A DNA stretch of 64,000 nucleotides. It comes from Escallonia rubra. Lineage: Eukaryota; Streptophyta; Magnoliopsida; Escalloniales; Escalloniaceae. Positions 1-64,000 of this stretch are shown one piece after another. The position numbers were made by a program, and so were the translations under genes. Where the stretch lies: positions 62,001 through 126,000 of the forward strand of contig JAVXUO010000385.1 of the NCBI GenBank assembly GCA_033065855.1. The letters run 5' to 3'. The notes beneath the pieces were generated by a model. It saw nothing but the letters and a program-made list of their open reading frames with translations. It did not search any database and had not been told where the DNA came from. Each line of letters starts with the position of its first letter. Within the stretch, counting starts at the first letter, position 1.

Positions 1-48
1 AAAATACAATGAGAGACAAAACAATTAAGGATTATTCATATCACTTAC

Positions 49-3000
49 CAGAGAAAACGAAAATTCATATACGCCGGCTCTTTGAAACTGTGGTAACTTG
101 CATCTCAGTGGAAATATATATAAACCGTGTATCCCATTACGCGTTGAAGGTGTTATACGAGTCGAAAAAATATGCTGATCATGAACACTCATATTTCCAG
201 CCCTGCATTTGATGTCTAGAGTCATTTCAAGGTTCTCTCTTATAATGTACTTTTGATCCAGATTCTTGGGTGTGCTTGTATCACTGAAAGATCTTGGTCG
301 AATGACAGCCACAATTTCCTTGGGAGGAACATGACCAGCGTCAACTTTGCCAAGGGGGAGTTCCTTTAAGAAAACCCAAAGTTCACATATAAAACAAAGT
401 ACGCTAAGAAATATGCTTTGACAAGGGAAAAGCAGGAAGACAATGGCAAGAGTACTCCATATGAATGCTCAGATAAGAAGGATTGAAGGACTAACAACAA
501 ATTTTCTAAAACAAAAGCACAATCTGTATACTCATCTTCACGCTAACAACCAAGGTGCGTTGATGCAGCTTATATGTTTCAGAATAGATTAGTTAAGTTA
601 TAACAGTCAACTAACCCCTTCAATTTTCAACTCTTGACAATGTTTAGCACTCAATAAGTCAATTGATGATGGAGTTTTCTGACGCCGCTTCTCCAGCTGG
701 TCATTCCACTTGGCAGCGTCCACAGCTAGACACTAGTTTGAATAACACAAGATTTGAGAAATTATTACTAGGGTATACTGGAATGTAGAGTGAGAATATT
801 TGTAGAAGCACAATTTTAAACAACAAAAGATAGAAGATAACACACTGTACGGAGAAAATTTCCTAACCTTTCCGGAGTCAATTACACTGATGGGTAATGA
901 GATAGAGTCACGGATATCTATTCTGGGATTGCCATCATGGTTGGAAAGCAGACAACCTTTTTCACCTGGGATACCAAGTGGCCTTCCAGCGCCAAAGCGA
1001 GAAAATAACAATGAGCAGAAAACCTAAACAAAAAAGTCAGTTTAACATGTAGAAGATTACCTACCTGCAAACAAGTCGAGACTCCCCTGTAAAAAGAACA
1101 AAAATGTGGTACCCTTATCAAGTTCACAGGAAAAATTGCAGAGGAACTCTGATGTTGCATGTACAAAACATAACACTACAACATCACTAAGGGCATAGAC
1201 GATCTCTGCTACATGCTAGACTCTACTTTGAAGCATTACGAGTCAGCAAGGGATCGCCTTAACAGTTAAAATAATCAGTTCATCACATTGGAGTTAATAT
1301 CTTCAGTCAGTTTGCTCGAAAGAGTTGGAGACTAATCACATGTAAGGCACAAACACGTGAAATAATCTGTAAGTTAGAGATAGATTACTTACCACCTGCA
1401 TCCCCTTGAAATCCTTCGAGGAGAAAATATTCTAGTGTAGCATAGGTATTGCTCTTGTGGCATCCCGCACATGCTCCCTTGAGAACCTCAATCTTCTGCC
1501 CTGATTTCCATGACGCTCCTTTCCTCCGTATGACTTTATGGACCCTCACAACTACATATTCAAGCGGGAAGTGGTGGGTGCAGGAGACGTAATTATGAAT
1601 GAGATAATCATGAACAGTAATTTATATACAAAAAGGGATACTCACAGGCCAATTGTACTACTTCAAATAGAACAAACATATTTGAGAAATAACCATAGCA
1701 ACTACAAGAAATGATAAATGACATTCTTTGTTATAGCAAGCTTACCATCTGAAGAGATGCCAAGCCCTTTCTTGTTTGAGGGACTAAGTACAACAATAGG
1801 TTCATCCACACCACTACCGATCTCCTCATCGTACCGATCGTGCATCTGTAAAATCCAGTCTTGATACTGCTTCTCCAGTTGAGAAAGAGTCAATGCCTTC
1901 TCTGCTTTGTAGATCTCAACATGCACGTCTACAGATCAATGTAGTAATTGTCTGATGGTGGAAGATGTAGGATGAATATTGGATACAATTGTCAGATGTT
2001 CAAAAAGAAGAACATTACCTCTCTCTTTCTCGAGAGGCTTATTCCCAAAGTTCTTTAAGGCAGCAGCATAAGGATGGTGATGCGCTAAATCGGTCTAGAC
2101 AAATGCATCAAGCCATCATGAGTAATGAAAAGGAAAATTGTTTCAGAGAAACAAAAGTGATGGAACTATTTCAACTTGACTCATGTCATGCAAGACATGC
2201 CCGTCTGCAGCAGGGCTCCAAGAGAAAATAAACACAGATAAGAAAATAAATTATCCCCTTTTTGCTCATTGTTGCTATATTCTTTAGTGTTCAACTGTTC
2301 ATACTTATTTTCCAGGATTTCTGTTCATAAGGGGTCTGATAAGGTTTGATGCTGGTCAATTACCTAACACAACCCTCCTCCTTCTGCGGGCTTTGGACAA
2401 AGAGGAAGATATTCTTGTAAACAATTTATACTATGTGTTTAAATGGTGTCAATTTGTATGAACGAACAGGATACCCCAACATAAGATATGGAGCATAAAT
2501 AAGTTAGGAAAAAATTCAGAAAAAGAGGAAGCAGCAAAAGGAACTATAAAAGAACAAATATAGCACATATCTAAACACATTAAGGTTTTGAGGAATTTTG
2601 CAACCTGTAGGACACGTGAAAACATGCACAAGAAACTCCACTTATTGTACTATGAGAAAAATGCTTGTGATATGTAGTAAAAGAAATCCATACCTTTGAC
2701 GATGTTGGGTCGAAACCAGCATCAGTCTCTGCAACCAAAACAGTTTTCGCTGAAGCTTAGAAATAATACAGAAACGGTTCTTGGACTATTACTAGGAAAC
2801 TAAGCTTCTTTAAGAATGCAATAAATTAAATGGTTTACTTTCATTGATATTGGGAGAGTTGGATAAATTCTCCAAGAATGCAATAACTTTTTACCAATAA
2901 AGCATTTAACTCTTAAGCAGCATCTTTTCAGTATTTGAGCCCTATCACCCTTCCTGTGTCTAAGATCCATAAAAGGAAGCCAAGCCTGTGGTAAAATTAA

Positions 3001-6000
3001 AAAATCTCACTAACACTGATAAAAGATTCTAACATCGAAAAGAAAATGCAGTCAAAATGCAAAACCATATACAAAACTAGGATATAAAAGAAAAGTAAGT
3101 TAAGCATGCATTTTGCCAATCTTTTACCATCAAACAAAACGGGGAACATCTTATGGGCATCCAGTACGAAGGTCTATGACAATTGAAGTTTTTCCCTATA
3201 TCATACTATCCGCCATCCAACAAATTCTGACATCTTCCTCAATTGATGCCAACTCAACATTCATGGGAAGTTATGATTAATATATTTAGTAAATCGAATT
3301 TTTCTCTTCAGACATTCAAAATGAAATTGAAGATACATGCAACAGGTGGTGTAAGTAGCGTAGGCATGTTTTAAGTTTATGAAAAAATAAGATGGTTCGA
3401 GCTTAAACAATCGCAGCCTATTAAGTGGCCTACATGGGTCAACATGTCAATCGGCACCTACCTCGATCCAACCAAGCAATATCATCGGCACCCTAACTAC
3501 AGTATCGTTATGGAAACATGAAACCATATCAAAGTACCAGAGAGAAGCAAAATAGTGTTATATTCATCAAAATGGAAACAAACATCTGCCCATATTTATA
3601 GGGAAGTCCCTTGGTCATCGATGCTAAAGAAAAGAGTCGCAGAAACCCAAGTTCACACCGACCCAAACAAGCCTTAGTAGAAGATAGAAACATAATTAGA
3701 GCAACTGAAAAGAATCGATGCTAAAGCAAATAGTCGCAGAAACCCAAGTTCACACCCAAACAAGCCTTAGTAGAAGATAGAAACATAATTAGAGCAACTG
3801 AAAAGAAGCACAGTGCCACATTAACTGTCACAAATTACAAGACAAAGGCGTATTTTATGAAAATCAAGCCTCACGAGCATCATCTTCTAAGCACTTCTGG
3901 AGAAGAAAAACACGAAAGAATACAGACGCAAATCATCAAGTACAGTGCATCAGAAACCTAACTATTACCAATAATTTAATCTAGCCTCACCTTTGCAGAT
4001 TAGACGGAGATTTTAAATATTGACCTCAATATATCATCATGTGAGAATGACGGGAAAAGAAAAAAATATTTTGCATAGCAAGTACCGAATTTTCTGACAT
4101 GAGGATCTATCTGATCCAAAAAACAGTGAGTCCCTGCATCAACGTGTATCTAAAAGCTCTTTACAGAAAACTCACCCAGCGAGCATCTGGAAGTAGACGA
4201 CCCAAGCGCCGGATAGAAACACGACTGAAGCTTTCAAAGTTTTCAGAGATTCCACATCCTTCCTTGTCCAACCTCTCCAAAATCCTTTCAATGCTCTCTT
4301 TTCCCTATTGTAAATTGCAAAAGGAGAAGAATATCCATGTCACATGACAGCTCTAATGTGCAGAGGTAGACTCGCATGCTCTTTCTATACTGCAGAGGAC
4401 AGTGTCCACTTTCGAGGCATTAAAGATACGAGAGATGACAGACATGCATATCTTCAGACATTACAGTACCTCAACAATTGGAAGATAAACGCACTTTAAG
4501 CGCGCATTTGCTGGTTGTGCTGTTCTTGATCCTGAGGAAATGAAGACCCGCATGCTCAATATAACTTATAAGATTGCATTTCATCAAACGCAAACATAAT
4601 ACAGTTTGTTAAAATTTATTGGCGCAAGAGAGAGGTGGGTGAACAAAGTTTTATTGCATAATTTTTACAGTAGGAGATTAGTAGAGCTTACTTGGACTCT
4701 TTACTGCAACACTGTCCTGACTGGAGTGAAAAACAAGTTGTAAAACAAACTCTGGACCATTGCAGGAGTGTAAGTTCGTCGTGGCTACCTCCCCACCTTG
4801 TATTTCCGCTAAATCAATGCCATTGACCTACAAAAATATGTTATCATCACTAGAAAACAGCAAAGCAAAGCTAAAAATTAGAAAGACCACTTTTATCTAG
4901 TTCCATCCAACATCCCAAAGATACTTTGGTATCTGCCTTACACAGGACAAAAGTTAAAGGCCGAGAATAGTGCAGGCCTGCACAGACTCTTTGCTAATAT
5001 TATTAATGGACTTCAGTAGCTTGCACTCATTATAGAGCATGTTACGGAAGTGTAAGTAAAGAATAGTTAATTCCTCAAACACTATGCATTATAAATGTGG
5101 ATCAAAGCACGGCGGTGGACGACTATACATGTTATTAAGTCTGAGTAGGTTTACTTTAGTATACTTCATGAATGAAGTGGTTGACTTAGTTGTCAAAGAA
5201 GTATAACCAACACACCAAAGTTCAAAACAATTCGACTATAACACTGTAAATGGAGTTTCAAAAGGAGAAAGTGAAAACAGAAACCAAGAGGGCAAAGTAT
5301 TACATTCACATCTAAAGTAAACAAACAAGCAAAGCACGAGATTTTGAAGGTCTAAATATCAAAAGTTTGGTTGGGGACGTTTTAAGCTCTCTGCTTTTCC
5401 CATATATATCTCATATGAAGGATTACTTTCATAATATGAACCACAAATCACGCGCATATCATGCATGCACAACAAACGCAAGGGAATCCTAGAAAAATGA
5501 AAGAAGGAAACTTTTCCATCATATTACCTGTGTATTTCATACAGTGCATAATCGGCTATCCAGTCAACTTGTGGACAGGATGCAGCATAAGGGAATCAAC
5601 TTAAAACTCTAAGAAAAGCATCCCAAATGTTTGCAGAAAAGATGTCTTAGTCCAAGACCAATCAACACAGACTTAGTAAAAGAAAAACAACTCTTAATGT
5701 TCTCATTAACCACTTTATGTCAGAGTGGAGAACAATTGTAAACAATTGCAGCCAAAATGAAAGCCACTTACAATATTTTTGGCATAGTTCAAGCTCTGAA
5801 GTTTCAGAACTTTCAGTTCACCCGAACAAAATAATAATCGAGAACAACAATGTTGATGGATCTAACCTGAAACTCAATTGGCATGATTGTTCTGCCTGTT
5901 CTGGACAGTTCATCACACTGCACATTGAAATGACACGAAGGGATCAATGTATATTTGACTGCTGATTTAGACAGAACCTAATTTCATTATTCTCGACAGG

Positions 6001-9000
6001 TTTGTCCGGAACACAATGTACAGAGAGAAGAAACCAGGAGTAGAAGTACCTCACTATACTAACAGATTTTGTTTCTTAAATTAGTCATAAACCTGCATAT
6101 ACTCTTTAAAAATAAGTACTTGCAAATAGAAAATTGCAGATACTTTAACTTTGTATATATGTAAACTCTTCGTTTAATGGCATAAGCTATAACCAACAAA
6201 GAGGCCAAGAATATCTAAAGGTAGCCACAATGACAAAGAAGGGCAATGAAAATCCTAAGTCCCAGGAGATAAGTAAGTGATTCCGCTTGGAGTCACTTGC
6301 ACGATGCAGGCCTTAAGAAAGGAATATGCACTCAGATGGAAATACAACTGTAGCATCGTCTCTTTAGCTCAATGCTTTTGATGAGCGTAAGTTTCTTTAT
6401 TGTGAGTTTAGGACACACTGAACAGCTTAATCATTTGCTTTTCCAATGTTTTGTGAATATTGTTGTCGGGTTGAGGGCCAGAAAGGCACTCAAGTAAAGG
6501 CTATTGCTTCGAGGGTGATCTGTAGACCATTATGGGGGGACGTGACAACTAATTATTTGAGGGTTCAAGCTCCCTTAGCTTAGTATATGCCACCTAATGT
6601 TAGTATAGGACGGATAAATACTTCTAAATGGGTGACATGTCCATGTAGGATGTGTATCGGATACCCGTGCTTCAGGATACATGCCATATACTTATTCAAC
6701 GTTCCCATATGTGAATAAACAATTCTTCATTTGTGCACCTAGCCAATACTTCTTGGGAACTTGTGAAAATGTGATTAATCTTAGCTTCCTTTAGTGTGCA
6801 AAGGAGTATCCTTACCATCATTGATGCCAATGCACTAGGCTCCTGCCACTGCAGGATCTAGGGAGGATTAATCTACACAACCTTGCCCCACCTTTTTAGA
6901 GAGGCTATTACACGAATTAATCCCACGATTAGCCCTTGCGGCCCACAGGGTAGGAATGAGAGACGGAAAGGACACTAAATGACATATAGCAGAAAGAACA
7001 AAAAGATGAAGTTTAACATTGAAGTAATTACACAATATATCAAACTTAACAAAAGCCTGTATGGACTGCATATCCTGCATGAACTCGGCAAGGTATGCTT
7101 GAGCACATGAGTTCTCCATACGAAAAAGAATATGGGATAAGAAAAATTACTCGTATAAGTAACCATGAAAAGCAATTGTGGTGCAACCAAACCTGAATAT
7201 ACGGAAAATATATGTCTTTTATTCTGCACTGGAGTTGTGCTATCTCTAAACTTCTCATCTTCAGCTCAAAAATCTCCACCTGTCAATTTTGTTAGCAAAG
7301 TTAAAAAATTAAAACCGATTTGATGGAATCGAAGAAAAAGATAGTTTACAAACTTCACTGCTGAGATAGTTTACAAACTTCACTGCTGAGATGCTTATGC
7401 CTAGGACTAACTTTGGAAGATACAACTAAGGTTGCAACTGATTGAACACATATGAGACCAAAGTTACCTTTGTGAAGCTTCCACCAGGAGATATCTCTAG
7501 TTCTTCGTCTGTAGGATCTCTAAGGCCACCATCAGTCTGTCAGAGAGTAATAACATAAACAAAAAGAACAGAAGGAACAACAACCTTGTAGCATGACAGT
7601 AAACTGTGAAGCTAACATAATTACCCTCCAAGTTTGTTTCGAAGCGGAATTGCTGAGTAAAGCTTCTCTCTCTAAATATAGCATATAAACTTTTTTCGAC
7701 TCCCTTGTCTTCGAGGAAACTAGAGCACGCCTGCAACAAGGCAGTGAAAAAAGTGAACAGATTGAGCTGAATCCAAGTTTGTACTTTGCTTTTTCTTTAG
7801 CGTGATCATATAGGAGAAGTGAAACAAGTCAAGCAGTACCTTCCTAGATGCATAGACGCGATAGAACCTCCAGATCCATACATACCAAAGAAAGGCTGCA
7901 CTTACCCAAAAGAAGTCAGAATAGCAGGATTGACCCACAAAGAGTAAAATGCTTCCATCAAGAAAACTGAAGCTGCAGATTTATCTCACGTTGGTAAATA
8001 GCTCATCATAGACCTGAAGATGAAACTAATAACAAACGGCCACACTTTGTCTAGAGTACAACATTGAGTGAGGTTTTTGTAGAGGCTGGTTCAGTCGTCG
8101 AGACCCGAAACTAGGTAGATCCGACCAATCAATAGCAAAAAACATAAGGTGGCAAGCAATTCAAACAAGGTGAAAGTAAGTTGCATTCTTAGAAAAATTA
8201 CGGTTGTTTGGTTACACAGAAGACAGGTAGAAAACATCAGCTATAGCCTTTGTGTTACCAAGATCAATGTAGAATAAGGACAAGTAGAAGACAACCGCAT
8301 AATTGACCACTCGTTCCCCACGCAAAGATGTTTTTAGATATTGACTTTCCGTAATTTACTAGCTCATGTTTCGTGCACATTTTCAATTCTTCCAAATCAA
8401 ATTTAATCTCCCCTTACCCTAAATTTTGAGAATGCCTTTAAATGGCATAGCCGTACATAACAAAGCACCACAATCAATATTTGAAATGCTGACATGATAG
8501 AAAATACGCATGCTTATGGAATTGGAGAAATTATTTATACACCATTAAGTATGGAGGTGTGCCCCCTATTGCTTGTCCTCTTGAGGATCTGTGCAGAGAA
8601 GCTCCCATCTTTCCCCTATATAAGTACAAACAGCAATGGAAAGAAGTGAGCCACCATATAGCATCGTATAAACAAAGGAAACAAACTTCTGTACTCTTAC
8701 AATCGTCTAACATAAATTGGTTACAAATTTGAATGCCTTAAAAAGATTCAAACCCATGTCCTACCACTTTGATATAGAGTTTTCCTCGCTACCATCCATG
8801 CCGGGGCCACTGTCAAAAACTGATATCCTGTCCTCCCTAATTCCCACACTGCAAACATAGTGATACAATAACCTCTGATTAACCATGACAACAATCTTTT
8901 TCAAGACAATAAAACAAGGTAATAACAACTGAATCGAATAACATAAGCCCAATAAGTGCAGCATTATGTTTATGTGCCATAAGCATCGACAACTGAAACA

Positions 9001-12000
9001 GGAAACCTGATTCCAGCAAAATCGTGAACAATTAACTCTACCCATTCAAAAATGCCTGCAAGGAACAAGAAGTCAAAAAACACTAATCCATTAGTTGCTG
9101 TTGGTACCTCAATTCTACCCATACGTTCTCCACCATCACACAATCCCAACTGATAATATCAACTTTGATGAGGCCCACTTTTTACTTGATCACCTACATT
9201 TTGCCCCAGACCAAATACTTGGCATTAATTGTACATCTTGACAAATATGTTGGCATTCTAAAGACCACAGAGGAGTCCAGCCCATGTCAGACACCTTTCC
9301 AGGATACTCATAAGAGCGTGCATGATCAGGACAGTTACATGAGATAGGAAGGATAAGCACAGATCTTAGGCATTAAAGAGTACTCAAATGTGTATTGCCA
9401 TCTTTCCTATGAAATAGACTTTTCCAATCTTATGCACATATCATTAATGACGAAAACCCGAACTGTGTAAGGCCTATAATGTCCGAGCTGCACAATGACC
9501 TTAGACTCAAAACAAGGAGCAATAACTAGTCTTTATAAAGAGCATCCAAAAGGAGTCTATGCTCGCTTAATATCGATCCCTCGCTGTAAACAAACTTGAA
9601 ACTGATGTAACATTTACCAACTGATTTATTTCCTTATTGGTAAATATCATAAGAACCAACATCTCCAGACAACCAAAGGGGATCCCTTTTTTCGACAATA
9701 ACTACCAATACATAGAAAAATATATAAGAGAAAATATTAAGCGCCAGAACATATATAATGTTCTCAGAGAACCCCCAGCCTTGGCATAAGGTTACTTGCT
9801 TGACAAGCGGTATCATAGAATTGAAACCTGCTAATGGAACCTTAGCTGCACCAGTATGTTCATCCCTTACAATATGAGTTAGTTCAAATCAAGATACTTT
9901 CGATCCTTGAAACTGCATGCATATAACTATTACAGAAGGGTTCTCTAAGGGCCGACTCCTAGTGCATTGGAGTGCATTCCATTAGCACAACGTTGCATAG
10001 AACAGTACGATATCTATATTATGTCAGCTGTAAAACAATGAATGGCATTTTGTCTAGTAACTTTAACTTATCTTTACCATCAATATCTCCCTAGTGCAAA
10101 TTAAAAACATCAAGCCAATGCAACATCCCAAAGAGGATATTGTTTACCAATTCTCTATCATTACAATAAAAAAGTAATATCAACTGTGCATTCTCCCGTT
10201 CATCCTACATAGGTTATTCGAAAGCTGTTGAAGCATTACCAATTATGGTGTATTCAGTTAAGCACAAACATACATAGAACGGAAAGCCATTTGTTCCACA
10301 TCTCTGCTCTCAGTCAGAAATATTGAAGGAAGTGTTACATTTAACCTGAGGCAAGGTAATCAAAAACCTCTCTCTTTTTGGCATAAGTAAATTGCAAGTG
10401 AAGCCATACACCAACTTCTTTTGCTGTAATTTTCTTTTTCTTTTTTCCTTGACATCAAAAAAGGGAGACCATGGGCTGAGATATAGAAAATCCTTGGCGA
10501 TACCATAGTACGTCCTACCCCTACAAAACCCTACAAGAATAAACATACAGGTCTCATATACAGCGACCTCAGACATCCCTCTTATCTAGCTCAAGTTTGA
10601 GCTATGGTTAGACTCCAGCCCATTTGAGGACATAATGGACAGCAAGTGGCCAGATATTGATAACAAGGGTCTGGTTCCCAAGTGCTTGAGCAAACGTCCT
10701 TCCTGCCACCAAAAGAAGTGGGAGGCTACAGAGCCCAATGGTGATGCTTTATTTTACAAGAGGCTGAGCAATGAAACAGTTACCCAAATCAATTTCAGTC
10801 AAATCATCTCTAGAGAAGTTCATCGATGGCATAATCCTAGCTTGGTTGACCACCATTGACAAGGAGGTTTAAACTGAACGAAAGGCTGGGAGGGGGTTAA
10901 TGTAATGGACAGTCAAAAGAATATTCAGAGAGGATAGTCCACATATGCCATCTAGCTACTGCAAAACCTATCGAACTGCATAATCTTATTGATACAATTG
11001 CATAATCTGGTTATATGTGACCGCAGTCTACATTGCATGATCTAGCAAGAACTAAAATAAGATTAACAGGTCAAAAGAATATATCCAAACCAACTGAAGA
11101 CATTGATAAAATCTATTTATGTCAACTTATTAAGGTTACCAAACTACTTTCGTACCTAACTAATCTCCTCCTTTTTGAACCATTCGACCATACTGCTTGC
11201 AACGAATTATCCTGGGAAATGAAAAGAAGAAAGAGTATTAACTTTTTGCACACAAGCGGTAATACAAATAATTAAAGAAGTTGAAGATTTAAATCGTTTT
11301 CACAAGCTTACAATCAAGTCAGCAAGGGCCGTTTCAAATGAATATTCCTCAGGTAGCTCCTTTAGCAGATCAGTATCCGGTGTCAAATCCCACATGTTCT
11401 AAGAAACCAAAAATGGAAGTGAAATACTTAATAAGTCACTCATTGCATTTTTCAAAGCAAATACTCCCTTCATTTCATTATACTTGCCCCCTTGACTTTA
11501 GCAAATTCCTAGGATACACTTTGAACATCTAAATATTGGATTAAACTCAATTAGAAATCACTTATCAGATAAGAGTTGTTTGACGAGTCAAAATATGGCA
11601 AAAAGAGCAAATAAAGTTAATGTTTCCATATTCATATCGTATTCTAGGAATCCGCAAGTCCAGTAGGACCAAACTAAGGCGGGGTGGGGGTGTATCCGAC
11701 AACCAAACCTCATAAGTGTCAGCTTCCCTTGAGCCATCCTATTCAAAACAAAAACATAATGATCAAATGTAAATAACCCAAGTAACCAACAGCACAAAAA
11801 TTAGAAAAGACCGGGAAAAAAAAAAGGAAGGAAAAAAAAAAACAAACAAAAAAGGAAACAGGGGGCTTACAAGAAGACGCAAAATGTAGAGCTTGTTGAT
11901 CTGAAATTTGTCAAAATTAAAACTCTTCTTGAACCTATTTTCATTAGCATCAACAATACACAAATCTTCACTCTTCCAAACAATCCCTCTTTTGAGCTTT

Positions 12001-12263
12001 GGCGACTCTCTATTTCTCAAAGCCCTGTAATACTCTTGCTTCACTTTGTCCACAAAATCTTGGATGGGCATTTGCGGGCCCGGGTCACGGATCTTCAGGC
12101 TCAATGTCAACCCGTTTGGGCAAAGAACCCGGAACTTGTATACCCTTTCCACTCCGTCGTCCTCAATACTTACGCACTCCGACGACCTCTTTTTTAGCCG
12201 GCTGATGTCGACGCTTTCCGATGGCCTCTTGTTTACCCTACTTTGATACGGTGAACTATCCAT
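49..12263 (-). CDS. GMI1: GMI1-type GHKL-ATPase / SMC-hinge protein, 5' part (partial, 23 exons)
   Basis: Probable orthologue of GAMMA-IRRADIATION AND MITOMYCIN C INDUCED 1, a plant SMCHD1-like nuclear protein linked in Arabidopsis to homologous-recombination repair. Exons (minus, high to low): 12263-11871, 11738-11709, 11398-11312, 11211-11156, 8848-8765, 8615-8543, 7895-7840, 7730-7625, 7536-7468, 7279-7193, 5917-5867, 4827-4692, 4531-4470, 4304-4176, 2985-2895, 2728-2694, 2094-2019, 1928-1746, 1551-1393, 1086-1065, 982-868, 732-616, 363-49. All junctions are GT-AG and every phase fits, giving 844 codons without a stop. GHKL ATPase motifs are visible: ALADLI/DNSLQAVW (exons 3-4), FDSGPGMDG (exon 5), GKMGASLHRSSRGQAIGG (exon 6), PFFGMYGSGGSIASMHLG (exon 7). 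Later exons carry RIKDIYFPYIQ, RRLGRLLPDARW and LDQKYIIRENLEM, as expected for GMI1. The C-terminal half, including the SMC hinge, lies beyond the left edge. ATG 12263 was chosen because a good acceptor lies just upstream at 12274; an in-frame ATG at 12302 is the alternative. Confidence 0.87.
3617..3806. repeat. 97-bp tandem duplication in a GMI1 intron
   Basis: Copy 1 starts at 3617 and copy 2 at 3714. Each begins ATCGATGCTAAAG and ends in ..AGAGCAACTGAAAAGAA. The copies differ by a few bases and a short deletion in copy 2. It lies wholly inside the intron between exons 14 and 15. Confidence 0.85.
6845..6950 (-). repeat. SINE-like fragment in a GMI1 intron
   Basis: The string GGATCTAGGGAGGATTAATC, then ACACAACCTTGCCCC and AGAGAGGCTATT, resembles the reverse complement of the 3' body of AU/TS-type tRNA-derived plant SINEs (GGTAAGGCTGCGTACA region and AACAGCCTCT). 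The match is from memory of the family and only partial. It sits in the intron between exons 10 and 11. Confidence 0.4.
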
Positions 12264-12960
12264 CTCTATTAACCTGGAAAAAGGTGTGTAAAGAGTCCTC
12301 ATTTTGATAAAGAAAAAAAGGGTATCTCAAATTTTACATGTGTAATGTACACATTCTCGTATGTGTTTGTTTTTGTATCCATGATAAGAACTGATAATTT
12401 TCAGGTTTTGAAACTATGCTAGTACTACATCCTAGTGTGTGTGTGTGTGTGTGTGTGTGTAGCATAATACTGTGATTCATAGGTTGTTGCGGCCCTCGTC
12501 CAACGGATTGTGTTTGTGTTCAGTGTCCGGGAGAGAATTATTCTCCATACTAGGAGCCTGACCACCGAAGCATTTCGATTACTTTCCACAGAAGAGAGCA
12601 TCAACAAAGTTCAATACACAAAGAAAAGTGTTTGAGAGTGATTAAAAGTCGATAATTTCGGGCTTCTATACCTATAATTTTACGTTCTTGAGCGTGTGTT
12701 TAACATTGAGAGGTCGAAAGTTTCAGGCGTGTGTGTGAGGTGTTGATATAAACAACTTATTACCTTTGCAATGATTTGCAGCAGACTCTGTTGGGAAGAA
12801 AGGGGGGAAAAGTGACAAAAGGATAGTGGGGATGTTCGGGTGATTGGGGAAATGATTGATCACCGGAGGGAAATGGAGAGGTTTTCTAGTGTGTGTGTGT
12901 GTGTGTATGCGTGAGAGAGAGAGAGAGGGACTTGGGCAGCAGCAGCACAAGGGACGAATT
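12264..12960 (-). promoter_or_regulatory. Putative 5' UTR with leader intron of the GMI1-type gene
   Basis: On the minus strand a polypyrimidine acceptor (TTTTTCCAG) ends at 12274, ten bases before the ATG. A donor (AAAG/GTAATAAG) lies at 12764/12763, so a 490-bp leader intron is likely. Upstream, 12888-12928 reads on the minus strand as a CT run followed by a CA run, common in plant leaders. A second microsatellite, GT on the plus strand, lies at 12435-12460 inside the proposed intron. The splice sites are seen; that this stretch is transcribed is inferred. Confidence 0.45.
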
Positions 12961-13440
12961 CGAGAGGATCATCATAAAAAATTAAAAACTGAAGAGCCAC
13001 CTTTTTGGTAGTAAAAGCTGGTGCATGAACAGAGACTAGAGAGTGTGCTCAGAGTTGCCAAAAATGCACCGCTGTGCGCACTGCGCATCACCGGCCTTCC
13101 CTGTTCCGCCACGTAACCGCTTGTGAACCTAACGGACGGTCAGGATGGAGCGCGTGTCGTGCGCACCGCCGGCGCTGCTTAGACTCCGGTGGTCATTTCT
13201 TCTGATTTTGTACAGGGTAGATGTACGGACGGCTGAGCGTGGGTGGGACCAGGCTTTTTGACCCCCTTGATCACGGCCCTACATGTGGATGAGGGTGCTG
13301 ACAGCATCGTGGCCGTTGGTTTGGCATGGATGGTCAACGAGACGGTCAAATGCTGTTGCCATGTTTGGGTGTTGGCCAGAGTCTTCGTAGACTTTCTATA
13401 TTTGTTAAGTGGGTGCCTTCATTTTCACACTTTTATTTGT
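12961..13440. other. Intergenic, probable promoter region of the GMI1-type gene
   Basis: No gene seen. 13060-13260 is GC-rich compared with its surroundings, which fits a promoter-proximal region for the minus-strand gene ending at 12263, but no TATA box or defined motif stands out. Confidence 0.4.
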
Positions 13441-13442
13441 CG

Positions 13443-13790
13443 CTAAATAGTTAATCTGGTACGTTCATGAAATACCGGATTAGCTGCAATTTTTATAGCT
13501 GTTTGGTTGTCGCAATAAAGAGATATAGGAGAGGAATAAGGAACACAAAGCTCCTGAAGAAGTCGAACCATCCAAATGATTTCATTCGTGGTGGTTGTCA
13601 CTACTCTATGTTCTGTCTTTACTGAAGAACATGTTACAACTAATTGTTTCTTGGAATGCCAAGATGTGGGAAAAGAACCTAAAAATAAATATACCAAGTG
13701 GTTGACCTATGGATCATGCGACAAACGTCCAATCTGCATCACAATATGCATGAAGAGTGAGAGAGTTGCGGGAAGGAAATAGAATGCGCT
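13443..13790 (-). pseudogene. Copia RNase H fragment
   Basis: The minus strand encodes a decayed Ty1/copia RNase H. Near 13790 a CDADW motif is followed by a frame change, then SWHSKKQ (family SWKSKKQ), a degenerate SSVKTEHR (family SSAEAEYR), IIWMVRLLQEL, CDNQTAIKIAANPVFHERT. It is the most 3' part of the minus-strand copia pol whose RT, integrase and protease pieces lie at 15440-17960, separated from them by about 1.6 kb of inserted sequence. Confidence 0.8.
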
Positions 13791-14295
13791 ATCTTTGTGC
13801 ATTTTTTGAGAGACTGTGCAGAATTCAAAAAGCAGCATCCAAATGCGGCTGTCGAGGTGTGTGCATATATTGACTCAGAATGTGCACAATATAGCAAGAT
13901 ATAGTAAGCAACCGAAAATACGATGGTAACGATCTAGATCAGCAAGAAGAGTGCCAGAGTCTTTAGACAATTTATGTTGTCGCTCCAGCATCCATGTTGG
14001 CAGCGAAATTTTGACCAAGAAATTATATTGGGTTGACAAGCAAGCCCATTATTTTTATTGAGTGCCTTTACTAAAAGAAGCCCAAAAATTCAAGCTTTTT
14101 AAGTAGGGCCATGTAATTGGGTTAGAATATTTGGAGTAAAATAAAATATTATTGAAGACATTCCAAGAAAATCAAATGGATAAATGTTCATCGAAAGAGA
14201 TAAAGTTGAAGAATTATCACATCTGGTGATTATCCATGAAGTGCCCTCCAAGCCTAAAACACTTGTGTTGGTTATAAAAGATGGCTAGAGTTCTG

Positions 14296-14620
14296 GCTAA
14301 GGGAAGGGAGAACTCTCTCGGCAAAAGAAGGAAAAAGGGAGAGAAACAAAAGGACAGAAAATGAGTCAGAAAAGAAAAAGGAAAAAGGGAAAGAAACAAA
14401 AGGAGAGAAAAAAAGTCAGAAAAGGAAAAAGGGAAAGGAACAAAAGGAGAGAAAATAGAGAAAATAAGTCAGAAAAGGAAAAAGGGAAAGGAACAAAAGG
14501 AGAGAAAATAAGTCAGAAAAGAAAAAGGAAGCGAGCAAAAAGCAAACAAAGAAGGCCCAGTGAAGAAAGCGGGAAAAGTGAAACAAAAAGAGTGAGAGGA
14601 CAAAGGAAGAAAAGTTAACT
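14296..14620. repeat. Purine-rich tandem repeat
   Basis: Units of roughly 45-60 bp, each holding AGTCAGAAAAG, AAAAAGGGAAAG and AACAAAAGGAGAGAAAA, are repeated about four times. The plus strand is almost purely A and G over about 300 bp. The Lys/Glu/Arg-rich frame across it is a by-product of the repeat, not a gene. Confidence 0.85.
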
Positions 14621-14630
14621 AAAGACTAAG

Positions 14631-15083
14631 ATAACGTTTGATAACACTTTCAGTTTAAAAAAAAAAAAAATTAAATCAGTTAAAATTTATTTTTTTTATA
14701 AAATAAATAGGTTTGAGTTTTTTCTTTTGGGTGTTTGATTCTTCAGTTTTTTTTTTTGTGTTTTTTCTTTGGCGGTGGTGGGGCGTGGCGATGGCCGCGG
14801 CCGACAGCAGTGGCGGCCGGTCGCCGACGCTGGTTGCCAGCGGCCGACAGTGGCGGTGGGTGGTGGCTGTCGGCGGTGAAAGGGTAGTGGTGGTCTCAAA
14901 ATAAAAATCAAAACTGAAAACCGAAAACTCATTTTTGGAGTTTTAAAAAATAGCCCTATTTTAAAATTTTGTTTTGAAAACTGAAGGGGAAAAAAATGAA
15001 AAATTGTGTGCCAAACGCTTTTATTTTTTTCAATTTACAAAACTGGAGAAAAAACTAAAAAAAGAAGTGTTATCAAACGAAGC
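14631..15083. mobile_element. Inverted-repeat MITE, about 450 bp
   Basis: The left end contains CGTTTGATAACACTTTCAG and the right end is an imperfect inverse of it (GAAGTGTTATCAAACG). CTAAG flanks both sides (14626-14630 and 15084-15088), a possible 5-bp target duplication. The outermost four bases do not match, so the ends may be a few bases off. The interior has a GC-rich GGCGGTGG segment (14770-14890) and otherwise A/T runs. Confidence 0.5.
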
Positions 15084-15439
15084 CTAAGCAAAGGAAAAAG
15101 GAGAAAGTGGGGCTAGTGGCTTGCGGCACAAGGGAAAAGGAAGAGAAAGGAAAAAGGAAGGAAGTATGAGATCAACGTGAATCCCATTTCTTTTTCTTTT
15201 TTTCTAACTTTTTTTTTACTTCATGTAAAATTTCATGATGTATCAAGATTCAAAAAGAAATGAAAGTTCGTATGTATTTTTGTTTGTTATTTATGTTGGA
15301 TTTGTATTTTGCATTTCTTTAATCGGAGGTTGTCGTGGAAATAATTAACGGTTGACTTTTTAGCCATTCGGGAATATGAATCCACTTTATAAGATAATAA
15401 ACGTCGTTATATATATACGACGGAATGTAGTGACGCAAG

Positions 15440-17960
15440 ATTTGACGCTAATCAATAGCGGCGAAAAATGTGTCATCACTCCATTAGGAATCTGCAACCC
15501 AGCATGCCAGTTTCAACTAAAATGTTCAAGACATATTTGCTTTGACTCAAAACTATGCATGCAGATGATCGTGCCACTTCCAGACCAAGAAAATATTTCA
15601 ATTTCCCAAGATCCTTGATCAGAAATCTGAGTATCAAGATATTGCTTCAAGGCTGCTATTCGAATAGAGTCGGTCCTGTGATTACGACATTATCAACATA
15701 ATTAAGAACAACACCACATGAATTCTTTTTGGTATGAAATAAATAGTGAATGATATGCATGACAGTGTTCAAAACCAATTTCAAGAAGACTGGAAGTGAA
15801 CTTTTGGTACCAATTACGTGAAGCCTGTCGAAGGCCATAAAGAGACTTGCGTAAACGGCAAACACATCGCTCCCCTTTCGAGCAAATCCTTGTGAGATCT
15901 TCATGTAAACTTCTTTGTGCAAAAATGAAGAAATGCATCATTGATGTCCAATATATGAAATTACCAGTTGCAAGGCTAAGTAACAGATAACAAGCAACAG
16001 ACTGTAACTAATTTGGCCACTGGTGCTAAAAGTGTCATGCAAAATCCACCCATTCGATTTGAGTATATCATATAGCAACCGACCTCACCTTGAAGCATTC
16101 GATACTGTCGTCCAGATTGCATTTTTAATAAACCCACTTTGAATCACTGGCGCATTTCCTTGGCAGAAGAGTAATTAATATCCATGTTTATTCTCTTCAA
16201 ATGCTGAAATCTCCTTGACCTTGGCTTAACGCCAATGATCATGTTTGATTGCCTGAAAAAGTGATTTCGGCTCATCCGCGAAGGAGATGGCCACTAAGAA
16301 GGCGGTATGATCATTAGAAAAACGTGAATATAAAAGCGTATGAGAAAAAAAGAAATACCGTTGAGTTAACTGATGGTTTGGTAGAGTGCAAAGAGGACAG
16401 AGGGGGGCAAAATGAAATCGTAGCCAATGAGCAAGAGAATCCGGTTGAGGAGTAACCCGTGCTTGCTGGTCTAATAGACTTGGATTTGGACTCGAATCAT
16501 CATTAGATGTTTTGCTGTCCACATGAATATCATGGCTATCGTCCATGGAAGTGGGCACTAACGCATGTATTTGGTTGTTGATGTGTTCATATGATCCACC
16601 GAAATTTTGCAGTTCAGTGTTAGCTGTGGCTAATGACCCAAAGAATCAACTTGGTTGCTTCCTTGCTATCGCTTTCCCAGATAGTGTGTCCCAAGGGCTC
16701 GAATGGGTTTGACCACTTGAAACGAAAAATGATCTTCATAAAAAGTCTTATCTCGATATATATGTAGATACATTTATCTTTGAGATCAAATATTCGATAA
16801 CTGTTTTGTCCATTTGGGTATGCTACAAAGGTTCTTGGTTTGGAGCGAGCTACAAACTTATCTCGAGGTTCTCGAATATGATCATAGGACATAGACTTTT
16901 CAAGTAAAACCTCATAGGGCATTTTATTTTGTAAAACTAACAGAGGCATACGATTAATCAAATAAGCGGCTGTTAAAACACACCCGCACCAAAAACGAAT
17001 AGGAAGGCGTGCTTGAAAATGTAAGGCTTTGGCCACTTCCAAAAGGTGGCGATGTTTCCGTTCCACCACTCCATTTGTTGTGGAGTGTCCATGCAACTAA
17101 ATATGCGTTCCGTCCAATTTTTGTTGTAATACGCCTATAAGTCATGATGTTGAAATTCCAAGCTATTATAAATCCTCAAAATCTTAACCCTTGAATCAAA
17201 TTGGGTGTGTACCCACTAAAAGAAATGAAGCAAATAATCTTTTGTTTCCAATTTGAATTTCATAAGGTCTACTCAAGTAACACGACTATAATCATCTATG
17301 ACAGTGAAAAAATAATGTGCTCTTGAGTAACATCCATTATGATATGGTCCCCACATATCACTATGAATTAATTCAAAGGCACGAGTAGTTTTAGTTGTTC
17401 GAATAGGAAAAGATGATCGAGTTTGTTTCACTTTGCAATAAGTATCAGAAATTAATTAAGACCTAAAATCAAACTTTGTGAATATACTTGAAACCAAAAG
17501 AAGACGATCAATAGGTAGATGGCCCAAACGGTCATGCCACAAATTTGTATCCTTTTGCCTATCTACTACCAATGACGCGGCCCCCTCTGTATGAAACAAA
17601 ATTCAGGCCAACAAATCAAAACACAATCCAAATCCTTGGTCAATTTAGTAGCAAATGTCAGATTTTATGAAAACTAAGAAGCTCCAAGGTCATCCTTCAA
17701 AATCAGATTGTTGCCAAGCATCACTCCACCCACAGATTTCACCGGTACATTATCACCATTAGGAATTTCAGTAGAATCTTCAGAGAAAAAGTTCCTCTAT
17801 TGTAGTCTGAACTGAAACTCAGTTGGACCACCATGTTTGAGCATCTACGTATTGAATCCCCTTGGTGAAAAGTGTGTGTAAGCTCATACTTAATTCCCAA
17901 AAGAATCAAAAAATCTTGCCGCATCCAATTTTCCGAAAGAATGTTGCTTTGACCTGCCAT
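15440..17960 (-). pseudogene. Degenerate Ty1/copia pol (protease tail, integrase, RT)
   Basis: Reading the minus strand from 17960 down, copia pol domains appear in the usual order with many stops and frame changes. They are a protease tail (..NGDNVPVKSVGG), GAG-pre-integrase (LWHDRLGHLP, about 17540), integrase core (LIHSDMWGPY and FFTVIDDYSRV, about 17280-17390), integrase C-part (NGVVERKHRHLLEVAKAL, 17050), spacer (SNDHTAFLVAISFADEPKS, 16280), and RT (FAPVAK-like LAPVAKLVTVCCLL, GFARKGSDVFAV, SLYGLRQASRNWYQK, YLDTQ; 16060-15440). No gag was found on this strand and the element is inactive. RNase H continues at 13443-13790. Confidence 0.85.
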
Positions 17961-17961
17961 T

Positions 17962-18414
17962 TCAAGCAGGCGTGTTTCTGGCTAAGAAAAAGGCCATATC
18001 TGTGGCTTTTCGAATGAGTTTTCCAGGGTTAAAAGGGTAACCCTGTTGATACACTCTTTCTTGTGAAACCAGATGTGCCAAAGAATGGTGAAAATTGTAT
18101 TTCTGAATCTGACGAGTGAGGCTTTCTTGATCGAGGCTATCAGGTTCCTTAGAGGATGGGATTGAGGTTGAGGTCAAAAGTCCAAGTCGGCTTTCGAACC
18201 ACACACTCCTCAACATCGGAAACTGGAAAACACACTCGCTATCATTTTGGCAGAAAGGACACTGATTGTCTTGTGAGATTTGAACTTTAACCAAAGTTGT
18301 TTTCAATGGAAGATGATCAATAAGCACTTGAGAGATTACAAAGATGACTTTAGAGGGATGTTCAAAGACCACAGTTTCAGCTTCTTTTTGGATTGACTTC
18401 GTATGGTATAACAC
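17962..18414 (-). pseudogene. LINE (non-LTR retrotransposon) 3' coding fragment
   Basis: An open 150-codon stretch resembles the C-terminal zf-RVT region of plant LINE polyproteins: a Leu-rich lead-in with DHLPLKTTLVKVQIS, then CPFCQNDSECVFQFPM (zinc-binding), RSVWFESRLGL, and a final NPGKLIRKA stretch. It abuts the copia protease remnant at 17960. The rest of the LINE is not in the window. Confidence 0.65.
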
Positions 18415-18479
18415 CCGTTACCCAGATTTGACAGTGTATTCACCTTCCGTCGCGAGCTCCCTAGAAAGTTGGTCCACAT

Positions 18480-20045
18480 AATCACCTGAGAAGGCGTGGA
18501 TCGAGAAGATTTAGCTAGTGATTATTGAAGGATATTTTGATTGATCCTTACCTTATTATACAATAGCTGCCTAAGAACTGATCTTGATTGATCCTTTGTT
18601 GACTACGCACTGATCTTGATTGATCATTTTCTTATTGTACAATAGTTGACTAAGCACTAATTTTAGATAGTTGACTAAGCATTGATTATGAAATCCATTC
18701 CTTATAAAGATTTAACACTTGCATATAAGATGAGCTTTGTGATTCAATGAAATCATTCCATAGAGTAGTTCAATTCTTCATGGTATTAGTAAAGGTTACC
18801 TAAACATGTTTTTTTCTTTTATTTCTTTTTTTCTCTCTTTCTTATCGGCCATGACGGAGGAAATGACAAATAGCAATCATGGAGACTTGATGTCAGTTAC
18901 AAGTACTCCGTCAAGTACCATATCGATATCAACTCACCATATTATTTGCATGCATCAGACCATCGTGGCTTGATTTTTGTAACACACCCTCTCAGTGAAA
19001 ACGGTGACAACTATTTCACTTGGAGGCATAATTTTTTGAATGCATTCCGATCCAAAAATAAGGCAGGATTCGTGGACCGAACCATAGGCAAACCGAACGT
19101 CAATTCCCGAAGTTTTTAGCCATGGGTACAGTGCAATGCCATTGTTCTATCTTGGTTAACAAATGTGCTTGCTAAAGAGATCCAAAGTAACGCAACCCAT
19201 GCCGACACTACAAGTGAAGTTTGGTAAGACTTACAACAACGCTACACTCAAGGAGTCGATCCACGAGTATATGAATTGAAGCGTGCGATTGCCTTCTTAC
19301 AATAGGAGAAAAATGACAATCTCGTCCTATTACGGTAAACTGAAATCCGTGTGGATTGAATTGCAGGCTTCCAATCCCATTCTTTTTTGTACATGCGGGT
19401 GCACATGTGGTGCGACAAACAAGATGGAGTCGATACGAGATGAGGAAAAGGTATATGACTTTCTTATGGGCCTTGACGATGTTTTTAACACCGTACGATC
19501 ACAAAAATAGAGTGTAGACCCACTGCCCACTTTGGTCCGGGCTTATGCCATTGCAGCCTAAGTAGAAAAGTAACGATTAGTTGCGGCAAACAGAACACCA
19601 TCACTAAAAGCCACAACGCTGTGCTGGGGACATCTAATCCGGGGCATTTACTATAACCATGGGACAAAGCAGAGAGAACTGGACCAGCGACGACGGGGAG
19701 AAACTCCGTCGTGCCAACTGTGGGAAACCCGATCACAACAAAGAACAATGCTATGAACTGGTGGGTTACCCAACCAACTAGAGTGAAAAGAGCTAATGAG
19801 CACGCGCAATCTGCACCGTCCTCATCAGGTTTGCTGACAACGGTCATGGCGTTACCGTCATCAGCCTTGCCGACGGCATTCACGGCATTATCGTCCTCAT
19901 CAGGTTTGCCGACGGCATTCACGGTGTCCTTTGACAGCAATTCGAGCGCATCACCTATCCCAGGCCTCAACCCGAGGCACTACCAACAATTTGATGGGGC
20001 AAGGTGGCGTCGAGGCAGGCACCTCAGCGAATCTATCTAATAATT
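18480..20045 (+). pseudogene. Copia 5' end: LTR-like leader and gag remnant
   Basis: Plus-strand Ty1/copia gag with several stops: LSENGDNYFTWRHNFLNAF (about 18990), WVQCNAIVLSWL, DLQQRYTQGVDPRVYELKRA, then open stretch 19283-19510 (ISSYYGKLKSVWIELQA.. YDFLMGLDDVFNTVRSQ), and a CCHC knuckle CGKPDHNKEQCYELVGYP near 19720. Upstream, 18480-18780 looks like LTR sequence. At 18780 TGGTATTAG resembles a degenerate initiator-Met primer-binding site. Pol does not follow; similarity ends near 20045. Confidence 0.7.
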
Positions 20046-20089
20046 TCTCTAGTAAGACGACTATTTGGAAATCCTTGCGTAATTAATAC

Positions 20090-20135
20090 AAGGGCTACTG
20101 ACCCCATTATAGGCTACTGACCCCATTATAGGTCA
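20090..20135. repeat. 22-bp direct duplication
   Basis: GGCTACTGACCCCATTATA occurs twice in a row at the broken 3' edge of the copia gag remnant. It could mark an end-joining repair of the truncation; that is inference. Confidence 0.7.
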
Positions 20136-20451
20136 ACCAAATATTTTGATCAAGAAGATAAAAAATCCCAACATTGCACCTTATAATAAAGAGAACCATT
20201 AGCCTCGAGTGGGTATTGAGGCCCTACATTGTAAACCAACAAAAAAAAGAGTGGCACCCACATTGTCATCTTCGATTTCCTTGCAAAATCAGGACTCCGA
20301 AATTGGAACATTTGAATATTTTCCTTTTTACCCAAAGGATACATGATTATACAAAATTTGAATGAATAAATAATCTAGAGTAACAACACGCCACAAAAGA
20401 TAATACGAATATGAATGAAAAATGAATATAGACTAACAACATGCCACAAGA

Positions 20452-21596
20452 CAGGGGCGGAACCAAGAATTTTTTTCAGGGGTGCAAAAATTATATCGAA
20501 TTTACCAAATTTTTTTATTAAAATAATATTAAAAACAAAGTGCACTTAAAAAACGTACAAAAAATATTATTAAGTTTCACGAGAGCCATTAAAGACTCTT
20601 TACAAGTACAACAGAAAAAAAATAAAATACAAATTATACTCCAAGTGTTTACAAACGCCCAATTTTGAAGTTAATCGTTCTGCATATCCTAGTCATGCAT
20701 TCGGAGTTTCAAAAGGGCTGATAAGGGGTGACATTTGTATATGCTTTTACAATGCAATTAAGGGAAGGTAAATTGGGGGGTAGTGTGTCCAGTCCAGTGA
20801 AAACTGTTTGAATATGCTCTTTACACTTTTATATTCTTGGAGCATTGTGTTACACATTAAATGATTGATAATCCGATTATATTTTTTTACCATATCAGAT
20901 GAACTCTTACAAGATAACAATTAACAATTAATTTTTCTTTTTACTAGTGGTATATCATATCTGTCTTTGCACATAGAATTCACACATGACATACGCCCAA
21001 TCGCCCATATACCGACCATACGCTCATACATGATACATGACTGATGACACATGACACATTAAAGTCTAAAGACCCACCTCTTGTAGTTTTGTTTGAGTTG
21101 CTTTAGTTGCCTGAACCGAACATGTAAGACCCACACACAGGCGTGACAGGCCACAGCAGCAGCAGCCGTGAGCGGCGCCGATGAGTCGTCGGACTTCGGA
21201 GTAGCAGATCTCAAGCGGAGGGGCCAGATCTCGTCGCCGCCGTCTCGGCTTCGGTGCGTCGGAGCGACAGTGGGTTGCCTGATCTGGTGCGTCGCCGGCA
21301 GATCTTGATTTGGTCGGAGACTCGGAGTAGCCTCGTGCCCTCGTCAGTCGTCACAGCCTGTCGGCTGCCTGAGCTCAGTCACCGGCGGTCGCTGATCAAT
21401 CACTCACGGTCAGTCGGTGAGAGAGAGAGAGAGAGAGTGCCGAGTGTGGGTCTCGGGATATCGGGGAACGGCATCTCGGGGAACGGGATCTCGGGAACGG
21501 GGTCGCGGTGCAATTCCGAAAAAAATAAAATAAAATTTCCCCCCAAAAGTCAGGGGGTGCTTCAGCCCCCCTTGTCACAATGTAGGTCCGCCCCTG
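20452..21596. mobile_element. Non-autonomous hAT-type element, 1145 bp
   Basis: The left end is CAGGGGCGGAACCAAGAA and the right end is TAGGTCCGCCCCTG, inverted relative to each other. The flanks are a perfect 8-bp direct duplication, CCACAAGA, at 20444-20451 and 21597-21604; 8 bp is the hAT hallmark. There is no transposase. The right half (21110-21500) is GC-rich with a run of GGGAACGG-type repeats and a GA microsatellite, unlike the A/T-rich left half. It may be captured host sequence. Confidence 0.85.
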
Positions 21597-22679
21597 CCAC
21601 AAGATTTTCAAGATATGTAGTATCAAAATTATTAAACAGAAGGTAATCTAGAGGCAACATCACTAGCTCTTGGAGGTGAGCGTTCTTTTTATTTTTTTGG
21701 CTGGATCAAATGTAGAATTGTTGGAACCACCTTGAACAATAAGAGATTGGGTAGAAACACTTAAAAGTTTTGAAAGTAACTACTCTTCCAATAAAATCTC
21801 TGAGATAAAACCAGGAAGAGCAACACCATGTAGTGAACTTCTGCCGAAATATAGTCACAGGGAAGAGAAAATTGGAACACCTGGTAAGGTGGCACCAGCA
21901 TCAATGATGAAAACGTTTCCTGAAACGTAATGTGTAGAGTCGTGAATCAAGTAGCGTACAAGTGACGTCAATGCAGGGTCTGAGGTGCCAAACGTTCTCA
22001 TAGGGACAGTTCTCAAAGCCACTTTACTGAGCCAGTCTTTTTGCATGAGTCCCTCGGTGATCTCGGATTTGAATAGTCCAGGATTTATTGAATTCACTCG
22101 TATGTTGTACATTCCAATTCGATAGCCATGACCTGTTATTGTCATTTGAGCAAGCAAGAAGGTTAAAAAGAAGATAAAAAAGTCCAGTGCCAAGTATAAT
22201 AGACAGACAGTATCTAAATTTCAATGAAGTAAGCACTTCTGATTACATGAAGCTTATTCTACTTTGAGGTGACATATGGCACATTCATGGGCCATTTAGA
22301 AAACAACATTTAGAAAAACAAGGAACTGAAAATGACTAGCAGCTAAAGGAGACTTCTTAGAAGCCAGAATTAAACAAGAGACATTATTAAGTGAAATCCG
22401 GCAATTTTCATATGGACATCGAAGTGAGTCTTCTCCGCCAAACAAAGGGATGCTAGTCTAGTAAAAGTTCCCATGAACAAAGTACTTTCTTATTGAAACT
22501 TCTCATGATCGAGGTACTTTCTTATAAGTAACAGGTTGATAGGAGAAATTGAAGAAATCATGCACAAGCGTACTTGTCATTAAAGAAACCTGTACATGAG
22601 AGCATGATTTCCACAGTTTCTCCAAGAGACGATCACATTAAACAACTGTCGAGATTTGAACTATATAACCTATTTTTAC

Positions 22680-23010
22680 CTATGCTACATGGACTCTTCA
22701 AAAAGCGCGAAGTACCCGTTTCGGACACTCGACACTTAGACATGGGTATGGGATATGTATCCGACACATCTTTTAAGATATGCCACTAAGAATACTATAT
22801 TATAGTGTTTCTTTTACTTTGTTATTGCTTTGAGATGATCTCAGTTTTTAATTGAAACAATATGCGTAACTTAAAACACCATGTAAACCAAGGAACAACT
22901 AAAAACAAGGACACATAGGAATGTATTGCCGTGTCCCCAAGTTATGGGTTTTGAAAAATAGACGAATCCGACACTTGGACACGTATCTGACTCGAATACT
23001 CGTTCTGAGT
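22680..23010. repeat. GTGTCCG/CGGACAC-rich dispersed repeat fragments
   Basis: Imperfect CGGACAC / ATCCGACAC / GGACACG words cluster at 22720-22770 and 22960-23010. Similar words occur at 31765-31820 (CGGTGTCCGTGTCCGTG) and near 6650. This looks like one dispersed repeat family seen in three introns; I cannot name it. Confidence 0.4.
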
Positions 23011-23447
23011 CCATGTAAAATAGATTTTTACTCAGTTTTCCATTAAATTGCTACTGCTACTGTTGTGCTAAGAATCTAACAATAACTTTACATGGTCTCT
23101 CTTCTCGTTTTTTACAAATACTTCACATAATCGGTCATGAATTTGAAGAATCAAATCTTATATAAAGTATCCAAACAGTTTTAATCTAGTGCCATTTTCT
23201 GTCCAGTAGATGGTTAAATGTCCTTGAAAGCACCAAAACAGTTACTTAGAACATGCTTTATCTTGGTGCATAGTAGATTCTGCTGCTTAATCTAAATTGC
23301 AACCTTCGATATGCGTAGAAAATTAGACAACACAGATATAGTAGTGCATCTAATGTCGCCACATCTACAAGATTGGGCTTGGTTATAGATCTTGGAGTCA
23401 CTAGTAAGGACACAAGTTGCTTCTTTGTCAAGCCCAAGCTAGCTATA

Positions 23448-23973
23448 TGTCACGGACCGAACTTCCCTAAGCCGAAACCGTGCGGCACTTAGCTAGATCA
23501 AGCCCCCGCTTGCTCGGCTAAGTCAGCCTAACCGTAGAGCTGGGCGAAGTTGGAAACAAATATGCAGCGGAACACAAGAGGTTGGGGAAAGGATTCCCAA
23601 TACACTACTTGGAGAAAGCCTATAATACTTGAATACAAGAATGTCTAGGATGTGTCTTGGATGCTTTGGCCAAATGAGGCCTTGGCTATTTATACTAGTC
23701 CACCTCCTCAACGAACGGTGGAGATACATTCGATCCTACGGATCCTATTATGCTTCTAGAATTCTAGAATACTTTCCTACTCTAGAATATTCACACATGT
23801 TACACATTTTACACATGTTCAAAATAGAATAGTGTAGAGAAGTCCGGAACCTTCCGGAAGCCTTGCCTTGTAATCGCCAAGTAAGCGTCCACGAAGCGTC
23901 CCGTAAGCGCCTAATGAGCGCCCGCATGGCGTAACCTCTAAAAATCAGCCTCCTTAGCAAACGGTCCGTGACA
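23448..23973 (-). repeat. 3' LTR of the chromodomain element
   Basis: TG...CA-bounded 526-bp repeat. It carries an extra 11 bp (TCTAGAATTCT near 23755) relative to its partner. Confidence 0.95.
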
Positions 23974-23984
23974 TTCTCCCCCAC

Positions 23985-26513
23985 CTAATTGCGCGACGCC
24001 CTCGTCGCAACCTCCTCGTGATAGCGATCCACGAGGTCTTCGAACTGTCCGAGCTCTTCCGCTAACTCCCAAGTCGCTTCATGCTCCGACAATCCCTTCC
24101 ACTTGACCAAGTAGTGCTGTTTTGGTGGAACACCTCGTCCTTGTTCAAGCCTATCCCCAAGCACGTACTCGGCCTCGCGCCTTTGCAAGTCATGCAAAAC
24201 TTGCGATGCATCTAAGAGTTTAGCCTCATCGGCTTGACTCTCCCCCTTGACTTGTCGGCACACATGACAAGTCTTGACACACATTTGCACTTCCTTCTTC
24301 ATTTCAGGCCAAAAGTATGCCGTAGTCACCAAGGCATATGTCCGTCGATGCCCCGGATGCACCGTCGACTGAGTGTCGTGACTCCCTCGTATGACCATTT
24401 TCCTTAGGTCTCTCCACTTCGGCACGTACACTCGTCCATCCTTTGTGTAGAGTAGGTCTCCTTTCACCCGATATCGTTGGGTCTTCCCACTCTTCACAAG
24501 CTGTAGCAACTCCTTGGCTAAGGGATCGCGTTGTAGGCCCTCCTTGATTAGCTTGATGATCTCCCCCTTGGCCTTCGAAGTAGTCATCAACTTTTCCTCC
24601 TTTGGCGGCGCCATCCCACATGGTACCACGTTTTGTAGCTTGGCCCCCCGGTCAAGCTTGTCTTGATCGCCCACCTTCCTCCTAGGTGGTTGCCGCTTCT
24701 CAAACTCGTGCAGCACAACACGATCTTCAACCTTGAGACTTGCCAAGTAAGTGCCCTCACTCTTCTTGGCTTCCTCCCTTTCGACTTCTTGCACTAGTCG
24801 CATACCCGATAGCCGCATAGAAGTCATGGTGCTCGATGTTCCCTCGAACAAAGGCACCACACAAGCCGCGCCTCGCTCCATTATGCACATCGCATTGTTG
24901 TACGGTGACACAAGAGCGTTCACCTGTCGCAAGAAATCAAGGCCTAACACCACCTTGAAATCATCCATCTGCGCGACAGAGAAATTCACGAACCCCTTCC
25001 ATTTGCCAAGACACATTTCTACCCGTCGAACTGTGCCTTGTAGGGGCTTTGCTTCGGCGTTGACGGTTTTTAGCCAACCTCCCCCGTCAACCACGTTGAG
25101 GCCCAACCACTTGGCCTCTTCCATCGTGATGAAGTTGTGAGTCGCCCCCGTATCCACTGACACATGAGCGAGCTTCCCATTCAACTTCGCTTCCATGTAG
25201 AGCAACCCTTCGCTCTTAGAAGCTTGTCCCTCCCCTGTCGGGACTTGCGGCACATTTTTCTTTTGGAGCGCATTGAGGACTTGTATCGAGCCTATGTGCA
25301 CCGTCTCGCACTCGGCCTTCTCCTTTTCCTCAATCAAGGCAACCATCTTGCCTTGCCGCGGGCAATCCCTTGCCCAATGCGGTCCTCCGCAAAAGAAGCA
25401 ATCCTTAAGCTTGCGGCTCGCACGTCTTTCTTGTAGCTTGCCGTGGCCCTCGATCTTGCTTGTGCTAGCATGCTTGTCCCCTTTGTGCCACACCTTAGGG
25501 CTCTCTCCCCCACCATTGGCGTGGTCGCCTTCCGAAGCTTCATCTTCCCACTTTGGCTTTGAAGATTCACCACCTCGATCGTACTCCGTCAACGACTCCG
25601 CCATTGCTATGGCTTCATCGACATCCTTCACGCCCCGGCGTTGAAGTTCCTTTTTGGTCCAACTTTGGAGGCCGTCGACAAAGTTAAATAGAAGATCTTC
25701 CTCCGCCATATTCGGAATATGAAGCATAAGTGTAGTAAACTCCTTCACATATTTGCTTATGTTACGCTTATGCCTCAATTCCTTCATCTTCTTTCTCGCT
25801 TCGTAGGCTACATTCTCCGGATAGAACTGCTTTTTGATCTCCCTTTTGAACACCTCCCACGTATCTATGGTGTACAACCCCTTTTCTATCTCGCAATGCT
25901 TTCTACGCCACCATAGAGTTGCGGTATCCGTAAGATAGAGAGTCGCAGTTCTTACCTTTGTCTTTTCATCCGTGATGCTAGCACCTTCGAAATATTGCTC
26001 CATCTGCCATATGTAGTTGTCGAGCTCCTTGGCATCCCGCTTGCCTCCGAACTCCTTTGGCTTTGGCGTGTCCACCCTTGGACTAGGAGTGACAACCGCT
26101 CCACCCGCGATAGCTCTCTTGCACATCGCCGCGTCTTGCCTTATCTCCTCCACGCCAACCTTTACCACATCGAGTTGTTCTTGTAAACTTGTGAACAACT
26201 CCGTGAACCTTTCACGTAGCTCGTCTTGGGCGCCAACCGCCCTCTTGAGCGACTCGAGCTCTTCTAAGACGTGATCCTCCAACGTCTGTAGATTTTGCTC
26301 GAACATTCCCACATGATCCTTGACATCACCCATAGCAATCTCCAAGCGACCCGTTCGGCCATCCAACGAAGCAAGTGCATCACTAGACTTGCTTTGGCCT
26401 CGACCACCCTTCTTCCCACCGGCGGGTGGTAATGGATCTCGCCCACGCTCGACCACGACCACATTCTCCTCGGCCATTCCGGATGCTCCAACGCTAGTAT
26501 CCTTGCCTGCCAT
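23985..26513 (-). CDS. Gag-protease-H2C2-chromodomain polyprotein (RT/RNase H/integrase core absent)
   Basis: One open frame of 842 codons from ATG 26513; the frame is open upstream to a TTG at 26549. Domains in order: coiled-coil-like N-terminus (residues about 55-135), Ty3-type gag (about 150-330, with YIWQMEQYFEG, LWWRRK, LLFNFVDGLQSW), zinc knuckle CFFCGGPHWARDCP (about 385), aspartic protease with VDTGATHNF (about 455), a linker, an integrase H2C2 zinc finger (about 690-745, with HPGHRRTYALV and CHVCRQVK), then a chromodomain (about 780-835, HYLVKWKGLSEHEATWE). The RT-RNase H and DDE core expected between protease and chromodomain are missing, yet the frame is unbroken. Function inferred: virus-like-particle protein with chromatin-binding tail, mobilised in trans. 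The stop codon abuts the polypurine tract. Confidence 0.9.
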   Translation of the reverse strand: MAGKDTSVGASGMAEENVVVVERGRDPLPPAGGKKGGRGQSKSSDALASLDGRTGRLEIAMGDVKDHVGMFEQNLQTLEDHVLEELESLKRAVGAQDELRERFTELFTSLQEQLDVVKVGVEEIRQDAAMCKRAIAGGAVVTPSPRVDTPKPKEFGGKRDAKELDNYIWQMEQYFEGASITDEKTKVRTATLYLTDTATLWWRRKHCEIEKGLYTIDTWEVFKREIKKQFYPENVAYEARKKMKELRHKRNISKYVKEFTTLMLHIPNMAEEDLLFNFVDGLQSWTKKELQRRGVKDVDEAIAMAESLTEYDRGGESSKPKWEDEASEGDHANGGGESPKVWHKGDKHASTSKIEGHGKLQERRASRKLKDCFFCGGPHWARDCPRQGKMVALIEEKEKAECETVHIGSIQVLNALQKKNVPQVPTGEGQASKSEGLLYMEAKLNGKLAHVSVDTGATHNFITMEEAKWLGLNVVDGGGWLKTVNAEAKPLQGTVRRVEMCLGKWKGFVNFSVAQMDDFKVVLGLDFLRQVNALVSPYNNAMCIMERGAACVVPLFEGTSSTMTSMRLSGMRLVQEVEREEAKKSEGTYLASLKVEDRVVLHEFEKRQPPRRKVGDQDKLDRGAKLQNVVPCGMAPPKEEKLMTTSKAKGEIIKLIKEGLQRDPLAKELLQLVKSGKTQRYRVKGDLLYTKDGRVYVPKWRDLRKMVIRGSHDTQSTVHPGHRRTYALVTTAYFWPEMKKEVQMCVKTCHVCRQVKGESQADEAKLLDASQVLHDLQRREAEYVLGDRLEQGRGVPPKQHYLVKWKGLSEHEATWELAEELGQFEDLVDRYHEEVATRASRN

Positions 26514-26563
26514 AGTTGCTCCTTGCTTGGCACGACTCGTCGTAACCAAGCTCTGATACCACT

Positions 26564-27078
26564 TGTCACGGACCGAACTTCCCTAAGCCGAAACCGTGCG
26601 GCACTTAGCTAGATCAAGCCCCCGCTTGCTCGGCTAAGTCAGCCTAACCGTAGAGCTGGGCGAAGTTGGAAACAAATATGCAGCGGAACACAAGAGGTTG
26701 GGGAAAGGATTCCCAATACACTACTTGGAGAAAGCCTATAATACTTGAATACAAGAATGTCTTGGATGTGTCTTGGATGCTTTGGCCAAATGAGGCCTTG
26801 GCTATTTATACTAGTCCACCTCCTCAACGAACGGTGGAGATACATTCGATCCTACGGATCCTATTATGCTAGAATACTTTCCTACTCTAGAATATTCACA
26901 CATGTTACACATTTTACACATGTTCAAAATAGAATAGTGTAGAGAAGTCCGGAACCTTCCGGAAGCCTTGCCTTGTAATCGCCAAGTAAGCGTCCACGAA
27001 GCGTCCCGTAAGCGCCTAATGAGCGCCCGCATGGCGTAACCTCTAAAAATCAGCCTCCTTAGCAAACGGTCCGTGACA
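26564..27078 (-). repeat. 5' LTR of the chromodomain element
   Basis: 515-bp partner of the repeat at 23448-23973. On the minus strand it is followed after 2 bases by the tRNA-Met primer-binding site. Confidence 0.95.
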
Positions 27079-27106
27079 TATAGCTCACTTCAATGGTAGT
27101 AAGAAG

Positions 27107-27234
27107 CTAACTAAGAATACTCATGATGAAGAATCAAACTACACAGTGCTGAAAGGTTTCTAACCATTACCTAACTAAGAATACTCATGATGAAGAATCA
27201 AACTACACAGTGCTGAAAGGTTTCTAACCATTAC
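27107..27234. repeat. 64-bp perfect tandem duplication
   Basis: Two identical 64-bp units, each starting CTAACTAAGAATACTC, at 27107 and 27171, just outside the LTR element within the reductase intron. Confidence 0.95.
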
Positions 27235-29064
27235 CTAGTGTTCCTTCCTTGTACCCCTAACAAGATAATAGTAGATATCACATGATGGACTTCTTTTCCA
27301 CCCAACGAATTCAATGTTGTGAAAACTTCCTTTCTTTTATGACAAGTATCTACTATCAGATCTCACTTATATTTTCCTTCCGAGTCCAAAACATCTAGTG
27401 AGGTGCCTATAGGGCATTTATCTTGAACTGCAAGGCTTAACTTGATTGATGTGGGACATAATAACGTCTAACTAACCCAAGATGTGGACAACTTGAATTG
27501 AGTAAAAGTAGAGTAACCTTGCTAATTAGGGGGGAAATTGCCTGTCCAATAAAAGAACCAATTCACTGTGAGGTGAGAAGCCCATGTGGATGCCATTGAA
27601 CTGCAAGAATTTTATGATGTAGGCCAAAATGACTTCTCAACACTTAAGGGACCAGAGAGTATTGGTCCAAAGCTAGGAAACATTTATGTCCACAACAAAG
27701 TAGGGCCCTTAAACTAAATGGTTTAAGGGTGATCTTATCAAGTCATTTTCGTCCATTTTTCCATTTTGTATATAGCATGGAGAAGATCAGTGTTAATCAG
27801 TCCACCTCCACGTCCTTGTTTCCTGAAACAAAAACCTTCAATTCTTTTTTATCTGTACACTTCTTTCGGCTTTACCATACTTTTGAAAAAGTGAAAGCGT
27901 ACGCCATACATACTCGAACAAATAAAAAATGGCAGGGTGCAAATTCTGCAATTGTGGCCTCTATAGGTTTTCTTATAATTTGGATATGCTATTTTGGAGT
28001 CAATTTATTAGGAATAGGGCCAAATAATGTCAAACAAGATAACTAATCCAACTTTTGGAGCAGAAAAGTACATGAAATGTCAAATATTATCACCTTACTC
28101 ATGGCATTAACGCCTGCCTTTGAAGCAGCATAGCCAAGACTTCCAGGTAGCTGTCCACGATTAAGACCAGCAATAGAAGAAATGTTGATAATTGACCCTC
28201 CCAGATTAGCATCATGCATACGTATGCTAATATACTTTGAAACCAACCATGATCCTGTTAGTTCTGAAAAGATCGTTTCATTCTTCCTCTGAAAGATCCA
28301 ATGGAGTATGCACCTGACCTATGAAACACAATGGAGCACTAGACCAATATTTGAATATATTCGTGGAGCTACAAACACAATATTGGGGGAGAGAGGGAAG
28401 AGTATGAAAGAATGAAACGACCACTACAACACAGTAAAAACTGTTGAATTATGCAAGGTGCTAATGGAGTAAGAAGTTCTTATTGCGCTAACAGTTAACA
28501 ATTTAACATTGAAAAGCTAAAGGAGAGACAAAAATTGGGGAATGGCGTGGGGGGTTGTCTTTCAAGCCCCATTCACAACTGTTGGAGAAGTGTTACCTGA
28601 TGCCTTCATCCTGAACTGTTTTAGGAAAGAGCTGGAATCAAATCTAACTTTAGGGGAAGCAACTAATTTGAGCATAAGTTAGTGTCCAACAAATGCAAAA
28701 GTTGATGTTCATTTACCACCTTAATTCGTATAAGTGAGCCAAGATATTCTCATCCATGGTCTAACAAATTCAAGCTTACTTATTCATGCAATGTGAGCTT
28801 CCCAATGATCCTATATGAGAAATTGAAATGGTCGAAAGTAAAATCAAGAAGAACTAATAATGGCAGTAGTGATACAAAAGAGTGGAAGATGACTCCTTTG
28901 TGTGTTACCGTCACTAGTCTATTTGGTAGGATAAAACTGAAGGGTCGGAGCTTCCTTTACATTGCTTGCATTCCTTGACCTTGAGTCATCCTTTTCTGGC
29001 TCAAGGAGTAGCTCCTAGGTTGGCTGTGGCATTTGTACATTATTGATGATATACACGCTATGGA

Positions 29065-29400
29065 GGGTTATATGTGGGCTAGATGTACACAGCCTTACTC
29101 CCAGGGGTGGATCTACACCTGATGGAAGGTGGGCAGTAGCCCACCTTGACTTCTGGGAAAATGTATTCTTTACTAGCGCTTGATGATAATTTTTGTGGAG
29201 AATGTGCATTTAAAAGCATTAAGTTAGACTTTGACCCTCTTATTTATAAGCAATTTTACAGTGACTAAATTTTTTACCACCAATACTTCTTAGCTCTGGC
29301 ACTGCTAGTGCTTACCCCTCTTATTAGATAGAGACGGTTCCCGTGTTTCAAACCCGTGTCTCACAATGAAGTGACTTTTACTCTGTACCAAGGCCTGCCA
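29065..29400 (-). repeat. AU-type SINE interrupted by a hAT-like insertion
   Basis: Read on the minus strand, 29400-29311 has a tRNA-like head (GGCCTTGGTACAGAGTAAAAG, CACGGGTTTGAAACACGGGA) and 29101-29065 resumes with GGAGTAAGGCTGTGTACATC. Both are characteristic of AU SINEs as I recall them. The break point is occupied by the element at 29102-29310. Confidence 0.6.
29102..29310. mobile_element. Small hAT-like element nested in the SINE
   Basis: The left end is CAGGGGTGGATCTACACC and the right end contains TTAGCTCTGGCACTG, a diverged inverse. Direct repeats CTTACTCC (29094-29101) and CTTACCCC (29311-29318) match at 7 of 8 positions and correspond to one stretch of the SINE consensus, which supports an 8-bp target duplication. 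The exact right boundary is uncertain by about 6 bases. Confidence 0.55.
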
Positions 29401-31106
29401 TGCGGGTAGAGATGTACATACTCAGCTGTCTCCTTTTCTTCCTCAGTTTTTTTTATTTTTTATTATTATACTTTTGTTTTGACCTGGTCCAGTTAGTGTA
29501 TGATAAGTCATTTTCTTTCTTCCTTTCTCAATAAGAAATTGAAATCTCATTTGTTACCAACATTTCAAAATATGCTCACAACAATCAAGACTTTTCATTT
29601 AATCATTCTTAAGTAAATCAACAGACAACACCCCTCTCCAAATATTTTGCAAGATAATTGACCAAATCGCAGCCCAAAGTGGCTAATAACAGCAAAAAGA
29701 GTCGTTCAACTGAAGTCGATATTAAAAAATAAGAAACACACCTACCACATTAATTAAAGTAGGTCAACCAAATTAAAATATACTAAAAACAACCTTTACC
29801 CTCTGTATCAATATTTTAAGTAGGATGGGCTAAATTCACTTCTTTTTGGCTAAATTAACACCTTTTTGTTGCTTATAAAGGCATCAGTGACACTTTTAAA
29901 CCCCTTTAGTGACAAAAGGGTGTGGATTTAGCCTTACCCTATTTAATTAAAATGCACAAAGAGTGATATAATCAACACTTTTACAAGAACAAAAGTAGAC
30001 CATATATAAAAAGAAAAATTCAGGATAAATTATGCAAACAGAATTTCGGTTAAATTTGAAAACGCTGTGAATTACCTCTAAGACCAGCATTGTTGATCAG
30101 GGTATCGATACGCCCAAACGCGCCCCACGCGCGCTGCACCGACGCGTTGATGGCGGCCCCGTCGGCGCTGACGTCGAGCTCAACGGCCATGGCTCGGACG
30201 GAGTTCGGCTGGGCGGGGCTCGGGGTGAGTCGGTTAATCTCGACGCAGAGGGACTGGAGAAAGAAAATGAGCAGATCGTGACAAGCACCAACATCACCAC
30301 ACAACACTTTGTGAATCTTGCGGCCGAGAAATCTGTTTCGAGGGCTCAGATGGTGGAGCTGAGCCAAAGGCTGCAATCTTGAGATGATATTCTCAATTAT
30401 GCAACTAAACAAATTCAAACAAACTCAATCCAAAAAAAAAAAAAAATCACGATGCGCTCGCATAAACCACATGCAGGAAGTACACATACAATCAACATGA
30501 AGATAATAAATCCAGCAAATTTTTTTTGCAGAAAATCATCTGTTCTCCCTTCCGCCCTCCCTCCCAAACTTAGCAAATACTGCAAAGACACATATAAACT
30601 GAAACAACCCATAAAAAAGAGTGGGGAGACGACTAAAGAATTAAGCAAGTTGCTATGAATTAAGTCAATTAACTGAAAGTGCTACGTAATTGAACATCTG
30701 TATGAGAGAATTAGTGAAGTAATTACCTCCTCTTCCAATTATTTAGGAAGGCGGTCTCTGTTATTCTAGCCCTATGAGATTCTTGTAGAATCCCTTCTCT
30801 TTGGGTGCCTAAGCCGCGAATGAAAGCTGAAGCCTTCTCTCCGGACTCCAGTGGGAAAGGATTGCACACTGCCAATGGAAGCAACCCAGAGAAAATAGTA
30901 CATAGTAGTGTAGGTGTAGTGTACCGTGGTGGCTGTATTGGAGAACTCTGCAATTTTTCTGAGGAGGTGAAGCCGCAGAAGAAAGGAGAGGAAGAGCTGG
31001 TAAGCGTGCAGGTGCACAGAGATGAGTTGACTTCAGTGGCATGGTGTGTAATTTTGTTGAAAAGCATGGGCAATGACCTAAAATGGATGGAAATGAAGTT
31101 AGGCTC

Positions 31107-31284
31107 TTTTATACTCTGCGTGTGTATAGAGAAAACTTTAAGGGAAGCCCTAATTAGATCGACCCATTACCGTTGCCTTCTGAGTCTTCTTCTCACCGGC
31201 GTCAAGGGAAGAGAAGAGAACGAAGCAGACGATTTACCCAAACTGGAGGATCTCGCCTTCGCCGTTGCCGGATTCCAGCAACAG
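31107..31284 (+). promoter_or_regulatory. TATA-like box and 5' UTR exon of phosphatidylinositol synthase
   Basis: TTTTATA at 31107-31113 is followed by a leader. A donor, CAACAG/GTACCT, lies at 31284/31285. The next acceptor in front of the start codon is TTTCCAG at 33254, so a leader intron of about 2.0 kb is proposed. The leader start (about 31140) is a guess. Confidence 0.4.
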
Positions 31285-33269
31285 GTACCTTCGTCTTATT
31301 CTCTCGCCTATTTCTTTTTTTCCCCTTCTTTACTGTGGTCTCCTTCTTTCTCTCATCTCTCTCTCGTTTCGCTACATTCGAAGATGATGCTATTGATGTA
31401 GATTGAGCCCTTGGTCGAAGGAAAGAGATAATAGTTGTGTGACTTTGTAAGAGTTAAGTAGTGAAGTAATTTCTTATGACTTTGTTAGAGTTCCTGTTTC
31501 TGTGCCCTGCTTGGGCGGTGAAGAAGAGGGCGCTTTCCCTGTTTCTGTTACCTGTTTGCATGACTTAGTAAGAGTTGAGTAGCAAAGTACTTTGTTATGT
31601 TATACCATGTTTTTTTTGTACTATATTGCCTTTAAATTTGAAGTATGATTTTTGTTTGAGTTGCTTGTTTTGTGGTTATTGATTATTGTTTACTATTTTA
31701 GGTGTAGAATGTATTTGATATTTTATGACTATATATATACATAATAAAAATATATATAAAAATTCAGCGGTGTCCGGTGTCCCGGGTCGGTGTCGGACGC
31801 GGTGTCCGTGTCCGTGCTACTAAGATGTTGAGTGTCATGTTTGACAAAACAAGCACAATGTTTAATGAGATTGATTAAGCGCATTCCAAACTCAAACATC
31901 CCAAAACCAGTTTGGTAAATATAGGTGACCAAATTGTCTTCTTCTACTAGGGTAATAAGGAAAGCCTAATGTTTAGTGCAGTAACTAATGCAATAACCAT
32001 TTGTCTTGAAGTGTGCATTTTGGTTCCAGCTAAGATAGAAAGGCAGGCAGTGTTTGTGTGCATGCATACGGGAGGGAGGGAGTAGCAGTTTCTAAGTATG
32101 AAGGAGTAATTGCAAAACTAAATGTAAAGTGGACTCGAGCATAGTATCTTAAGTCTTCTATGTGTTTTCCTGCTTGAAGACTAGGCTTTAATGTAGGCTG
32201 ACTAGGTTTGTATGTGTACCTTCTTAGTAGCTTACTTGGTTTGAACGTGGTATGTGTACCCTCCTTAGTGGCTCAGTGAGAATCTTGTCAGTTAGTAGAA
32301 ATTTGTGTGTTGGGTAGGAGTTTTGGCCTCTTGAAGGTTTTGTCTCCTCTTTATATGGGAGGCATTTCAGATGTTGCAAATATTAATTATCCCCAACCCG
32401 CAATTAAAGAAGAAACCTTGAGAATTAACTGACCTCATTCTTTGCAACCACCTCCACCTGTCTCTCCCTACTCTTCCTTCCTCTGACTCACCTCGTGGAC
32501 CATCACCAATACACCTATTCAAAGTATGAATCACGAGGAGGTGTGACGCATCAGATGATTCATCTCTTAAGCGTCTTTTTTTTTTTCCGCTTGCAGTACC
32601 ATTTTGCCAACAAATTTTAGTTCACTCAAGAGGATACTAGGTGATTGAGTGTTGTGTGCAATGTCTGGCGACCTTTAAATGACTACTATGTGTCTTGGAG
32701 TAGTAGTTAAGATAGAGAGAGAGGGAGGGAGAGAATCACGGGTTTGACAAGTAAAGCCTCTTTGAAATATGATGGGTAAGGCTGCAAAAATCTAATACTT
32801 CCCAGCCCCGTAGTAGTGGTAGGCTAACCCCTTCTTGGAAAGTGCTTTTGTGTCATAATTGCCTTTTGCCTGTAAAGATTTTTGACTCCTCGTGCTTGAA
32901 GAATGAAAAGGTAGACATATTGGCTTCGTTGCAGTTAATAGACATTTGCTCCCAAAACACCCCATCCCAACCCAAAAAAGGAATCAAATAAGTTCTTTAT
33001 CTTATTTTAGCATCGCTATTAGTGGAAAATTTGTTCCTTTCTTTGATTTCTTGGGTTTCCTGCTGCTATTTTCTTTGACGATGGATAGCATATCCACTGT
33101 TCAATTATATAGGGTGAAAGCCCTTCTTTTGTTTATGGCAGGTATGGTAAGCACTTCGCACTTATAAATTTACTGTGGATATAATAGGTGATGCTTGTGT
33201 GCAGGAGGGAAATTGTTCCTGTTGGAAATCATTACATGCAATCTTGATTTCCAGGCAAAAAGAATTCCA

Positions 33270-36200
33270 ATGGCAAACAAATCAAGGCCCAGTTCATTAA
33301 GTGTCTACCTATATATACCGAACATTATTGGTGGGTTTCTTACTTACTTACAACTTTTGGTCATGGTTTTGGTTTTGGTTTATTAGGTTGAATTACTTTA
33401 GCAACTTGTACTCTTTGATTACATTTGCGACTTCAGTTAAATTTGTAAGGGTATGAGGCATTCGTGGGTAGTATATAGGAAGCTTTAGTAAATATAAATG
33501 GGAGCTTGGTTCATAGTTTGCATCTTGTTATCCTAGTAAAATTTGTATTATAGAGAACAGGATCGTGAATGGTTATTGTAGTATCTTTTGCTGACTTAAT
33601 TGTCTACCATCAATTGCAGCATATAGCTTTACTGGTTGTCCTCTTTGATTTGTGTTAATACTCGAGGAGCGGATTTGCCACTCAATATTCAACTTACAAG
33701 CATCTGCATCTGACATTTGACATGTGACACTTTGTCTTCGTAGGATACTTTGATGACACGACACAGCACTCAGTTTGATTAGCTAGAATGCGCATGTCGT
33801 AATACTGTACTTAGTAGCTTCATTCTTTCCTAATTACTAACTCCTTGTCTAAATGATTGGTGAAGTACATTATTATCATCTTCTTGTTCATATACCAGTT
33901 CTACTCTTAGTTGCACAAAGGGGGGGCGGGGGCGGGGGCGGGAAAGGGGGCGGGGGAGCGTAAGCACCAAGAAGAATCTGAGGTTGGGAGCGGCTTGAAT
34001 AAATAAATGCGTAAAGAGTATTATCATTTGTTTAGTATAGTTTACATAGCCAGCAACAATAGACAAGTAGGCTTTAAGGACTTGAAGGAAGAGAGAAACA
34101 AGGAATTGAGTTGAAAAGGGCTTGATTTTCAGGTACTCTCTCACTTGTTCCATGCATTTCTATCCAGCTAACGGGATCGAGTTCCCATATTAGCTTGGGA
34201 CGAGATCCCATGGAGCTCCTAACTTGGGATCGCAAAAGCGAGTTTCCGAGAGAGAAACGTCACCATATTTGGAGTTTCCTGCAACTAAGGTTCTACTTAT
34301 AAAAGCGATAATTTCATTAATGGAATGAATAGGTTCATTTGCAAATTGCTTACGTATTTCTATCAGATTTTTTTTTATTTCCAGTCAGTATTCACCCACT
34401 TGGTCCTTGTTTGAGAAAGAACATGTATAATGGTAAGATTAAACTTCGATATTTATTGCACACCAATTTATGTATCTTTATTCTAATGTGGAAAATTACT
34501 CTTCTCCTTGAGAGTGAAGGGACTGGTGACCCTTGACTCTTATGCCATGCAGAGCGGCAGTGGCTCCATATGGGGATTACATGGTTGTTGAGGGGCGGTT
34601 AAAGTTGTGTTTTTACATCGCCTTTATCCACAGTCAAACCCCTTAAACAATCTCCGGAGGTGAACCAAAACAAGGCCGCCCTCGTAAGCGATTGAGTTAG
34701 TGTTACGTGCTACAGGCTAACTCATTTGTATTAGAAGTATAGTCCCTAACACCTAGTATTAGTAGCTACTAAGGTAAGGCTTTTTTAATTGAAAGCCTAA
34801 ATAAGTGCCATTTAAGGCCCTATATAAAAGAGGTATATGGATACATATACCTACAAGCATAAGTCAAGGCCTTTTTCCTATTCATAAATCAGGGAGTAGA
34901 GGCCTAGTTCTTCTATTCTTTTTTTTTTTTTGGGGGTGGGGGTGGATGGTTTTGGTGTACTTTCTCTCTTGTCGATAGTCTTTTTTACTCTAATAATGTC
35001 CTGTGCACGTATTATTTTTTTATTTCATTACCTTATATCATCCAGGTCTCCCTTTAAGTTAATGAACTCAGAAATACTGATCTTAGCTTGTGGGATAGAT
35101 TTGTGTTGCAATCCAAGAAACACAGCAGTTCTCTTTTTTGCCCATATGAGTGTGCATTTTGTGTGAGAGTTCTGTTGTTTATTGGATGCAATTACCATCA
35201 CTGGATCTTGTTGCATGCACACTTCGTAATTTTATCTGAAATTAAGTTTTCCTAAAAGCTATTTCTTTTTAAATATCATATCTAGAGAGGTAAGATGGAT
35301 TATAAGTTGTTTTATTATGATTTTTTACATCTTCTTATTCTTTGTAGCATTTAAGTAAATATGTTTACTTGACTGCATTGTAACTCACATATATTTTCTG
35401 GCATCTGCTTTTGCCATACTGAATTGTTTTATGCTTATTTGGGCTTTGCAGGATACATAAGAATTCTATTGAATTGTGTTGCCTTTGCAATATGCTTTTC
35501 TGAAAAGAAGCTTTTTTCACTACTGTATTTCATTAGGTGAGAGCCATGTTTAGCGTTTATTTCAATCGTTGTCTTTTCTTAACTTATATTTCAAAGTGCT
35601 CATTGTGAGGGATCTTGATTGATTGGATGCTCGAGTTCAGCTTTGTATGTGATGCTTTGGATGGTTGGTTCGCCCGGAAATTCAACCAAGGTACGAGATT
35701 ATCTATATTGGCCGTGATTAAGTTTATGTCACTTTGGTACTTAATTCTAGTTAGGAGTTTAACAAAGGTAGTATAATCCCCCGGAACGGTTATGAAAAGC
35801 TTGCTAGAAACTAAATTGGTGGGACTGTGGGGCATTCAGTTATGGATTTTGTATGCGTAAAAGTGGGTTTAGATTGGCTTGGTTCAGAATCTGATAGCTT
35901 GGTGGCAGTTTCTTGATAACTATGAACTCAGTGCTTTTGAGTGTTGAGTAAAAGCAAAAGGGTACGACAAAGAAGATGTTTTATATTCTGCCGTAAACTT
36001 AGGGATGATCTCTTGTGGCACAATTGACCATAAAGTAAAACAGGACTTTCATATAGGAGAGTTTGACTCAGAAATATAGAAAACAAAACTTACTGGTTTA
36101 ATACACACAAATTATGACAAGTTCCCTAAAGTTAGTAGGTCAGGGTTTTGGTTCTGTGTCAAATGAGTTCCAACATATGCACAACATCAATGGTTTGGCA

Positions 36201-38087
36201 TTAAGGGTCCCTGCGATGTCTGCCTTTTCAGGTCAAATGTTTTACTGCTACAAAAAGTGTTCGCAAAATTCACTTTTTCTTTGATGGGATAAGTACTTGT
36301 TAAATTTGTGTATGTTATGAGATTTTGGTTTGCAATTTATTACCTTTTGCTGTTTCAGTTTCGACCTTTGGAGCTGTTCTGGACATGGTGACAGATAGGT
36401 GCTTCTTCCACAGAACTCCCATTATCTTCACTTCTTTTGCTTTTGCATTGCAGTCTTCTCTAATTGTGGTTCTTAATTTTCCCTTGTTGCTACTTGATGG
36501 ATGTCTTGATTGATTTATGTTGTCTCGCAGGATTAGTACTGCTTGTCTACTTGTAATTCTCTCCCAAGTCTATAGGTAAACTTTGTTTGAATCTATATAT
36601 GTAGTGCTCGGCTCTTGCTCTACATTTTAGTGCCTGCTCGATTTGACTAAATAATCTTTTACAGGCCTGGCTTGGTTTTCTTGTCATTGCTTGCTTTGGA
36701 TATTGCCAGCCATTGGTTGCAAATGTACAGGTACTTAATCTATCGTTTGGAAGTTAAATTAAATATTTGCGTATTGAATGAATGGAAGTGATTTGTTAGG
36801 ATGCGTGATTTGTTCTCTATGTACACCAATTTTTGATGCAGTACATTCTTGGTTGGCAAAGCTAGTCATAAAGATGTCAAAGACAATACTAACTGGCTAT
36901 TCAAGGCATACTATGGAAACAAGATGTTTATGTGTTATTGTTGCGCATCTTGTGAGGTGAATGTCTATGGAATTGGTTTATGCTAGTAACCTGTTCTGAT
37001 GCTAATATCAATTTTCACATGAATTGGGTTCTTGGTTCAGGCTCTTTACATAACTTTATTTCTTCTTGCAAAGAACCAGACGGAAAATATGAAAGATGTA
37101 AGTCTTAAATTTTTTGATGGTGTTGAAATATCTTAATTTACCATGCTGGAAATTCACAAAGATCATTGTGGTTCACTCGTCTAAATGTCCTCATTAGGTT
37201 TTGATGGATGCTGCAAGAGAAAGCTTGCTACAATGTGTGCTGCTTGCTTTACTTCTGTTTGGATGGGCAATAAAGCAATCAGTCAATTTTATACAGGTAA
37301 CAATTGTTTTACTTGGTACAATTTCCACGAACTCAATGTGTATGTGAATGCCTTCGGTTCATTTGGCGTTTTGAAGCAATATAGGGTGCCACGGAATATA
37401 ACATATCAATCTCGTTTAAATTGTCAGTAAAAGGGGAACATAAAGATGCCCCAATACTGCCAGTAATTATCACATTTACTACATGGTTGGTTATGTCTTG
37501 CATGGACAAGAATATACATTTTGATGGCGTGAGGGAACTGTGTAATTTTAGTTGGTTTTCATATGTGAGCATGCTCGGAAGAATAATAGCAGTAGCAAAT
37601 ATAACAAAATTGAGACAAATCAGTGTCAAAGAAAAATGGTATTATCTGTGAATAAGAACTATCATCCCAATTGGAGCATCCTGCCCCGCCAAAAAAGCCC
37701 CTAAAGAAATCTCACATTGCCGTAGGGTCAAGCAATCTGCTTAAAGCCTCCATAAAGGTTTGAAGACGCGCTAAAAGTATTGTAGGTAGCTTTTGCTATT
37801 TGGAAAAGTTTGTAAATCACGCAAGAGGACAGCAGTAGTTTTTTCTTATTGCCGTGTAGATGATTTCCTTTTATAAGCCTTCTTTTGTATGCTTAAAGTT
37901 GCTTTGGCAATGGAATCGCTGGGGAATGAGTTTGGTAAGGATCATACTTTTCATGTGCTTGTTCACCCTACAAATTTTTTGATAACTGAGCTAATTGTGA
38001 CTCAGAGTTTGTTCATTTGAGTCTCAGATGAAGACAGCTGCAGACTTATGTGTGCTTTACGACATCAACAAAAAGCAGAAGCCCTAG
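33270..38087 (+). CDS. PIS1: Phosphatidylinositol synthase (CDP-diacylglycerol-inositol 3-phosphatidyltransferase), 10 coding exons
   Basis: Transfers phosphatidate from CDP-diacylglycerol to myo-inositol, making phosphatidylinositol in the ER membrane. Exons: 33270-33330, 35452-35536, 35641-35690, 36359-36398, 36531-36575, 36665-36730, 36842-36956, 37041-37097, 37198-37296, 38028-38087. The 678 nt encode 225 aa plus stop, close to the about 227 aa of the Arabidopsis protein. The CDP-alcohol phosphotransferase signature D(x2)DG(x2)AR(x8)G(x3)D(x3)D is complete and spans exons 3-4: DALDGWFARKF.. then GAVLDMVTD. Several hydrophobic segments follow (LLVILSQVY, LVFLSLLALDI, VLLALLLFGWAI), as expected for a multi-pass membrane enzyme. 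The start MANKSRPSSLSVYLYIPN and the ending YDINKKQKP fit the family. All phases agree, with no lesion, so the gene looks functional. PIS1 versus PIS2 is not decided by the sequence. Confidence 0.95.
33920..33957 (+). other. G-quadruplex-forming run in PIS intron 1
   Basis: G7-C-G5-C-G5-C-G3-AAA-G5-C-G5 on the coding strand of the PIS gene, in the intron between 33330 and 35452. Six guanine runs with 1-3-base loops satisfy any standard quadruplex rule. The opposite strand is an i-motif candidate. Confidence 0.8.
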
Positions 38088-38349
38088 TGTGGCATCGGCA
38101 AAACTTGATGCGATTTTCCTCACAGAATGACCAAAAATCCCCAAAACATTGGTCCATCGAGTGCCCTGCAGACTTAGGATTCGCTGCAATCATTATGACA
38201 TTTTTTAGTGGTGCCAAGTCAAAACCTCGACCCGAGCTCGGGTGCTTGTACAATTTTGCCCACACTTGCAAAGTATGTTTCATCATGCGAACAAAATTAG
38301 GAAAAATGATTTTTTGTTTTTTCATAGATAACCAGTTTTAAATGAAAAC

Positions 38350-39540
38350 TCAAATTCACGTACTTGTCTTGATGCACTTGTTTTTAAGTGTTTTTAATAT
38401 TGGGTTAATTTCAGCAGTTTGATGGTACTTACAAGCGTATCCATTAGTTCAGAAAATGAGCACTTGTATTCGTTGACTGAACAGAATATTGAAATACTTA
38501 ATGGTTGGGAACGAAATTATCATATTGCTCATGACTTGAAACGTAAATTCTTAAAATGTCGTTCCATAAATTTCAAAATTAGGTTTCAGACTCTCTCTCT
38601 CTCTCTCTCTCTCTTACATCTTTGAACTCTAATAGCCGTTTTCCCCACCTTGTAGCTGCCACATCCTTCTCCTACCTCACGGCATGCCCCCTTTCCTCAC
38701 CCATCCATCGAAGTACGACAACCATTTTCACCACTATAACTCCCTGGCATCACCAACAAACTCAACTCCATCACCACCAACAACCACCGCAGAAACTCAT
38801 GGCATGCCGGATCAAGGATTGCCTTCTCGATTGAAGACTAGATCTGTTGACAAAGAACTAAAGGGGACTTGTTAACTAGGGTTACGAAACCCTATTAGGG
38901 CCGGCGCAAAGAACGACATGAAAAGCATAAGATGATGCCGGCGGCAGGGATAGGCGACATCGACGAAGGTATTACAGAGCGGAGGGAGACTGGATCAGAG
39001 CAAAGTGAGGAGGCTGGTCGTGGTGATGGACTGAAGAATTTGTGGTGGCATAGGGGATGTTGGCCGTGGGCGATGGTCAACGTGTCGGCGGTGGTGGGTA
39101 TCTTACCGGTATGGTTGAAGTTAAACTTGGGTGGTCTACCGACGGGGTGAAATTAGGCTTGAAATCTAGTTTGAAAAATCAGGATTTTAAATTTTAATGT
39201 TGCGTATATTTTGCATATATGTGAGGGCAGTATTTATGACATAAGTTAAAAGGCATATTTTATTAACGGGTCAATGACGGAAGGACACGACTGTCTGCTT
39301 TTGAAACTTAGTGTCCTTGATTGTGATTTTATCCTAACCTCAGGACATGAGTGTAATTAACCATTTTGCATGTTAGTGATAAAGTAGAGTGTAAGTGACG
39401 AAAAGATATGGAGTTTTACTGAGATTGTTAGCTAGTTGTAGTTGAATCATGTCAAGCATATCGGTCAACATAGTTTAAGTCAAGCAAAACACTTGAACAA
39501 GTATTATTAGTCTACAAAGTTTTTGACATTAAAAATGCAT
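38350..39540. other. Intergenic region between PIS and the Mutator-like element
   Basis: No supported gene. A CT microsatellite lies at 38591-38615. 38622-39150 has CCACC-rich and GGCGG-rich stretches with short open frames but no recognisable protein. A TA microsatellite begins at 39544. Confidence 0.5.
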
Positions 39541-39541
39541 G

Positions 39542-39583
<42 letters not shown>

Positions 39584-39625
39584 GAACCGATCCACACCCA
39601 CCGGTGGATAAAAAAAATTTCTCCA

Positions 39626-39915
39626 CCCAATCGCATGTAAGAGAAGCGGTTGGGTACGATTTCTTTTTGTCGTGGGCCCCACCACAAAAAAGCACTCCTT
39701 TTTTTTTAGCTCAACCGCATGTAAGAGAAGCGGTTGGGTATGATTATCTTTTTGACGTGGGCCCCACCACAAAAAACCACTCCACCCAACCGCTTCTCTT
39801 ATACGCGGTTGGGACAATTTTTTTTTTGCCCGACCGCTTCTCTTAGAAGCGGTTGGTAAGCACTTTTTTTTTTAACAATTTTTTTAAAAAACCAACCGCA
39901 TATAAGAGAAGCGGT
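39626..39915. repeat. Subterminal hairpin repeats, left arm
   Basis: At least five copies of a short palindromic unit, AACCGC-(about 12 nt)-GCGGTT, typically CAACCGCATGTAAGAGAAGC followed by GGTTGG, alternating with GTGGGCCCCACC-type palindromes. The mirror set lies at 51025-51320. The arrangement suggests transposase binding sites; that is inference. Confidence 0.8.
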
Positions 39916-40014
39916 TGGTGGCTTTTGCGTAACTTTTTTTTGGGTGGTTCCCACACAAAAAATTTCAGATTTTTTGGTTGGCTCCCACCAAAAAAAAAAA
40001 AAAATCGAGCACAA

Positions 40015-40333
40015 GCCTGCCACGTGGCGTCCCCCACGATTGCCACGTGGCCCAACCGCGTGAAGGGGCGCCGGTTGGTTGATGGCCCTGCCACGTGGTC
40101 TCCCCAGCGCCTGCCACGTGGCCCAACCGCATGAAACGGCGCCGGTTGGTTGATGGCCCTGCCACGTGGCCTCCCCAGCGCCTGCCACGTGGCCCAACCG
40201 CATGAAGGGGCGCCGGTTGGGGCGATGGCCCTGCCACGTGGCCTCCCCCGCGCCTGCCACGTGGCCCAACCGCGTGAAAGGGCCCCGCGGCTTGCCCTTC
40301 CCCTGCCACGTGCCCCCCCCCCCCCCCACGCGC
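40015..40333 (+). promoter_or_regulatory. G-box array plus CACGCGC motif, left arm promoter
   Basis: About nine CACGTG cores, most within the palindrome GCCACGTGGC, lie in roughly 72-85-bp tandem units between 40017 and 40310. CACGCGC, the published FHY3/FAR1 binding core, follows at 40327-40333. The block sits upstream of the transposase leader exon. Confidence 0.75.
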
Positions 40334-40478
40334 GTCCTTCCATCCCCCGTGACTGTCCTTCCCTCCCCCGTGACTGTCCTTCCAAATTTTTTTTTGCAGC
40401 CTATTCGGGCACTTTGCAGAGACCACTCACGGGTATTTTTTTTCCCTCTTTTTTCTTCTCTCTCCCTCACTTTTCTCT

Positions 40479-40601
40479 CTTTATAATCCCCTCCCCCCAA
40501 CCCTTCTTCTCCACAAACCAAAAAATTTTAGCGCTAGAAGATCGGTGGATAATTGCTAGAAGATCGGTAGATTTTTCTTCAAATACATCAAGTCACAACA
40601 A
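40479..40601 (+). promoter_or_regulatory. TATA-like box and non-coding first exon for the transposase
   Basis: CTTTATAAT at 40479-40487 is followed by a leader ending CACAACAA/GTAAGTATT, a strong donor at 40601/40602. The matching acceptor GATTTCAG ends at 42638, eight bases before the start ATG at 42646. The first exon therefore lies inside the inverted arm and the coding exon outside it. Confidence 0.6.
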
Positions 40602-42645
40602 GTAAGTATTTTGAATTTCTTTATAATTCAATGTTAGGTTTATACAAATCAGCGTATTACATTTAGCGTATTATATTTATAGCGATTCAAAATAGCGTAT
40701 TACATTTATAGACAGTTTTTCACGAATTTATAAAAAATAACTAGAGCAAGATTTTGCCAAAGTGCAAAAAAGAGACCCTAGTTATTCTGAAAGGATCTGT
40801 ATCAGGTAAAAATTTCAGATTTTTCCAAAGACTGTAAAGGGGCTAACTGATACGGGGAACCGTGTACCTTCGCAGTCTAATTTAAAATACCAAGCTAGCG
40901 CGATTTCACGCGAAACTTTTACGAGAACCCTAGGATGTTGGGAAGTTCCATTCCCCAGGATTTCGCGCCATTCCGGAGCCGTTAGCTATTTTTTTGGCCG
41001 AACGGCCCTTTCAGCGCTCGCCCTTTAATTAGACAGTTTTTTCACGGATTTATAAAAAATAGCTAGAGCGTGATTTGGCCAAATTGCAAAACAGAGACCC
41101 TAGTTATTCTGAAAGGATCTGTATCAGGTAAAAATTTCAGATTTTTCCAAAGACTGTAAAGGGGCTAACTGATACGGGGAACCGTGTACCTTCGCAGTCT
41201 AATTTAAAATACCAAGCTAGCGCAATTTCGTGCGAAACTTTTACGAGAACCCTAGGATGTTGGGAAGTTCCATTCCCCAGGATTTTGCGCCATTCCGGAG
41301 CCGTTAGCTATTTTTTTGGCCGAACGGCCTTTTCAGCGCTCGATCCGGACACCGGTTCGCGATTTTTGCGCGAAAAATCCGTAAAGTACTTTTTAGGCCA
41401 ATGATGAACTCACAAAGCGTAAAGTAGCATTTCGAGGCACCTTTGAGATTTTTCCTGATGCCAGGGGCATTTTGGTAATTTGCCACCCTGCGAGGGGTGT
41501 TTCGGTAATTTTCCCGCGCCAAGTTTTTAATTAGACAGTTTTAGTCCAGGAATGTAATCACAGAACCTGAAATGTTGTTTTGAAGCTGGTTCGGGGGCGT
41601 TGGGGTGATAGTGAACCCCTGGGGGCATTTCGGTAATTTGCCGCTCATCGGGGACTATTTTGCTAGGAAGGATCCAGCTTAAAGGGCCATACCTTAAAAT
41701 AAATTTTAGTTCAGCAAAGGGTGTCAGACACCCGAAAACTTTTATTGTTCCGGGTGAATTCAGGAACTTGTGACGCACCGGCGATGACTGCCAGGGGGTA
41801 TTTTGCATAAGTAGCGGGTGTTTTGGTAACTTTCCCCCTTTAAAATTTTTCCTGATATATTTGGTATATAATTGACGTAATACATTTAAAAACTTGACTT
41901 CAAAGCGGTTTTGAGGTCTTGGGGGTGTAGGGGCCATCGGGGGGTATATTGCTATATAACCACGTTGGCGCTAAATTCAGTGAGAACTAGCGTAATTAAG
42001 CGTTCGGAGTGGTGGGAAGTGAGGATTTGTTTTAATACATTGAAATAATGACTATTGCTAATGTGTTGGTAAACTAGGTTAAAGATCCAGGAATGTAGTT
42101 TTGGAATGTAAATATTATAACCTGATAGTGAACCCCCTGGGGCATTTCGGTAATTTGCCGCTCATCGGGGGCTATTTTGTTAGGAAGGATCCAGCTTAAA
42201 GGGCCATACTTTAAAATAACTTTTAGTTCAGCAAAGGGTGTCAGACACCCGAAAACTTATTTTGTCCCGGATGAATTCAGGAAGCTTAAAATGCCGTTTC
42301 AAAGCACTCCGAACGATTTTTTGATGCCAGGGGGCATTTTTTGGTAATTCGCAGCCCCGAGGGGGGTATTTTCATAATTTTGCAGCGTTAAGTTTTTTAA
42401 AGGACTTCTTAGTCCAGAAATGTAAGCAAAGCACCTGAAAGGTTGTTTTCAAGCTGATTTGGGACGTTAGGGTGATAATGAACTCCCCGGGGGCATTTTG
42501 CTAATTTGCCGCTCGTCGGGGGCTATTTTGATAATTTTACATTATACGAATTTTTCCAGCAATTACGTTTAAATAATTTTTATTCTTCTTTCTATGACTT
42601 GTTGATAATCGTATTGGTTTTTATTTTTTAGATTTCAGTATAAAT

Positions 42646-44937
42646 ATGGATGCAACTGGAGGAAATATTTTTTGTGAAGGTTCTGATCCACCTTACTTGG
42701 GTCAAGTTTTTCAAACACCGGACGAAGTCGAAGCATACTACAGAGCATATTCGAAAACGATGGGTTTCGGTATTAGAACTAAGACGACTAGAAAACGGGT
42801 GAATACCGATCAAATTGGTGCAAGGTTATTTGAGTGTCATAGAGGAGCACCGCATGTACCCCCGGTCGTTCAGATCAGTGACGAAGGGACAACAAGACAA
42901 AGAAAACGGGACACATTTCCGGGTACCGGCTGCAAAGCCCATGTGTATGCAGTACACCGGAAAAATGAAAACCATTGGGTTGTGACGGGTGTGGAGTTGA
43001 GCCATAATCATCAGTTTTGCACCCCTAGTATGATTGGTCAAATTCATCAACACCGAGAAATAAGCGCGGCACACAGACAACTGATTTCAACAATGGCCGA
43101 CGCTAAAATTCCACCTTCTAAGATGATGGGGGTTTTCTCAAGCCAGGCTGGGGGGATTGACAAGTTGACTTTCAACGAAGTTGACCTTCGAAATGAACTC
43201 CGTGCTCAGAGGAGAGAGTCTTTCGGTCAGATCGATTCTCAAGCTACACTTGATATCTTCAGGTGCCTTCAGAGTGAGAATTCTGGATTTTTCTACAGTC
43301 TCCAAGTGGATGATGAGGACCGCATTAGTACTATATTTTGGGCGGACCCCCGTTCTAGAGCTGCTTACCAAAATTTTGGGGATGTTGTGACGTTTGACAC
43401 CACATACCGCACCAATAAGTACTCTATGCCTTTTGCTCCGTTCACCGGGGTGAACCACCACTATCAGTCAATCTCATTTGGCTTTGCCCTGCTTAGGGAT
43501 GAGACGGAGGAGTCATTTACGTGGTTATTTGAAACGTGGCTTAAAGCAATGTACCATATTCCTCCAAAGACCATCATCACCGACCAAGATCTGGCAATGA
43601 AAAATGCAATCGCTAAGGTCCTTCCAGATACTCACCATGGCCTGTGCACATGGCACATAAGCAACAAATATCCCGAACGACTTCACAATGTATATGCAAA
43701 CCATCCGTCATTCAGGACTGACTTTAATACATGTGTGAAGAAATCGTTGACGGTAGACGTGTTCGAGGAGAGGTGGGCCACATTAATGGATGACTACGGT
43801 TTGCACAATCATGGATGGTTACAATCGTTGTATGAGCTCAAGACACAGTGGGTCGGTGCCTACACCAAGAAGTTTTTTGCAGCCGGAATGACTACGACAT
43901 CGAGAAGCGAAGCTATGAATTCATTCTTTGATGGGTACGTAGGCCAGTCTTTAAGTATAGCGGAGTTTGTACTAGAGATGCAGAAAGCCCTTGAGAGGCA
44001 ATTGTACCGTGAGAGAGAAGCCGACGCGGCTACAGTTTACAGAGAAAGAGCCATACTACTTTGTTCACCTTTGGAGGCTCATGCGGCTCAAGTCTATACG
44101 AAGGAAATGTTTCGACAGTTTCAAGAGGAACTATTAAAGTCGAATCAATATGGCATGACAAAGTTGCACGAGTTTTCCACCAGAGATCTCAAGGTTTATG
44201 CTTTGACAAATGTGACGAATTATGCCAATCCGTGCTCTTCGTCGGCTCCGAGGAACAGAAGACATTTTACCGTAGCTAAATGTATGGACACCGGGTTGGT
44301 AAATTGCAACTGTCAACTCTTTGAGCATAAAGGTATACTTTGTCGACATGCGTTGAGGGTTTTGAGCGCCAAGAATGCAACTCAAATCCCTCCACAGTAT
44401 ATCTTGGAACGGTGGACGAAGGAAGCCAATAGAGTCCACGGTCACATTCCTTACGTGCCCAGTGTTTCAGTTGATTTCAGGCAATCTGAGGCCCTGCGAT
44501 ATAATCATCTTTGTAACATCATGCACGGTTTATCAATGGATGCAGCGTCAACATTTGATGGGTACACTTATCAAGTTGAAGCAGCCGCACGGGATCATGC
44601 TAAGCATGCACAGTTTAGGATGGCATTACCAGAAAGCCGGGACCCTCGACCGAGTCCAGCCGGTAGATTCAATCGAGCCAAACAGCCAGTCATTGACGGC
44701 ACTAGCATGCAAGGTGAGGAGGACGACATTTTTGATCCAATTATTTCTCAAACAAAATGGCGAAAACGAGAAATCCGCATGAAGAATCCGATTGAAAAAG
44801 CAACGGGTCAAAAAAAATTGCGAAAGTGTGCGTTGTGTAATAAGATGACTGATCATAACAAGAGAAACCATTATAAAGTGTTAGGTATCGAACCTGACAG
44901 TATGGTCGAGGAGGACGATGAAGAGGAATTGTGTTAG
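42646..44937 (+). CDS. FAR1/FRS-like Mutator transposase (763 aa)
   Basis: Intact frame encoding a MULE transposase of the FAR1/FHY3 type. The FAR1 DNA-binding domain lies at residues about 25-130, with AYYRAYSKTMGFGIRTKT, then CHRG, GCKAH and HNHQF. The MULE DDE core follows, with Asp in TFDTTYRTNKY (about 250), Asp in IITDQDLAMKNA (about 313) and Glu in TSRSEAMNSFF (about 421). A SWIM zinc finger, CNCQLFEHKGILCRHAL, lies at about 553-570. The C-terminal tail CALCNKMTDHNKRNH resembles a zinc knuckle lacking its last Cys. Predicted role: binds the element's ends and excises or inserts it. It is a transposase rather than a domesticated host FRS gene because it lies between matching inverted arms. 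The leader exon is probably in the left arm. Confidence 0.95.
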   Translation: MDATGGNIFCEGSDPPYLGQVFQTPDEVEAYYRAYSKTMGFGIRTKTTRKRVNTDQIGARLFECHRGAPHVPPVVQISDEGTTRQRKRDTFPGTGCKAHVYAVHRKNENHWVVTGVELSHNHQFCTPSMIGQIHQHREISAAHRQLISTMADAKIPPSKMMGVFSSQAGGIDKLTFNEVDLRNELRAQRRESFGQIDSQATLDIFRCLQSENSGFFYSLQVDDEDRISTIFWADPRSRAAYQNFGDVVTFDTTYRTNKYSMPFAPFTGVNHHYQSISFGFALLRDETEESFTWLFETWLKAMYHIPPKTIITDQDLAMKNAIAKVLPDTHHGLCTWHISNKYPERLHNVYANHPSFRTDFNTCVKKSLTVDVFEERWATLMDDYGLHNHGWLQSLYELKTQWVGAYTKKFFAAGMTTTSRSEAMNSFFDGYVGQSLSIAEFVLEMQKALERQLYREREADAATVYRERAILLCSPLEAHAAQVYTKEMFRQFQEELLKSNQYGMTKLHEFSTRDLKVYALTNVTNYANPCSSSAPRNRRHFTVAKCMDTGLVNCNCQLFEHKGILCRHALRVLSAKNATQIPPQYILERWTKEANRVHGHIPYVPSVSVDFRQSEALRYNHLCNIMHGLSMDAASTFDGYTYQVEAAARDHAKHAQFRMALPESRDPRPSPAGRFNRAKQPVIDGTSMQGEEDDIFDPIISQTKWRKREIRMKNPIEKATGQKKLRKCALCNKMTDHNKRNHYKVLGIEPDSMVEEDDEEELC

Positions 44938-45119
44938 GGTTAATGTTTCAGTTGTATAACGAATAACTTTTATAATGTTTAAATTTGTGATTTGATTTGT
45001 TGAATCTTTAATTTGTGATTTGGTTTGTGGATTATTGAAAATTTTTGAATGGCATATTTGCGCACGCTTTAGCGCCCAATTCATAGCTTCCTGAAAAATC
45101 TTGTAATTTGTTTTGTTCA

Positions 45120-45610
45120 TTGCACTTTAGTCACGCTTTAGTGGCCACTTCATAACTTTCGAAAAATCTTTAAATTTTTTTGTCACTTTTTTTTCGCTCA
45201 TTGCACATGAGGCGCGCTAGTTAGCCCATTCTTATGTATTTCAGCGAAAAACGAGACACGTTATTTTTTCGGTTTTCCTGTGAAGGGCCTATTCGGGCAC
45301 ACTTTAGGGGTCAATTCATAACGTTCGAAAAATCTTGTAAATTTTTTTGTCACTTTTTTTCCGCTCATTGCACATGAGGCGCGCTAGTTAGCCCATTCTT
45401 ATGTATTTCGGCGAAAAACGAGACACGTTATTTTTTCGGTTTTCCTGTGAAGGGCCTATTCGGGCACACTTTAGGGGCCAATTCATAACGTTCGAAAAAT
45501 CTTGTAAATTTTTTTGTCACTTTTTTTCCGCTCATTGCACATGAGGCGCGCTAGTTAGCCCATTCTTATGTATTTCGGCGAACAACGAGACACGTTATTT
45601 TTTCGAATGC
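45120..45610. repeat. 167-bp tandem repeat between the convergent genes
   Basis: About 2.8 copies with anchors TTGCACATGAGGCGCGCTAG at 45201, 45368 and 45535; a degenerate partial copy precedes at 45050-45170. It occupies the 3' flank shared by the two convergent genes and may contain both poly(A) regions. Confidence 0.85.
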
Positions 45611-45714
45611 GTCATATGAACTGTATATTCGCGCACATTTTAGCGCCAAATTCATAGCATGCGAAAAATTATGTACATTTCTTTTTGGTACAGTTTTTTG
45701 TAACATCACAGCAG

Positions 45715-48446
45715 CTAGCCACGCACGTCAGGATAATGGTAATGAAGTCGTCTGGCTTCATTCTTTTTCAGTTCCCAGGCTATCCTATACCTAAACGTCA
45801 AGGCATCCTTCCTAGTCCACGAGGAGTGTTTGAGCACTTCCGAGCGAGCAATGTAGTCCATGTACTTGAGGACGTAAATCCCGCAATCGTTACCGTTATA
45901 TTGCTTTGGTCGGTCCTTTATCATCACGACCGTCCAAGGCTCCCCCCGTGGCCGTCCGCACGCTAGCGAGAGGAGAGTAGTCTGCATCCAACAATAAAAT
46001 CGAGAATCAAGCCTATGAAACAACAACAATATACTATGAGCCAAGGTCAAAAAATAAAAACTAACCACTAAAGTGATGTAGTCGTTGTACATCTGTGCCA
46101 GCAGCTGTCCAGGCTCGTCCTCCCTTAGGCTATCGTATATGTGAACCGTTCTGAACGCTGGATGGAGAACTAATAGGAACCAGTGGTGCCCATGAAGACA
46201 AGGTATCATGATAAGGTTCGCATCAGCAGCGGGACATTGATACTCTGCGTTCATCATGCATAACACGTTTCGACCTGGTGTCCAATTACTCCTGTTGCCC
46301 CCTTGCCTCCATTGATGGAATTCCCGGATCGCTAATTCCACAAAATGAGTGGGATACATGTTAAGCTTACAGTATTCAGAACGGTTAAATTGATGCTCTC
46401 TAATCCGGAGCAGATCTATGTAAGCGTTGATGACAAAATTTGAAAGATCTGTCTCCGGCGCCAACATTCTGATATCCGAATGACCTAGGAGTGTCCCAAG
46501 AGGGAAGTCTGTTGAATTGACAGGCTCATGCCCGAAGTAGTGCCGGTCGATCCAACCCATCTTCTCCGGCCTCAATGGCTTCGTCGCTTGTCCTTTGTTC
46601 GATCGGAATCTTGGGCGCGAGGCATGGATTCCTACTTGGGGAACCTGACTCTGGCACTGAGAGTCGTATGCGTCAGGAGGAGGGCGACTATACGGCTCCC
46701 ACACCTGACTCGAAGTTCCGTAGTCGTACGCGTCAGGAGGAGGGCGACTAGACGGCTCCCCTTGGTAACCCCGGTACGCAAGACTAAAGTTTTGAACATC
46801 AGTCTTGTACCTCTCAATGGACCTCTTGATATTGTCAGGAGCCTGCGCGACAAACCAGTCAAACGACTCCAGCTGCTTGAACACGTCAGTGGCCTGGTCA
46901 ACCTAAAAAACATGCATAGAAAATATGGCTAATCATTTCATTTGATGGTCGATACGCGTGCGCAAATAAATTATCAAACAACACTAGCATGACTTACAAT
47001 GGCCAATGCCCAGAACTGGTCATAGACCTCACGTGGCGCATACGATTTGGTCCTCACTTGGGAAGGGCGATTCACCCTCGTGCGCGTCACCCTGAGAAAC
47101 CACTGTAAGTAGTCCTCAGTACTGATGCCGTCGTGCTTCAGCGATACAAGGCTGTCATACGTTTCCTGCCAGGTATTCCATTGTTGCACCTCGTCACCCA
47201 ACACAGTCAAGGCATTAGCCACCTCGAAGTTCGGCCCTCGACCACCCCTGTATGGCCGCATGTCTACAACGGGTTTCGGAATCCCTTGTGGACAGCCAGC
47301 TTGCTTCATAGCTCGATCGGGCATCTGAAACTCACATTCTTCGAAGTGAATGAGCGGCACCCGAACCAAACCTGCAAGCACGTACGACACCGGAAGTTGC
47401 CAACACAACTCATCCAACAGATGCATCACCTTGTCATATGGCTGCCACGCCACCTGGTATGCATCCAGCATCTCTAGTTCCCCCCGATAGAACTGTAGAT
47501 GGTTGTGAGGGTCTACCCGTCTCCTCCTCCGGTTGGTCGGAGGCCCCCAGGCCCACACCCTAGGCCACGTCTCATCGGAATCTACCAACGGTTGTGGACG
47601 ACCCGTGGGTAGCCTCTCGTAAGACCAAACCTGTGAACGCAAACATTATATGGAATTAGTAATGAATCCCGAATATATTGACTAAGGATCCGGATAAGAA
47701 AATAAATGCTCATACCTGTAATAGAGTCAGGCAGGCGGCAATGGACTTGGCACCGTTTCTCGTAGCCTTATGCAGTGCTCGATATAGGTGCGCAAGGACA
47801 GCTGAACCCCACGAATACGAGTATACCTCGTCAAGATCCTCCAATAACACCATATACTTCGGATGCACCGTGTTTTTCGAATGCGTCGGAAGTAATATGG
47901 TCCAATAATATACAGAAGGTATGCCCTCGTATACGTCACGAAATCATGACGAGTGTATTCATCCGGTAGCACGCCATACTGCTCTCTCAGCCATTTAAGC
48001 TTGACGCCGTTTGTTGTAAGAGCTGCCCTTGGAATTCCCGGAAAATAATGCCTAGCCATATTCGCTACGGATGCAGACGGCACGCTCAGAGTAACGGGTC
48101 TGCCGTGACATGGGATTCCAAGTATATATCCGACGTCCTCTAACGTAACAGTCATTTCACCAAACCGAAAATGAAATGAGTTCGTCTCGCTCCTCCATCG
48201 TTCAACTAGAGCGGATATAAGGCAATCGTCGTGGCGATACCATTTCCCGCAATCGGTGAACAGGCTTAAATTTTGACCGTGTATAAGGGCTTTTTGTTCC
48301 TCGTTTAGTACCCACTCTTCAATTCCTCTTGTGGTTTGAATTGTTTCCAAAACACCCCTATCGACACCGTCAAATACGTGCCTCGCGACGTGGTCATCGT
48401 CATCGTATAGGATTGATGTATCATGAGGTCCGGGGTTGAAATCCAT
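45715..48446 (-). CDS. Plant mobile domain - Ulp1-like (C48) cysteine protease fusion, 4 exons, one frameshift
   Basis: Exons: 48446-47716, 47630-46998, 46902-46066, 45981-45715. Exons 1-2 encode a plant mobile domain (aminotransferase-like/MAIN family): WYRHDDCLISALVERWR, GEMTVTLEDVGYILGIPCHG, YTRAYLLYIIG, then after a frame change VLLEDLDEV, LAHLYRALHKATRNGAKSI, LTLLQ. Exon 3 has a duplicated SRPPPDAYD motif and the first half of a C48 peptidase; exon 4 has the rest. The catalytic triad is present: His in HGHHWFLLVLHP (about 696), Asp in VHIYDSL (about 711), Cys in GNDCGIYVLKY (about 768). Exon 1 is 731 nt where 732 would keep phase: one base is missing near 47914, after YLLYIIG. Such proteases remove SUMO-like tags; here the substrate is unknown. 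It is placed like the second gene of MuDR. Either this copy is damaged or there is a sequencing error. Confidence 0.85.
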
Positions 48447-50327
48447 ATCTCTAAGAACAAAATATAATCGTAAACCAACTTAGCGTCCATAATATTTACA
48501 TTCCAAAACTACATTCCTGGATCTTTAACCTAGCTTACCAACACATTAGCAATAGTCATTATTTCAATGTATTAAAACAAATCCTCACTTCCCACCACTC
48601 CGAACGCTTAATTACGCTAGTTCTCACTGAATTTAGCGTCAACGTGGTTATATAGCAATATACCCCCCGATGGCCCCTACACCCCCAAGACCTCAAAACC
48701 GCTTTGAAGTCAAGTTTTTAAATGTATTACGTCAATTATATACCAAATATATCAGGAAAAATTTTAAAGGGGGAAAGTTACCAAAACACCCGCTACTTAT
48801 GCAAAATACCCCCTGGCAGTCATCGCCGGTGCGTCACAAGTTCCTGAATTCACCCGAAACAATAAAAGTTTTCGGGTGTCTGACACCCTTTGCTGAACTA
48901 AAAGTTATTTTAAGGTATGGCCCTTTAAGCTGGATCCTTCCTAGCAAAATAGTCCCCGATGAGCGGCAAATTATCGAAATGCCCCCGGGGGTTCACTATC
49001 ACCCCAACGCCCCCGAACCAGCTTCAAAACAACATTTCAGGTTCTGTGATTACATTCCTGGACTAAAACTGTCTAATTAAAAACTTGGCGCGGGAAAATT
49101 ACCGAAACACCCCTCGCGGGGTGGCAAATTACCAAAATGCCCCTGGCATCAGGAAAAATCTCAAAGGTGCCTCGAAATGCTAATTTACACTTCGTGAGTT
49201 CATCATTGGCCTAAAAAGTACTTTACGGATTTTTCGCGCAAAAATCGCGAACCGGTGTCCGGATCGAGCGCTGAAAGGGCCGTTCGGCCAAAAAAATAGC
49301 TAACGGCTCCGGAATGGCGCGAAATCCTGGGGAATGGAACTTCCCAACATCCTAGGGTTCTCGTAAAAGTTTCGCGCGAAATTGCGCTAGCTTGGTATTT
49401 TAAATTAGACTGCGAAGGTACACGGTTCCCCATATCAGTTAGCCCCTTTACAGTCTTTAGAAAAATCTGAAATTTTTACCTGATACAGATCCTTTCAGAA
49501 TAACTAGAGTCTCTGTTTTGCACTTTGGCCAAATCACGCTCTAGATATGTTTTATAAATCCGTGAAAAAACTGTCTAATTAAAGGGCGAGCGTTGAAAGG
49601 GCCGTTCGGCCAAAAAAATAGCTAACGGCTCCGGAATTGCGCGAAATCCTGGGGAATGGAACTTCCCAACATCCTAGGGTTCTCGTAAAAGTTTCGCGCG
49701 AAATCGCGCTAGCTTGGTATTTTAAATTAGACTGCGAAGGTACACGGTTCCCCGTATCAGTTAGCCCCTTTACAGTCTTTGGAAAAATCTGAAATTTTTA
49801 CCTGATACAGATCCTTTCAGAATAACTAGGGTCTCTGTTTTGCACTTTGGCCAAATCACGCTCTAGATATTTTTTATAAATCCGTGAAAAAACTGTCTAA
49901 TTAAAGGGCGAGCGCTGAAAGGGCCGTTCGGCCAAAAAAATAGCTAACGGCTCCGGAATGGCGCGAAATCCTGGGGAATGGAACTTCCCAACATCCTAGG
50001 GTTCTCGTAAAAGTTTCGCGCGAAATCGCGCTAGCTTGGTATTTTAAATTAGACTGCGAAGGTACACGGTTCCCCGTATCAGTTAGCCCCTTTACAGTCT
50101 TTGGAAAAATCTGAAATTTTTACCTAATACAGATCCTTTCAGAATAACTAGGGTCTCTTTTTTTCACTTTGGCAAAATCTCGCTCTAGTTATTTTTTATA
50201 AATTCGTGAAAAACTGTCTATAAATGTAATACGCTATTTTGAATCGCTATAAATATAATACGCTAAATGTAATACGCTGATTTGTATAAACCTAACATTG
50301 AATTATAAAGAAATTCAAAGTACTTAC

Positions 50328-50467
50328 TTGTTGTGAGTTGATGTATTTGAAGAAAAATCTACCGATCTTCTAGCGATTATCCACCGATCTTCTAGCGCTA
50401 AAATTTTTTGGTTTGTGGAGAAGAAGTGTGGAGAAGAAAGGTTGGGGGGAGGGGATTATAAAGAGAG
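50328..50467 (-). promoter_or_regulatory. TATA-like box and non-coding first exon for the PMD-Ulp1 gene
   Basis: Inverted copy of the left leader: TATA-like ATTATAAAG near 50455-50463 and donor CACAACAA/GTAAGTAC at 50328/50327. The acceptor TTGTTCTTAG ends at 48451, five bases before the ATG at 48446. Confidence 0.6.
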
Positions 50468-50608
50468 AAAAGTGAGGAAGAGAGAAGAAAAAAGAGGGAA
50501 AAAAAATACCCGTGAGTGGTCTCTGCGAAGTGCCCGAATAGGCTGCAAAAAAAAATTTGGAAGGACAGTCACGGGGAAGGGAAGGACAGTCACGGGGGAT
50601 GGAAGGAC

Positions 50609-50935
50609 GCGCGTGGGGGGGGGGGGGGCGCCACGTGGCAGGGGAAGGGCAAGCCGCGGGGCCCCTTCACGCGGTTGGGCCACGTGGCAGGCGCGGGGGA
50701 GGCCACGTGGCAGGGCCATCGCCCCAACCGGCGCCCCTTCATGCGGTTGGGCCACGTGGCAGGCGCTGGGGAGGCCACGTGGCAGGGCCATCAACCAACC
50801 GGCGCCGTTTCATGCGGTTGGGCCACGTGGCAGGCGCTGGGGAGGCCACGTGGTAGGGCCATCAACCAACCGGCGCCCCTTCACGCGGTTGGGCCACGTG
50901 GCAGTCGTGGGGGACGCCACGTGGCAGGCTTGTGC
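50609..50935 (-). promoter_or_regulatory. G-box array plus CACGCGC motif, right arm promoter
   Basis: Mirror copy of 40015-40333, with CACGCGC on the minus strand at 50615-50609. It is placed to drive the minus-strand plant-mobile-domain/Ulp1 gene. Confidence 0.75.
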
Positions 50936-51389
50936 TCGATTTTTTTTTTTTTTTTTTGTTGGGGCCAACCAAAAAATCTGAAATTTTTTGTGTGGGAGCC
51001 ACCCAAAAAAAAGTTACGCAAAAGCCACCAACCGCTTCTCTTATATGCGGTTGGTTTTTTAAAAAAATTGTTAAAAAAAAAAGTGCTTACCAACCGCTTC
51101 TAAGAGAAGCGGTCGGGCAAAAAAAAAATTGTCCCAACCGCGTATAAGAGAAGCGGTTGGGTGGAGTGTTTTTTTGTGGTGGGGCCCACGTCAAAAAGAT
51201 AATCATACCCAACCGCTTCTCTTACATGCGGTTGGGCTAAAAAAAAGGAGTGCTTTTTTGTGGTGGGGCCCACGACAAAAAGAAATCATACCCAACCGCT
51301 TCTCTTACATGCGGTTGGGTGGAAAAAAATTTTTTATCCACCGGTGGGTGTGGATCGGCTCCCTATATATATATATATATATATATATA

Positions 51390-51525
51390 GGGTCGTGATC
51401 CATTGCTAGCGCTAGCACGTTGCTAGCGCTGTTTTGCCGTCCGCTATATAATATAGCGGACGATAATTCACCGTCCGCTACATTATATAGCGGACGGTGC
51501 TAGCGCTAGCTACGGATCAGCTCCC
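51390..51525. mobile_element. 136-bp palindromic MITE with MULE-like ends
   Basis: The ends GGGTCGTGATCC and, inverted, GGGAGCTGATCC continue into inverted GCTAGCGCTAGCAC. Inside are two hairpins built on CCGTCCGCTA...TAGCGGACGG. The flanks are TA repeats (ATATATATA before, ACATATATA after; 8 of 9 match). The terminal motif GGGa.c.GATCC resembles that of the giant element 27 bp to the left. Confidence 0.75.
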
Positions 51526-51539
51526 ACATATATATATAT

Positions 51540-54500
51540 ATATATATAAGGTTGAGTACAACAATTAAACAATGAGATTTAAGTGAGGATGAAGCTTTGT
51601 AGGGCTTCGTTGACTATGTGTGGAGATGGATGAAGAGATGGCGGACGAATTAGGACAGAATGAAAGAAACCACTGTTGTGAGATCAAATTAAGGGTTAAG
51701 CTGCTCTCTTTAGAGTGCTCGGTCCTGGCCTAAGGTTCTATAGGTGAAATAGAAGGAGACGAGGATGGTAGTGAAAGAAGACAATTTATTACGTTTATGT
51801 TTTATTACACATGGCTACACTTAACCATTGAAATTATGTTCTTGCACCAAGGGATTTACAGTAGGTTTACACAACTTCCCGTTAAGGAGCCGTGAATAAA
51901 TGTTGAGGCAACACACAAAAGTTAAATTATAATCTATCGAAATTGCCCTTAACAAGTATTTCCCTTCTATAGTCACTGTCGCCGTTGCCGCCCACACACA
52001 TAGCGGCAACCACCTTTATCCCTCTCCACCTATCCAAACACCATGCCACCACCAAACTCCACCGGTGAACCACTACCCATCACACACGACGCACGCACAT
52101 ATAGACCCACGACCACCGTCCCAACCATCACTGCCCCAATTTCGCGCACACAAACACAAAAACACACATCGGTGACCACCACAAATGACCATACAATCTC
52201 TCTTTGCCTATCCAAACACTATCCTATCACCAAACCTATTCCACCGGCCCAATTTCATACAGACATGAACATGCGAGCGTATAGACACCCACATCAACGA
52301 CCACCGCAGCAACCACCCAATCTCTGTCTGCCTATCCAAACACCATCCAACCATTGCACCAGCTACCGGCGAACAATTACCCCCAATCACACGTGTGTGC
52401 AAAGATCTGGGCACTGTTGCTCCTCTTCCTCCAAAAAATCGGGCTCTCTTCCCCCTCCACCCCGCCTCCCCTTTATGGTTATAGTTCGATTCGTATGATG
52501 AGCTTGGTGTGGTCCTTGTGAAAAGCGGTGGTGGTGGTGGGTGGTGGTTGTAGTCCGATTCAGTATCTTCTTATTTTCTTTTGCTAACAATTTCAATAAA
52601 TAACTAAGGAAGCTACATCATCTAAAAGATCACAAGTAAATGCTTACCAAGTTAGATTTTTTTTTTCAATTAACAATAGTATACGATTCCTATGTTAGAG
52701 TTTCAGTTTGTTTAGTTAAAAATAACGCGTGAAGTATATGCCATTTTGGTGTTATAAAGCATTTTTTAAAAGCAAACCATATCCAAGAAAAACAAAAGAA
52801 AACATTTAATTGGCGAAGCATAAGTCTTTTAATTTTTTGAGGGTTTCTTTGGCTATTTTAAAGTGTTTTTGAAGTGTTATTAGTCCAAAACAAATCCTAG
52901 TATAGTATATTGATTAGGTAGAGTCTTCAGAAGAAGCTGATGAATTGGTTTTTCTAATTAAGGGTTACAATATATACATATATACATACATTTATTACCT
53001 ATGCAATTATAGGGTTAGCGAGACACACACACACACCCCACAAACACATATATACATACATATATATACTAGTGTGTGTGTGTGTGGCTAACCCTACCCC
53101 CCCCCCCCCCCCAACACACACACACACACACACACATATATACATACATATAAATACTAGTGTGTGTGTGTGTGTGTGGCTAACCCTATAGTGTAACATT
53201 AAATCAAGTGTTTTTTTTTACCTTATATTTTTGGTGCACTCATAATAAAGTGACTCGGAGGCCCAATTATGCTAACTCTCTCCCTAATCTACTTGGGCCC
53301 AACTTTTCTAGTGTATTGACGATGAATTTGCAGCATGCACGCCAACACTAAAGCCCAAAGAAGTTTGGGTCGTCCTGGGCAGAAGCCAGCAGAATTGGAC
53401 CTAAGATATCAACTTTTTGTTTTTTTCTTTTGGAAAAGTTTAAGAATTTCATCGATAAAGGGTAGATATTACATAGAAAAATAACGATGCACGAACCACG
53501 ACTGTGAATGCGAAGCGCATAGCCTGCTATCGAAGCTGCAAACGAACTATTCATGATCTCTTTAAATTTTCGGAAAAAAAAGGAACTGGTCTCAATGTTG
53601 AACCAATAGAGTGGGATCAATCTTAAGAGGAAACATTTCATGCCAAGTCCTAGGAAAATTCAGTGTCATATCTATTTATTGTGAATTTCATTAAGTAGTT
53701 GAGAGATCCCTCCTTCTAGGTGGTGTTTCTTGATCTTGAAACTTATTATTTGATGTGCAAGTTAGACGAGTAATGTTGCTTTTGATCCACATTTTCGCAA
53801 CAATGATCTGAATCTTGTTTAACTATTTGTAATAATTAATCAATAAGGTGGACCCTTAAAAGGAGTTATCAACAACCGTATTTTCAAAAAGTTATAAACT
53901 TTTAATATAACCCCCGAGATATGTACTATAAGATAAATTAAGCATGTCAATTACCGGGTCTCAGTATTCTCAGTATTCCGGTCAATGCACAATAACCAAA
54001 TCAAAAAAACTAAATATATTTTGATTTTTCATGTTTTGACATGATTTTCTGTTCGGAATTTTGGGGATTTCAATTTGTGCTTCGGTTTTGGTTTGGGAGT
54101 TTTCAATTTAGGTTCTTTTCGAAAAATGTTTTGCTTTGTGTTGGTATGTCAAAGTAAAATTTTCTATGACAGTTAATGAAAAAAAAATTATTCCCTTATT
54201 TGAAACTCACGTGTAGTGGTTCATTAAGAATAAAAAAGTCATTTTGTTAGGGGTTAAAACCCAAACGTAACCTTAATTGCTTTGTCTTTCTCCCCTAGCC
54301 GATGCCACCATACCCCAACCATTGTTACCATCCCCCCGCCTTCACAACCATTCCTTCGCTACCGCCGCAATCCCCCGCCTTCGCAACTATCACATTGGTA
54401 GATCCTACCCGCCTTACCCACCACGACAGCCCCCATGTTCGCCCCACCAACCATCACAATCCCCACCACCGCAGCAATGAATCACCCATGGGATCTAACG

Positions 54501-57170
54501 AACCGCTGGTGGGATTCAAGGACAATAGGGGCCAGGAGAAGTGTTTTCTTAATGATCTCACTTCCTCGCCGCCGTTGTTGTGTCCTACGGTTGATGTTGC
54601 TGTGCGCTACGGGTGGTGGTGACAGCTGGGGAATAAAGTGAAAATTTTAATTTATTAAAATTTAAATCAAATATTACGTATTTACCCTCAATGATTTAAT
54701 ATATTTGACTGATATAAGGGCATAATTCTATTTTTGTTGTCATGTCATAAAAAAAAATTCTAAGACATAGCAACATATAAATTTTTTCCTTATCTGAGTA
54801 TTCGTACCGACTCATGTAAAACTACATCACTTTATATAGCAAAAATGTCTAACCCTAACTCTTGCCCCAGTCACTCCTTTCACTCTGCATCCCTCACCCC
54901 TATATGGCATTTGACTCTCTCAATCTCACCCCATCTGAACGCTCTCTGATCGTTGTCTAAACCTAAAGGACCTTTGGTGGTCGCCGTCCCAGATGATTTC
55001 TTTGCTAAACTTAAAGGAACCCGCCGTAACCAACTTATAATTCGGTTTGGTTTGATTCGAGTTGAAACCTTGTAATTCGGATTTTGAACTTGCAATGTCG
55101 GAACAAAACAAAACAAAAAAGTGGTTCAGTTCATGGGATCCTTGTTCGGTTCGAGTTTACCCAGAAGAACACTCATACTCGCACCGAGAGGAATATATGG
55201 CAAGTTAAAATTGAATAAAGAGTCCCTAAAGTATGTGAGACATAATTTTATGTATTGCTGTAAATAGAACATTAGTTACAAAATGAGACTAAAGGTATAC
55301 AACCCAAGTAGTTTTGTCTCTATTTGTCCCTTTCTCCCTTACATAAAACTCATCTTATCTAAAACCGTCCCATGATCATTTCTTAAACTTAGGAGCAAAA
55401 TCTCGTGATGTTTCATACTTACGTTAACTACATATTAAGAAAGTTAATACACGTAATTAGTACGTTCTTTTTCCGGTTTATAAGGTTCATGGGAGCAAAA
55501 GCAAAGCAAAATAGATCTAACTTAGCCATCAATATTTATGTCTTAGGCGATACACATCAATGTGTTGCTCTTGGTATCATTTGCCAACGTGCGGGCTAAG
55601 TAACAACCTAATAGGTGTTACACTTCCTAGTTAAGGTAGCTCTTACATTTGATCAGTACACAATAGGAGTGGCTTACTATGAATAAAGCTACTGAAGAGC
55701 CCCTAAGAATAGCGGTCACACCAAATTCCTTAGTATTGATCTCGCTCTCAATTATCGCTCAGCTTGCTTCTACTTCGCCCTCTTATAACTAATATGTGAC
55801 AGCTTTGCTTAATTTCGCACTTTCCTTTTGGCTCTCGCTTACCTCCCGCTCAACGAACAAGTGACTTAACTTTTTTCTTTACCGAACTAAATCTCGATAC
55901 AGAAACAAAATTAGAGATACAATAAATGTCCAAATTCAGGTTACCTATCCTACCCTGGCACCTTGCATTGATTCCAAAATACAAACTAAGATTCAAGCCA
56001 TTCTTGTATTTATATATGATCTTCTGTTCTTGTTGCCAATTTTGCAGACAAAAAAGGTTGATAAGTACTTCTCACCTAACTCAATGAACTCCATTAAACA
56101 AGTTTAGTACAATTCACAGATTGGGCCTTTTCTTCTTCTTCCACCTTGTGGATCTCTTTGCTTCGTACAGTCTTTGAATGCAAGCAAAAGGAGATCCATC
56201 TACGTAGACTTGCCTCCTTTTTTCACTTTTACTTACATAAACCCTCAGCTCTATAGAGGTTAGTTCAATAGCTCTGCAAAATTATGGGTGGGAAATAAAC
56301 CTTCCAGCTCAACAATCAAGATATTAAATGGTATTGCTGTAGAAAAATGTACATGTGACACCTTTAAGGATGCTAACAGTTTTTGGTGTCATAAGATTAA
56401 TTTCGAACCTTTTTCAGTTTTGCTATAATTTACAAGCGCAATTTTTTGACGCTAAAATGCATCTTGTGATATTTTTTAATTACAGCAGAGGTTCGTAGAG
56501 TAGAGTATCTGAATCCCTTAAGAACGGAGAGGCTAATAGGATAAGAATCATCTGTTGTATAGCGTATCTGTTGTAACAGTTTCAGTAACAAAACATAATT
56601 TAAAAATGCTTTGCCACTATTGTTGTAATTTATAGTGATATTTTTTATGGCTAAAATAAATTTAGCAATGTTTTTCTAGTTCTTCTAATCCTTTCTGTCA
56701 TTATTATTTCCTTATGCTACCTTTACACCCAAGTTCTACTAAATAAAGATGTTTAAGTAAAAAAGTTCAATTTCCATTTAGTTTTCTCCTTTACGCCCAC
56801 AATTTTGTTTTTCTTTTTAAAAAGCAGTACATCAGTTTAATTAAAATAAAGCCACTTGCTTGATTGAGAGTGCTGAATTGACAGATCATAGCTCAACCAA
56901 GTTCATGTACAATGCCTTATGACCTACGACCAGGGGCATAATTCAATTATATACAGTAGGAATCACTTTTTTTTTTTTTTCACATTTTATATATTGTTTC
57001 ACACTCCGTTAAAGGATACACTGCGACAAAACATGATTTTTTTAACGATGAGTGATGATGTAAATAAATATAACACGGTAAAAATAAACATTTCACATAT
57101 GAACGATAGCTCCATTAAGCTATTTTGTTTGCTGGTTATGCTCAGTTTGTAAATCTTTTGGTCTGCAACA
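51540..57170. other. Gene-poor stretch
   Basis: No gene is supported. 51960-52560 is a CCACC/CACAC-rich low-complexity block with degenerate repeats around CTATCCAAACAC (52029, 52207, 52333). 53023-53190 holds CA, TA and GT microsatellites in two similar copies. 54290-54640 is another CCACC-rich block. The remainder is A/T-rich with only short random frames. Confidence 0.5.
53023..53190. repeat. Duplicated CA/TA/GT microsatellite block
   Basis: Two copies of (CA)n-(TATACATA)-CTAGTGTGTG(TG)n-GCTAACCCTA, separated by a C14-16 run at about 53097-53112. Confidence 0.85.
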
Positions 57171-57178
57171 TATCCAGA

Positions 57179-57800
57179 CAGGGGCGGATCCAGGAAGTTC
57201 AACCGGGGGGGGACCAAAAGTCATAAAAAAAATTGACGCCTAACATAAAAGAATTCGCGTTACGATTGAATACGTTAAATGTAAAATAGATTTGCTCAAT
57301 TTGACTAATAATCATATAATATCACTATTTATAGTGATCTATTTAACTTGATAAAGTTAGTCAACAACAAACTATTAATCTTGGATGAATTAAACTTAAC
57401 TCTTATTGTACATATGTATTACTAGTGCGATTACCAATTGTATGATGACAATAGTCATGTATAACATATTATAAGAATTTAAACTAAAAAAAATAAATTT
57501 AACTAACTTTGATCTATTAGTGTTTTCTTTATAATATGGTGATTTATAATTTGAAAGAATGAAGATGAACAAAAGAACGAAGAAGATAAAGACTACAACA
57601 GCCGGCGGCACAAAAAAGTAAATAACATAACGAAATGAAACTCTAATACATTCATTTATAATATATTGACATTGTAGTAAATATTTTAAACATATTTATC
57701 TATTATTTAAGACAACAAAAAAAAATTCTCAAACTATAGGGTGGGGTGGGGGGGGGGGGGGTGCCATGGCCCCCCCGGTCATGCTTGGGCTCCGCCCCTG
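57179..57800. mobile_element. Non-autonomous hAT-type element, 622 bp
   Basis: The left end is CAGGGGCGGATCCAGGAAG and the right end is GGGCTCCGCCCCTG. A perfect 8-bp duplication, TATCCAGA, flanks it at 57171-57178 and 57801-57808. The interior is A/T-rich with no coding capacity. The ends match the element at 20452-21596, so they are probably one superfamily lineage. Confidence 0.88.
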
Positions 57801-57809
57801 TATCCAGAA

Positions 57810-59815
57810 ACCTCTTTTTTAGGCCACTTTTACTTTTTAGGTACATTGTTAACAATCTTTCCGATAGATTTCAAATGCCACTTTTCGAAACCGAATATGT
57901 TTCCAAGAATTAAGAAGCACCCACGTCTTACTGGAAAACTTTTGGCTAACTTCGTCCAATTACTCAATCAAGAGAAATAAAGGAAGTCATTAGTTTCTAA
58001 ACTTTCAAAAATCTATAAAGCTTCGATATTAGGGAAGTGTGCCATATTTTCCCACGTCTTGACGGGAAAATTGTTCCTAAAATGCTTTTATATTCAACAC
58101 GACAATATTTACTGCAATGGTAATAGAAGTGATGTAGCAAAACAACTACTGATGAACGAGATTTGACAAGATGATGGAGTTTTAACAACAGGGTACCAAA
58201 ATTTTGCGATCTTTCCATATTGTGTTTGTCTGTCCTTTGTGGCATGTTGTATCTATTTTTATCGTATTAATACTTTTTTTCGAAACTCTCGCTACTTGAT
58301 TCCTTATGATTTTATTTGCAATGCATAAAATTAATACTACTTTCAATCTAAAATTATTGTTCACGATTGGCCTGCAGAAAATTTAAGGATTAAGAACTTG
58401 GTCCAATTACAATGTCATTCCCATCCTACCCCTCTTACATATATTTCTTTCCCGTAAAACCCTCGTAAGTACTCAACAGAAAAGCATATAATACCACCAA
58501 AAACATCAAGGAAAATTACACCCGATCACTTTGAGTTTTGGATATAATTAATACACTCACTACTCCTTTATTCGGAAAATACACTGATCTGTCTCGATAT
58601 TGGGTCTGTGTCTAACAAACTCCTATTATTTTTCACATCAACTGTTGTTGTTAAAATTAAATGAAAATCCAAATTACCCCTTATAAACCACAAACATTCC
58701 CAACTCCCACCAGCGACAGCCCACCTCACATCCCCATCCTTCCACCATCGCCAATCTCACACATGTCACTAACCAACCCTTCCACATCACCCATAACCAA
58801 TCTCCACCACCACCATCCTCCACATAGAAAACCACCCACCCACTCACAACTCTCTCGTCACCCACTACCAAATTCTACATGCGCGCGCACACACAAACAC
58901 CACCCCCCAAACACACTATCGGTGCTCTCAACCACCCCTACCCCATCCCACGTCCACGTGCATACACATGGCGCCCGCGCACACGCACACACATACACCC
59001 CACGGTCATGAATCACGACCCCCTCTTCCACCATCGATACTCCCACCCCCTACCCCTACACAGACACACGGGCAGTGACAGCAGATATACACATGTAGTA
59101 TATCTGTGTGACATGTCTGTGTGGGGGTGAGGGTGCGTTGCAGGAGTGTGTGCGTCCGACGACAGTGTGTATACAAGTGTGGGGGATGTTTGCGTGTGCG
59201 AAGGTCGAGGGTGGTTGACAAGGGTAGGGTGAGTGGGGTGATAAATGGGTGCGTGTAGTGGGTTTTATGTCTGGCGGTGGGCGGGTGACGAGTGTGACGT
59301 TAGCGGTGGTGACGTTAGCGGTGGTGGGAAGGCAGATGGACCTGTCGAGGGTGTGACGTATGGTTAACATTTGAAAATTCGTTACTCCTGCAAAGGTAAT
59401 TAAATCACTTTAACCAAAAAAATTAACACTATCCAAAGGTAGCGGGTCTCTGTATAATTTTTTAGACAATACATGCATCAAGTGTATTAAATTCAAAAAT
59501 TAAGGGATATTGAGTATAATTTTTTCAGAGACAAAAAAAGTAGTAGAATATCTAGCTAGGTACAACAAAAAAGATACTATTACACATCAATTCTTAGGAG
59601 AAAAAATTGAGGTGTAGGGTACAATAAACAAACCATGAAAGTTTGACATTTCAGACACTTCTACCCCCCATAGCCATAGTTAAAGAAACCGAAGCTTGAT
59701 TGGAGTCCTTCCAAGGAGGGAATAGCATACGTGTCAAGAACCCATTTGCCGGAGCCAACTGTTATACAGTACGTACGTGGTAGAAGCTCTTTTAGGCGCT
59801 CGTGAGAATGTTAAA
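57810..59815. other. Intergenic region upstream of the IQD gene
   Basis: Apart from the possible transposon at 58510-59540, no gene or clear regulatory motif is visible. A CT/CA microsatellite (59850-59905) begins the probable leader of the IQD gene. Confidence 0.4.
58510..59540. mobile_element. Possible long-TIR DNA transposon (about 1 kb)
   Basis: The left part (AAAATTACACCCGATC, TTTTGGATATAATTAATACA) is roughly inverted on the right (TGTATTAAATTCAAAAATTA, GAGTATAATTTTTT) over more than 80 bases with many mismatches. The centre (58680-59340) is CCACC- and CACAC-rich. No convincing target duplication was found, so the limits are approximate. Confidence 0.35.
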
Positions 59816-59849
59816 TACCAACGGCGAATGGGCGGGTCGGCAGTTACTA

Positions 59850-60144
59850 CTCCTCTCTCTCTCATACACACACACACACACACTTTTCCTCTCTCTGTAT
59901 TTGCAACTTGTGTCTACCTTCTTTATTCTGTGCAGTTGGTGTTATGATAGGTTTCTTGTCAAGAAATGGAGGAGATGAAGAAGAAAGGGTTCATGTAAGG
60001 GAGTTTTTCTAAGCTTATCATCAGGTTTGTCTTCTTTGCTTTGCTTCATTTGATTGATACCACTTAGCTTGGGGTATCTCTGTGTGTGTGTGTGTGGCTT
60101 ATGGTTCTGGAGTGGGTTAAAGTAGGTGAATCCATTCGCCGGAA
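59850..60144 (+). promoter_or_regulatory. Probable 5' leader of the IQD gene
   Basis: CT and CA microsatellites at 59850-59905 are followed by leader-like sequence up to the ATG at 60145. A possible small leader intron (donor near 59995, acceptor CATCAG near 60024) cannot be confirmed. A GT microsatellite lies at 60080-60096. Confidence 0.35.
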
Positions 60145-62998
60145 ATGGGGAAGAAAGGGAGCGGCTGGTTTTCGTCAGTGAAGAAGGTCTTCAAGCCTTC
60201 TTCCAAAGAGTTGCCGGATAAGAAGGTCAGTTTATATAATGTATAGTCTCTTCAAATGCAGTACAAAGAGATGTCTTTTGATTTGCACTGCATAGAGCGC
60301 CATTAGATCCGTTGCGTTAATAATCGCGTCAAACACGGTTTCTTTACTTTTTTTCGTAAAAATATAAAGAATGTCAATCTTTTCGGAGTACAACGAGACA
60401 CAATGTCACAGATTTTCATAATCACCGAAGGTGGACAATGTCGTTTTCTTTCTTTTTTTTGTTGTCGCACTTGCACGAATTATTATGTACCTACATTATT
60501 TCCTTAATCGCTTCATTAGTTTCTACTTTTTTCCTATAAACATTAAGGAAATTCTCTCTTCGAAATTAATAGGTACCATACATTAGGCCCAACAATTGAC
60601 CAACTGGTAAATCATTGTACATAGAGAGAGGGGAAGCATGCATGGCCCCTGTGACATAAACTAAACATGTAACAAATAGGTCAATCAGAGGTGGGTAAAT
60701 CTGTTTTTTCAGCCCGAGGAATGAGAATAGATCAGGAAAGAAAAATCAGTTTCATGGTGATCATGGTATTCTTTCATTTTCTCTTTTCTTGAGAATTAAA
60801 TTTCATGGTGAATGATGGCTGATTTCTTGGTGGATCCACATTTACTCGAATTTGTGGGTACATGCATGGTCCCCCTCTCCGGCTCTCCTCCTCAATCAAC
60901 ATGGTCTCACAAGTTGCAGACCGTGACATATAACTTTCGTGACACCTCTGCTATATCAACATCATCCAAAGTGATCATACATGTGCTTGCTACGTTAGAT
61001 CCCAATCATTCCAAGCAATTCGTACTGTTTATCGAGGTGACTGCTGAGCTGATCTAGGAGTCTAGTTGTACAATCAAGTGCTAACACTGAGCTATCGAAT
61101 GTTTGTTTTAGAAGGAAAGTGCAGACAAGTGGCAGCGTGATGATGTGCCCGAGGTCGTGTCGTTCGAGCATTTTCCTGCCGAGAGTTCACCAGATGTTAC
61201 GAATGATGATAGCAATGGGTCGTCCCCGGTTGCTGATGATCGAAACCACGCTATTGCTGTTGCCGTGGCCACCGCTGCAGCGGCTGAAGCTGCAGTTGCA
61301 GCTGCTCAGGCCGCTGCTAAAGTTGTTCGTTTGGCCGGATATGGACGTCACTCTAAGGAAGAAAGAGCTGCTACCCTCATTCAAGCATATTACCGAGGAT
61401 ATCTAGTAACACCTCTCTCTGTTCTCATGTAGCATCATACCATTTTTTTGGTGGAAATCTTAGAACGCAAGAATTCATTCTCAGATTAAACAAAGACAAT
61501 CAAAATGATTACAAGGGAAGTTAGGCAAAGTCCTAAGTTTCTTAGTGTATCTTATTGATTTCATACGAAATTGGTGGCACTGATCAGTTGATAGAAATAT
61601 TTATTCTGTTTGGATTCGTAGGCTAGGCGTGCTTTGCGAGCTTTAAAGGGGCTGGTGAGGCTGCAAGCACTAGTGAGGGGGCATAATGTGCGCAAGCAAG
61701 CGCAGATGACAATGCGATGCATGCAAGCTCTGGTGCGTGTGCAAGCAAGGGTGCGTGCGCGGAGACTCCAATTGACACATGAGAAGCTCCAGAAGAAGGT
61801 CGAGGAAGACGAGAGGCTCGTAGCGGACGAGGAAGAGCTAAAGTGGAGGAGGAGCCCGGCCAGGAGAGTTGAAACAGAAGGTTGGGATGGCAGGCATCAG
61901 AGCATGGACAAAGTCAAGGAAAATACCATGAGAAAGCATGATGCTGAGATGAAAAGGGAGAGAGCCCTTGCGTATGCTTTTGCCTACCAGGTTGGTTAGC
62001 TAATGCTGTTGTGTTTTCATTTTCAAAACAAAAGTGGTTTAGGAGTTTGGTCTTAATCCTTGGCTAGTTTTGCATTATATTCGAGTAGCACTATTGAGTA
62101 TTGAGAAATGAGAACTGAGTTGGTGAAGCACAAGTTTTAAGAAATCTATAACCATGTATCACATGCTAACATCTAATAAAGTTACAGAATACGTCAGTTA
62201 TGAATGAAACACGGGCATATCAGTTTGACATTAAAGTTACTAGAACATACACAATGTGTGTTCCAAAGAGAAATTCGGCTCCTATACAAGCTTACTCGAT
62301 GTCAATGGTCATATAATGTTTTGAAGCTTTATTATATAGTATAGTATTTTTGTCGTGTTTATGGTTTTTATGTACACAAGCAGCAACAACATCAGCAGTT
62401 CTTGCATTCGGAGAAGAACGGCGAGGATGTTGGATTCCGTGCCGACAAGCACGAGAAGCCGCAGTGGGGATGGAATTGGCTCGAGCGCTGGATGGCATCG
62501 CAACCCTATCATGTCCGAAACATAGGTCCCCAGGAGAGCTCCCACGTGACATTCACAACTACCGATGACATGTCCGAGAAGACTGTGGAAATGGACTTGG
62601 GTACACAGTTGGACTCGGAGAACTTCAACGCGGGCCGGCATAGCAGCGACCCTGTCGAATCGGGCCAATATTTGGCCCGGTCGCAGCGGCAACCGAGCAT
62701 GGATGGAGTCCCGAGCTACATGGCCCCAACCCAATCTGCAAAGGCCAAGGTTCGCGGCCAGGGCTCGGGCAAGCAGAGAAGCCCATTGACAACCCAGTGG
62801 AACCCATCAACGAAGAGAGGGATGGTGATTGGGCTGGGTTGCGACTCGTCGAGCTCCGGTGGAGGAACTGCGACCTACCAGGCCCCAAGGAGCCCAAGCC
62901 CAAAAGCTAATGGGTCTCGCGGGCAGGCTAAATGTTATACAGGCTACAGCCCAGATTCAAGTGGGGGAGATGGTGGCTACAGACATCATTTTGGTTGA
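60145..62998 (+). CDS. IQD (IQ67-domain) calmodulin-binding protein, 4 exons, 453 aa
   Basis: Exons 60145-60225, 61112-61405, 61622-61990, 62381-62998 (1362 nt, all phase 0). IQD proteins bind calmodulin and act as microtubule- or membrane-associated scaffolds. The N-terminus [20 protein letters not shown] is typical. An Ala-rich segment precedes the IQ67 domain at residues about 112-165, which has three IQ motifs: [25 protein letters not shown] and [16 protein letters not shown] phase-0 intron splits the first IQ motif (GYL / ARR), the position conserved in the family. Downstream are a charged segment, [23 protein letters not shown] and a Ser/Pro/Gly-rich tail ending YRHHFG. The start has no in-frame ATG immediately upstream. 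No lesion is seen. The exact IQD number was not assigned. AATAAA signals follow the stop (63007 and 63092). Confidence 0.95.
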
Positions 62999-63109
62999 TT
63001 GTGTCCAATAAAGCTTTTTATATATGTTGTGTAGTAACATTAAGGCTTCCTCTTATTTATTGGAAAGGGTTTGTTACAACTTTTGTGTTCAAATAAAGTT
63101 CCATTGAAG

Positions 63110-64000
63110 TGTTGAATTTTCATTTCTTGTAATTTGATCCTTGGACCTTGCTGAATTACATCTATATATATATATTCCCTTTCACTGCTTCAATAACTTG
63201 GACCATTTTTTCTTCCTTTTTCTTCATTCTACAAGTAAAGCTATGTTTTATTCCATTATGCTACAATAATTTCATTTTCTCTTCCTCTATCTTCACACTT
63301 GATCATTGCTATGTTCATAAGAACTTAAATCAAATGAGATTGTATCACTCGTCTCTTTAATACAATTTACCGCTAAAGAGTTATCAAGAAAAATGATTAC
63401 AGATAAGTAAAACAAGATAATGTAAAATTTTATTTGAGCTTTAAACCACTATCCCACGTGTTCCTGTACTCCCCCCTCAAATTTATGGAGTTTCGGTTTA
63501 AAGCTTCACGAATTTGACTTTTGACGCGAAATGATGATGAAATTGTTGCTGTTTATAAGCCACCGCCGAAGAAGACTTGAGACTTAAATGGGTTATGGAA
63601 ATAAAAGGTCACCACTGAAGAAGTTCTAACGGGCTAACATTGTGTTCTCCGAGGAATGAAATCCGTGTTACCAAAACTCCAAATCCAAAAAAGAGAAATA
63701 AATATATCCTTGACGGTAAAATCACACTTTGAAGGTAACAACTTAGGTTCTGTTTGACAAAGTTGTAATTTTTAATTTTGATTTTCTAAAAAATAAAATT
63801 TTAAAATTGATTGTGATTTTTATTTTGGACAAAAACTCACAAGTGTTTGATAGAAAGTATCATTTTCAGTTTTTTTTTCTTCTTTCTTTTTTCCCCCTTT
63901 CTTTGATACATCCTTACTTCTCATCCTAACACACAGATCACCACCAACCACCATTCATTGCCACCAACCCTCTACCATGCTCGCCACCAACCACCATCCA
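63110..64000. other. Intergenic tail
   Basis: No gene seen. From 63745 to 63880 the sequence (GTTTGACAAAGTTG.., AGTGTTTGATAGAAAG) resembles the MITE at 14631-15083 and may be another family member running to the edge. A CCACC-rich stretch follows to 64000. Confidence 0.4.

Follow-up and report, generated by a model that had tools for sequence, protein, structure and literature searches.

Background

MULEs of the MuTAnT/TAFT type insert into (TA)n, end in GGGG/CCCC-type termini, possess long modular foldback terminal inverted repeats (TIRs) and encode a Jittery-like transposase; for MuTAnT, 218 copies and one element with a complete mudrA-like open reading frame are described (PMC4486113). Jittery-like MULEs of grapevine and melon carry a ULP coding sequence downstream of the transposase, in either orientation, and the available part of their description mentions no plant mobile domain (PMD) (PMC2528002). 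The plant Jittery sub-group is tabulated with one open reading frame, no PMD and TIRs of 39-292 bp, and most MULEs of the MUDR group carry a PMD in antisense (PMC6446971, with the Jittery entries in its Table 1).

The VANC and KIU (Kaonashi) proteins are MULE accessory proteins with a DUF1985-type domain, accompanied in KIU by an Ulp1 domain (PMC5735166, PMC10398659, PMC13317346). DUF1985 is the anti-silencing domain of VANC, and variable peptide arrays are reported for VANC proteins (PMC5735166); VANDAL elements are described with degenerated TIRs. Capture of PMDs by MULEs and their use in anti-silencing have been proposed, and genic fusions of PMDs with protease domains are mentioned (PMC5418596, PMC7156037).

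Here we analyze a PMD-Ulp1 fusion gene beside a FAR1 transposase, located in a stretch of 64,000 nucleotides (the window), and its relatives in the genome of the host, the one plant genome covered; candidates were listed as the best 40, 112 or 150, and the listings favour intact copies. An initial sequence-only reading knew of no described family with this combination. This holds for the fusion beside a FAR1 transposase, of which the accessible parts of the literature searched gave no description, but not for its components, since ULP genes in Jittery-like MULEs (PMC2528002) and PMDs in MULEs (PMC6446971, PMC5418596) are already published.

Results

A high-copy MULE inserted at TA microsatellites

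The window contains one copy of a high-copy MULE that targets TA microsatellites and is a real transposon (Table 1). TA runs of 6-52 nt, those of the window copy overlooked by the sequence-only reading, flank all nine copies having paired ends (the window copy and eight more); because the flanks of all nine are TA runs, the target-site duplication (8-11 bp in the FAR1/Jittery group) is not delimitable. At the right end of locus L069 the last bases are missing, and at that of L070 the TA run is broken by a C. The GGG(G)/(C)CCC termini and the foldback modules of TA-targeting MULEs (MuTAnT/TAFT) are present, and the element shares its insertion habit with these MULEs, not with MuDR. The transposase is likewise Jittery-like, and the differences from MuTAnT/TAFT lie in the length of 11.8 kb, the arms of 2.5-2.9 kb and the second gene.

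Table 1. Features of the element and its flanks (window positions)
Feature	Position	Strand	Remarks
(TA)19 tract, left flank	39544..39581	.	target microsatellite
Complete MULE copy	39582..51363	.	11,782 bp; termini GGGAACCGATCC.../...GGATCGGCTCCC
Left inverted arm	39582..42118	+	~2.5 kb; fainter match onward to 42283
Terminal dyad modules, type CAACCGC-N11-GCGGTTG	39628..39917	+	mirror at 51029-51317
Four 71-bp units rich in GCCACGTGGC	40016..40300	+	mirror at 50652-50936
TATA-like site at 40480; splice donor consensus CAACAA/GTAAGT (motif from 40595)	40480..40608	+	candidate promoter and leader, from motifs
322-bp repeats	40709..41342	+	2 units left; 3 in right arm, 49265-50220
Splice-acceptor-like stretch TTTTTTAG	42624..42645	+	immediately 5' of transposase ATG
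FAR1/Jittery-type MULE transposase	42646..44937	+	763 aa, open frame
167-bp tandem array	45132..45605	.	separates the 3' ends of the two genes; 2.8 copies in window
PMD-Ulp1 exon 4	45715..45981	-	catalytic Gln and Cys (PKQYNGNDCG), stop codon
PMD-Ulp1 exon 3 (linker and C48 domain)	46066..46902	-	His (HHWF), Asp (IYDS)
Linker peptide tandem array (SRPPPDAYD...)	46663..46752	-	2 units in window copy
PMD-Ulp1 exon 2 (second half of PMD)	46998..47630	-	
PMD-Ulp1 exon 1 (first half of PMD)	47716..48446	-	frameshifted in window copy
One-base deletion, approximate site	47901	-	private to window copy
Right inverted arm	48489..51363	-	~2.9 kb
(TA)13 tract, right flank	51364..51389	.	

The inverted arms, correctly sized by the sequence-only reading, are mostly 95-98% complementary across aligned blocks, and the right arm exceeds the left by one 322-bp unit. 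Their length and the copy number of the element rule out chance repeats as their source, and as TIRs they are far longer than those tabulated for the Jittery group. The heptamer CAACCGC occurs 25 times in the element (12 in the left arm, 13 in the right) and three times in the remaining 52 kb of the window, and its dyads are candidate transposase-binding or foldback modules. The TATA-like and splice donor motifs have right-arm counterparts at 50462 and 50334, respectively. The splice-acceptor-like stretch before the transposase ATG was found in all 30 family loci examined, window copy counted, and the 167-bp array is expanded in L082.

The transposase

The 763-codon transposase is open, as first read, and contains FAR1, MULE and SWIM domains, as do its relatives in L051, L054 and L055; no DBD_Tnp_Mut (mudrA-type) domain was matched in the window at E 0.1, where FAR1 stands instead. 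Assigned by motif, the candidate DDE residues are D251, D313 and E422, with spacings of 62 and 109 against 62 and 110 in JITA (D337, D399, E509). By domains and triad spacing the transposase is of the FAR1/Jittery type. The earlier label of a MuDR-like element is apt for the two-gene layout, with its convergent second gene, and inapt for the transposase and the insertion habit; from MuDR and the MUDR group the element differs in its FAR1 transposase. Its second gene encodes a PMD-C48 protein.

The PMD-Ulp1 gene

The second gene, convergent with the transposase gene on the minus strand, joins a PMD encoded by two exons to a C48/Ulp1 protease and comprises four exons. The ULP coding sequence lies downstream of a Jittery-type transposase as in the grapevine and melon elements, but forms a single gene with a PMD. 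PMD-C in MULEs is described as fused to the transposase (PMC5418596, PMC7156037), whereas here a gene distinct from that of the transposase encodes the fusion of PMD and Ulp1. The exons, layout and catalytic motifs of the sequence-only reading were recovered; its intact gene we reject for the window copy, where exon 1 bears a private one-base deletion that none of the other 12 aligned copies has and that disrupts the reading frame within the PMD. The frame is open in six of the ten copies with all four exons read, and the GT-AG splice sites are conserved in the other copies covering them. Catalytic motifs are retained in 13/13 family copies, and His, Asp, Gln and Cys in all nine examined copies of other subfamilies (including the His of L053); the Ulp1 exon of L051 returned no PDB relatives up to E 0.1. 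The linker array comprises 2-5 units among 13 copies of the family, and lineage B also has variable peptide arrays there, though different ones.

The best match of the N-terminal domain is by far the PMD itself. Remote matches to DUF1985 were obtained in L039, an intact copy (E 6.8e-6), and L051 (E 9.8e-8), falling below the Pfam cut-off in the copies scanned directly; lineage B (E 0.011-0.054) and L077, another PMD type (E 0.0047), matched weakly. No DUF1985 match was found for L076, likewise another PMD type, or, at E 0.1, for the frameshifted exon 1 of the window, and none was listed at E 0.01 for exon 1 of L054. Across the host genome, exon 2 of the PMD-Ulp1 gene directly follows the DUF1985 match in at least 59 of 145 matches, four of which (C567, C949, C1136 and C2034) exceed the Pfam cut-off once in-frame neighbours are counted. 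DUF7745 matches L039 about as well as DUF1985 does (4.5e-6, just above its cut-off), and lineage B better.

Against the window family, dN/dS of the PMD is 0.44-0.65, with upper bootstrap limits of 0.61-0.92. For C48 it is 0.66-1.04, with intervals that include 1, and in other comparisons it rises to 1.5 (to 2.2 where changes are few). Constraint on C48 is thus not significant, and apart from its motifs the protease may be subject to drift. Shared PMD variants within the family number 13 nonsynonymous and 2 synonymous, a polymorphism comparison without power for the accessory gene.

Copies, subfamilies and accessory-only elements

At least 40 transposase matches at 98-100% identity (the best 40 of 1641 first-look candidates) and at least 40 PMD-Ulp1 loci (the best 40 of 1149) were recorded, window copy included in both. 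The further two-gene copies anticipated in the host genome exist: the PMD-Ulp1 gene adjoins all 30 near-identical transposases checked (window copy included), its 3' end lying at most 1.5 kb from the transposase in 29 of them and slightly farther in L026. In L018 and L019 the matches to the gene's 3' end are cut off by the end of the locus and cover just 26 and 53 nt; a gene search confirms L018. Among the matches listed in the host genome, 25 of 26 pairs of PMD exon 2 and MULE at most 7 kb apart are convergent, as are 37 of 38 exon-1/MULE pairs at most 8 kb apart, a set overlapping the former, whereas either orientation is reported for the grapevine and melon elements.

The convergent gene is also present in L051-L053 and, beside a transposase only ~50% identical, in L054; L072-L074 have both PMD and C48, and L071 has C48 within the stretch read. 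The element, probably of autonomous type, has two convergent genes between long arms and has been amplified, and the arrangement extends to diverged subfamilies; together with the distinct insertion sites, these copies support the proposed two-gene mobile element. The sequence-only reading had regarded copies lacking the PMD-Ulp1 gene as evidence against it, and two occur among the loci read: L070, a foldback without genes, and L055, in which a related transposase of a diverged subfamily contains a stop and no PMD-Ulp1 gene lies within the stretch read.

Pairwise dS between the window family and L051 is 0.089 for the transposase and 0.331 for C48, and between the window family and L053 it is 0.143 and 0.094, respectively; these unequal values suggest exchange between subfamilies.

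One lineage has lost the transposase and kept the PMD-Ulp1 gene. In each of the best 40 places scored, one of them that of the query, the transposase-deletion junction is matched from end to end at 98-100%, and stops were found beside it in one of 14 listed PMD exon-2 matches and one of 17 listed C48 matches. One accessory-only copy has exons 2-4 open and catalytic motifs intact; in C306 the gap is too short for the protease exons. The open frames of accessory-only copies may reflect youth, and the listings also favour intact copies.

Discussion

Our tentative explanation, to which we assign a probability of roughly 0.45, is that PMD-Ulp1 counters silencing in the manner of VANC and KIU, on behalf of a Jittery-type MULE specialised for (TA)n. 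A promoter and 5' leader in each arm would have both genes transcribed inward, and the transposase would bind the arm repeats, cut at the GGG/CCC ends and insert into TA tracts. By analogy with VANC and KIU, the PMD/DUF1985-like part may recognise noncoding repeats of the element itself, with the variable repeat linker tuning or spacing its DNA contact, and the Ulp1 part may strip SUMO or ubiquitin off silencing proteins at the element, so that copies stay expressed; this anti-silencing role is the least certain step. Since its accessory gene is frameshifted, the window copy would depend on PMD-Ulp1 from other copies. The likeness to VANC/KIU extends to a variable region that holds peptide motifs in tandem and to tandem repeats in noncoding DNA. 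On the other side, the transposase is of a different type (FAR1), the PMD match far exceeds that to DUF1985, which DUF7745 shows not to be unique, and the long arms differ from the degenerated TIRs of VANDALs.

The sequence-only reading had the PMD-protease replacing mudrB, as a transposition cofactor aiding integration, target choice or transposase stability. Its convergent position as in MuDR, its company with the transposase across subfamilies and a (TA)n preference that calls for some explanation speak for such a role, but TA-targeting is reported for MuTAnT, whose autonomous element has, by its description, a transposase ORF of the mudrA-like kind (PMC4486113), and amplification of a transposase-less lineage with the accessory gene is more natural for a chromatin-acting factor, even if a trans-acting cofactor would also allow it. 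We consider this role unlikely, and the remote DUF1985 match, the variable linker array and the C48 domain make the VANC/KIU reading the better fit. We are equally sceptical that the gene stems from a single Pack-MULE-style capture of a host PMD-protease gene and travels as a functionless passenger: although gene capture is frequent in plant MULEs (PMC2528002) and the C48 dN/dS is indistinguishable from 1, that of the PMD is less than 1, the subfamilies have kept splice sites and catalytic motifs, the layout recurs next to a transposase ~50% identical, and frames are open in listed copies of the transposase-less lineage.

An element-encoded repressor or competitor, dampening host damage or other copies, would accord with the silencing of transposons by the genic PMD proteins MAIN and MAIL1 (PMC5418596, PMC7156037), but PMC5418596 suggests anti-silencing use for MULE-captured PMDs and the PMD here is DUF1985-like where that of L076 is not, which leaves this alternative very improbable. 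The other objection foreseen at the outset, that the arms are a product of the assembly, an inverted duplication enclosing an ordinary FRS gene, is refuted by nine copies, located on different contigs, whose paired ends lie in TA tracts, and by many near-identical coding copies; we found no point in its favour and reject it.

A broader proposal, which we consider doubtful, is that the PMD and the DUF1985 of VANC are one ancient transposon domain, that the present FAR1-type MULE represents a second lineage of anti-silencing transposons, sequence-specific and bearing TIRs, and that its accessory-only elements form a "silencing-escape" class that retains the protective gene while taking its transposase from other elements.

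Should PMD-Ulp1 prove to be an anti-silencing factor, such proteins would be of interest for epigenome editing, as already suggested for the motif-specific anti-silencing proteins of the VANC type (PMC5735166). Transposon-encoded anti-silencing would then reach beyond VANDALs to a MULE clade with intact long TIRs, and the PMD, a domain that the host also uses in MAIN/MAIL1 silencing, would be linked to VANC. Relatives that carry both genes, the accessory gene alone or neither would then offer a natural experiment on whether the accessory gene protects the copy in which it resides.

Element structure and mobility

The sequence-only reading had described a MuDR-like giant element in which inverted arms enclose an intact transposase and a convergent four-exon gene joining a plant mobile domain (PMD) to a C48/Ulp1 protease with an intact catalytic triad (PMD-Ulp1). 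The arms (aligned blocks mostly 95-98% complementary), the open transposase frame with its FAR1 and MULE domains, to which SWIM is added, and the PMD and C48 exons lying between the arms on the strand opposite to the transposase were all confirmed. The accessory gene is, however, broken in the window copy, from which a base near 47901, there in 12/12 other copies, is missing. The four exons and their splice sites are conserved across the other family copies covering them. The arms consist of nested repeats. CAACCGC/GCGGTTG dyads occupy the termini, and with them occur four 71-bp units as well as 322-bp units, of which the left arm has two and the right arm three.

Features of the element, in window coordinates
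Feature	Position	Strand	Length and frame	Domains
Left inverted arm	about 39582-42118
Transposase	42646-44937		763 aa, open	FAR1, MULE, SWIM
PMD-Ulp1 exon 4	45981-45715	minus
PMD-Ulp1 exon 3	46902-46066	minus
PMD-Ulp1 exon 2	47630-46998	minus
PMD-Ulp1 exon 1	48446-47716	minus
Right inverted arm	48489-51363

The element is mobile and present in high copy number. The best 40 of 1641 first-look candidates for the transposase DNA query are 98-100% identical to it, and the best 40 of 1149 for the accessory-gene query are loci (window copy counted in both). Many further two-gene copies were found at distinct sites, an outcome that the earlier reading had named as support. Matches to the terminal 125 bp of the element could also be paired, giving copies elsewhere in the assembly, on other contigs. 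In 9/9 paired-end copies the ends adjoin TA runs of 6-52 nt (seven read at both ends, an eighth, L070, in full, and the window copy), the last bases of the right end being lost in L069 and the right-end TA run being interrupted in L070; because the ends abut TA runs, a target-site duplication cannot be delimited. L070 (C2359:83491-88912) is a gene-less 5.3-kb foldback of the two arms alone, with TA repeats at its flanks.

Just past the right TA tract, a 138-bp GGG...CCC inverted-repeat (MITE-like) insertion occupies window 51390-51527 and is followed by a second TA tract, so that two TA-targeting elements share one microsatellite; similar sequence also flanks copies L058 and L063. Elsewhere, the minus strand of window 23985-26582 carries an open frame of 865 aa in which Ty3 capsid/gag, aspartic protease, integrase H2C2 zinc finger and chromodomain are joined, whereas neither a reverse transcriptase nor an integrase core was matched at E 0.001; this is a chromovirus-like element, internally deleted, with one long open frame.

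Linkage of the two genes

The transposase and the PMD-Ulp1 gene belong together. Counting 30 of the 40 scored transposase matches (three of the other ten are also among the accessory-gene matches listed), the 3' end of PMD-Ulp1 lies at most 1.5 kb from the transposase in 29/30 loci, window copy counted, two of these matches spanning only 26 and 53 nt where the locus ends (the former confirmed by the accessory-gene search); in the thirtieth, the gene is present slightly beyond 1.5 kb. The same convergent gene occurs in other subfamilies whose transposases are 87-91% (L051, L052, L053) and about 50% (L054) identical. Copies lacking the gene, which the sequence-only reading had named as refuting a two-gene system, are represented by L070 and by L055, where the stretch read beside a related transposase contains no PMD-Ulp1 gene; none is among the 30 family loci. 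Downstream of the transposase at four further listed MULE places we found PMD and C48 in three and C48 in L071, and L075 (C84) holds a further PMD-C48 gene resembling that of L054, with a MULE match listed on the opposite strand. By coordinates, among the matches listed, convergence holds for 25/26 PMD-exon-2/MULE pairs within 7 kb and for 37/38 exon-1 (DUF1985-match)/MULE pairs within 8 kb, the two sets overlapping.

When L051, L052 and L053 are compared with the window family, the transposase and C48 parts of the same pair give strongly different dS values, which suggests that modules were exchanged among subfamilies.

Each arm carries a TATA-like site together with a consensus splice donor; an acceptor-like stretch precedes the transposase ATG in 30/30 family loci and also the PMD-Ulp1 ATG. 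These signals suggest that the arms would hold twin promoters and leaders, one per gene.

Coding capacity and selection

Among the ten copies with all four exons read, PMD-Ulp1 is open in six, frameshifted in three (window, L049, L040) and interrupted by a stop in one (L044). The transposase is open in 19/30 loci, window copy counted, and both genes are open in five of those ten copies. Nei-Gojobori dN/dS between the window family and three subfamilies, skipping codons with stops, was 0.47-0.53 for the transposase, 0.44-0.65 for the PMD, 0.77-0.86 for the linker and 0.66-1.04 for C48, with only the transposase and the PMD having an upper bootstrap limit under 1; further C48 pairs reached 1.5, and 2.2 on few changes. 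The catalytic His, Asp, Gln and Cys motifs are kept in 13/13 family copies and 9/9 other-subfamily copies examined. Taken together, these values and motifs point to a constrained PMD and a protease that evolves fast outside its motifs. Within-family variants revealed constraint in transposase singletons only (10/500 neutral draws as low), in a test without power for the accessory gene.

Accessory-only derivatives

In L078 (C1441) and L083 (C233), the transposase has been deleted and the arm comes immediately after the PMD-Ulp1 gene; of three accessory loci compared, L083 lacks a transposase end and L081 and L082 have one. The 201-bp deletion junction recurs at full length and 98-100% identity in the best 40 of 2140 first-look candidates (query locus counted). 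Such loci are amplified derivatives that lost the transposase, kept PMD-Ulp1 and share one junction. A PMD exon-2 or C48 match is listed beside the junction in 25/40 scored places, with stops in 1/14 exon-2 and 1/17 C48 matches, lists that favour intact copies; on C306 the gap is too short to fit the protease exons. One accessory-only copy has exons 2-4 open and motifs intact. Youth alone may explain these open frames.

Relation to known systems and role of the accessory gene

Published work reports ULP sequences adjoining Jittery-like transposases in grapevine and melon (PMC2528002), PMD antisense genes in MUDR-group MULEs and a plant Jittery group with one ORF, FAR1 (PMC6446971, the latter in its Table 1), MULE transposases with fused PMD-C, for which anti-silencing use was suggested (PMC5418596), and the Jittery-like, TA-targeting MuTAnT elements (PMC4486113). 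The proposal of an undescribed family therefore stands in part: such ULP and PMD pairings are published, and neither a PMD-Ulp1 fusion beside a FAR1 transposase nor a PMD-DUF1985 link was found in the accessible portions of the open-access literature searched.

DUF1985 is a domain of the VANC anti-silencing proteins of MULEs (Fig. 5 legend, PMC5735166). It is matched remotely by L039, a copy with intact PMD (E 6.8e-6), over most of the model by L051 (E 9.8e-8), and weakly by L077 (E 0.0047) and by lineage B, another PMD-Ulp1 lineage (E 0.011-0.054); the frameshifted window exon 1 and the PMD gene of L076, taken to be of genic type, gave no DUF1985 match. L076 (C922:1288700-1290000) represents a different type of PMD gene, of which four single-frame matches of 373-384 bits fall within about 19 kb of one contig. 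Since DUF7745 scores about equally in L039 and outscores DUF1985 in lineage B, the DUF1985 link is suggestive and no proof. A DUF1985 profile search of the host genome gave 145 matches, at least 59 of which directly precede PMD-Ulp1 exon 2; among these, C567, C949, C1136 and C2034 exceed the Pfam cut-off, in-frame neighbours counted.

In the family, the linker joining PMD to Ulp1 consists of 2-5 tandem peptide units, and lineage B has an array of a different kind there; a 167-bp noncoding unit between the genes is repeated 2.8 times in the window and more often in L082 (C1579). VANC proteins likewise are reported to have variable tandem peptide arrays and to target tandemly repeated noncoding DNA (PMC5735166), and some, termed KIU, carry Ulp1 (PMC5735166, PMC10398659, PMC13317346). 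PMD-Ulp1 could instead serve as a transposition cofactor or travel as a passenger, both of which we regard as improbable. Because the remote DUF1985 likeness, the linker arrays, the noncoding tandem repeats and Ulp1 all parallel VANC/KIU, we favour over these, tentatively (probability about 0.45), the reading that PMD-Ulp1 may be a VANC/KIU-like anti-silencing factor of this MULE family.
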